36,196 nucleotides of DNA, taken from positions 1 to 36,196 of IMG/VR virus record IMGVR_UViG_3300030329_002278, one strand, 5' to 3'. Under the pieces are notes generated by a model. It had not been told where the DNA came from, did no database searches, and was given only the letters and a program-made list of their open reading frames with translations. A program made the position numbers and the translations under genes. The stretch is from a virus. Below, in pieces: positions 1 through 36,196 of this stretch. Every line of letters begins with the position of its first letter. The first letter of the stretch is position 1.

Positions 1-2
1 AC

Positions 3-68
3 TCAAAATGGGTTGAAACTGCGTTAAAACGTGCAGAATCGAGAATAGTTGCTTTAGACAGCGTATAA
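3..68 (+). CDS. C-terminal fragment of HK97 gp10-like neck protein (duplicate of the end of the gene at 35760-36164)
   Basis: The frame encodes the last residues of the HK97 gp10-like protein, ending ...ESRIVALDSV, with the stop at 66-68. It is the same DNA as 36099-36164 because the contig overlaps itself. It is not a separate gene. Joined across the circle, the gene runs straight into the tail-terminator gene at 131. Confidence 0.95.
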   Translation, partial: SKWVETALKRAESRIVALDSV

Positions 69-100
69 TCATTCTCAGATCGCCCTGTAAAGAAAGAAAC
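3..100. repeat. Terminal redundancy, left copy
   Basis: These 98 bases are identical to bases 36099-36196. Position 2 (c) differs from its partner 36098 (t). The repeat shows that the contig closes on itself and that the unique genome is 36,096 bp. Because it splits the neck gene at no natural boundary, it looks like an assembly overlap and not a biological direct terminal repeat. Confidence 0.95.
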
Positions 101-102
101 AA
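74..102 (+). repeat. 29-bp bipartite intergenic motif, copy 1
   Basis: CTCAGATCGC, then 8 bases, then GAAAGAAACAA. The same two blocks with the same 8-base gap occur at 15336-15364, and a looser copy lies on the minus strand at 19962-19990. It sits in the gap between the neck gene and the first tail gene. It could be a regulatory protein site or a late-expression signal; the function is unknown. Confidence 0.5.
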
Positions 103-130
103 GGTCAACAGGTACAAAGGCTAGGGTCAA

Positions 131-559
131 ATGGCAACACCTACTCAGGCTATTTCTAAACACTTTTCCGATAATTGGAGTCATACAGCAATAAGTTGGG
201 CAAACTTTAATGCTTTCTTTGATGCAGGAAAAACAAGGACAGGATATACCAATAATGAATTATGGGTTGAACCCAAAGTTGAGTTTGTGGAATCTTTTAA
301 TCAAGTCAGGAATCCAACTGCTTTTGCTAAAAATGTTGAGCATTATTTGTTTCAGGTAATGATTGTAGGAAAACGTGATTCAGGAACAAGTAATTTCTCA
401 GCAAGAGCCGCAAATTTAGTGACACTTTATAATCGCACGACCTTTACTCAGGATTCGGTGAAATTCTTTTTCAGGGAAGCTGAAGTTCACGATGGATATG
501 TTAGAGAAGATGATTATTGGAATGTGCCATTCATGGCTTTATTTGGAGTTTCAGTATAA
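131..559 (+). CDS. Tail terminator / tail completion protein candidate
   Basis: This 142-residue protein lies between the HK97 gp10-like neck gene and a second terminator-like gene, the usual place for a tail terminator, which caps the tail tube and joins it to the neck. It has a mixed alpha/beta composition with a helical N-terminus (AISKHFSDNW) followed by predicted strands, as in small terminator folds, and no membrane segment. The ATG at 131 is the first good start; the upstream sequence (aggctaggg) is only a weak ribosome site. The stop overlaps the next start (TAATG). The role is inferred mainly from position and size; a minor head-tail joining protein is the alternative. Confidence 0.5.
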   Translation: MATPTQAISKHFSDNWSHTAISWANFNAFFDAGKTRTGYTNNELWVEPKVEFVESFNQVRNPTAFAKNVEHYLFQVMIVGKRDSGTSNFSARAANLVTLYNRTTFTQDSVKFFFREAEVHDGYVREDDYWNVPFMALFGVSV

Positions 560-1011
560 TGCCTGACCATATAAGAAACCAAATTAGAGACAGGACAGCA
601 GTTGCCGTAACAGGATTAACTACTACAGGATCAAATGTATTTCAAACTCCAATGGTCACGCCAGAAGAACAAACATTCCCTGCATTGGCAGTATATGTGG
701 ATTCAGAAGTAAGTTCCGAAAATGCAACTATGGGCAATATCTTGCGTGAATGTGTCTTGCATATTGATGGTTATGTTGAGGCAAGTGCAACTGTACTTGA
801 TACTCTGGATTTGATAAGCAAAGAAGTTGAAGTGGCAATGGCAACCACAGGAATTGTAACTTCTGGTGGAGCAGATTTGGTAGAAAATCATTTCTTGGAA
901 TCAACAGATATTGAAATCATTGATACAGAACCACGACCATTGGGGGTTGTCTCAATGTCGTATTATGTCCAATATCGGACTTCATTCTCAGCACCAGATG
1001 TGGTGGTTTAG
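559..1011 (+). CDS. Tail terminator-like protein (lambda gpU-type candidate)
   Basis: This is a 150-residue protein starting MPDHIRNQIRDRTAVAVTGL. The N-terminal helix followed by strands and the PALAVYVDSE segment resemble lambda gpU/minor tail proteins, which end tail-tube polymerisation. The start is the ATG at 559 overlapping the previous stop; an open frame reaches further up to 517 but would overlap the upstream gene without reason. It is followed by a small gene and then the tail tube gene, which supports the role. The presence of two terminator-like genes in a row is common, one probably acting as the connector plug. Assignment is by order and general fold features. Confidence 0.55.
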   Translation: MPDHIRNQIRDRTAVAVTGLTTTGSNVFQTPMVTPEEQTFPALAVYVDSEVSSENATMGNILRECVLHIDGYVEASATVLDTLDLISKEVEVAMATTGIVTSGGADLVENHFLESTDIEIIDTEPRPLGVVSMSYYVQYRTSFSAPDVVV

Positions 1012-1025
1012 TAAGAAAGGAATAA

Positions 1026-1199
1026 ATGAAAGTAAAACTGAAGAAAAATTGCAATGCAGAAGAACATGGATTGCTTGGATCAGCAGGTGATTTTATTCAT
1101 GTTGCAAAAGAAGAAGCTCATAAATTAGTTGAGGAAGGCTTGGTTGAAATTGCGGATAAGGCAAAGAACCAAAAACAAACTAGCGATGATGCTAGTTAA
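1026..1199 (+). CDS. Small conserved-type phage protein in tail operon
   Basis: A 57-residue protein (MKVKLKKNCNAEE...), starting at the ATG at 1026 after the ribosome site agaaaggaataa. It carries the pattern 'G...GD.I.V....A..LVEEGLVE', typical of small phage proteins encoded just before the tail tube gene. The C-terminus is polar (NQKQTSDDAS). It has no membrane segment. It may be a tail accessory or folding factor. The same agaaaggaa ribosome-site block precedes the next gene and the gene at 9532. Confidence 0.65.
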   Translation: MKVKLKKNCNAEEHGLLGSAGDFIHVAKEEAHKLVEEGLVEIADKAKNQKQTSDDAS

Positions 1200-1229
1200 T
1201 TATTAATTTGTCATAGAAAGGAATAAGTT

Positions 1230-1628
1230 ATGGCTACATACAAAGGAATATCTGGTCAAGTTAAAGCAGTTACAACTGGTGGTTCAGTCGCTGTTATACC
1301 AGAACTAAAAGCATGGTCGGTAGAAGAAACACTCGACACAATCGAAGACACTGCGATGGGTGATTCTGTAAAGACTTTCAAAGCTGGATTGAAGTCATGG
1401 ACAGGCACTATTGAAATGAATTATGACCCAACCAATGCGGCACAGATTGATTTGCTGATTGGTGAATCGGTTGATGTTGAATTCTATCCAGATTCAGGAA
1501 CAGCAACTACAAAGTTCACTGGTACTGGAATTGTTACTTCCCATAGCAGAAGTGGTGCGATGGGTGATATGGTTGGATCATCAGTTTCTTTACAAGGGTC
1601 TGGTGCTTTGACTGTTGCAGTAGCATAA
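1230..1628 (+). CDS. Major tail tube protein
   Basis: A 132-residue protein with the pattern of tail tube proteins: a glycine/threonine/serine-rich beta protein with the central stretch KSWTGTIEMNYDPTN (around residues 57-71) and a later beta region VDVEFYPDSGTATTKFTGTG. It stacks as hexameric rings around the tape measure. It lies between terminator-like genes and the frameshifted tail-assembly chaperone, as in lambda (gpU-gpV-gpG/T). A strong ribosome site (gaaaggaa) precedes the ATG at 1230, fitting a highly expressed structural gene. It is shorter than lambda gpV and appears to lack the C-terminal Ig-like domain. Confidence 0.85.
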   Translation: MATYKGISGQVKAVTTGGSVAVIPELKAWSVEETLDTIEDTAMGDSVKTFKAGLKSWTGTIEMNYDPTNAAQIDLLIGESVDVEFYPDSGTATTKFTGTGIVTSHSRSGAMGDMVGSSVSLQGSGALTVAVA

Positions 1629-1635
1629 AGGTTCT

Positions 1636-1989
1636 ATGAGTATAGTAGATCGAATAGAATCGGACTTTCGTAATAAATTAGCAGGGGAATTAAGCAGTAT
1701 TGATGTTCCAGAGTGGGGTGAAAATGGAACTCCACTCAAGATATACTGGAAACCCCTGTTAAATTTTAAGTCTCAAGGAAAGATATATGCACTAATCAAT
1801 GAAGGTAAAACTTCTGAAGCAGTCTGCCAAACTTTAATCACTAGGGCATTAGATGAAGATGGCAATGCCATGTTTAAGCAACATGAAATGGAAAAACTGA
1901 TGCGGTTTTCCGACCCAAATGTTATTTCAAGAATTGTTAGCGCAATGGCTCCTGAAGAAGAAGATGTTGATGAAATAAAAAAAAATTAG
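1636..1989 (+). CDS. Tail assembly chaperone, short form (lambda gpG-like)
   Basis: A 117-residue protein between the tail tube and tape-measure genes. It would coat the tape measure during tail assembly. The C-terminal part is acidic (MAPEEEDVDEIKKN). It ends in a run of nine A bases (1977-1985), after which the frame stops at 1987-1989. A -1 slip on this run joins it to the downstream frame that ends at 2150 (see separate entry). Position, size ratio and slip site match the lambda G/GT arrangement. Confidence 0.8.
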   Translation: MSIVDRIESDFRNKLAGELSSIDVPEWGENGTPLKIYWKPLLNFKSQGKIYALINEGKTSEAVCQTLITRALDEDGNAMFKQHEMEKLMRFSDPNVISRIVSAMAPEEEDVDEIKKN

Positions 1990-2150
1990 CTAAAGAGAAG
2001 GATATTTTTGTTTTAATGAATATTGCTGAAAAGTTGGGCAAGACTCTTGAAGAAATAATAGAAATATCGACTTTAGAATTCCAGATGTGGGTTGCATATT
2101 TTGAAATTAAAAATGAATTAGAAGAAGAAGCACGAAGGAAAGCTAAATAA
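1636..2150 (+). CDS. Tail assembly chaperone, -1 frameshift product (lambda gpGT-like)
   Basis: A -1 shift on A_AAA_AAA (codons ATA AAA AAA, 1975-1983) lets ribosomes continue as ...KLAKEKDIFVLMNIAEKLG... to the TAA at 2148-2150, giving about 171 residues. The added 55-residue T-like part is helical and charged (EFQMWVAYFEIK) and ends directly at the tape-measure ATG at 2150 (TAATG overlap). The T part has no convincing ribosome site of its own, though an in-frame ATG lies at 2016. In lambda-like phages the long form recruits the tape measure to the tube subunits. Nine A bases also permit other slips, so the mechanism is inferred from sequence. Confidence 0.75.
1975..1989 (+). promoter_or_regulatory. 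Programmed -1 ribosomal frameshift site
   Basis: A run of nine A bases (1977-1985) is read in frame as ATA AAA AAA AAT TAG. The heptamer A AAA AAA lies two codons before the stop and connects exactly to the open -1 frame. No strong downstream pseudoknot is obvious. Confidence 0.7.
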
Positions 2151-4024
2151 TGGCACAAAAGAAAACTATTGTAATTGAGGCAAAGGATAATACCAAACAA
2201 GCCTTTAATAAGGTAAGTAAGAACCTTGATAACATGGACAAATCCGTCAATAAGACGAAGAAGTCGATGGATGGGTTGAAAGGTGCTATTAAAGGTGCTA
2301 TCGGTGCTTTGACTGTTACTGCTTTTGTTGGTGCTACAAAATCAACTTTGGATTATGCAGATGCGTTAGGAAAGACTTCTGCAAGGTTAGGAGTTACTAC
2401 TACAGCATTACAGTCTTTAAGATTTGCGGCAACCCAATCTGGAATGACTACTGAAGCATTGGAAATGTCATTGCAAAGGTTTACTAGAAGGTTGGCAGAA
2501 GCTGGTCAAGGAACTGGTGTTCTAAAAGATACATTTACGAAGTTGGGAATGTCAATTAAGAACACGGATGGTTCAATGAAGTCTGCAGAACAAATGCTTG
2601 GCGAAGTTGCAGATAAGTTGGCTACAATTCCAGATCAAGGAGAACGAGTCCGTCTTGCGTTTCAGATGTTTGATTCTGAAGGTGTTAAGATGGTGAATAT
2701 GCTACAAAATGGTTCTGGTGCATTAGATGATATGCGGAAAAAATTATTGTCTACAGGAGCAATATTAAGTGAAGATTTTATAAAGAATTCAGAAGAAGCA
2801 AATGATGCTATTGATTTATTAACTAATCAAATAAAAACAGGATTTGGGCAAGCAATAGCCGGATTGGCAAAGCCAATAAAAGCTACTGCAGAAGCATTAG
2901 GTGCTTTGATTGTTTTAGCTAAACAATATCCAACTATAACTGCTTTATCGGGTGCAGTTGGTGCTTTGGGATTATCATTAGCAACTCTTGGTGGGCCAGT
3001 TACTTTAATTTTAAGTGCGTTAGCAGGTTTAGTAGCAATGGGGGTTAAATATCATAAAGAAACACAAGCTACTGTAGATGTCAATAAATTGCAAAAGATG
3101 AGTCTAACAGAATTAGGCTTCCAATATAATGAAACCGCCACTGCGATTAATTCATTATTATCAAAGCAAGCGCAGATGAGGGAGCAAGGAGGTTTAGGAG
3201 GTGATACTGGAAGGAGACTTGTTAGAGAAACAGAGTCTTTAAAAAAGAATCTGGAATTAATTAAACAAATAATAAAACTGAAGCAAAGTGAAGTTCCTAT
3301 TGTGAATCAACAAACTGATGCTGTAAAAGAACAAGTAAAATGGAAACAAGCACAACATGGATTGGATGTATTAGAGACAGATCAAGCTGGCTATTTGAAT
3401 GATAAAAAAGCTGAGCAATATAAAATGGTTGGTGAAGCAATGGCTCAAATGCGGACAATGTCTCAAGAAGGAAGCGTATACCATCAGCAGACAATGGATC
3501 AGAAGAAAGCAGAAATGCAAATTCAAGAGCAATTAATGCTGACATCTCTTTCTATGGCAAAACAAACTGGCGATATTCTTTATGAGCAAGGAGTGATGGG
3601 ATTTGATGCAATGCGAGCATTAGCATTCACAGAAGCAATAATAAATGCAAAAGTGGCCGCCACGAAAGCATTAGCACAAGGTGGAATATGGGGTACAGTT
3701 GCGGCCGCCTCAATTTATGCAAATGCAATCGCTAGGGCATATGAAATCAAGAATATGAAGCCTCCTCCAAGAAGGGAAATGGGAGGTTCCGTAAGTTCAG
3801 GGCAGACTTATCTCGTTGGAGAACGTGGGCCAGAAATGTTTACACCTAATACGTCAGGTAATATTACATCTAATAAGGATTTAGGTGGTACAACTAATAT
3901 TACTTTTAATATTCAGGCAAATGATGCTCGTGGGTTTGATCAGTTATTACAGGCTCGTAGAGGGCTAATTATTGGAATGATAAATAAAGCAATGAAGCAA
4001 AACGCACAGTCAGGTATTTTATGA
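2150..4024 (+). CDS. Tail tape measure protein
   Basis: A 624-residue protein that sets tail length and occupies the tail lumen. It has a charged, coiled N-terminus (about residues 10-45, NLDNMDKSVNKTKKSM), helical repeats, and a long hydrophobic Ala/Gly/Leu stretch at about residues 244-300 typical of tape measures that enter the host membrane. A second helical Gln-rich region follows, then the C-terminal signature GGSVSSGQTYLVGERGPEM, very common in tape measures. At about 1.5 angstrom per residue it predicts a tail of roughly 90-95 nm. It follows the frameshifted chaperone, as expected, and its stop overlaps the next ATG (4021). Confidence 0.95.
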   Translation: MAQKKTIVIEAKDNTKQAFNKVSKNLDNMDKSVNKTKKSMDGLKGAIKGAIGALTVTAFVGATKSTLDYADALGKTSARLGVTTTALQSLRFAATQSGMTTEALEMSLQRFTRRLAEAGQGTGVLKDTFTKLGMSIKNTDGSMKSAEQMLGEVADKLATIPDQGERVRLAFQMFDSEGVKMVNMLQNGSGALDDMRKKLLSTGAILSEDFIKNSEEANDAIDLLTNQIKTGFGQAIAGLAKPIKATAEALGALIVLAKQYPTITALSGAVGALGLSLATLGGPVTLILSALAGLVAMGVKYHKETQATVDVNKLQKMSLTELGFQYNETATAINSLLSKQAQMREQGGLGGDTGRRLVRETESLKKNLELIKQIIKLKQSEVPIVNQQTDAVKEQVKWKQAQHGLDVLETDQAGYLNDKKAEQYKMVGEAMAQMRTMSQEGSVYHQQTMDQKKAEMQIQEQLMLTSLSMAKQTGDILYEQGVMGFDAMRALAFTEAIINAKVAATKALAQGGIWGTVAAASIYANAIARAYEIKNMKPPPRREMGGSVSSGQTYLVGERGPEMFTPNTSGNITSNKDLGGTTNITFNIQANDARGFDQLLQARRGLIIGMINKAMKQNAQSGIL

Positions 4025-4620
4025 GTGGAACTTTTCCTAGTAGTCCAGCATTTTCATCGCTTGTTGTTAGTTCAGTACAGCCAACTATGGTTTCAAGAAC
4101 AATTAGTGGAAGGAGACAGGCAAGGCAGATTGCAGGACAATTCTTTACTATGACTGCAACTTTTCCTCCAATGACAAGATCAGAATTTGCCCCAATAGAT
4201 GCGTTCATTATGAAACAGCGTGGTCAGTATGAAACTTTTACTTTGGTTTTGCCAGTTCTTTCAACACCACAAGGAGCGCCTGCAGGAACGCCACTTATAA
4301 GAGGTGCAGACCAGACAGGGAGAACAGTAGCAACTGATGGATGGACAGGTAATGTTGCTATTTTTAAAGCAGGAGATTATATAAAATTTGATCATGATAA
4401 GGTTTATAAGGTGGTAGCAGATGTTACAAGTAATGCTTCATCAAGTGCTAATACACCAATCACTATTGAACCTGCACTTATATCGAGTCCTGCAGATAAT
4501 AGTGCAATCACACATACGAATATTCCTTTTACTGTTTCATTGACTGCTGGGGTACAGGAATTTGCAACTGGTACAAGTGGAATGTTTACATACGAAGTTG
4601 ATTTTGTGGAGGTAATTTGA
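4021..4620 (+). CDS. Distal tail / minor tail protein (Dit or gpM-like position)
   Basis: A 199-residue protein directly after the tape measure, with an ATGA overlap. It contains RQIAGQFFTMTATFPPMTRSEF, followed by a segment suited to an inserted domain (residues ~80-160, GTPLIRGADQTGR...), and a C-terminal TSGMFTYEVDFVEVI. This layout, with N- and C-terminal beta halves split by an insert, recalls distal tail proteins that form the ring between the tube and hub. Position alone supports this role; lambda gpM-type minor tail protein is the alternative. The next gene starts within its stop codon. Confidence 0.6.
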   Translation: MSGTFPSSPAFSSLVVSSVQPTMVSRTISGRRQARQIAGQFFTMTATFPPMTRSEFAPIDAFIMKQRGQYETFTLVLPVLSTPQGAPAGTPLIRGADQTGRTVATDGWTGNVAIFKAGDYIKFDHDKVYKVVADVTSNASSSANTPITIEPALISSPADNSAITHTNIPFTVSLTAGVQEFATGTSGMFTYEVDFVEVI

Positions 4621-5561
4621 GTAGAGGCTTAATAAGTGGAATAACAAGCCAACTTGCAAGTGGGAAATTTTCAATGGCACATTTGATTGCAATAGAAACA
4701 AATCAATCACCTTATTCTCCAACTGATGAAGCAGGGAATTATCTTTACACAGATGCACCAGTTGATATTCAAAATAAACTTGATGCAACTGTAGAAAAGT
4801 TTTTATACAGATTAGGTACTACTGAGCAATCTAATATAGGTACCATGTCCGAAAAAACTAAGTATGGAGTGATTCAACAATTCGTAGAACAAGTGAAGGT
4901 TGGATTTGTTTGCGATAAATACCAATATGATGCTTATTCAGGAACAGCAGATTTTGGCAATGTTTTCCCATCTGGAACTACAGTTACGGCAATAGGTGAT
5001 ATTACTTATCCATCGTCAGGAGTGTCTGCATTAAGTATCACATTTTCACAAGATGCACTTAGAAGCGCAACAAGAGAACGAGTTTATTATGAAGGAACAA
5101 GTGCTTTGAGTTATACATACAAGGCAAATGGTTTTTTAACTGGGATAGGTTCAATAAGCGAAGGTTCAAATATTAATACTGGTTCAGTATCTATTAAAAT
5201 TTCTTCAGTTAACCAAACTGTAGTTTCTGATTTGCTAGATAATGGCCATTTGAATAGAAAAGTAAAAATAAGCAGGGCTTTTCTTGATTCAGATTATCAG
5301 TTGATTACAAATGCAATTTTTAAGGTTTATTCTGGCAGAATTGATGGTTTAACACTAACAGATACACGTGGTACTTCAACGATGGAAATATCAGTTGCAA
5401 ACCATTGGGCAGATTTTGAAAGAATAAGTGGAAGACGAACAAATAATTCATCACAGAAAAATCACTTTGCTGGTGATTTATCAATGGAATTTGCGCCTCA
5501 AACTGGGAAGAAATTAGTTTGGGGTGATATAACTGCAGAAGAAGCGGAGAAATTAGCTTAA
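4617..5561 (+). CDS. Tail hub / minor tail protein (DUF2163- or gpL-like)
   Basis: A 314-residue protein starting at TTG (4617-4619) that overlaps the previous stop as TTGA; the good ribosome site tggagg lies just upstream. The N-terminal region (KFSMAHLIAIETN...TDAPVDI) and the C-terminal signature VYSGRIDGLTLTDTRGTSTMEISVANHWADFERISGRRTN (split here by function: strand pair, then a conserved region) match baseplate hub proteins of siphophages. It precedes the large TipJ-like protein. It probably forms part of the tail-tip hub together with the upstream gene. The use of TTG is noteworthy and well supported by the overlap and ribosome site. Confidence 0.65.
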   Translation: MSRGLISGITSQLASGKFSMAHLIAIETNQSPYSPTDEAGNYLYTDAPVDIQNKLDATVEKFLYRLGTTEQSNIGTMSEKTKYGVIQQFVEQVKVGFVCDKYQYDAYSGTADFGNVFPSGTTVTAIGDITYPSSGVSALSITFSQDALRSATRERVYYEGTSALSYTYKANGFLTGIGSISEGSNINTGSVSIKISSVNQTVVSDLLDNGHLNRKVKISRAFLDSDYQLITNAIFKVYSGRIDGLTLTDTRGTSTMEISVANHWADFERISGRRTNNSSQKNHFAGDLSMEFAPQTGKKLVWGDITAEEAEKLA

Positions 5562-5562
5562 T

Positions 5563-8500
5563 ATGGGTACATTAGGTGATGCTTTTGCATGGGTAGAAGA
5601 TACAGTAGAAGATGCTGTTAGTTGGGAAGGTGGGGGAACATTAGGTCAAGTTGCAGATATTATCACAGGTTCAGGTGATCCACCTACTCATTTAGAGCCA
5701 CAAATAGAAGATGCACCAGAATTTGTTACTGATGACGTTGCTAAAGTAAAAGGCCATCAAGAATTAGGAGATGGATTACAGGCAAAGCAAGGAACAGATG
5801 TTGGGATTCCAGTTATTTATGGCAAAAGAAGAACTGGTGGAATATTGATTTATCAAGAAGTACAAGAAGATGATGGTGCAGATCCTACGGAAGTGATTAA
5901 TTTATATCAATGTTGGGCATTATGTGAAGGGGAAGTACAAGGATGGGAATTGTTTGTTGATGATGTTTCTTTAAAAGATTCTATTTATAGGACTCTTGAT
6001 AATAGCGGTAAACTTGTAAGTTATGAACATGATTGGCTGATTTGTACTAACCCTCGTGGTGATGGCACGGATTCAATGACTGAATCTAGTGCGAATAATC
6101 TTAATGGAACAAGTCATGGTTCTGATGCTGGGATCGAATATCCTTATGATCTTGGTGTTGGTTCGTCTCCAAGATATGCTTCAGGAAAATCATGGGGAGG
6201 GACAGATAATGGGGAATCTCATAAGATGAAAGGAATTGCGTGTGAACAAATAATATATCGGCATCATTGGGAAGCAACCTATTCTCCTATTTTCGGTGAT
6301 ATTGAATCATTTGGGCCAGCTACTGATCTTGATGAAGATGACGAAGATGCAAAAGCTGTTGATGTATGGAAAAGAGGATTACCAAAACTTGCTTTTGAAG
6401 TAACTGGTAAAGTAATAAAGGATAATAATGGTGTTACTAAGGAAACAACTGATCCTGCATGGATTCTTTATGATTATCTGACTAATGAAAGATATGGATG
6501 TGGAATATCAGCAGATGAAATTGATGCAACATCTTTTGCAAGTGCATCAGCTATTTGTGCGCAGGAAAATACAGATAGCGATGGGCTTACAATAAGGAGG
6601 CATGATTGTAATATAATCCTTGATACACTTCAGCCAACATTGACTAATGTAAAGCGGATTCTAGCAACTTGTAATGGCAGGTTGCATTGGGTCAATGGAC
6701 TTTACACAATGAAGATTGATGATACTTATTCAGGTTCAGGTGAATTTAATTTTCTGGAAAAACATATTATCGGAGGCATCCAGATTGTTGGGGATTCAAT
6801 TGGATCAAGATTAAATCAAGTAACTGCAAAATTTATAAATCCTAAAAATAAATGGAAGTCTGACGAAATTCGATTCCCCGATAAAAATGGACATTCACAA
6901 ATATATAATTCTTTTCTTGCTAATGATAATGGAATTGAATTGAAGAAAACAATTAATGTTGGAGGAGTAACAAATGCAGATCAAGCATTTTACTTAGCAA
7001 AACAAGCTTGTTTGCGATCAAGGGATAGTCTAAAGGTTTCTTTTAAAACAACTGCGGAAGCAATGAATTTAGTGGTTGGTGATGTGGTTACAATTACTCA
7101 TTCAACGCTAGAATGGGATGCTAAAGAGTTTGTCGTAAGAACATTAGGACTTAATAATGATGGTAGCTGTTCATTAACTTGTATTGAGCATAATGATGCA
7201 ATTTATACATGGGAAACATATTGGGAAGCTATCAATGAAGCTCCGAATACAAATTTGCCAGATATTACAAGTGTAACTGCACCGATTGGTTTAACAGTAG
7301 AAGAATCGACTTATTCTTCGATTTCTTCTTCAGGTGTTAGAATTGCGGTTGATTTAGATTGGACTTCAAAAGGTATTTTTACGACTTCGCATGATGTTGA
7401 ATATAAGAGAAAGAGAGAAGCGAAAATTACTAAACAATGGAATTTAAATGGGAAGATTATATTTTCAGCAAAGAATCATGGGTTTCCAGAAAATATGCCA
7501 ATAAGGTTTACTGCCGTAAATACAGCACAAACAAGTGGTGTATTACCTACTAACATATCTGAAGGAATTACATATTATGTAAGACCGGGTAATCAACAGG
7601 GTGCGGCAGGATATATTATCCCCGGTCTGAAAAATAACTTTCATGTCGCTTTAACTCCTAATGGCGATAATATTACAGCATCAGGTTATACAGGAAATGT
7701 TTATAGTGTTGGGCATCATGCGTTTGATCCTACTCCAACTTGGGTAGATGCTGGTAATACAGTAAGTACGTCAATGTTGATTCAAGATTTTTCACGAGGA
7801 ACTTTTGATTTTCGTGTGCGTGCAAAGAATGCAGTTGGGGCAACATCTGATTGGTTAACTTTGGAAGATGTTGAATTAAAAGGTACTACTCTTAAACCTC
7901 AGGATGTTACTGGTTTTACTGTTGCAAATCATGGATCAAATGCAGTAATTACAATAGACCCTCCGACTGATACAACAGATATTAGCCACGCAACAGTTAG
8001 AGTTTTACAGACAGGTTCAGTATTATGGGAAGATGCTATAGAAGTTGGACAAATTGCAGTTGGAAATACTACAACTACAGTTCCTGTAATTGATGGAAAG
8101 TATGTTGCAAAATGGGTGAATAGTGGAGGTATTGAATCAGATACTTATTTAGATACTGATACAATTACTTCTCATGGTTCAGAATTAGTTGCAACCTTTG
8201 CAGAGCAGGAAGTATGGGGTGGTACAATGGATGGGTTTTACGAGACAGTAGATGATGGCGATGATGTTTTAAGATTTCTTGGTGGAGCATTAATTGATTC
8301 AGTTGAAGAAAATATGAACACATGGGTTCCTACAATAGATGAACTTGGAGGTCGAACAGAACCTGCAGTTTATACTGGTCTTAAAAGGGATTTAGGTGCA
8401 GTACTTCCTGCAAGGATTCATACACACAAAATATTCACTTCATTGGTGACTGATGGATCGAACAATATGGATTATTGGGGTAAAGTTGATTTACGACCTG

Positions 8501-8934
8501 CATGGGAAGATGTTAAACAGTTAGATAATCTTACTGTCGAATCTAGGGTTACTGGTGATGATCCTGCATCTGGAAGTGCAACTTGGACTGAGTGGAAAGA
8601 ATTTTTGATAATAGATGTGGTCGCAAGAGGGATTCAAATTAGGGTAACTTTTGATGATTTTGATAAGAATTCTCAATTTACTTTACGTGAGTTAGAATTG
8701 AAAGTTGATATGGTTCCACGTTCAGAAAGTGATCGTGCAAAAACTGCTACATCAATTACATATGAAAATCCATTCTTCATAATTCCAGATTTAGTTGTTA
8801 CACCAACGAATATGGCAACTGGTGATTACATGACTATTTCTAGTGAAGCTAAAACTGGTTTTAATGTGAATTTTTATAATTCAAGTGGAGCATCACAAAC
8901 AAGAAATTATAATTATATAGCAAGAGGAGTATAA
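5563..8934 (+). CDS. Tail tip attachment protein (lambda gpJ / TipJ-like)
   Basis: A 1,123-residue protein, the largest in the genome. The N-terminal part (about 60-560) resembles TipJ/phage tail hub proteins: GIPVIYGKRRTGG near residue 80, WALCEGEVQGWELFVDDVSL near 125, and PAWILYDYLTNERYGCGI near 300. From about residue 565 come fibronectin-III-like segments (VTAPIGLTVEES; FDFRVRAKNAVGATSDW; TLKPQDVTGFTVANHGS). The last part (~870-1120) is a beta-rich region without a clear family. It should form the central tail fibre that contacts the host receptor. It ends just before the fibre gene array. Confidence 0.85.
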   Translation: MGTLGDAFAWVEDTVEDAVSWEGGGTLGQVADIITGSGDPPTHLEPQIEDAPEFVTDDVAKVKGHQELGDGLQAKQGTDVGIPVIYGKRRTGGILIYQEVQEDDGADPTEVINLYQCWALCEGEVQGWELFVDDVSLKDSIYRTLDNSGKLVSYEHDWLICTNPRGDGTDSMTESSANNLNGTSHGSDAGIEYPYDLGVGSSPRYASGKSWGGTDNGESHKMKGIACEQIIYRHHWEATYSPIFGDIESFGPATDLDEDDEDAKAVDVWKRGLPKLAFEVTGKVIKDNNGVTKETTDPAWILYDYLTNERYGCGISADEIDATSFASASAICAQENTDSDGLTIRRHDCNIILDTLQPTLTNVKRILATCNGRLHWVNGLYTMKIDDTYSGSGEFNFLEKHIIGGIQIVGDSIGSRLNQVTAKFINPKNKWKSDEIRFPDKNGHSQIYNSFLANDNGIELKKTINVGGVTNADQAFYLAKQACLRSRDSLKVSFKTTAEAMNLVVGDVVTITHSTLEWDAKEFVVRTLGLNNDGSCSLTCIEHNDAIYTWETYWEAINEAPNTNLPDITSVTAPIGLTVEESTYSSISSSGVRIAVDLDWTSKGIFTTSHDVEYKRKREAKITKQWNLNGKIIFSAKNHGFPENMPIRFTAVNTAQTSGVLPTNISEGITYYVRPGNQQGAAGYIIPGLKNNFHVALTPNGDNITASGYTGNVYSVGHHAFDPTPTWVDAGNTVSTSMLIQDFSRGTFDFRVRAKNAVGATSDWLTLEDVELKGTTLKPQDVTGFTVANHGSNAVITIDPPTDTTDISHATVRVLQTGSVLWEDAIEVGQIAVGNTTTTVPVIDGKYVAKWVNSGGIESDTYLDTDTITSHGSELVATFAEQEVWGGTMDGFYETVDDGDDVLRFLGGALIDSVEENMNTWVPTIDELGGRTEPAVYTGLKRDLGAVLPARIHTHKIFTSLVTDGSNNMDYWGKVDLRPAWEDVKQLDNLTVESRVTGDDPASGSATWTEWKEFLIIDVVARGIQIRVTFDDFDKNSQFTLRELELKVDMVPRSESDRAKTATSITYENPFFIIPDLVVTPTNMATGDYMTISSEAKTGFNVNFYNSSGASQTRNYNYIARGV

Positions 8935-8936
8935 AC

Positions 8937-9509
8937 ATGGCGAACACCCACGATTATGAAATAGCAAATGACACAGGGGCTAATGTCAGAGCTGATTTAA
9001 ACACTTTATTTCTGGAAATAGAAGCCTCAAATGCAGGGGATACTGCTCCATCAAATGTTGCGGCAGGTAAGCTATGGCATGATACTACTACCGATCATTT
9101 AAAATATTATACAGGAACAGATTGGGTTTCTGTTGCAAGGTCTGCAAGAGGTTCGGCAAATAATACGAATATCACTGGAAGTATTACGCCTGATGGCACA
9201 ACAACTGTAACTGGTTCTGGAACAGTATTTACTAAACAGGCTAAAGTTGGTGATCAGATTGTAGTAAATTCACAAACAAGAACAATAACTGCCATAGCAA
9301 GTGATACCTCGCTTACAGTCAATGCTGTGATAGCATCTGGTAGTGCAGACTCAACACCAGAAATTCATCCTGCATCTTTTGTTGTATTGAATGACTCTGG
9401 TGTGATTGATATGCTAATTGATACAGATGGTAATATTGAAGGTGCTGGTGGTATTGGAATGGCAACAACAGGAAAGGCTATTGCTATGGCAGTGGTCTTT
9501 GGTGGATAA
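8937..9509 (+). CDS. Tail fibre / tail-tip accessory protein
   Basis: A 190-residue protein with ribosome site gaggag before the ATG at 8937. The N-terminal 65 residues (HDYEIANDTGANVRADLN, GKLWHDTTTDHLKYYTG, DWVSV) are a familiar anchor region of fibre proteins in environmental phages. A middle beta segment, GSGTVFTKQAKVGDQIVV, resembles structural modules with the pattern 'GTVF....VGDQI'. It is rich in Gly/Ala/Thr and has no membrane segment. It lies directly after TipJ, so it probably attaches fibres or decorates the tip. Confidence 0.7.
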   Translation: MANTHDYEIANDTGANVRADLNTLFLEIEASNAGDTAPSNVAAGKLWHDTTTDHLKYYTGTDWVSVARSARGSANNTNITGSITPDGTTTVTGSGTVFTKQAKVGDQIVVNSQTRTITAIASDTSLTVNAVIASGSADSTPEIHPASFVVLNDSGVIDMLIDTDGNIEGAGGIGMATTGKAIAMAVVFGG

Positions 9510-9531
9510 TTTTAATTAGAAAGGAACAAAA

Positions 9532-9921
9532 ATGGCAAATCCAAACATAGTATCAGTTTCTTCAATTTATGGTCAATCCATGGGGGAAGCTCTTACAACA
9601 ACTGTTACGACTGTCATAATGACGTGTCAATCGAACAAGATTCTAAAAATTAATTATATTGGTGTTGCAAATACTCATGCAACCAATTCAACTGATGTTA
9701 CTGTTGCAGTTACAAAAGTTGATTTTACTTCAGGAGGTATAGCTTCTACTGAAGAACACGCAGGAACATTTAAACTCGCAAGTACAGTGACTTTATCTGC
9801 AGACGATACACTTGTAGTTTTAGACAAGCCAATATATCTTATGGAAGGAGATAAATTAGAGGGAGGAGCAACATCCCAAGCAGATATATTTGTTTCATTT
9901 GAAGTAATTGATGACGCATAG
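9532..9921 (+). CDS. Fibre-associated beta protein
   Basis: A 129-residue, Thr/Val-rich protein with the end pattern DKPIYLMEGDKLEGGATSQ. The gene at 12280 ends with a related pattern (DKIVLREGDGFKFYNAAAS), so the two look like diverged paralogues. A strong ribosome site (agaaaggaac) precedes the ATG. It is probably a virion surface or tail-fibre subunit; the exact role is unknown. Confidence 0.6.
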   Translation: MANPNIVSVSSIYGQSMGEALTTTVTTVIMTCQSNKILKINYIGVANTHATNSTDVTVAVTKVDFTSGGIASTEEHAGTFKLASTVTLSADDTLVVLDKPIYLMEGDKLEGGATSQADIFVSFEVIDDA

Positions 9922-9929
9922 GAGATAAT

Positions 9930-10166
9930 ATGAAATTTATGATAGGAAGTGGAGGAGAATCAACAGTACTTTCCTCTGGCTTAACTGAGAATTTATCAAC
10001 GCTGAAAGCAAATTTTGATCAAGAAGCTAGTAAATCTACTTTGTTAGCTGGGCCAATCGTAATCCCTAGTTTAACAGTTAATGGTAATTTGAATGTTACT
10101 ACAAGCCTTGATGTGACAACTGACTTGGATATTGCTTCGGGCGCATTACTCAATATTATAGGATAA
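9930..10166 (+). CDS. Short fibre shaft protein
   Basis: A 78-residue protein. Residues ~48-78 carry a short beta-repeat (NGNLNVTTSLDVTTDLDIASG), as in triple-stranded fibre shafts. The N-terminal half is polar and helical. The gene stands between fibre genes with gaps of 3-8 bp. It lacks a receptor-binding head, so it may join a partner fibre. Confidence 0.55.
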   Translation: MKFMIGSGGESTVLSSGLTENLSTLKANFDQEASKSTLLAGPIVIPSLTVNGNLNVTTSLDVTTDLDIASGALLNIIG

Positions 10167-10169
10167 AAA

Positions 10170-10766
10170 ATGGGTGACTTTAAAATAAATGAAAAAAGCG
10201 TTTTCACGCAATCTGGATCAGATGAACCAGTTTTAGCAAGCAATGTAACAGGAGGATCGGGATTGACTTTGGCTGGGACAGTAGGAATGATTGCACCTTT
10301 TGCGATGGCTTCTGCACCGACAGGCTGGATTATATGTGATGGTTCTGCAGTATCTAGAACTGTAACGTACGATGCTTTATTTGATGTTATTGGAACTACT
10401 TGGGGTTCAGGAAATGGCTCTAGCACCTTTAATTTACCAGATTTGCGAGGAGCATTTCTTAGGGGAACAGGATCGCATGGTACAAGCAACATGGCAGACG
10501 GAAACGACTTTGCAGGTCAAGCTTTAGGCGCATTTGAAAATGACCAGATGCAAGGGCATTGGCATCAACCAGCTGTAGACAATAGTGGAATTGGTAGTGG
10601 GTTAGTTGGATTTGCAAAAGGAACTAATTTTGATGACAACACAACTTCTAACAGTACAAATCAAAATATTAAAAGCCCTATTACTGATGGCACAAATGGT
10701 ACTCCAAGAGTAGGTGACGAAACCAGACCATTTAATGCTGGTGTTAATTACTGTATTAAATATTAA
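10170..10766 (+). CDS. Tail fibre with phage tail-collar domain
   Basis: A 198-residue protein. The N-terminal ~35 residues (MGDFKINEKSVFTQSGSDEP) are related to the start of the proteins at 11123 and 12084. The collar domain follows: GMIAPFAMASAPTGWIICDG, FNLPDLRGAFLRG, and the end ETRPFNAGVNYCIKY. The last pattern is diagnostic of the tail-collar family (PF07484). Such domains form trimeric tips of short fibres and bind metal or receptor; a His cluster (QGHWHQP) is present near residue 130. Confidence 0.85.
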   Translation: MGDFKINEKSVFTQSGSDEPVLASNVTGGSGLTLAGTVGMIAPFAMASAPTGWIICDGSAVSRTVTYDALFDVIGTTWGSGNGSSTFNLPDLRGAFLRGTGSHGTSNMADGNDFAGQALGAFENDQMQGHWHQPAVDNSGIGSGLVGFAKGTNFDDNTTSNSTNQNIKSPITDGTNGTPRVGDETRPFNAGVNYCIKY

Positions 10767-10774
10767 GGAAAAAA

Positions 10775-11116
10775 ATGGGAACAAAAATAGTTTATAATAA
10801 ATCAAATGGTTTAGAGGTGTTATCTCATGAAGATCAAGTTACAGAAGGATTATTTCATTTACCAGCAGGATCAACAGAAGTAAAACCACCTTTAATTACG
10901 AATAAACAAACATGTAAGTTTATTGATAATAAATGGGTTATTACTGATATTCCTGAACCTGATCCACCGCCAGAACCGCATGTTGAAACTTATGTGGATA
11001 AAAGACAAAAAGAGTATGGTTCAGCTGAGGATCAATTAGAGTTTATTACAGAGAAAGGCTTGGATGCTTGGCAAACTAAAGTTTCAGAAATTAAAAAGAA
11101 ATATCCAAAGGAGTAA
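10775..11116 (+). CDS. Fibre-linked small protein with 'Y-S-x-x-D-Q-L' C-terminal motif
   Basis: A 113-residue protein, probably a partner or assembly factor for the collar fibre encoded just upstream. The centre has a proline-rich linker (PEPDPPPEP). The C-terminus YGSAEDQLEFITEKGLDAW is a variant of the widespread phage motif 'YPSIGDQLDMLYHKG'. The gene at 11735 carries another variant, so this genome pairs each of two fibre genes with such a protein. It is known from many phages as a tail-fibre associated protein; its biochemical role is not established. Confidence 0.6.
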   Translation: MGTKIVYNKSNGLEVLSHEDQVTEGLFHLPAGSTEVKPPLITNKQTCKFIDNKWVITDIPEPDPPPEPHVETYVDKRQKEYGSAEDQLEFITEKGLDAWQTKVSEIKKKYPKE

Positions 11117-11122
11117 ATAAAT

Positions 11123-11731
11123 ATGGCAACACTAAAACTCAATACAAAGACTCTAGCAACTCAAACATCGAGTGCTGAGCCTGTTATTGCAAGCACGGTT
11201 ACTGGTGGTGCAGGATTATCAGGAATGACATCACTAGGTACTGTTACAACTGCAACTTTAGGTAGTAATGTAGTTTTCCCTTCACAGTATAATTTCTATG
11301 TCAAAATGAGTGCAAATGCTGCTGGAAATAATGATACTTGGACAGTAGTACCATTAAATACACTTGTATGGGGGACATTTAATACTACAGATTATAAATT
11401 TGTTGTTCCAAAAGCGGGTAAATGGATGTTCTTCTATAGTGTAAGATTTAAAGATGGTGCTTATGGTAGATTCCTTGCGTTGTCTATAGGTGGAACTATA
11501 TTAAGTGGTGGAGCTTCTTCTACAATTGCAAGGCCGGGAGGTCATGTGTCTTATGGAACTACTACTTATAATTCGAACTATTTTAATCATGCGTGTTTGA
11601 ATTTAGCAGAAGATGATGAAATAAAGTTACATTTCAAACACATTGCAGGAAATGATACTAATACTATTAATTATAATGATGATGGTTTTGACACAACTTT
11701 CTTCACAGGCTTCAGATTATTAGGAGGATAA
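11123..11731 (+). CDS. Tail fibre with C1q/TNF-like head candidate
   Basis: A 202-residue protein. The N-terminus (MATLKLNTKTLATQTSSAEP, then ASTVTGGAGL) is a paralogue of the start of the collar fibre (SGSDEPVLASNVTGGSGL). The C-terminal ~140 residues follow a jelly-roll pattern like C1q/TNF domains: FVVPKAGKWMFFYSVRF, a Leu-Ala-Leu strand, LNLAEDDEIKLHF, and the end FFTGFRLLGG. It is probably a trimeric receptor-binding tip that shares its attachment module with the collar fibre. Confidence 0.7.
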   Translation: MATLKLNTKTLATQTSSAEPVIASTVTGGAGLSGMTSLGTVTTATLGSNVVFPSQYNFYVKMSANAAGNNDTWTVVPLNTLVWGTFNTTDYKFVVPKAGKWMFFYSVRFKDGAYGRFLALSIGGTILSGGASSTIARPGGHVSYGTTTYNSNYFNHACLNLAEDDEIKLHFKHIAGNDTNTINYNDDGFDTTFFTGFRLLGG

Positions 11732-11734
11732 AAA

Positions 11735-12073
11735 ATGAGTTACGATTTTGATAAATATCCTAGTGTTCCAAATGCTATAAAAAATCTTTTACCAGATATT
11801 GTAGAGGATGTAGATTTTCAATATAGAGATGATGCGGATGGTAAAGGTGCTGTTTTACATTGGTTAAATAAAGATGTTAGCAAACCTTCCCAAAATGAGA
11901 TAGATGCAGAGTTAAAAAAATTACAGGATAAGTATGATGCAAACGAATACCAACGCCAACGTGAAGCTGACTATCCTTCATTTGCAGAGCAGTTCGACCT
12001 TCTGTATCACAAAGGGATTAGTGGTCTAAAAGCAGAGTTGAAAAAAACCAAAGATAAATTTCCAAAACCATAG
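11735..12073 (+). CDS. Fibre-linked small protein (paralogue of 10775 gene)
   Basis: A 112-residue protein. The N-terminus (SYDFDKYPSVPNAIKNLLPD) differs from the gene at 10775. The C-terminus (ADYPSFAEQFDLLYHKGISG, ending KDKFPKP) matches it in pattern and in the last residues (KKKYPKE). It follows the C1q-like fibre as the other follows the collar fibre. The two pairs look like a duplication of a fibre + partner unit. Confidence 0.6.
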   Translation: MSYDFDKYPSVPNAIKNLLPDIVEDVDFQYRDDADGKGAVLHWLNKDVSKPSQNEIDAELKKLQDKYDANEYQRQREADYPSFAEQFDLLYHKGISGLKAELKKTKDKFPKP

Positions 12074-12083
12074 GAGTAAATAA

Positions 12084-12278
12084 ATGGCAGATTTAAAATT
12101 AAACAATGTCGGTGCAGTTTCCGAATCAAGTAACGTAATTACGCTTGGAAGTTCTAGTTCTACCAAAGTAGTAGTTGCAACAGGAAAAGATTTAGAAACG
12201 TCAACAACTGGAAAAGTAAAAAGTAAGGGTTCGTTTATGCAACAATCCTTTCATCAATCATTAGTATTAGGAGGATAG
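12084..12278 (+). CDS. Short protein with shared fibre N-terminal module
   Basis: A 64-residue protein (MADLKLNNVGAVSESSNVIT...) whose first residues follow the same pattern as the fibres at 10170 and 11123 (M-x-D/T-L/F-K-L/I-N). It has no receptor-binding head. The end QQSFHQSLVLGG has the same LGG finish as the 11123 protein. It may be a naked attachment module or the remains of a fibre that lost its tip. Confidence 0.5.
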   Translation: MADLKLNNVGAVSESSNVITLGSSSSTKVVVATGKDLETSTTGKVKSKGSFMQQSFHQSLVLGG

Positions 12279-12279
12279 A

Positions 12280-12681
12280 ATGGCAATTCCAAGTGGTTCA
12301 GGTAGTGAAGTTTTACGAAATGCTACTATTAGTGCTAATAATGCAACAACTGCAAAACTCGATTTTGGAGGCACTTCAGGTACAGGATCAGTAAGAACTT
12401 CTGGTAATACTGCTGGAGTTGTGGCAGTACCAACAGATGTAATTATTACTGTATTAAATATAACAGTTCACGGAAGAACTGGTACCGGAGTAATACAAGC
12501 TGATATTAATTGGCAAGGATCAACTGATATACGAATTTTTAATGAACAGTCATTAGCTCCTAATCAAACGTATGTCTATTCTGATAAGATTGTACTTAGA
12601 GAAGGAGATGGTTTTAAATTCTATAATGCAGCCGCTAGTTGTGATTGGTCTGTATATTTTATTTACCAAGATTGGACATAG
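12280..12681 (+). CDS. Fibre/decoration protein, paralogue of 9532 gene
   Basis: A 133-residue protein starting MAIPSGSGSEVLRN, a start familiar from marine phage structural proteins. The last third (SDKIVLREGDGFKFYNAAAS) parallels DKPIYLMEGDKLEGGATSQ of the 9532 protein. It is beta-rich and has no membrane segment. It is probably a virion surface subunit; I cannot define a biochemical function. Confidence 0.55.
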   Translation: MAIPSGSGSEVLRNATISANNATTAKLDFGGTSGTGSVRTSGNTAGVVAVPTDVIITVLNITVHGRTGTGVIQADINWQGSTDIRIFNEQSLAPNQTYVYSDKIVLREGDGFKFYNAAASCDWSVYFIYQDWT

Positions 12682-12690
12682 GAGATTAAC

Positions 12691-13113
12691 ATGAGTGGAA
12701 TAATTGGGGGATTAGGTAGCAATTCTGGAATCATTGGCCAGACTGAGACTGATTATGAAGAAGGAACATGGACAATGACACATGGCTGGATGACTTGTAC
12801 AAATAACCATACAGGACAATATACAAAAGTTGGGAATATGGTTCATGTTTATGCAGATGTAACAATAACAGGGGCTTCAGATAGTAGTCAGACAGGTGGT
12901 AGACTTGGTGGTTTCCCTTTCAATGGAAAGTCTGGCATCAATTTACAATCTCCTTATCTTTTTAGACAAGGTGGTTCGTGGTGGTATAGTTATGAATTAG
13001 GTCAAAATGACAGTACATTGTACATATATCAATCAAGTGGAGGAGTTATTGTCGTACGGTCTGGAATGAATGGTTCTAGACTTTTGATAAATGGAACTTA
13101 TTTAACAAATTAA
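12691..13113 (+). CDS. Receptor-binding fibre tip with EGTW motif
   Basis: A 140-residue protein. After a glycine-rich start (SGIIGGLGSNSGIIG) comes DYEEGTWTMT and then GQYTKVGNMVHVYADVTI. The 'DYEEGTW.P....G.YTKIGN.V' pattern is a hallmark of C-terminal modules of tail fibres in environmental phages. The rest is aromatic and Ser/Gly-rich (GGSWWYSYELG). It probably forms the last tip protein of the array. Confidence 0.7.
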   Translation: MSGIIGGLGSNSGIIGQTETDYEEGTWTMTHGWMTCTNNHTGQYTKVGNMVHVYADVTITGASDSSQTGGRLGGFPFNGKSGINLQSPYLFRQGGSWWYSYELGQNDSTLYIYQSSGGVIVVRSGMNGSRLLINGTYLTN

Positions 13114-13118
13114 AAATT

Positions 13119-13346
13119 ATGAAATTAGATAAAATAAACATAGCAACAAAATATAATCATTTAGAAATTAGAGAAATTCGAGATGATGGTAGATACCACA
13201 GAAGATCAATTTCTTCAGATAAAGATATTTCAAAAGAAGATCCAAAAATTCAAGAAATGGCTGAAAAAGTTTGGACTAATGAAGTAAAAGAAAAGTGGGC
13301 AGAATACCAAGATAAAATTAAGCCAAAGGATCATCCCGAAGATTAG
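13119..13346 (+). CDS. Small charged protein of unknown function
   Basis: A 75-residue, strongly charged protein (Lys/Asp/Glu) with a C-terminal helix (IQEMAEKVWTNEVKEKWAEY). It has no membrane segment or Cys. The gene lies between the last fibre gene and the 2OG oxygenase with 2-5 bp gaps. It might be a fibre partner in the manner of the 10775 and 11735 genes, but it lacks their motif. Confidence 0.55.
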   Translation: MKLDKINIATKYNHLEIREIRDDGRYHRRSISSDKDISKEDPKIQEMAEKVWTNEVKEKWAEYQDKIKPKDHPED

Positions 13347-13348
13347 GT

Positions 13349-13876
13349 GTGAAAATATTAAATAATTGTTGTAGTAAAGATACACTAGATACTTTAAAGG
13401 ATGTTTCATCTTCCTCACCAAATTGGAACTTAAATTGGCCTGTTGGGGGCAAATTTTCAATAGATGATAAATTTTTAAAATTAGATATTGTCCAAGATGG
13501 TCATATTGTACATCCTTTTTTGGCAGGATTATCATTAGCTTTATTACTTCAGATTTACGAAGTGAGCAGTAAGGATTTGTTTGCGCCAAATCTTATGTTT
13601 TGTAGTATATCTATTAAAGATAAACACAGGAAAGATAATATACATACAGATCATACAGAAGATGAACGTAGTAAGAAGTTGGTTAAAATTGTTGGTTTAC
13701 TTAATAGTGATTGGCAAGAAGATTGGGGTGGGGGGTTTATTTATAATGGTCAAAGTAATTATATCAAACCTACTTCATTTTGTATTTTTGATCCAAAAAA
13801 ACCTCATTGTGCTGATGAAATATATACAAATAAAAAAAGATTTTTAATTGATTTTTCAGTAGCCTTAAATGAATGA
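13349..13876 (+). CDS. 2OG-Fe(II) dioxygenase, fibre-linked
   Basis: A 175-residue protein starting at GTG (13349). The Fe/2OG signature is visible: H99-T-D101 (HTD), distal H153 (KPHCADE) and R164 (KKRFLIDFS) for 2-oxoglutarate, with WGGGFIYNG between them as in prolyl-hydroxylase-like folds. Such enzymes hydroxylate protein side chains or small molecules. Small oxygenases next to fibre genes are common in marine phages, but their substrate is unknown. A virion or fibre protein substrate is my inference. The upstream stop is 2 bp away and the next gene overlaps by ATGA. It is separate from the TET/JBP gene at 26441. Confidence 0.8.
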   Translation: MKILNNCCSKDTLDTLKDVSSSSPNWNLNWPVGGKFSIDDKFLKLDIVQDGHIVHPFLAGLSLALLLQIYEVSSKDLFAPNLMFCSISIKDKHRKDNIHTDHTEDERSKKLVKIVGLLNSDWQEDWGGGFIYNGQSNYIKPTSFCIFDPKKPHCADEIYTNKKRFLIDFSVALNE

Positions 13877-14181
13877 AAGTTCACAGATCATTATTTGGTG
13901 GAGGTGGAAATGCAACCGAAAATAGGAAACTCCTAAATTTTTGGGCAAGATTTATCATCACGATTGCTAATGCAATTACGTTTCTTTTATTAATTTTTTT
14001 ATTGTTTTATGCGGATGGTGTTAGTGAAACAAATACTTCGCTAGTGAACATAATGATAGGAATGTATGTAGCCACGCAGGTGAAGATAATAGATTATTGG
14101 TTCCGAGAAAAGAAAGATGCTGAACATGAGGAGGGTGAAAATGGAAATTATAATGGCAGTTTTAACGGCAAAATCCCTTAA
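13873..14181 (+). CDS. Holin-like membrane protein
   Basis: A 102-residue protein with two hydrophobic segments (about residues 25-46, FIITIANAITFLLLIFLLFY, and 57-76, LVNIMIGMYVATQVKIIDYW) followed by a charged tail (REKKDAEHEEGE). The segment 'IIDYWFREK' recalls the conserved end of holins that reads like 'iigYwFGSS..S..K'. The context of the downstream small membrane proteins and the M15 peptidase supports a role in lysis. It has a 4-bp overlap with the oxygenase gene. A non-holin membrane protein cannot be excluded. Confidence 0.6.
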   Translation: MKVHRSLFGGGGNATENRKLLNFWARFIITIANAITFLLLIFLLFYADGVSETNTSLVNIMIGMYVATQVKIIDYWFREKKDAEHEEGENGNYNGSFNGKIP

Positions 14182-14352
14182 AAATGACAGCTATAGGCAT
14201 ATTTTTGGATAATTACGAAATGGCTGTAATAACGCTTAGAACTTCCTTAGTAAAAAGAAGTAAAATACAAAGGTAAGTGGGTTTGGGGTATTCGTTTCTT
14301 TGTTTTCACGTTAAAACCAACGGATTACACAGGTTTTTGAAAGACTGGAAAA
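14182..14352 (+). other. Intergenic stretch with a possible frameshifted small gene
   Basis: There is no convincing intact gene. A short frame from ATG 14183 (MTAIGIFLDNYEMAVITL...) stops at 14275. Near the A-run at about 14252-14257 the adjacent frame continues with protein-like sequence (KWVWGIRFFVFTLKPTDY) and stops before 14340. Read together across one shift they would make about 50 residues, so this may be a decayed or mis-sequenced small gene. No promoter or terminator is clear. Confidence 0.3.
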
Positions 14353-14520
14353 ATGGTGCTAAAAAGATTTTTAAAGATAATTTTTGGGCGAGAAAATGAA
14401 GAAACTGACGATGTTTATGAAAAAGCATTGAAGCAAGGCGAAACACTTTATGGGAAAAAAAATAAAAAAAAATTAACGATCCAAGATTTTGATAAACCGA
14501 AAAAAAAGAAAAGAAAATAA
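14353..14520 (+). CDS. Small Lys-rich protein
   Basis: A 55-residue protein starting MVLKRFLKIIFGRENEETDD and ending in a lysine cluster (DKPKKKKRK). The short hydrophobic, basic N-terminus could form an amphipathic membrane helix. The start is the ATG at 14353; no strong ribosome site precedes it (gactggaaaa). It lies inside the lysis region. I do not recognise a family. Confidence 0.4.
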   Translation: MVLKRFLKIIFGRENEETDDVYEKALKQGETLYGKKNKKKLTIQDFDKPKKKKRK

Positions 14521-14541
14521 TGTTTAATCCTTCAAGGCTAT

Positions 14542-14832
14542 ATGGCTTTAAAAAAAGCAAGAGTAATTATTCCGCAAAATGGTAATGGTGCGGAAAGAGT
14601 ATTTGAACACAACCTAGTAAAAATGGGTGTGCCTGTTTTAGGCATAATCCTTTTGTCAATTGTATCTTGGCTTTTTACAACTGTGCTAGAAATGGATGAG
14701 GTTATTCAACAGCACACGATCCACCTTGAGCATTTGCACAAGTCGGAGGAATATATAAAATACGAATTAAAAGAATTGGACAAAACAGTTACTAATATTC
14801 GAATTCATGTAGGTAAAATCTCAGCACATTAA
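14542..14832 (+). CDS. Membrane-anchored coiled-coil protein (XhlA-like layout)
   Basis: A 96-residue protein: a basic N-terminus, one membrane segment at about residues 29-49 (VPVLGIILLSIVSWLFTTVL), then a helical, charged C-terminus (IQQHTIHLEHLHKSEEYIKYELKELDKTV). This layout resembles phage proteins of lysis cassettes that carry one membrane anchor and a coiled coil. It may help the holin or act as a spanin-like factor. Moderate ribosome site (caaggctat) before the ATG at 14542. Confidence 0.6.
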   Translation: MALKKARVIIPQNGNGAERVFEHNLVKMGVPVLGIILLSIVSWLFTTVLEMDEVIQQHTIHLEHLHKSEEYIKYELKELDKTVTNIRIHVGKISAH

Positions 14833-14836
14833 TAAT

Positions 14837-15058
14837 ATGGCTTCAAAAATTTGGATGACATTATGGGTTACCGGATCAGCGACTTTAATGCTGATGTTGT
14901 TTGGAATGGTTCATGGCGTTGAAAAAGAACAAGCTGTTTTGAGTTACCAAATTGATGCAGTATTAGAGAAATTAGTTTTACATACTGAAAAGCTAGAAAT
15001 AATTCAAGGTTCACAGTATGAAATACTTAGGCAAATAGATAGTTTAAAGGAGGAATAA
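14837..15058 (+). CDS. Membrane-anchored coiled-coil protein 2
   Basis: A 73-residue protein with an N-terminal membrane segment (about residues 5-25, IWMTLWVTGSATLMLMLFGM) and a helical C-terminus with heptad-like spacing (AVLEKLVLHTEKLEIIQGSQYEILRQIDSLKEE, given as a region of about residues 42-73). It resembles the protein at 14542 in layout, suggesting a pair of partners. The stop overlaps the next ATG (TAATG). Probably part of the lysis machinery. Confidence 0.6.
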   Translation: MASKIWMTLWVTGSATLMLMLFGMVHGVEKEQAVLSYQIDAVLEKLVLHTEKLEIIQGSQYEILRQIDSLKEE

Positions 15059-15234
15059 TGCCAATAGTAATAGCAAGCGTGGTAAAGACCATGGCGTTTA
15101 GTTTTTTGGGTAATAGCAAAGTGATAGAAAAAGTTATTATTTTGCTACTTGAGACTTTAGCAAAAAAGACTGATTCAGATGTTGATGATAAGTTGGTTAA
15201 GATGCTAAAGGAATCTCTTGGAGCAGACAAATAG
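15058..15234 (+). CDS. Small helical lysis-region protein
   Basis: A 58-residue protein (MPIVIASVVKTMAFSFLGNS...) with an N-terminal hydrophobic helix and a second helix (KVIEKVIILLLETLAKK), then a charged end (DDKLVKMLKESLGADK). A very good ribosome site, aaggagg, precedes the ATG, which overlaps the previous stop. It is too small to show up in size-filtered gene lists. Function unknown; context suggests a holin regulator or accessory membrane protein. Confidence 0.55.
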   Translation: MPIVIASVVKTMAFSFLGNSKVIEKVIILLLETLAKKTDSDVDDKLVKMLKESLGADK

Positions 15235-15311
15235 AGAAATTTGAATTATACTTAATAGGTATTTTCATTTTTCTAGTGGTGGCAATGTTAATTGTGGAGT
15301 TGACACAATGA
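15201..15311 (+). other. Open frame with a membrane segment but no standard start
   Basis: Frame 0 is open from 15201 to the TGA at 15309-15311. It encodes a clear membrane helix (ELYLIGIFIFLVVAMLIVEL). No ATG, GTG or TTG start is found before the helix, and it lies -1 relative to the 58-residue protein it overlaps. It could be expressed by a rare start (ATA/ATC) or by frameshift, or be a decayed gene. A 21-codon frame from ATG 15308 follows. Confidence 0.3.
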
Positions 15312-15335
15312 TAACTAAAAGCTGTCATTTTGATA

Positions 15336-15364
15336 CTCAGATCGCTTCTCAGCGAAAGAAACAA
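15336..15364 (+). repeat. 29-bp bipartite intergenic motif, copy 2
   Basis: CTCAGATCGC, 8 bases, GAAAGAAACAA: both blocks are identical to copy 1 at 74-102, with the same gap. It stands just before the endolysin gene. The shared position in front of late genes suggests a regulatory site. Confidence 0.5.
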
Positions 15365-15391
15365 TATGCGTAAGGGTAAAGGGGAGTGCGT

Positions 15392-15841
15392 ATGTCTCTT
15401 TTGCGTAGAGAGCTTTTTAAGAACATTTACATAATAGGAGTCGGGCTTATGATGATGACTAAGAACTTTTCAACCGATGAAATGATGTGCCATTGTGGTT
15501 GTGGTAAAAGCGACATGGATGCTGAATTTATGAAAATGCTTCAAGAGTTGAGAGAAATAGCAGGATTCCCTTTTCGTATCAATAGTGCCTTTCGTTGCCT
15601 CAAACATAATTCCGCAGTAAGTTCCTACAAAACAAAAGCAGGGATTCACACCTTCGGTAAGGCTTGTGACATTTCTGTTAAAACAGTTAGCACTACTCAA
15701 GCACTTCGTTTAATTAAACAAGCACAGGATATTGGCTTCACAGGATTCGGCTTAAACTTAAAAGGTGAAAGGAAAGGTCGATTTATCCACATAGACAACC
15801 GAGGTGAAGACTTTTCACCACCAGCTGTATGGACTTATTGA
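15392..15841 (+). CDS. Endolysin: M15-family D,D-/L,D-carboxypeptidase-like peptidase
   Basis: A zinc peptidase that cuts peptidoglycan stem peptides at lysis. Numbered from the in-frame ATG at 15449, the fold markers are NFSTDEMMCHCGCG (6-19), NSAFRCLKHN (45-54), H67 and D74 (IHTFGKACDIS) and H114 (FIHID), giving the H-D-H zinc site of the M15A/peptidase_M15_3 family. Two starts are possible. ATG 15392 has ggggag five bases upstream and adds 19 residues (MSLLRRELFKNIYIIGVGL), a basic then hydrophobic stretch like a weak signal or anchor. ATG 15449 has aggag ten bases upstream and gives the usual cytoplasmic form. Both products may be made. Confidence 0.85.
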   Translation: MSLLRRELFKNIYIIGVGLMMMTKNFSTDEMMCHCGCGKSDMDAEFMKMLQELREIAGFPFRINSAFRCLKHNSAVSSYKTKAGIHTFGKACDISVKTVSTTQALRLIKQAQDIGFTGFGLNLKGERKGRFIHIDNRGEDFSPPAVWTY

Positions 15842-16035
15842 AAGTCATTTTAATTATTAGCTTATTCCTTTTCGGTTGCGCTTCATCAAATTCCACACCT
15901 AAAGTTGGATGTTATGGTTATTGGAAAGAAGATAAACCATGGCGTGGTACCAACTTCAATAGAAAAGGTTACGTAAGACCCTACCGCCAATGTGTTGAAG
16001 AAAACACACCATACCGTAATTTATTCCCTGACTAA
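15829..16035 (+). CDS. Small lipoprotein in lysis region (outer spanin candidate)
   Basis: A 68-residue protein with a lipoprotein signal: a short basic start, a hydrophobic core (VILIISLFLF) and a lipobox ending in Cys (LFGC, Cys at about residue 17). The mature part has two more Cys residues and is aromatic (YGYWKEDKPWRG). Start ATG 15829 lies inside the endolysin gene; a TTG at 15838 overlaps the endolysin stop as TTGA and is the alternative start. Placement after the endolysin suggests an Rz1-like outer-membrane spanin, although it is not proline-rich and no clear Rz partner was found. The membrane proteins at 14542 and 14837 could be partners. Confidence 0.6.
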   Translation: MDLLKVILIISLFLFGCASSNSTPKVGCYGYWKEDKPWRGTNFNRKGYVRPYRQCVEENTPYRNLFPD

Positions 16036-16040
16036 TATGA

Positions 16041-16123
16041 AAAGGCAATAATCTTTTAACTTCTTTGCCTTTCCTGCCATCAAAAAGCAAAATCCCCCCA
16101 ACTATTACTAGCCAGAGGGATTT
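16041..16123. terminator. Convergent bidirectional terminator region
   Basis: It lies between the + strand lipoprotein and the minus strand metallopeptidase. The first inverted repeat is AAAGGCAA (16041-16048) with TTGCCTTT (16065-16072). The second is AAATCCC (16090-16096) with GGGATTT (16117-16123), followed by tttgtttatttattt on + and by ttttgcttttt on minus. The U-rich tails on both strands support termination in both directions, although the second loop is long. Confidence 0.6.
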
Positions 16124-16129
16124 GTTTAT

Positions 16130-16513
16130 TTATTTAAGTTCTTCCGAATGTTCACAGATTTCCCTTTTGATCCTTTCAATTTGATCAGGCTCTAAAGGGT
16201 CGCTTCTAAATTGCGCATGCTTATAACCATAATTGTGCATCAATTCGTGAGCAAACAGTTGGGCAATTCTACTAAGGTAATTAATATGCGGAGAACTGTT
16301 TAATGAAAGGAACATATCCCATCCTGTATGATTGTTACCAATCCACATAGGGTAAAATGCTCTCCCACTATTCCTGCCATTCCGAACTACTACTCGAAGT
16401 TGCTTCCATTGAGGTAGCCTACCTTCTCGTAATGCAATTAAATAGTGAACTAAACCAAACAACTTTTTTAACTTCTTTGTTTGGTATACGGAAGTATTCT
16501 TGATTATCCTCAT
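16130..16513 (-). CDS. Zinc metallopeptidase with HExxHxxGxxH motif
   Basis: The only minus-strand gene. A 127-residue protein with the extended zinc motif HELMHNYGYKH (H89, E90, H93, G96, H99), which matches the metzincin signature HExxHxxGxxH. SprT-like phage peptidases also carry HExxH, and the size fits a minimal catalytic domain. The start at 16513 is chosen because cAGGAGAGaaat stands directly before it; an open frame runs on to 16570 without a better ribosome site. No signal peptide, so it should act inside the host, perhaps on a host regulator or phage protein. Its own strong promoter (16590-16618) faces away from the replication genes. Substrate unknown. Confidence 0.75.
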   Translation of the reverse strand: MRIIKNTSVYQTKKLKKLFGLVHYLIALREGRLPQWKQLRVVVRNGRNSGRAFYPMWIGNNHTGWDMFLSLNSSPHINYLSRIAQLFAHELMHNYGYKHAQFRSDPLEPDQIERIKREICEHSEELK

Positions 16514-16589
16514 ATTTCTCTCCTGTATTGAGGTTGTCAAAGAACTTGCTAAAGGGAAAACTAGACCCATTTCTAATTTTCCTACTTTT

Positions 16590-16618
16590 AGTATACCTTA
16601 TCTGTTTCAAAATGTAAA
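16590..16618 (-). promoter_or_regulatory. Sigma-70-type promoter for the metallopeptidase gene
   Basis: On the minus strand: -35 TTTACA (16613-16618), 17-bp spacer, -10 TATACT (16590-16595). Both boxes match the consensus 5 of 6 and are identical to those of the divergent + promoter at 16761-16789. Distance to the start codon is about 76 bp. Confidence 0.8.
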
Positions 16619-16631
16619 GCTTTTTATTTTT

Positions 16632-16720
16632 TAATATCAGTTACTTACAGGTTTCGGTAAAATTAAAGTGCGTAATATCAATTAGTTGTGTCAGGGAAAA
16701 AATTATTTTCGGCTAATTTT
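16632..16720. promoter_or_regulatory. Candidate operators between the divergent promoters
   Basis: Two direct copies of a 15-bp site, TAATATCAGTTACTT (16632-16646) and TAATATCAATTAGTT (16673-16687), match at 12 of 15 bases and start 41 bp apart, about four helical turns. A perfect inverted repeat follows: AAAATTA (16699-16705) with TAATTTT (16714-16720). These are good candidates for binding by a regulator; the ribbon-helix-helix-type protein at 19751 is one possible binder. Confidence 0.4.
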
Positions 16721-16730
16721 GGGGTTAAAT

Positions 16731-16778
16731 AAAAAAAAGTAAAAAAAAGTAAAAAAAAGCTTTACAAAGTAAAAAAAA
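16731..16778. repeat. Phased A-tracts upstream of the early promoter
   Basis: Runs of eight A bases start at 16731, 16741, 16751 and 16771. The first three repeat with an exact 10-bp period (A8GT, A8GT, A8GC). Phased A-tracts bend DNA, and A-rich DNA just upstream of -35 works as an UP element. The region could also help DNA unwinding. Confidence 0.7.
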
Positions 16779-16789
16779 TAAAATATACT
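16761..16789 (+). promoter_or_regulatory. Early promoter (sigma-70 type)
   Basis: -35 TTTACA (16761-16766), 17-bp spacer, -10 TATACT (16784-16789), identical in both boxes to the divergent minus promoter. It directly follows the phased A-tracts. The first gene downstream starts at 16865, so the leader is about 70 nt. It should drive the replication arm. Confidence 0.8.
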
Positions 16790-16814
16790 AAATGAAAAAC
16801 GCAATTTTCCAAGA

Positions 16815-16824
16815 CCCGATCGGG
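16815..16824. promoter_or_regulatory. Palindrome CCCGATCGGG in the early leader
   Basis: A perfect 10-bp palindrome of high GC in a very AT-rich leader, about 20 bp after the expected transcription start. It may be an operator or a site for a host factor. Confidence 0.35.
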
Positions 16825-16864
16825 CAATAACGTTCATCGGTAACAATCAAGTAAAGAGGTAAAT

Positions 16865-17287
16865 ATGAAAAAAGCAACCCAAGAAACTCTAGCAAAACTG
16901 GCTAAGAGAATTGATTGGAAATCACGAACCAAGAGTAATGAATCATGGAGGAAATGGCTGGATGCCGTAAATGAATTTATGGGTATGTGCGATAAATGGC
17001 AGTTGCATTATCTGATTCCAGAAAAAACTATGGGCAAACACAAAATTGAATGTGGTGAAATTGTGGGAAAGGTGCCGATAGAAGAACAAATCAAATCAAT
17101 TAAAAGTAGCCCACGAAGTCAAACTAGGTGGATTCAATATCAGAATGTTGAATATAATTGTGCAAGGCATTTGGCTGATAACGAAAATCCATATATTAAC
17201 GAACTTCGCAAGAAGATAACCAATTTGGCTGAAAATAGAGATTACGCCAAATATTTTATTTACACACTAGAGCAGGAGGTAATATGA
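16865..17287 (+). CDS. First early gene, unknown function
   Basis: A 140-residue basic protein behind the early promoter with ribosome site agagg. It is rich in Lys, Trp and Asn (WKSRTKSNESWRKWLDAV; SSPRSQTRWIQYQNVEYNC), has no membrane segment or catalytic motif that I recognise, and overlaps the next gene by 4 bp (ATGA). As the first transcribed gene it is a candidate for host takeover or counter-defence, but that is position only. Confidence 0.7.
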   Translation: MKKATQETLAKLAKRIDWKSRTKSNESWRKWLDAVNEFMGMCDKWQLHYLIPEKTMGKHKIECGEIVGKVPIEEQIKSIKSSPRSQTRWIQYQNVEYNCARHLADNENPYINELRKKITNLAENRDYAKYFIYTLEQEVI

Positions 17288-17526
17288 GAATGTTATTAAG
17301 CAGGAGGGTAATTCCTGAAACTGAGCGAGTTGACTTTTTGGGTCAACCGCTTGCATCTGGCAGTGACGTTCATAGATTTGAGATTCGTTTTTATCGTCAC
17401 GGTAAAAAATCCAGTTATGCAACTTTCCCAAATAAGCAGGAGTGGGAACGTAACTGGAATAATTTAAAAGAGTGGATCAAGCAAGACGAAAATAGGTTGC
17501 CTTGTCTTTTTCCAAATTGTTATTAA
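17284..17526 (+). CDS. Small early protein, unknown function
   Basis: An 80-residue protein (MRMLLSRRVIPETERVDFLG...), co-translated with the gene upstream through an ATGA overlap. Beta-rich first half (HRFEIRFYRHGKKSSYATF) and helical second half (EWERNWNNLKEWIKQDE). It ends in CLFPNCY. I do not recognise a family. Confidence 0.65.
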   Translation: MRMLLSRRVIPETERVDFLGQPLASGSDVHRFEIRFYRHGKKSSYATFPNKQEWERNWNNLKEWIKQDENRLPCLFPNCY

Positions 17527-17547
17527 CCAAAAAAACAGGAGAACAAT

Positions 17548-18333
17548 ATGAGTACTTTATGTGTAGAAAAAAAAGTTGACATGAAACAACTGGCAAAAAT
17601 CAAAACGCCAAAACCAACCAAAACATGGAGCCCAGTTGGGCATGATGTTTTAGTAAATCAAATCTTAGGTCAAATTGACAAGATGCCTAATTTTGATTTA
17701 GCTGACGAGCCAGAACTTGGAACAAGTCATGATGATTTGAGGTGCTTTGGTCTGATGAAATTGAAATCCACATCTTCCGAATTTTGTATGACTGTGGGTT
17801 TCAGGAATTCGCATGATAAAGCATTCGGAATTGCAATGTATGGTGGGGCATCTGTTTTTATCTGTTCCAATTTACAAGCATTCGGTGATTATGCTTTGAC
17901 AACTAAACATACTTCATTAGTCATGGATCGACTGCCAATTTTAATTCAGGATGGATTGAAGGATATCGAAATTGACGGCAAGGTGAATGAGGATAGGATT
18001 GAGACTTATAAAAAGTTTGAAATCGGCTCTCCTGCTGAAATTCATGATTACATGATTCAATCTATGGATAAAAATATAATTCCTTCTGACAAGATTGGTA
18101 AGGTCTTGAATGAATGGAGGATTCCGAGGCATGAGGAATTTGAGCCACGAAATATGTGGAGTTTTAATAATTGCTACACTGAGGTGTTTAAGGAATACAA
18201 AAGCCCTGAGCAACTTAATCATCGTTCAATAGCATTGACTAAGGTCATGGATGAATGGACTCTCTTTGACCCTGCTAAGGAACGTGAGAAGTATGTTCCT
18301 GTAGAACCTGAGGAACTGGCGGTTGCCGCTTAG
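17548..18333 (+). CDS. DUF932-family phage/plasmid protein
   Basis: A 261-residue protein with good ribosome site (acaggag). It shows the DUF932 layout: a start region with WSPVGHDVLVNQIL, then GFRNSHDKAFGIAMYGGASVFICSNLQAFGD (around residues 90-120, cited as one region), and KHTSLVMDRLPILIQDGL. Members occur in phages and plasmids near replication or recombination genes; no enzymatic role is firmly known. A large hairpin follows directly after its stop codon. Confidence 0.8.
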   Translation: MSTLCVEKKVDMKQLAKIKTPKPTKTWSPVGHDVLVNQILGQIDKMPNFDLADEPELGTSHDDLRCFGLMKLKSTSSEFCMTVGFRNSHDKAFGIAMYGGASVFICSNLQAFGDYALTTKHTSLVMDRLPILIQDGLKDIEIDGKVNEDRIETYKKFEIGSPAEIHDYMIQSMDKNIIPSDKIGKVLNEWRIPRHEEFEPRNMWSFNNCYTEVFKEYKSPEQLNHRSIALTKVMDEWTLFDPAKEREKYVPVEPEELAVAA

Positions 18334-18387
18334 TTGTCACAGCGTTAAGCACCTTGTGTGTCGCAGGGTGCTTATAGATGCTGACAA
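18334..18387 (+). terminator. Large hairpin after DUF932 gene (attenuator or RNA processing candidate)
   Basis: The outer arms TTGTCA (18334-18339) and TGACAA (18382-18387) and the inner arms TAAGCACC (18346-18353) and GGTGCTTA (18367-18374) form a long hairpin starting right at the stop codon. Extra pairs (T-G, T-A) extend the inner stem to about 10 bp with a 9-base loop. No T-run follows, so it is not a classical intrinsic terminator. It may stabilise the upstream mRNA end. Confidence 0.55.
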
Positions 18388-18425
18388 TGTAGTCTCATCA
18401 ATCAACAATAATTTAGGAGGTAAAT

Positions 18426-18881
18426 ATGAGTACAAATTCATTTATTGCAATTCAAAAGAAAAACGCAAGCATTATAAGCACTTATGTACATTGGGATGGT
18501 TCGCCAGAAGGTGTTGGTCATACGTTATTAAAATATTATTCTGATAAGAGATCGGCAACCGAAGTTTGTAAACTTGGTTACATTTCATCATTATATCCAA
18601 GCATACAACAAACTAAGGAAGAATCTGCTCATAATGAGGAGCCAATCAAGCATGAAGATTTTGAGGCATTTGAAGATAAACTTTGGAGTGGCATCGAATA
18701 TATTTATTTGTATGTGCCATCAGAAAATGGTTACGGAGGATTACAAGGTGATCTTGATAGTGACCAAGTTGGTTATTGGTTGTTTAAAAAAGTAGCTTCT
18801 TCCAAATTAAATGGCAGGAGTGGGATTGATTCCCTTTATCCTTTAGAAATGGAAATTGCAAATTACAAGGAGGGAATATGA
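18426..18881 (+). CDS. Conserved phage protein of the 'CHWDGxPEGVG' type
   Basis: A 151-residue protein. The start (MSTNSFIAIQKKNASIISTY) and VHWDGSPEGVGHTLLKYYSD match a conserved family found in many phages, which reads about 'MSTRSyIGi...YcHWDGyPe..G..L..yY'. The function of the family is unknown. Ribosome site aggagg before the ATG at 18426. It overlaps the next gene by 4 bp. Confidence 0.7.
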   Translation: MSTNSFIAIQKKNASIISTYVHWDGSPEGVGHTLLKYYSDKRSATEVCKLGYISSLYPSIQQTKEESAHNEEPIKHEDFEAFEDKLWSGIEYIYLYVPSENGYGGLQGDLDSDQVGYWLFKKVASSKLNGRSGIDSLYPLEMEIANYKEGI

Positions 18882-19120
18882 AAAAAGAATTTCCAAGAGA
18901 TAAAATAAAATTAATCATTAAAATTAATGAAGTTAATTTGACTAAATATGAACTTCATGCCTTAGAAGAAGCTCTAGTTTATTTTAGAGATGAATTTACC
19001 ATGATGGATTCAACAATGAAGAAACTTTACGGAGGAATGGCAATGAAAAAAATTCTTCCATCTTTACAACGAAAATTAAGAAAGGCTAGACATAACTTTA
19101 CATTAAAGGAGGAAGTATGA
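18878..19120 (+). CDS. Small helical protein of unknown function
   Basis: An 80-residue basic protein (MKKEFPRDKIKLIIKINEVN...) with helical C-terminus (KKILPSLQRKLRKARHNF). ATGA overlaps with the genes on both sides, behind a ggaggg ribosome site, show that it is translated in an operon. No family recognised. Confidence 0.65.
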   Translation: MKKEFPRDKIKLIIKINEVNLTKYELHALEEALVYFRDEFTMMDSTMKKLYGGMAMKKILPSLQRKLRKARHNFTLKEEV

Positions 19121-19554
19121 AAGCAGTTTATATTTATAATCGTGGGCGTAAAACATTTATTGGCAAACATATCAAGGATGTCATTTATCGTGAGTTTGCG
19201 TTCACTCGTGCAGTTCTCTGGCAAAATAAATCTTTAAGTTTTGATGCCAGAATGCTTGCTTATGCACAGAGTCAGGGTGTGAAAAAATTTGTGTTTACTG
19301 ATACAGTTAAAAGAAAAAGTTACGAAATTGGAATTCGTGCTTTGACAAATAACAGTCATACTGAAGATCATGGTCAAGGGGAACAGTTTTATTTTCCTCT
19401 AGACCTTGCTAAGAAAATTAAATACAAGAAAACACCTTACGTTAAAAAAGAGGTTGTGCTTGAAGACCCAATAAATAGATTCTTGGATGATGGTGATGAT
19501 TTTACTTTTGAAGAACAATTTGAGAACAGCCAGATTGAGGAGGGTCTTGAATGA
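19117..19554 (+). CDS. Early protein of unknown function
   Basis: A 145-residue protein. The first two thirds are mixed and basic (VYIYNRGRKTFIGKHIKDV; KKFVFTDTVKRKSYEIGI); the last third is acidic (LDDGDDFTFEEQFENSQIEE). The layout, a basic domain with an acidic tail, is seen in DNA-binding or DNA-mimic accessory proteins, but I do not recognise a family. Very good ribosome site (aaggagg). Confidence 0.65.
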   Translation: MKAVYIYNRGRKTFIGKHIKDVIYREFAFTRAVLWQNKSLSFDARMLAYAQSQGVKKFVFTDTVKRKSYEIGIRALTNNSHTEDHGQGEQFYFPLDLAKKIKYKKTPYVKKEVVLEDPINRFLDDGDDFTFEEQFENSQIEEGLE

Positions 19555-19754
19555 CTAATAATAGTTTATTGAATAAAATTAATAAAAATATTGAAAAGGT
19601 ATTTCAACAAGAAATTGATGAGATGTTTGAATATTATGGTGGTCAAAATGCACCATTTGAAGAAATTAATAGGATAGAAATGTACAGGGATTTGGCGATG
19701 GGAGTTATTGACAAATTCAAAATTAATACAAACCTAAAACGAGGAGTAAAATGA
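19551..19754 (+). CDS. Small early protein
   Basis: A 67-residue helical protein (KINKNIEKVFQQEIDEMFEY...) with ATGA overlaps with the genes on both sides. No Cys or membrane segment. No family recognised. Possibly works with the ribbon-helix-helix-type protein encoded next. Confidence 0.6.
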   Translation: MTNNSLLNKINKNIEKVFQQEIDEMFEYYGGQNAPFEEINRIEMYRDLAMGVIDKFKINTNLKRGVK

Positions 19755-19954
19755 AAGTCAGAAAAATGTTATCCATAACCGCAGAAACCCATGATGCCTT
19801 GTTTAAGTTTTTGGCAGATCAGAAAAAAACACAAGGATTAAAGATTACGGCAAGTTCTTTTGCTGAACACGCTATTAAAACAGCCATTGAACGCCAAAAC
19901 GCTTCAAATCGATCGTGGGCAATAGATAACAATTCGACAAGGGTAAGTGGTTAG
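19751..19954 (+). CDS. Ribbon-helix-helix-type DNA-binding protein candidate
   Basis: A 67-residue protein with the layout of Arc/CopG-like regulators: a basic strand (VRKMLSITAET), helix 1 (HDALFKFLADQKK), a turn with ITASS, helix 2 (FAEHAIKTAIERQ). The pattern 'I....H..L..F......t.S..e.ai..ai' is typical. It may repress the early promoter region or bind the 29-bp motif that lies 8 bp after its stop codon. The binding site is inference. Confidence 0.55.
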   Translation: MKVRKMLSITAETHDALFKFLADQKKTQGLKITASSFAEHAIKTAIERQNASNRSWAIDNNSTRVSG

Positions 19955-19961
19955 GCCACCC

Positions 19962-19990
19962 CTGTTTCTTTTGTTACAGGACGTTCTGAA
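19962..19990 (-). repeat. 29-bp bipartite motif, divergent copy 3
   Basis: On the minus strand it reads TTCAGAACGT, CCTGTAAC, AAAAGAAACAG, matching copy 1 at 23 of 29 bases. On the + strand it contains CCTGT...ACAGG, a short inverted repeat. It lies between the ribbon-helix-helix candidate and the RusA gene. On its own this match could be chance. Confidence 0.3.
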
Positions 19991-20013
19991 GGTCTTATTC
20001 GGAGGATTTTTAT

Positions 20014-20436
20014 ATGATTATGCCAAATAAAGGGAAAATCTTAAAATATAGTCAAAAACAAATATCACATGAAATGGTATTAAAAATTAATCCAGTTTCA
20101 AAACCAAGAATGACTCATGCAGATAGATGGAAGTCAAGACCAGTTGTAATGAAATATTGGAATTATCGTGATGAAGTTTTTTATGGTGCTTTAGCACAGG
20201 GATATCGACCATCTTATGAATTGTCTATGGATTTTGTTTTACCCATGCCTAAATCTTGGTCAAAAAAAAAGCAGGAAGAAATGAATAACACTCCGCATAA
20301 AAATACTCCCGACATAGATAATTTGGCTAAAGGAATTTTAGATGCCTTATTTGAAGAAGATAAAGAAGTTAATAAAATTGTTGTCACCAAAACATGGGGC
20401 AAACAAGGATCAATCACAATTAAAAATTTGAGGTAA
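20014..20436 (+). CDS. rusA: RusA-family Holliday junction resolvase
   Basis: A 140-residue endonuclease that resolves four-way DNA junctions before packaging. The family core PDIDNLAKGILDAL (residues 99-112) gives the catalytic Asp pair D100 and D102, and LFEEDKEVNKI adds the third acidic site near D116. The start region KPRMTHADRW with basic residues fits RusA. The ATG at 20014 has ggagg eight bases upstream. This phage has no other recombinase, so junctions may be made by host enzymes. Confidence 0.9.
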   Translation: MIMPNKGKILKYSQKQISHEMVLKINPVSKPRMTHADRWKSRPVVMKYWNYRDEVFYGALAQGYRPSYELSMDFVLPMPKSWSKKKQEEMNNTPHKNTPDIDNLAKGILDALFEEDKEVNKIVVTKTWGKQGSITIKNLR

Positions 20437-20680
20437 TTTGTTTAAAAATACACGATTTGCTTCGGGTTGCCCATACCTCTATACTGCAGGGTCTTTACGC
20501 TCTTTTTTCCCCTTGCAGTTTAATCGGGCGCAATCAATACGTAGTGGAAGTATGAGGTTGTCATATCCAGTGCCTCACCACAATCTTCCGACTAGTTCTC
20601 ATATTGCTAGTAAGCACCCTTGCTCTACCACGATGCCTGAAGCAAATCACTTAATCTTAACCACACATGGAGAGAGTGGC
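20437..20680 (+). other. GC-richer, structured segment without a convincing gene
   Basis: It is open in one frame from a TTG at 20438 into the zinc protein, but the encoded 81 residues do not look like a protein domain (many Ser, Pro, His and Arg). The DNA is clearly less AT-rich than its neighbours. It contains hairpins: ACTGCAGGG (20483-20491) with CCCTTGCAGT (20510-20519), and TGAGG with CCTCA near 20551-20577. It could be a structured RNA, a leader, or an inserted piece of foreign DNA. Confidence 0.4.
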
Positions 20681-21376
20681 ATGAAAGTTGAAAAAATCAT
20701 AATAAACTGCCCTTGGTGCAAGGAGGATTTCAAGGGTCGTTCCTACCAAACATTTTGTACGCAAACCTGTGCTGATAAATCGTATTATTGGCATAAGTCA
20801 AGAGGCTTGAAAAGAGAAAAGCCAGATATTATTTGCGATATTTGTGGGACTCCTTTTAAGCCAAAACGTGATAATGTTAAAAGGTGTTCTGACGTGTGCA
20901 GACAAAAATGGGCAAGACAATTTGCTTATGACAGGGCGCAAAAATTAAAAGAACGAAAAGCAAAAAATGCTCAATACAGGAATTGCATTGTTTGTGGTGA
21001 ATCTTTTATGGTAGGACGTTCACGCAGAACCTGCTCAAGCAAATGCTCAAATAAATATCAAAGGTATTCTGTGAGGCAACGTGCAAAAGTAAGGGCAAAC
21101 CAACAAATGATTGTTGATAATATGGGTCGTTCTGTAATCACATCTTTTGTGGCGATGCCAGAACAAAAACCAATTCCTGTTGGTAAAATAGATTTGAGCT
21201 CAAGCGATGATTTAAAAATAGCAATGGAAAAATTTGTTAAGGAAGGAGGTAAAATTCGCAAATATAAAGATATGGTGGAAGTGGATTTGTTGGAAGATGA
21301 AAACCCACTTGTAATTAAAGAGGATACTGAGGAGGAGATCGAGAGTCAGATTTTTGGAACAGTAACCCTAAAATAA
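20681..21376 (+). CDS. Triple zinc-knuckle protein
   Basis: A 231-residue protein with three evenly spaced four-Cys sites: C10/C13/C26/C30, C52/C55/C69/C73 and C102/C105/C118/C122, each CxxC-x12/13-CxxxC, the treble-clef style. The region between and after them is strongly basic (KLKERKAKNAQYR; RQRAKVRANQQ), pointing to nucleic-acid binding. The C-terminus is acidic (EDTEEEIESQI). Start at 20681 is supported by ggagag six bases upstream. It may be a DNA or RNA binding factor of replication or transcription; family not identified. Confidence 0.7.
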   Translation: MKVEKIIINCPWCKEDFKGRSYQTFCTQTCADKSYYWHKSRGLKREKPDIICDICGTPFKPKRDNVKRCSDVCRQKWARQFAYDRAQKLKERKAKNAQYRNCIVCGESFMVGRSRRTCSSKCSNKYQRYSVRQRAKVRANQQMIVDNMGRSVITSFVAMPEQKPIPVGKIDLSSSDDLKIAMEKFVKEGGKIRKYKDMVEVDLLEDENPLVIKEDTEEEIESQIFGTVTLK

Positions 21377-21432
21377 AACTTTTTATTTTTGTAAACAAAA
21401 GGTAAAATTGAAGTTAACAGGAGGAAATCATT

Positions 21433-21735
21433 ATGAGTAAATACGAAGAAGATAGAATTTATAGAAAAGCATTCCATGAAATGGGCAGGTATACTCCTAA
21501 TTGGGTTACTGATACTTGGAATTTGCCAAGTGGTGATAAAAACCCCAAACCTGAACATCCCGATAATCGCACTCCTGAAGAAAAAGAGGCATCTCGTTTA
21601 TATTGGACTGAAGGTAATACCCATCGTGCTTCATATTTAGCGAGGCTTGGTTATAAACTGAAGGAAAATGAATGCGAATATTGCCTAAGAATTAAAAAAA
21701 CTGATAATCATAAATGTAATAATTATGATACATAA
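21433..21735 (+). CDS. Small protein with C-terminal Cys motif
   Basis: A 100-residue protein with ribosome site acaggagg. The first half is Tyr/Trp/Asn-rich (WVTDTWNLPSGDKNPK); the end holds CEYC and a third Cys (NHKCNN), a possible zinc site. The 56-bp gap before it is A/T-rich. No family recognised. Confidence 0.6.
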   Translation: MSKYEEDRIYRKAFHEMGRYTPNWVTDTWNLPSGDKNPKPEHPDNRTPEEKEASRLYWTEGNTHRASYLARLGYKLKENECEYCLRIKKTDNHKCNNYDT

Positions 21736-21755
21736 ATTCTTATTTGGAGGTAAAC

Positions 21756-21932
21756 ATGGATGTGTTAGGACAAAAGGAAATTTATCAAATTATCAAGGCT
21801 ACTCAAAAAAGAAGAAATGAAAATGCAGAAGGTGATCGAAAGAGAGAGGATGCCAAGAAGAAATATGTTAGATATTTTAGCAAGATTTTCGCTGGATCGG
21901 CTGGCGAAAAAACGAGTGAGCAAGATTCCTAG
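21756..21932 (+). CDS. Small charged protein
   Basis: A 58-residue protein (MDVLGQKEIYQIIKATQKR...), strongly charged and helical (NAEGDRKREDAKKKYVRYF). The ATG at 21756 follows ggagg by six bases; an earlier ATG at 21747 lies inside the ribosome site and is less likely. Function unknown. Confidence 0.5.
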   Translation: MDVLGQKEIYQIIKATQKRRNENAEGDRKREDAKKKYVRYFSKIFAGSAGEKTSEQDS

Positions 21933-21967
21933 AGGCAGGATTCTAGGGATTTACCCACTCGCAAATT

Positions 21968-21993
21968 TCTGGAATACAGGAGAGAGTTCCAGA
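21968..21993 (+). promoter_or_regulatory. Hairpin with a purine-rich loop before the 22021 gene
   Basis: TCTGGAA (21968-21974) pairs perfectly with TTCCAGA (21987-21993). The 12-base loop contains AGGAGAGAG, a strong ribosome-site-like sequence, although the nearest start is 22021. Upstream, TTCCTAGA and TCTAGGGA (about 21926-21952) can form another hairpin. It may be a regulatory leader. Confidence 0.4.
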
Positions 21994-22020
21994 TTAACCA
22001 CTCTTAGTAGAAAGGGTATT

Positions 22021-22269
22021 ATGACTAAAGTCAAGCAAAAAGTTTCAACTGCGGATTCCCCTTTTGGAAAAGCATGGCAGGAAGCTAATCAACTGTTTTA
22101 TGTTGCTGAATTTGAAGCGCATAGGATGGGTGTTACGCCACCAAAAGTTGAAGAGGTAGTTGGTCACCTGTTCCAACTTCGGGATGATTTAGGAAATCCT
22201 AATGACCTTTATCAAATTGCGTTGTCGGAACAATTAAGTAAACTCTCACAGGAGAAAGAAAATGAGTGA
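22021..22269 (+). CDS. Small replication-region protein
   Basis: An 82-residue helical protein (MTKVKQKVSTADSPFGKAWQ...) with ribosome site aaaggg. An open frame reaches back to 21817, but the long form would overlap the previous gene and a hairpin, so ATG 22021 is preferred. It overlaps the SSB-like gene by 8 bp, so the two are co-translated. Possibly an SSB partner; no family recognised. Confidence 0.6.
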   Translation: MTKVKQKVSTADSPFGKAWQEANQLFYVAEFEAHRMGVTPPKVEEVVGHLFQLRDDLGNPNDLYQIALSEQLSKLSQEKENE

Positions 22270-22867
22270 ATTTATGCCAGAAGGCTATGAAGAACCACGT
22301 TCAAAAAGTGCAGGGTCATATTTTAAAGTTAATGACCCCACAAAGCAGGAAGAAACAAAACGTGTCCGTATAATGGGCAGTTTTAATAATCCTGCTACAG
22401 CAATTATGGGCTGGGAAGTTTGGACTGAAACACAAGATGAGGAGTCTGGAGAATTGAAAAGAATTCCGATTCGTAAACCTCATTCTGATGCAAACTATGA
22501 TGCCTTAACTGAATTTGAAGAACCTCAACATTTTTGGGCAATTCAAGTTTATAATCTTGAAGTAAATGAACCACAAATATGGGGCATTACACAAAGAACA
22601 ATTCAAAGGGCAATTCGCAACTTTGCTGAAAATCCAAAATGGGGTGATCCTTGTAATTATGTAATTGCTGTCACTCGTACAGGCTCTGGCTTGAATACCA
22701 AGTATAATTTGATGCCTGAACCGCCAATTGAACCTGCACCTGAAGACATTGTTAAGGCAATGGCTGAAGCCAAAATTGACTGCCGAGAAATGTTTGCACG
22801 TGACGGTAAAGGTGAAAATCCATTTGGGGCATTGTCAGATAATAGTGACGATGGGATGCCATTTTAA
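22262..22867 (+). CDS. Single-stranded DNA-binding protein candidate
   Basis: A 201-residue protein. The body is beta-rich (GSYFKVNDPTKQEETKRVRIMG, given as a region of about residues 18-39; FWAIQVYNLEVNEPQIWGIT; YVIAVTRTGSGLNTKYNLMP). The last residues, SDNSDDGMPF, are an acidic tip ending in a hydrophobic pair, as in SSB proteins that recruit partners by their tail. Position between replication genes fits. It would cover single-stranded DNA at the fork and recruit the replisome organiser or host factors. Confidence 0.75.
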   Translation: MSEFMPEGYEEPRSKSAGSYFKVNDPTKQEETKRVRIMGSFNNPATAIMGWEVWTETQDEESGELKRIPIRKPHSDANYDALTEFEEPQHFWAIQVYNLEVNEPQIWGITQRTIQRAIRNFAENPKWGDPCNYVIAVTRTGSGLNTKYNLMPEPPIEPAPEDIVKAMAEAKIDCREMFARDGKGENPFGALSDNSDDGMPF

Positions 22868-22879
22868 TTAGGAGGTATT

Positions 22880-23038
22880 ATGATGACAAAATGCCCTATC
22901 TGTAAAGGTTCTGGTGAGATGTTGTACTTTGACGAGGAAGGTGATTATTCTGAAACCTGTAAGGCTTGTCAAGGTGCAGGATTCATTCCAAAAGCATGGA
23001 GTGATGATTACCTAGAACATGATATGGAAATTACATGA
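22880..23038 (+). CDS. DnaJ-type zinc finger mini-protein
   Basis: A 52-residue protein with two CxxCxGxG motifs: CPICKGSG (residues 5-12) and CKACQGAG (27-34), the exact repeat of the DnaJ zinc centre. There is no J domain. The start has ggagg upstream (22871-22875). Such mini-proteins occur in many phages; they may act as zinc-dependent folding or partner-binding factors. Too short to appear in a size-filtered gene list. Confidence 0.75.
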   Translation: MMTKCPICKGSGEMLYFDEEGDYSETCKACQGAGFIPKAWSDDYLEHDMEIT

Positions 23039-23123
23039 AACAATCTGGTGGAGGAAACATGGATGTTTTTAAATTAGCATTGATGCAGACTCCACCAATT
23101 AATTTAATTACAGGAGAATTAAC

Positions 23124-24026
23124 ATGGAGGTTAAAGGCGAAAAAGAAAGAGTATGTTTTTTGTTGTACAAAGATTTTTTTAATTCAGTTGAACATTTCTC
23201 TGACCAAGATTTGGGTAAACTGTTTAGAGTTATACATGAATATCAAAGAAGCGATAATTGGACACTTGAGCAGGAACAAAAAGTTGATCCTATTATTCGT
23301 GTGGCGTTTGCATTTTATAAAAATCAATTTATTCTCGATGATGCAAAATGGCAGAAAAAAGTTAATTCTAGCAGGAATAATGGGGCAAAAGGTGGCAGAC
23401 CTGTAAATCCCAATAAACCTACTGGGTTAACTGGGTTATCAGACAAACCCAAAAAAGGCGTTACTGATACTGTTACTGAAACTGGAACTGAAACTGAAAC
23501 TGCAATTGTAAAAGTTAATGATCAAATAAATATTAAAAACTTAAAACAAAAGGAGTTGGTTGAATCAGTTATTCATGACTTAAATGATAAGTTGAATCTC
23601 TCAAGGGGATTTTCTTGTAAATCTAAAAACAATGTTTCAAGAATTGTGGCAAGGTTGAAAGAAGGATTTACTTTAGATGACTTTTTAGTTGTTCATAAAA
23701 ATAAAATTGCCCAATGGCAAAATGATCCTGAAATGGCAAGATTTTTGAGACCTGAAACTCTGCATGGTAATAAATTTGAAAGTTACCTGAATGAAAAAGA
23801 GGTCAAAGATATTACGCCAACAAAACCAAAATACCAAACTGCAGATGAACGCAGAAATGAAAATAACAAACAAGTTTTTGAAAACACCATAAAGGAGATT
23901 GACAATGTACACAGAACCGGAACAGGAACAGGAACAGGAAATGATGAAACAGAGAATATTGGGGCAGGATTCTCAAGCAAAGAAACAGAAGGCAATAGCA
24001 GTTTCTTTAAACAGCTTCGGAGTTAA
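23124..24026 (+). CDS. Replisome organiser / replication initiation protein
   Basis: A 300-residue protein. The N-terminal ~100 residues (FLLYKDFFNSVEHFSDQDLG, FILDDAKWQKKVNSSRNNG) match the DUF6291-type start of phage replication proteins. After a Thr/Glu-rich linker (residues ~115-130), the C-terminal domain has SRIVARLKEGFTLDDFLVVH, QNDPEMARFLRPETLHGNKF and ESYLN, the pattern of the phage replication C-terminal domain (Phg_2220_C). It should bind the origin and load the host helicase with the next gene product. The end (RTGTGTGTGND) is encoded by GGAACA repeats that also encode the next gene in another frame. Ribosome site aggag. Confidence 0.85.
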   Translation: MEVKGEKERVCFLLYKDFFNSVEHFSDQDLGKLFRVIHEYQRSDNWTLEQEQKVDPIIRVAFAFYKNQFILDDAKWQKKVNSSRNNGAKGGRPVNPNKPTGLTGLSDKPKKGVTDTVTETGTETETAIVKVNDQINIKNLKQKELVESVIHDLNDKLNLSRGFSCKSKNNVSRIVARLKEGFTLDDFLVVHKNKIAQWQNDPEMARFLRPETLHGNKFESYLNEKEVKDITPTKPKYQTADERRNENNKQVFENTIKEIDNVHRTGTGTGTGNDETENIGAGFSSKETEGNSSFFKQLRS

Positions 24027-24315
24027 TTATCGCAAAACTATTGACAAGGAGTTGATACAAATCTGGATTCAAAGTATACAACATCTTAGCCTTGAACAAA
24101 TTGCACGTGGCACCAAAAGATGTTTGCAGGAAGTTGAATTCTTCCCTTCAGTTGCAAAATTTATTGAATTGGCTAAAGGTCGTAAAGAATCCGATCGTTG
24201 GGTAGAACCAAAACCTGACCAGTTATTAATTGAAGAAAAAAAAGAACGTGTACCGATGCCTAAAGAGTTTAAAGAATTGTTTGGTAATTTTTTGAATAAA
24301 AAGTCTGTAAAATAA
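23905..24315 (+). CDS. Helicase loader-like protein
   Basis: A 136-residue protein whose start overlaps the replisome organiser by 122 bp in another frame. ATG 23905 is preferred because aaaggag stands 7 bases upstream. After a Glu/Gln repeat (EPEQEQEQE), residues ~35-90 (IQIWIQSIQHLSLEQIARGTKRC, as a region; EVEFFPSVAKFIELAKG) fit the N-terminal fold of SPP1 G39P-type helicase loaders. It would help the host replicative helicase onto the phage origin. Its order after the replisome organiser is typical. Confidence 0.7.
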   Translation: MYTEPEQEQEQEMMKQRILGQDSQAKKQKAIAVSLNSFGVNYRKTIDKELIQIWIQSIQHLSLEQIARGTKRCLQEVEFFPSVAKFIELAKGRKESDRWVEPKPDQLLIEEKKERVPMPKEFKELFGNFLNKKSVK

Positions 24316-24322
24316 TTTTTAC

Positions 24323-24352
24323 TTGACTCTATAAGGTAGTTAAAAATACTAT
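24323..24352 (+). promoter_or_regulatory. Promoter candidate for the DNA-modification operon
   Basis: TTGACT (24323-24328), 18-bp spacer, TACTAT (24347-24352), in the only gap (72 bp) between the replication genes and the ParB-like gene. The block CTATAAGG occurs twice here (24329 and 24349). The -10 box is less ideal than the two early promoters. Confidence 0.5.
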
Positions 24353-24388
24353 AAGGATATTTGAACATAAATTCTTACCAGAGGTAAT

Positions 24389-24958
24389 ATGGAAATAATC
24401 CAACGTAAAATTGAAGAATTGGTTTCGGCTGAATATAATCCACGCCAAATGACAGGAGAACAACGTAAATCTTTAACTGATAGTATTAAAAGATTCGGGT
24501 TGGTTGATCCAATCTTGGTAAATATAAACCCTGAAAGGAAAAACATTATTGTAGGAGGTCATCAGCGAGTTACTATTGCAAAAGAATTAGGAATTGGCGA
24601 AGTTCCAACTGTAGAAATTGACCTTACGCCAGAAAAGGAACGTGAATTAAATATTCGGTTAAATAGAAATACTGGTGAATGGGATTGGGATGCGCTTGCA
24701 AATCATTTTGATTCTACTCAGTTAAGTGAATGGGGTTTTACTGATAATCAACTAACTGGCTTTGCAACTATAGATTATTCAATCCTTGATGATGCGGATG
24801 TTGATTTGGAAGCATTTAAAGATGGAACACGCAAAGCAATTCAAATTGAATTCAAGTTGGAAGATTACGAGGAAGCAAATACTTTGGTTAATGCAATGAG
24901 AGACGAAGGTGAATATGTAGGTGGCTTTATTTTAGCTTGCCTTAAAAACAGGGTATGA
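24389..24958 (+). CDS. ParB-like nuclease/CTPase-fold protein of the DNA-modification cassette
   Basis: A 189-residue protein with the ParB N-terminal fold: EYNPRQM (15-21), IKRFGLVDPILVNIN (33-47) and the box IVGGHQRVTIAKELG (54-68) with the GGHxR motif. There is no HTH region or C-terminal dimerisation domain as in chromosomal ParB, so it is not a partition protein. Single ParB domains of this type lie beside DNA methylase or DNA modification genes in phages. Here it heads an operon with two glycosyltransferases and a TET/JBP oxygenase. A role in guiding the modification to DNA sites is my inference. It overlaps the next gene by ATGA. Confidence 0.85.
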   Translation: MEIIQRKIEELVSAEYNPRQMTGEQRKSLTDSIKRFGLVDPILVNINPERKNIIVGGHQRVTIAKELGIGEVPTVEIDLTPEKERELNIRLNRNTGEWDWDALANHFDSTQLSEWGFTDNQLTGFATIDYSILDDADVDLEAFKDGTRKAIQIEFKLEDYEEANTLVNAMRDEGEYVGGFILACLKNRV

Positions 24959-25614
24959 TTCCAAAAATTATTCATCAAATTTATTTTAATTTATCAAATA
25001 CAGTTTTAGCCGATCACAAAATATTTTACCAAAGCCACAACATTTGTAAAAAATATACAGATTATCATTATATGTTGTGGTCTGAAAAAGAATGTGAGGA
25101 TTTGTTGAACTGTGAATTTCCTCAATATAAAGATTTCTACAATAATTTTAGATATGAAATACAAAAGATAGATTTTATTCGTTTTTGTATTTTATATAGA
25201 TATGGTGGGTTTTATGTAGACTTGGATATGTTTATGTTAAAATCCTTTAATGAATTACTAGCGAGAAAAGTTGTTTTCCATAATGTCAGACACGTCAAAC
25301 CTAATTGGAGTTTTATCGAAAATGATTTTATGGGTAGTGTACCCAAGTTTCAATTATGGTTAGATATAATGGAAAAATGTGTTGAAAATTATAAAGATAA
25401 AGAGGTCATTGATATTTATAAAATATGGAAGGGGAGGTTCATATTGCAAACGACTGGCCCGAAATTCCTTTCAAGATTTATCCAGAAAAAATTCCCGAAA
25501 TTTACGCCAATGAAATTAGTTTATACAAAATTCCAATCTGATCCAAAAGATGGTTATTATTTGCAGGATTATAAATTAAATACTTGGATAAAAAATCAGC
25601 AAGGGATATTGTGA
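24955..25614 (+). CDS. GT32-type glycosyltransferase (DXD sugar-binding)
   Basis: A 219-residue enzyme. The start IPKIIHQIYFNL is the usual beginning of GT32/OCH1-type transferases, and IDFIRFCILYRYGGFYVDLD (72-91) holds the DXD motif (D89, D91) that binds the metal and nucleotide sugar. WSEKECEDLL (42-51) is also typical. Known members use UDP- or GDP-sugars on glycans. Here the gene is locked by 4-bp overlaps between ParB-like and TAGT genes, so the acceptor may be a modified base or the first sugar on it. Decoration of virion or host surface is the alternative. Confidence 0.85.
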   Translation: MIPKIIHQIYFNLSNTVLADHKIFYQSHNICKKYTDYHYMLWSEKECEDLLNCEFPQYKDFYNNFRYEIQKIDFIRFCILYRYGGFYVDLDMFMLKSFNELLARKVVFHNVRHVKPNWSFIENDFMGSVPKFQLWLDIMEKCVENYKDKEVIDIYKIWKGRFILQTTGPKFLSRFIQKKFPKFTPMKLVYTKFQSDPKDGYYLQDYKLNTWIKNQQGIL

Positions 25615-26444
25615 TACCAATATATGTGCCTTCATATAACAGGGCAAAAACAATCAAGACTTCACTTTACCTTGATGAATGTGGGCTTGATTATAAGCTG
25701 TTGTTGCATACAGAAAAATGTAAGGAAGATTACCTGAATGCAGGCAGGGTTACAGAGGATAAGATAATAGTAACTGGAGCGGATCGTGGAATTACTAATC
25801 AGCGAAACTGGATTGTTAATAATTTAGCTGAAAAAGGTAAATGGTATATTTCTTTGGATGATAATATCTCAGGCTTCAAAAGAGTGCGAAGTCCCTTGTA
25901 TGAAAATAAGAAAAAGCTGGATGTTAATGGTTCCGATATTAGTCAGGCTGATTATGATTTTGAGATAAATGCAAAGGAATTTATTTCCTTACTGGAAAAA
26001 GATATTGAAGTGGCTGAACAAATAAAAGTTGAATACGTTGGTTTTGCTACTGTTGGTAATTATTTCTTTAACAGTAAAAAATATAAAACTGTTGGGTATG
26101 TTATTTCAAAAGCAGTTGCAATTAAATATAATGGCTTGGAGTATGATAAAAAGTTGGAAGCGATGGAGGATTTTGGTTATTGTGCTGACCAAATTATAAG
26201 GAACAATGCAGTATTAATTAATTGTTGGATAAAACCCACAGCAGGGCATTATGAAGAAGGAGGAATTGGAACTTACGACCAGAGAGTTGAAAGGAAAATA
26301 ATTGATTGCGCATATTTGTTAAAAAAATATCCTGAATTTTTTAGGTATAAAGTCAAAAAAGGTTGTCATCCAAAAGCTGAATTACAAATACGTTTTAATA
26401 ATCCTGACCAAATAAAACAATGGAAGCGTAAATATTTATCATGA
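25611..26444 (+). CDS. TET-associated glycosyltransferase (TAGT-like)
   Basis: A 277-residue GT-A-type enzyme. The start is GTG 25611, which overlaps the GT32 stop as GTGA and has aaggg upstream; the frame is open to 25584. Features: IPIYVPSYNRAKTIKT (2-17), LLLHTEKCKEDYLNAG (30-45), GITNQRNWIVNN (60-71) and WYISLDDNISGF (78-89) with a DD-type metal site at D83-D84. This is the pattern of the transferase family that travels with phage TET/JBP genes and puts sugar on hydroxylated bases. The next gene is such a dioxygenase, with ATGA overlap. The sugar donor is unknown. Confidence 0.8.
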   Translation: MIPIYVPSYNRAKTIKTSLYLDECGLDYKLLLHTEKCKEDYLNAGRVTEDKIIVTGADRGITNQRNWIVNNLAEKGKWYISLDDNISGFKRVRSPLYENKKKLDVNGSDISQADYDFEINAKEFISLLEKDIEVAEQIKVEYVGFATVGNYFFNSKKYKTVGYVISKAVAIKYNGLEYDKKLEAMEDFGYCADQIIRNNAVLINCWIKPTAGHYEEGGIGTYDQRVERKIIDCAYLLKKYPEFFRYKVKKGCHPKAELQIRFNNPDQIKQWKRKYLS

Positions 26445-27271
26445 AAGAATTGCATTTGGAATTGGTTGAACACGAAACTAGGGTTGGGAAACGATGTGGG
26501 GAAATTGAACCGAATGTTACTGAAGATTGTATATTTTTAGATGAAGGAGAAAGAGTTGGATTTTATTTATCAAAAATTAATGGTAAATTGAAGCAGTTGG
26601 TTGAAGTTGCTAATAATGAATTTATTAGTGATAATGTTCCAAAGTCGGAAATGAGACGTGCCGATACAGTTAATAAATATTTTAAATTAAAAAACAGCAG
26701 GGAACCTACATATTACGGAGAAAATACTCAACTTGCAGATAAAATGGGTGTTATCCAAATGAGTGCTATATTGGGAAGTGTACCACCGAAAGCGCACTTC
26801 AGACGTCCTTATCCCGTCATATCCAGTGTTCATCAACAACCAAAGGCACAAACCTTTGTCAAAGCAATGGTTTTACTGGCGAGAGAATCAGAGTCTTTAG
26901 TAAAGAAATATTTGCCTGAAATTTACAAAAAACAATTAGAAGTTGTGTCTGAAGCTGTTCCTCCAAAATGGCAGTTCAGCCCAATGTTTACTAGTTCCAT
27001 TTCAAACTATAATATTTCTGCACCATTTCATATTGATACAGGTAACTTAAAAGATACTGTTAATTGCATTTTTACAAGAAGGTTTGATGCAGTAGGTGGA
27101 TGTTTGCATATTCCCGATTATAATATTACAGTTGAACAGGCAGATTGTTCGTTTCTGTGCTACCCTGCTTGGCGTAATGTACATGGTGTTACACCGATTC
27201 GTGCAAAGTCCTCAAAAGGATACAGGAATTCATTAATCTTTTACCCACTTAAAGGTTTCGATGGCTACTGA
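26441..27271 (+). CDS. TET/JBP-family 2OG-Fe(II) DNA base dioxygenase
   Basis: A 276-residue enzyme. The catalytic core is near the C-terminus: APFHIDTGN with H197 and D199, VGGCLHIPDYNITVEQAD (218-235), NVHGVTPI with distal H249, and KGYRNSLIFYPL with R262 for 2-oxoglutarate. The 'HGVTP' and 'R-N-S-L-I-F-Y' parts are characteristic of the TET/JBP family, which hydroxylates 5-methylcytosine (TET) or thymine (JBP). With the TAGT and GT32 upstream, it should make a hydroxymethyl base that is then glycosylated, likely to resist host nucleases. No C5 cytosine methyltransferase is in this genome, so the substrate is open. It overlaps the small-terminase candidate by 11 bp. Confidence 0.85.
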   Translation: MKELHLELVEHETRVGKRCGEIEPNVTEDCIFLDEGERVGFYLSKINGKLKQLVEVANNEFISDNVPKSEMRRADTVNKYFKLKNSREPTYYGENTQLADKMGVIQMSAILGSVPPKAHFRRPYPVISSVHQQPKAQTFVKAMVLLARESESLVKKYLPEIYKKQLEVVSEAVPPKWQFSPMFTSSISNYNISAPFHIDTGNLKDTVNCIFTRRFDAVGGCLHIPDYNITVEQADCSFLCYPAWRNVHGVTPIRAKSSKGYRNSLIFYPLKGFDGY

Positions 27272-27659
27272 TAAAACAGTAACAAAACAGTACGATCATT
27301 TAAAAGAACATCAGTTCAAGAAAGGTCAGTCAGGTAATCCTAATGGCAGACCGAAAGGCACTCGTTCAATTCCAGATATGTTGTTAAAGATTGGCGCAGA
27401 AGAAGGTACAAAAGATGGCCAGTTTACTAAATTGGAAGTGGTGTTGCGTAGGGTGTTTGAATATGCACTTGAAGGTAAGTCATGGGCAGTTGAATTTATT
27501 GCTGATCGAACAGAAGGTAAAGTGAGGCAGGAGTTGCAAGTTGGTATGATGCCAGATGTGGTGTTTACTCCAATTGAAGATGCGACTGAAGAAGAATGGA
27601 ATAAAAGAATTATTGAGAGTACAAAAGAACAATTACCTGCACCGAAGGATATAAACTGA
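27261..27659 (+). CDS. Small terminase subunit candidate (DUF5681)
   Basis: A 132-residue protein with the DUF5681 signature FKKGQSGNPNGRPKGTRSIP (24-43) and a helical middle (EVVLRRVFEYALEGKSWAVEFIADRTEGK, as a region). DUF5681 proteins stand next to large terminase genes in many phages and probably recognise packaging DNA. It overlaps the TET/JBP gene, so DNA modification and packaging genes are co-translated. The large terminase follows after a small gene and a repeat array that may be its binding target. Confidence 0.7.
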   Translation: MATDKTVTKQYDHLKEHQFKKGQSGNPNGRPKGTRSIPDMLLKIGAEEGTKDGQFTKLEVVLRRVFEYALEGKSWAVEFIADRTEGKVRQELQVGMMPDVVFTPIEDATEEEWNKRIIESTKEQLPAPKDIN

Positions 27660-27874
27660 TGGGAAAAGGGATATTGAATCGTGGTTCACAAGCACATAAA
27701 GTGAAAACAAAATACACACGCAAAAAGAAGCACAACAACCAAAAAGAATCAAAAGACCTGAGGGAACTGAACCGAAACAGTTCTATCAGAGCCCCTAAAT
27801 ATAGGGAACTGATGGCTAAAATTAAGGGAACTGAAGGAACTGAGGGAACTGAATCGAAACAGTTCTTTTATTGA
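27659..27874 (+). CDS. Small basic protein over the repeat region
   Basis: A 71-residue, very basic protein (KVKTKYTRKKKHNNQKESK) whose 3' half is made of GGAACTG repeats (IKGTEGTEGTESKQ). It overlaps the small-terminase candidate stop (TGATG). The repeats belong to the array that continues to 27994, so the DNA may matter more than the protein. It could still be a packaging accessory. Confidence 0.5.
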   Translation: MGKGILNRGSQAHKVKTKYTRKKKHNNQKESKDLRELNRNSSIRAPKYRELMAKIKGTEGTEGTESKQFFY

Positions 27875-27994
27875 AATATTTAGCCCTTGGTATCAGCTGA
27901 TCTACAATGATGAAAAGACCTGAAAAGACCTGAAAAGACCTGAAAAGACCTGAAAAAGGGAACTGAAAAGACCTGAAGGAACTGAAAAGACCTG
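27751..27994 (+). repeat. Repeat array between terminase genes (packaging-site candidate)
   Basis: AAAAGACCTG occurs seven times: 27751, 27913, 27923, 27933, 27943, 27966 and 27985, four of them in exact 10-bp tandem. A second motif, GGAACTG, is interspersed at 27763, 27805, 27828, 27836, 27845, 27959 and 27978. Hairpins GAACTG/CAGTTC form at 27764-27783 and 27846-27865, and a 10-bp palindrome ATCAGCTGAT lies at 27892-27901. The tandem units lie in the 135-bp gap before the large terminase. Repeated sites of this kind near terminase genes can be small-terminase binding (pac or cosB-like) sites. Confidence 0.75.
27846..27872 (+). terminator. Hairpin with T-rich tail before large terminase
   Basis: GAACTG (27846-27851) pairs with CAGTTC (27860-27865), loop of eight bases, followed by TTTTATT. 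The stem is short (6 bp), so it could be a weak terminator or attenuator, or part of the packaging site. The copy at 27764-27783 has no T tail. Confidence 0.35.
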
Positions 27995-28009
27995 AAAAAC
28001 TATTGTGAA

Positions 28010-29350
28010 ATGATAATAAGAACACAGAAAGGTGCGCAATCAGATTTGTTGGCTTGCCCTGCTTCTGATGTATTTTATGGTGGCGCAAGAGGAGGTGGAA
28101 AAAGTCATGGGATTTTGTTAGATTTCGCTAAACACGCATACAAATATGCTCAAGGTATTGGTGTTCTATTTAGGAAAACATATCCAGAACTAGAAGATTT
28201 ACAATCAAAAGCACAGCGTATATATCCATTCTTAGGTGCTACTTACAAAGCAGGTGCAAGGAGTTGGGAGTTCCCTTCAGGTGCAACTCTAAAAATGAGG
28301 TATCTTCAAACTGATGAACACGCAAATAATTACATTGGGCATGAGTATACTTGGATGGGCTTTGACCAACTTGATTCATGGCCAAAGCAGTCAACTATCG
28401 ACAAATTAAAAGCTAATCTCAGAAATCCTCATGGAATCCCTTCACGCATGGTAAGTACAGGGAATCCGGGTGGCGTTGGGCATAATTGGATAAAGGCTAG
28501 GTATATCGATCCTGCGCCACCGAGGACTTTGATCCGTGATAATGGCTCAGCGACAAGATGTTATATTCCTGCAACAGTTTACGATAATGAAATACTACTG
28601 CAATCTGATCCTGACTATGTTAACAGGCTCAAGGATTCAGGTGCGGATTGGTTAGTAAGAGCATGGTTGTATGGTGATTGGGATATTGTAGCAGGAGGTA
28701 TGTTTGATGATGTATGGCAAAGAGATACTCATGTAATTGAACCTTTTGAAATACCTAAAAATTGGCGTGTTGACAGGTCGTTTGATTGGGGTTCGTCTGC
28801 GCCATTTTCAGTACAATGGTGGGCTGAATCAGATGGTAGTCCTATAGAAGATGGTAGAATTTGGCCTAGAGGAACTTTGTTTCACATTGCAGAATGGTAT
28901 GGTTGCACAGGGAATCCGAATGAAGGAATAAAAATGTTGGCATCTGAAATCGCAAGAGGTATTCTAGATATTGAACGAAACATGAAAAGGCGAGTACATC
29001 CTGCTGGTGCTGATCCTTCAATTTTTGCTACAACTAATGGCACAAGTATTGCGGATGAAATGGCAAGAGTAGGAGTGCGGTGGGAAAAAGCAGATAATAC
29101 ACGCAAAGCAGGATGGGAAAAGTTGCGTAGGTTATTCAAGGCATCAACTGCACAGCCTATGGAAGAAGCAGGATTGTTTGTATTTAGTACCTGTAGGCAA
29201 TTCATAAGAACAGTCCCAAGTTTGCCAAGAGATCAAAGGGATTTGGAAGATTTAGACACATCAACCGAAGATCACATTGCGGATGCCTGTAGGTACAGAA
29301 TCATGCGTGTAACTTCAAGATTACAAACACAAAAGATAAGGTCACTATGA
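28010..29350 (+). CDS. terL: Terminase large subunit
   Basis: A 446-residue packaging motor ATPase/nuclease. Walker A is GARGGGKS (25-32). The Walker-B-like strand reads YTWMGFDQLDSW, with D119 followed by Q120 where most relatives have Glu. VSTGNPGGVGHNW (148-160) is the coupling region. The C-terminal RNase H-like nuclease shows D259 (SFDWGSSAPF), D335 (GADPS) and D425 (HIADACRY). The ATG at 28010 has no good ribosome site because it directly follows the repeat array. It overlaps the portal gene by 4 bp. Confidence 0.95.
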   Translation: MIIRTQKGAQSDLLACPASDVFYGGARGGGKSHGILLDFAKHAYKYAQGIGVLFRKTYPELEDLQSKAQRIYPFLGATYKAGARSWEFPSGATLKMRYLQTDEHANNYIGHEYTWMGFDQLDSWPKQSTIDKLKANLRNPHGIPSRMVSTGNPGGVGHNWIKARYIDPAPPRTLIRDNGSATRCYIPATVYDNEILLQSDPDYVNRLKDSGADWLVRAWLYGDWDIVAGGMFDDVWQRDTHVIEPFEIPKNWRVDRSFDWGSSAPFSVQWWAESDGSPIEDGRIWPRGTLFHIAEWYGCTGNPNEGIKMLASEIARGILDIERNMKRRVHPAGADPSIFATTNGTSIADEMARVGVRWEKADNTRKAGWEKLRRLFKASTAQPMEEAGLFVFSTCRQFIRTVPSLPRDQRDLEDLDTSTEDHIADACRYRIMRVTSRLQTQKIRSL

Positions 29351-30711
29351 TAAATATTCAAAGCCAACATCCAGAATACAAAATCCGCTTACCAGAATGG
29401 GATATGTGCCATGACTGTTATGTTGGAGAAGGTGCGATCAAAGCAAAAAGAGATGTTTATTTACCAAAATTAGCACGACATGATGACACCAATGAAGGCA
29501 AAGTCAGTTACAATGATTACTTGCATCGAGCAACTTTCTTTGGAGTAGTGTCAACAGTTATTACAGGTAGAGTTGGTCAGGTTATGCGTATACCACTTCA
29601 AGTTGATATGCCTGAAATTATGCAGGAATGGTCGCAAACAATTATGCGTGATAAGTCAAACCTTACTGAATTGACAAAACGTATATTGACTGAAGTATTG
29701 ACAACTGGCAGAGTTGGCTTACTTTTAGACAGACCTCTTGATGGCGGTGATCCATTTGTTGCCTTGTATCGTGCGCAAGATATAACAAATTGGGAAACAG
29801 TTAACGACGAATTAGTTAAGGTGGTGATACGAGAAAATACAATTGTAGAAAGGGAACAGTCAGGCAGAACAATTCAGGTAATAGAACCTCGCTTTCGTCA
29901 GTTAAGGTTTGATGAATTTGGCAATTATGAGGTAGGTGTTTTTGAGAAGATAAAGGAAGAATATCATGAGACTCAAATTTATCAGCCGACTAATAATGGT
30001 GCGAGGATTAATAAAATCCCATTTCAGTTTATCAATTCAGACTCAACTTCAGTTGATACTTCAAAACCTCCTCTGCTTGATTTGGCGGCACTAAATATTT
30101 CGCATTACCGCAACTCCGCAGACTATGAACAGTTGCTTCACCGAGTTGGAGTAGCCGCAACTTTCTTTTCCGCAGGCATTACTGAAGATGAAGCAAATGA
30201 TCCATCAAACCTGTCAGTTGGTGCAGATGTACGTTGGTTTTCAAGCAACCCAAATGCTAAGTTTGGTATTCTTGAATTCTCAGGCAACAGCGCAACTGCT
30301 ATGGAAAGAGCCATGCTTGAGAAAACGCAAATGATGGCAACTATTGGTGGGCAGTTAGTTCAGAGACACCGTAAACAAGTTGAAACTGCAGAAACCGCAA
30401 GACTGCGTTCGGCAAGTGAGAATTCAGTTTTGGACACAATCGTTTCAACAGTTGAGATTGGCTTAAATCAATTACTTGAAATGTCAGCAGAATGGATGAG
30501 TCAAACTGGTGATATTAGTATGACTCTGAATCGTGATTATCTGGATGACAGGTGGAGTCCTGAGGAGTTGAAAGCTGTCAATGAAGCAGATGTTATGGGC
30601 TTGATCTCTAAAGAAACTGCATTCCACATGAGACAGAAAATGGAAGTTTACCCAGAGAATCTAAGTTTTGATGAGGAGGCACAGTTACTTTCAAACAGGG
30701 CTATTGAATGA
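29347..30711 (+). CDS. Portal protein (DUF4055 type)
   Basis: A 454-residue protein that forms the dodecameric channel for DNA at the head vertex. It follows the terminase with ATGA overlap and matches the DUF4055 portal type: YNDYLHRATFFGVVSTVITG near residue 57, VLTTGRVGLLLDRP near 118, INKIPFQFINSDS near 222 and LEKTQMMATIGGQLVQ near 325, followed by the helical ETAETARLRSASENSVL. It is followed by the MuF-type gene, again with ATGA overlap. Confidence 0.9.
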   Translation: MINIQSQHPEYKIRLPEWDMCHDCYVGEGAIKAKRDVYLPKLARHDDTNEGKVSYNDYLHRATFFGVVSTVITGRVGQVMRIPLQVDMPEIMQEWSQTIMRDKSNLTELTKRILTEVLTTGRVGLLLDRPLDGGDPFVALYRAQDITNWETVNDELVKVVIRENTIVEREQSGRTIQVIEPRFRQLRFDEFGNYEVGVFEKIKEEYHETQIYQPTNNGARINKIPFQFINSDSTSVDTSKPPLLDLAALNISHYRNSADYEQLLHRVGVAATFFSAGITEDEANDPSNLSVGADVRWFSSNPNAKFGILEFSGNSATAMERAMLEKTQMMATIGGQLVQRHRKQVETAETARLRSASENSVLDTIVSTVEIGLNQLLEMSAEWMSQTGDISMTLNRDYLDDRWSPEELKAVNEADVMGLISKETAFHMRQKMEVYPENLSFDEEAQLLSNRAIE

Positions 30712-32558
30712 GTGTAGTAAGTAGGCTTGAAGATGGCGTGTATGACCACGCTATTGACCTGACTCGTTTTGAAGAAGGAATAAAAAGACGCGCAATCGGT
30801 TTCCTCAAGGAAATGACTGATGACATAAATCAACTTTTAGCTGATAGCCCAACAGTCTTTCAGGAACAGCGGTTGACTGCATTGTTGACTCAAGTTGAGA
30901 ACACAATCTCAGATGCGCATAGACTAGCCAAAACTGATATGCGTAATCAACTTCTTGAGTTTGCACCAATAGAAGAAAAAGCAACAACCAAGATCATGAA
31001 CGATTCGCTACAGGCAAATTTGTTTTCCCCAACCATGACTCAAGGTCAACTGAATGCAGTAGTTGATGATTCACTTATTCGTGGTGCATTGGCATCGGAT
31101 TGGTGGGATAGGCTTGAATCAAATACCAAGAATAAAATAGTCAAAGGTATTCAACTGGGTATTGCTGAAGGTGAAACACTTGGTCAAATAAAGACAAGGT
31201 TGTTAGGCAAAACTACAGGTGAATTTGAGACGTATGAAACTGGCGGTAAAACTAGGCGAAGGATGAAGCGAGTCGGTGGTTGGATTCAAACTTCAAATCG
31301 TGAAGCAGAAGCATTAATACGAACTTCAGTTCATAGCGTGGCTTCTAATGTTAGGGATCAAACTTATATGAATAACATTGATGTTATAGATCAAGTTGAG
31401 AGCGTTGCAACTCTTGATGGCAGGACAACTCCTTTGTGTGTTTCGTATGATGGCTTACGCTGGACAGCCGATGGTCACAAACCAGTAGGTGGTCACGGAA
31501 AAGCATACTTGCCAACACCGAGACATTGGAATTGCCGTTCAACTCACGTTCCTGTAATTGGTATGCTTGATAAGTTGGACAACATAGCAAAAAACAAAGG
31601 TATCAAAATACCTCCTGCCACAAGAGCATCAGTCAAAGGAAAAGTGCCAGATTTAACAAAGATGGATGATTGGCTGATTGCTCAACCCAAAGCGACTCAA
31701 AACAAGTTGTTAGGAGGCGTAGCTAAAGGTGAATTGTTCCGTAAAGGTAAAGGGAAGTTCAAAGTAAAAGATTTTACTGGAAGACGTGGAGACCCTTTAA
31801 ACATTGAGGACTTACGCAAGAAGTTTAACGTAATCAAGGATGAGCCAGAACCAATTACCAAAGGAGTTGGTGAAAAGATCAGTAAATTTGGCAGGCATAA
31901 AGATTCAAACGATTTGTTAATTGCTGGTGATAAATGGGCAAGAAATAATACAGAGGATCAAAAGAAAGCAGTTGCAGGGTTTACTCTTGGCGAATATAAG
32001 AAAATGCGTGCATTTATGCGTGGAAATTTAGAGGAAAAATACAAAAGAGAATTTAGTGCAGATGAAATAGCTGACATAAAAAAACAAGTTAAAGATTTTA
32101 AGACAGCTGTACAAAATGCACCTGAGTATGAAGGAAACGTATTTCGGGGCGTTTCTTATGACAATGAAAAAACAAGAAAAACTTTAAATAAATTGAGAAG
32201 GTTAAAAACAATTACTATGCCTGCGGATTCAAGTGCTACTAGAAGCGTAAGGCAAGCAAACAGATTTTTAGAGTCACCACCTTTGCCTGTGGGCAGAGAA
32301 AATCCTTCTTCCCGGCCACTAAATATAGTGTATTGGTTTAATCAGCGTACTGGCAAATCTATAGAAAGAGCTTCAAAGTTTAAATTTGAACAAGAAGTAA
32401 TAATTCAGCAAAAGACTCGTTTTGATTTAGTAAAAATATACGAAAAAAAAGATATTAACAAAATGATTGACGAGAAGGGAGGAAGCACCCAATTAAAAAA
32501 TGTCAGAAAGGAAAATTTAGAAAAAGCTGATTACATAATTGAATTAGAGGAAATTTGA
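30708..32558 (+). CDS. MuF-type head protein fused to an ADP-ribosyltransferase domain
   Basis: A 616-residue fusion. Residues ~100-285 are the phage Mu F / head morphogenesis domain: EALIRTSVHSVASNVRDQ (201-218), ESVATLDGRTTPLC (231-244) and LPTPRHWNCRSTHVP (268-282). After a basic linker, residues ~395-616 resemble arginine-type ADP-ribosyltransferase exotoxins: NVFRGVSYD with R480, the STS-like PADSSATRSV with S508-S509 and T511, and KFKFEQEVII with the ExE pair E561 and E563. This R-S-E order uses NAD+ to modify target proteins. It is probably packed in the head and injected with the DNA. The next gene is a Cys-rich mini-protein. Start ATGA-overlaps the portal. Confidence 0.85.
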   Translation: MSVVSRLEDGVYDHAIDLTRFEEGIKRRAIGFLKEMTDDINQLLADSPTVFQEQRLTALLTQVENTISDAHRLAKTDMRNQLLEFAPIEEKATTKIMNDSLQANLFSPTMTQGQLNAVVDDSLIRGALASDWWDRLESNTKNKIVKGIQLGIAEGETLGQIKTRLLGKTTGEFETYETGGKTRRRMKRVGGWIQTSNREAEALIRTSVHSVASNVRDQTYMNNIDVIDQVESVATLDGRTTPLCVSYDGLRWTADGHKPVGGHGKAYLPTPRHWNCRSTHVPVIGMLDKLDNIAKNKGIKIPPATRASVKGKVPDLTKMDDWLIAQPKATQNKLLGGVAKGELFRKGKGKFKVKDFTGRRGDPLNIEDLRKKFNVIKDEPEPITKGVGEKISKFGRHKDSNDLLIAGDKWARNNTEDQKKAVAGFTLGEYKKMRAFMRGNLEEKYKREFSADEIADIKKQVKDFKTAVQNAPEYEGNVFRGVSYDNEKTRKTLNKLRRLKTITMPADSSATRSVRQANRFLESPPLPVGRENPSSRPLNIVYWFNQRTGKSIERASKFKFEQEVIIQQKTRFDLVKIYEKKDINKMIDEKGGSTQLKNVRKENLEKADYIIELEEI

Positions 32559-32559
32559 A

Positions 32560-32775
32560 ATGGCAGAGTCAAAATTTTTAGACGAAGATGATTTTTTAGA
32601 TGAAGCAATGGATTATGGTCAATGTGAATCACGTTGCGAAATGTGTATTCATTACTTTGGCGATAATGCTTGTGAAGCATACAAGGTGATCCCCAACGCA
32701 ATATGGAATGAAGAAATATATCATGATTCCGTAAGAGATGATCAGATTGGGGAATTTATTTATAAAAAAGACTAA
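32560..32775 (+). CDS. Cys-rich small protein after MuF-ART
   Basis: A 71-residue acidic protein with C22, C26, C29 and C38 (CESRCEMCIHYFGDNAC). The pattern 'C..C.hy....C.A...IP..I......H' is shared by a widespread family of small proteins in phages and bacteria whose function is not known. It is one base from the MuF-ADP-ribosyltransferase gene, so it may bind zinc and serve that protein as a chaperone, partner or immunity factor; this is inference from position. Confidence 0.6.
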   Translation: MAESKFLDEDDFLDEAMDYGQCESRCEMCIHYFGDNACEAYKVIPNAIWNEEIYHDSVRDDQIGEFIYKKD

Positions 32776-32789
32776 ACAAAGGAGTAGTT

Positions 32790-33593
32790 ATGGCACTAAA
32801 AGCAGTATTAGAAAACAAGGAAGAAATCCCAGCTGGCACCGAAGCTTTTTATGAAGAACAAGATGGCAAATATATCTTGAAAGTTGAAGGTATGTCAGAG
32901 AAAAGTAAGTTGGATGAATTCCGTAACTCAAATATAGAGTTGAGAAACAAACTTGATGAAGTAAGCGCAACTCTGGAAAAGTTCAAAGACATTGATCCGA
33001 CTCAAGCTCGTGATGCAATAGAAGTCAAACGCCAAGTTGAAAACAAGGAAATGATGGAGAAAGGGCAGTTTGATGAATTACTAAACAAACAACAAACTGA
33101 ATATGTTGGCAAGATTGAAGCTTTACAAAAACACGCAACCGAGCAGGAAACTTCAGCGAAACAATATAAAGAAGAACTTGAAACGTATAGAGTTACTTCC
33201 GCTATTCAGTCAGCAGTTAATGAAGCAGGAACGCCACAATCCTCTGCGGTTGCTGATATTCTGGCACGTGCAAAGAATTCTTGGAGTATAGATGATAAAG
33301 GAAATCTTTTTTGTGTTGACGAACAAGGAAAAGCTCGTTATAGTGAAAATGGCTCAACTTATATGAGTCCGCAAGAATGGAGTAAGGAGTTAATAGCTAA
33401 TGCTCCTCACTTATTTGTTCCGTCTAATGGTAGCGGTGCTAACGGTAGTTCGGAATTGGGAGGCAAGGCAACTGGGGAAAATCCATGGATGAAAGATAGT
33501 ATGAATCTTACCAAACAAGGGGAGATTTTAAAGGATAACCCAACTCTTGCCAAACAACTAGCAGGGGAAGCTGGCAAAGAATTGAATATTTAA
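32790..33593 (+). CDS. Capsid scaffolding protein
   Basis: A 267-residue protein with the usual scaffold layout: a beta start (LENKEEIPAGTEAFYEEQDG), a long charged coiled coil (~35-150, LDEFRNSNIELRNKLDEV), and a polar C-terminus (GKATGENPWMKDSMNLTKQG) typical of GP20-like scaffold proteins. It directly precedes the major capsid gene. Ribosome site caaaggag. It would guide shell assembly and leave the head before packaging. Confidence 0.9.
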   Translation: MALKAVLENKEEIPAGTEAFYEEQDGKYILKVEGMSEKSKLDEFRNSNIELRNKLDEVSATLEKFKDIDPTQARDAIEVKRQVENKEMMEKGQFDELLNKQQTEYVGKIEALQKHATEQETSAKQYKEELETYRVTSAIQSAVNEAGTPQSSAVADILARAKNSWSIDDKGNLFCVDEQGKARYSENGSTYMSPQEWSKELIANAPHLFVPSNGSGANGSSELGGKATGENPWMKDSMNLTKQGEILKDNPTLAKQLAGEAGKELNI

Positions 33594-33737
33594 CCGAGTT
33601 CAAATTCCCTAAAAGGACTGCGGTGCGGTTCTAGAAAAACTTTTCAAACTAATTGCGATCGACTGGATCGGTGTGAAGGTCGGTAAAGTTGCGGTGCAAC
33701 GAGCTTACTTTTTAACGTTGCATTATGGAGATTTATC
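33594..33737 (+). promoter_or_regulatory. Structured leader of the major capsid gene
   Basis: A 144-bp gap with no gene. It holds hairpins CGATC (33656-33660) with GATCG (33666-33670), and GTTGC (33688-33692) with GCAAC (33696-33700). The block GCGGTGC is repeated (33622 and 33691). The ribosome site for the capsid gene is tggag. It may stabilise or process the capsid mRNA; a promoter is not obvious. Confidence 0.5.
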
Positions 33738-34694
33738 ATGGCCGCAACAGCGATTTCTAATATAGTTGTACCTACGTTATTCAGCCCATACGTTGTTGAA
33801 CGTAGCACAACTCTTTCTAATATTCTTTCCTCTGGAATGGTTCAGAGACTTCCTGCTTTTGATGAAATGGCAGGAGCGAAGGGTAAGACATTTGAAATGC
33901 CTTACTTCAACGATTTGTCTGGTGATTCAGAAGTATTAGCAGATGGGTCAGCACTCACAATTAACAACATCACAGCCGAACAGGAAACAGCCGTAAAATT
34001 CATGCGTGGTAAAGCATGGGGTGCAACTGATTTGGCTGCCGCAGTAACTGGTGAAGACATCATGGCTTCTATTGGTGACATGGTGGCGGGGTACTGGGCA
34101 AGATCAGTACAAACTACTTTGATGAACATTCTTGGTGGTTTGTTTCACGATAGTGCAGGAACTATATATTCCACTCACGTTAATGACCAGACTGCTAGTG
34201 ATATTACTTCATCAATGGTTGTTGATACAATGCAGAAGCTGGGCGATAATGCTTCCTCGTTAACTACAATTATCTGCCATTCTGCAGTATATGCTAAGTT
34301 GCAGAAAGATAGTTTAATTGACTTTGTTAGAGATGCCGACAATAACATCATGTTTTCCACATATCTTGGTAAAAGACTGATTGTTGATGATGGCTGTGCA
34401 ACTTCTGGTTCAGGTGCTTCTACCGAATACAGAACTTACATTGCAGGTGATGGCGCATTCGCTTATGGAGTTGGTGCTATCGACAACGCAACTGAAGTTG
34501 ATAGAGATTCATTGAAAGGTGAAGATATACTGGTTAATCGCCAACATTTTATTCTTCATCCTCGTGGCCTCAAGTTCGCAGGAGCAGTAGCTGGTGCTTC
34601 ACCTACTGATGGCGAAGTTGGAGCAGGAGCAGATTGGACAAAAGTATGGGATGACCAGAATATTAAAATGGTCTGCCTAATTGCTGGCGTCTAA
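33738..34694 (+). CDS. Major capsid protein (HK97 fold, Gp13-like)
   Basis: A 318-residue shell protein. Features of this capsid family: IVVPTLFSPYVVERSTTLSN near the start, GKTFEMPYFNDLSGDSEVLADG (~50-72), EQETAVKFMRGKAWGATDLA (~81-100), the middle region TTIICHSAVYAKLQKDSLID and GKRLIVDDGC (~211), and the end RDSLKGEDILVNRQHFILHPRG. It lies directly after the scaffold gene, is short for a capsid protein, and has no N-terminal delta domain because the scaffold is separate. The leader and the 3' hairpin probably help high expression. Confidence 0.9.
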   Translation: MAATAISNIVVPTLFSPYVVERSTTLSNILSSGMVQRLPAFDEMAGAKGKTFEMPYFNDLSGDSEVLADGSALTINNITAEQETAVKFMRGKAWGATDLAAAVTGEDIMASIGDMVAGYWARSVQTTLMNILGGLFHDSAGTIYSTHVNDQTASDITSSMVVDTMQKLGDNASSLTTIICHSAVYAKLQKDSLIDFVRDADNNIMFSTYLGKRLIVDDGCATSGSGASTEYRTYIAGDGAFAYGVGAIDNATEVDRDSLKGEDILVNRQHFILHPRGLKFAGAVAGASPTDGEVGAGADWTKVWDDQNIKMVCLIAGV

Positions 34695-34708
34695 TTATCA
34701 TTCTTCTT

Positions 34709-34741
34709 TGGGGATGGATTAGCTGAGTCAATCTGTCCCCA
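34709..34741 (+). terminator. Hairpin after the major capsid gene
   Basis: TGGGGA (34709-34714) pairs with TCCCCA (34736-34741), and inside it GATT (34717-34720) with AATC (34730-34733), separated by a symmetrical TG/TG loop. It lies 14 bp after the capsid stop. The tail (TAATTTC) is only weakly T-rich. It could be a partial terminator or protect the capsid mRNA. Confidence 0.55.
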
Positions 34742-34765
34742 TAATTTCAACTTCAAGGAGTGCGT

Positions 34766-34873
34766 ATGAGTAGAGCAAGTTTTCATTATCCACCTGCTGA
34801 TGAAGCTAAGTCGGATAAGAAGAAAAAGTCTAAACCATCACAAGAAAAATCTGAAAATAAAAAGGAGGAATAA
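34766..34873 (+). CDS. Tiny basic protein after the capsid gene
   Basis: A 35-residue, Lys/Ser/Glu-rich protein (MSRASFHYPPADEAKSDKKK...). The ATG has aaggag upstream with the same five-base spacer (tgcgt) as the endolysin start at 15392. Tiny genes of this kind often lie between capsid and connector genes and may be a head accessory. It is too short for size-filtered lists. Confidence 0.55.
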   Translation: MSRASFHYPPADEAKSDKKKKSKPSQEKSENKKEE

Positions 34874-35380
34874 ATGGCGTTGGTTGTAACCATTTCGGGA
34901 ACAACTAGCGACAGTTATGCCACTTTAGCCGAAGCCGATTCACTTCTTGCGGATCGGCAATGGTTTAGTTCAACATGGTCTGGTTTTTCCGATGCAGTAA
35001 AAGAAAAATGGTTAAGAGAAGCCACACGTTCTCTTGACAGACTTCACCCTTGGCGTGGTGATCGTACAGAAGATGACCAACGTCTTGCCTTCCCAAGAGA
35101 TATTGGCGATTCAATAGATTATCCTTCCGATGAAATGCACAGGAATATCAAAGAAGCGCAAATAGAATTAGCTGTCTTATTGCAAGCAAAACAGGATTCC
35201 ACAACTGGTGATATTGAATTTCGCACAGAAACAGGCGTCGGGGCACTCGCAGGAACAGTTTCAGTTAATTACAAAGAAAGATCAGATTCGGGAGGTTTAC
35301 AAAGAGTTCAAGGTGCAAATATCGCATCAGTAAATGCTTTAATGCGACCTTGGCTTTCACCAAAATATTTAAGTAGATAA
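34874..35380 (+). CDS. Head-tail connector (DnaT-like/gp6-type adaptor)
   Basis: A 168-residue protein. The pattern SDSYATLAEADSLLADRQW (10-28), WLREATRSLDRLHPWRGDR (46-64), RLAFPRDIG, and helical EAQIELAVLLQAK is that of head-tail adaptor proteins that pile up on the portal (often annotated DnaT-like ssDNA-binding because of a family name). Very good ribosome site aaggagg. It would form the ring under the portal. Confidence 0.85.
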   Translation: MALVVTISGTTSDSYATLAEADSLLADRQWFSSTWSGFSDAVKEKWLREATRSLDRLHPWRGDRTEDDQRLAFPRDIGDSIDYPSDEMHRNIKEAQIELAVLLQAKQDSTTGDIEFRTETGVGALAGTVSVNYKERSDSGGLQRVQGANIASVNALMRPWLSPKYLSR

Positions 35381-35382
35381 AA

Positions 35383-35769
35383 ATGGGATTAAATACTGTT
35401 GCTTCTAATTTAATTTCAAAAACATTTGATAACACACTTGTTTCTGGTTTGACTCTTGGTGTTTCAGCAACATGGACAAAAAGAACTTCAGGTACATACA
35501 ATCCATTGACAGGTGCAATGACGCAGACAGATACAAATGTCAGTATTAACGCAATTGAGATGGCATATACTTCGTCGGAAATTCTGGAATCTGGTGGCTC
35601 AGTCCGAAATATGGATAGAAGAATTCTGGTCAAGCCAGTCACCAGTTTGGATATCGAGGATGCAGTTGGTGATTCAATCACTATTGGCAGTCGTACTTAT
35701 AGTATTTTGTCTATTGACAGGGGGATGCTTGGCGATACTGAATTGGTTTGGGATTGCCAATGCAGATGA
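35383..35769 (+). CDS. Head closure / neck protein candidate
   Basis: A 128-residue beta protein (LGVSATWTKRTSGTYNPLTG, VGDSITIGSRTYSILSIDRG). 'SATWTKRTSGTYNPLTGAMT' resembles head-tail joining/stopper proteins, which lie at this place between the adaptor and the HK97 gp10-like gene. The next gene overlaps it by several bases. Confidence 0.7.
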   Translation: MGLNTVASNLISKTFDNTLVSGLTLGVSATWTKRTSGTYNPLTGAMTQTDTNVSINAIEMAYTSSEILESGGSVRNMDRRILVKPVTSLDIEDAVGDSITIGSRTYSILSIDRGMLGDTELVWDCQCR

Positions 35770-36164
35770 AAATAAAGATGAAAGGCGATGTCAACCGAAA
35801 GGATATTGACAAGTGGTTTCGTGCGATAACTTTGGGTCTTTATCGTGATGTTATAATAGGAACTCCTGTTGATACAGGCAGGGCACGTGCAAATTGGCAA
35901 CTTGCTATTGGTTCTGCTCCCACTTCAACATTAACCCAAACAGATAAAGGAACACCAAGAAGTGAATCTGGAAGATCAACTTCAGAAGTGAGGAAAGCAA
36001 ACCAAAAATTGAGTGTCAAGAAAGTTGGAAGATCAGTATTTATTGCAAACAATTTGCCATATATTGGTGAGTTGGAAGATGGTCACAGTAAACAAAATTC
36101 AAAATGGGTTGAAACTGCGTTAAAACGTGCAGAATCGAGAATAGTTGCTTTAGACAGCGTATAA
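35760..36164 (+). CDS. HK97 gp10-like neck / tail completion protein
   Basis: A 134-residue protein (from ATG 35760; ATG 35766 with an ATGA overlap is an equally good start). The core IIGTPVDTGRARANWQLAIG (~34-53) is the hallmark of the HK97 gp10 family, in the pattern 'TPVDTGRLR.SW', followed by IANNLPYIGELEDGHSKQ. It joins the head and tail. Its last 22 codons are repeated at the window start because the genome is circular. Confidence 0.9.
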   Translation: MQMKIKMKGDVNRKDIDKWFRAITLGLYRDVIIGTPVDTGRARANWQLAIGSAPTSTLTQTDKGTPRSESGRSTSEVRKANQKLSVKKVGRSVFIANNLPYIGELEDGHSKQNSKWVETALKRAESRIVALDSV

Positions 36165-36196
36165 TCATTCTCAGATCGCCCTGTAAAGAAAGAAAC
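36099..36196. repeat. Terminal redundancy, right copy
   Basis: Identical to 3-100. The pair defines the circular length of 36,096 bp. See the left copy. Confidence 0.95.

Follow-up and report, generated by a model that had tools for sequence, protein, structure and literature searches.

The divergent intergenic region at 16514-16864 most likely controls early transcription in a marine, probably lytic siphophage; it would hold two divergent promoters of the sigma-70 type that the host RNA polymerase reads. The region belongs to a virus record of 36,196 bp, all of which was analysed and is called the window here. The two ends of this record overlap by 100 bp with 1 mismatch; therefore, the assembly is probably circular and complete, at about 36.1 kb. 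Among its products are a tape measure protein, a terminase, and an SPP1-type major head protein (774 matching records, the best phage records being 40-45% identical), and the record looks like that of a marine siphophage. The phage is taken to be marine from the metagenome names and from a gene at 13349-13876 whose relatives in the phage collection occur solely in cyanophages. The product of this gene, a 175-aa protein with no assigned function, is shared by the cyanophages P-RSM4, S-TIM4, and S-SSM5 (42-45% identity) and also occurs in other viral contigs.

The siphophage lineage is uncultured and apparently marine, and sequenced phages include no near relative of it; no DNA relatives, near or distant, were matched in the phage collection. 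Relatives were found through the endolysin, the 13349-13876 protein, the terminase (TerL), and SSB, and TerL is common to 11 viral contigs (L059-L069) at 75-86% identity. Protein scans that started from the early genes beside the gap and from the initiator found no relatives or remote ones. None of the relatives was shown to span the same gap, and no phylogenetic footprint of it was found; the exact promoter sequence is absent from the records of the 11 TerL relatives, none of which was shown to span the gap either. Scans of genomes for TerL and for the metallopeptidase family described below were empty, and thus no host is assigned. Rfam and tRNA scans gave no match.

The proposed divergent promoter pair

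All called genes point rightward except that at 16130-16513, and 16514-16864 is the only divergent gap of the record. It also contains the AT-richest 60-, 100-, and 200-bp windows of the genome. The features in and around it are the following.

16514-16864, no strand: proposed control region between the divergent genes; 28% G+C, third in length among the gaps between called genes
16590-16618, minus: leftward promoter TTTACA-N17-TATACT; predicted start at about 16583
16761-16789, plus: rightward (early) promoter TTTACA-N17-TATACT; predicted start at about 16796
16731-16758, plus: three A8 runs (at 16731, 16741, and 16751), candidate UP-like element or curved activator, at about -65 to -38 of the rightward promoter
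16771-16778, plus: fourth A8 run, in the -35/-10 spacer at about -21, in phase with the other three
16632-16646, plus: near-repeat copy 1, the 15-mer TAATATCAGTTACTT, possible operator
16673-16687, plus: near-repeat copy 2, TAATATCAATTAGTT, 41 bp on, or about four helical turns
16616-16623, no strand: palindrome AAAGCTTT, possible shared operator, overlapping the -35 of the leftward promoter
16756-16763, no strand: palindrome AAAGCTTT, overlapping the -35 of the rightward promoter
16865-17287, plus: first gene downstream of the rightward promoter; 140 aa and of no known family, preceded by AGAGG
16130-16513, minus: leftward gene, 127-aa HExxHxxGxxH metallopeptidase-like protein, start taken from relatives; AGGAG Shine-Dalgarno-like site upstream
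16090-16123, minus: hairpin followed by a T-rich tail, where the leftward gene is predicted to terminate

The sequence TTTACA-N17-TATACT has exactly two matches in the 36,196 bp, and these lie back to back and face apart, which confirms the identical boxes on both strands that the earlier note described as twin divergent promoters. Their 17-bp spacers are within the 16-18 bp of sigma-70-type pairs, they occupy both strands, and each lies upstream of a gene, as in such pairs. Each copy scores 10/12 against the sigma-70 consensus, which is assumed to be that of the host. When the -10 hexamer is taken as -12 to -7, the predicted rightward start remains at the 16796 proposed before, while the leftward one moves from about 16580 to about 16583. 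Gene starts then sit 69-70 nt downstream of the predicted transcript starts on both sides, with predicted leaders of 69 nt (plus) and 70 nt (minus). The likeness of the two copies extends past the hexamers, as AAAAAGCTTTACA-N17-TATACTAAA. The promoter arms match each other by BLAST over 42 bp at 79% identity, and a 37-nt inverted match between them holds at 29 positions (29/37). The match of such A-rich arms is, in part, an effect of composition.

Could these sites be consensus-like matches that arose by chance in an AT-rich gap? A single consensus score is weak: 30 sites in the whole window score at least 10/12, and across 14-22 kb promoter-like sites are as frequent as in shuffles (31 vs 29.8 expected). 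Nevertheless, just 1.1% of dinucleotide shuffles of the gap place sites of at least 10/12 on both strands, none of 300 equals the extended inverted match, and none of 5000 yields three A8 runs at an exact 10-bp period. In addition, the gene that each site faces requires a promoter. The combination of features is beyond chance, and an origin of the pair by chance is very improbable.

The promoter pair is well formed, ordinary-looking, and of a known kind. As in the early control regions of siphophages, such as lambda pR/pRM and TP901-1, back-to-back promoters of sigma-70 type lie between the end of the lysis genes and the early genes, with possible operators between them. In contrast to those systems, neither a CI-type repressor nor a tyrosine integrase was found here, and the leftward gene is metallopeptidase-like. 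The region is also comparable to Pc/Pr of pLS20, where looping and a static bend accompany divergent promoters (PMC4207663). The two share divergent promoters, paired sites, and bent DNA (predicted here), although pLS20 is a Gram-positive plasmid with overlapping promoters and a known regulator.

Phased A-tracts and candidate operators

Just upstream of the rightward -35, the A8 runs of the earlier note were found, three of them at an exact 10-bp period, and together with the fourth run they occupy one helix face. The predicted bend of the region lies between the 99th and the 99.96th percentile of a wedge-model curvature prediction, and the strongest predicted bend of the genome is instead at 27.9 kb. 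The A-rich stretch upstream of the leftward promoter is less regular. In both promoters, positions -46 to -38 agree at 8/9 with the proximal UP consensus. With A-tracts centred at about -41, -51, and -61 from the predicted start, in helical phase and adjoining the -35, the rightward promoter as predicted from sequence resembles promoters with UP elements or upstream A-tracts. In these, A-tracts increase promoter activity through the alpha subunit of RNA polymerase (Aiyar et al. 1998, as cited in PMC4081817 and PMC2412878).

A plausible course of events may be outlined for the proposed control region. The host RNA polymerase would start the early transcript at 16796 and transcribe the rightward early genes, which begin at 16865. 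The phased A8 runs may serve as a UP-like element where the C-terminal domains of the alpha subunits bind, and may bend the DNA, which would make the rightward promoter strong. The leftward promoter would transcribe the single metallopeptidase-like gene and stop at the hairpin at 16.1 kb. Lastly, the matched surroundings of the two -35 boxes, and likewise a TAATAT pair between the promoters, might allow one regulator to act on both promoters. The earlier reading of the region as a control region with divergent promoters is well supported by its position, the matched boxes, the phased A-tracts, the properly placed genes with their Shine-Dalgarno-like sites, and the predicted terminator of the minus gene.

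The repeats that had been described between the promoters, a near-repeated 15-mer 41 bp apart and an inverted repeat, were both located. The 15-mers are identical at 13/15 positions, which 3% of shuffles equal, and the inverted repeat, AAAATTA-N8-TAATTTT at 16699-16720, is unremarkable. The palindrome AAAGCTTT has just two copies in the window, vs 1.95 expected per whole-window shuffle; for this reason, it is kept as just a weak lead to a shared operator. The protein encoded at 19751 is likewise a weak lead as a regulator, with a ribbon-helix-helix match below the cut-off (Pfam E = 0.06).

The suggested replication origin and other sites

The gap had also been proposed as a possible replication origin. 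Although it contains the AT-richest window of the genome and is predicted to be bent, it shows no turn in the skew, no exact DnaA box, and no iterons beyond the A-tracts; TTATCCACA occurs just at 15783, within the endolysin gene. The cumulative GC skew, suggested as a check around 16.6-16.9 kb, has its detrended extremes at 15,564 and 686 instead, and the local dip at the gap falls where the reversed gene and its flanks lie. Moreover, the replication-initiator gene is 6 kb off, at 23.1-24.0 kb, and has internal repeats. It is thus hardly likely that the region doubles as the phage replication origin. Judging by lambda O and SPP1, the ACTGAA repeats at 23463-23502, inside the initiator gene, would be a better origin candidate than the promoter gap.

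Other sites in the genome also deserve mention. The 360-bp gap at 14182-14541 has A8/A9 runs (14455-14507), a strong predicted bend at 14336, and a promoter-like site of 10/12 at 14184-14213; possibly, it holds a promoter for the lysis genes. About 350 bp (27660-28009) separate the DUF5681 gene (27261-27659), which probably encodes the small terminase subunit, from TerL, while in L059-L065 the two genes abut. This stretch contains GAACTG...CAGTTC hairpins and, at 27911-27998, an array of 10-bp units, TGAAAAGACC, in 8.6 copies, where the strongest predicted bend of the genome is found. It may be an inserted element, a packaging site, or an array of iterons. A queuine tRNA-ribosyltransferase-like protein (phrog_6059) is encoded at 26441-27271, just downstream of two glycosyltransferase-like genes (24955-26444), and is possibly a DNA modification enzyme of the DpdA type.

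The leftward gene and the lysogeny question

The leftward gene starts at 16513, and not at 16570, because all nine members of its family begin with M-K/R-I at this point. Its product carries the metzincin-type zinc motif HExxHxxGxxH as HELMHNYGYKH, with H89, E90, H93, G96, and H99 invariant in the nine sequences. It passes the cut-off of no Pfam family, those of peptidases included, does not match the Peptidase_M78 (ImmA/IrrE) profile, and has no relatives in the phage collection. For its structure model (pLDDT 81.5), the best Foldseek match was an MMP-7 chain at E 0.14, and VIA-align placed M61/M1 aminopeptidases, YbeY, and MMPs close together (Z 6.5-8.1; at the highest Z, rmsd 2.8 with 92 aligned). 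The model thus resembles zinc peptidases in general, and its match to one fold is not decisive. The other family members (L004-L012) come from viral contigs with varied gene contexts, and some have C-terminal extensions.

Temperate siphophages usually carry their lysogeny switch at such a position, between lysis and early genes. The region might be a remnant or variant of a switch, in which TAATAT would mark CI-like operators and the leftward gene would encode an ImmA-like anti-repressor; the phage would then have a temperate ancestor or itself be temperate. A distant relative, L083 (the full contig of L068), whose terminase is 75% identical, offers a parallel: at 564-938 (minus) it encodes a CI-type HTH protein (Phage_CI_repr, E 2.8e-10), which faces left and is followed by a divergent gap and then a RusA gene. 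Hence, the lineage may include temperate phages. The L083 gap contains TGTTAATATT twice, 42 bp apart, and the gap of the window contains TAATATCA twice, 41 bp apart. TAATAT pairs 40-43 bp apart occur in 0.04% (window) and 0.3% (L083) of shuffles, for a 6-mer that was chosen after looking. Furthermore, in ICE modules a cI-like repressor is found together with an HExxH protease (PMC10233336), and an HExxH protein is what the leftward gene encodes.

By contrast, the genome has no match to Phage_CI_repr (PF07022; the control matched in 3/14 genomes), to tyrosine integrase (PF00589; the control matched in 14/14), or to Peptidase_M78, for which control genomes matched as well, and no homologue of the L083 repressor was found in it by a search that had no positive control. 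The metzincin-type motif of the leftward protein and the varied contexts of its relatives also argue against an ImmA-like role. Overall, a switch remnant or variant seems unlikely, and a switch ancestry of the region is possible. A more specific version, in which the operator pair of a CI ancestor was kept and a minimal metzincin-like protease encoded leftward took over control, for instance by cleaving a repressor of the host or of a superinfecting phage that binds the same boxes, is highly improbable.

The early control region of a probably lytic phage, with its two divergent promoters, is the preferred reading. It provides predicted promoter positions that are open to testing for an uncultured siphophage lineage, along with a corrected start for a small metallopeptidase-like gene that several viral contigs carry. 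Should the TAATAT pairs prove to be operators, the lineage would show how a control region of the lysogeny type can be kept without its repressor.
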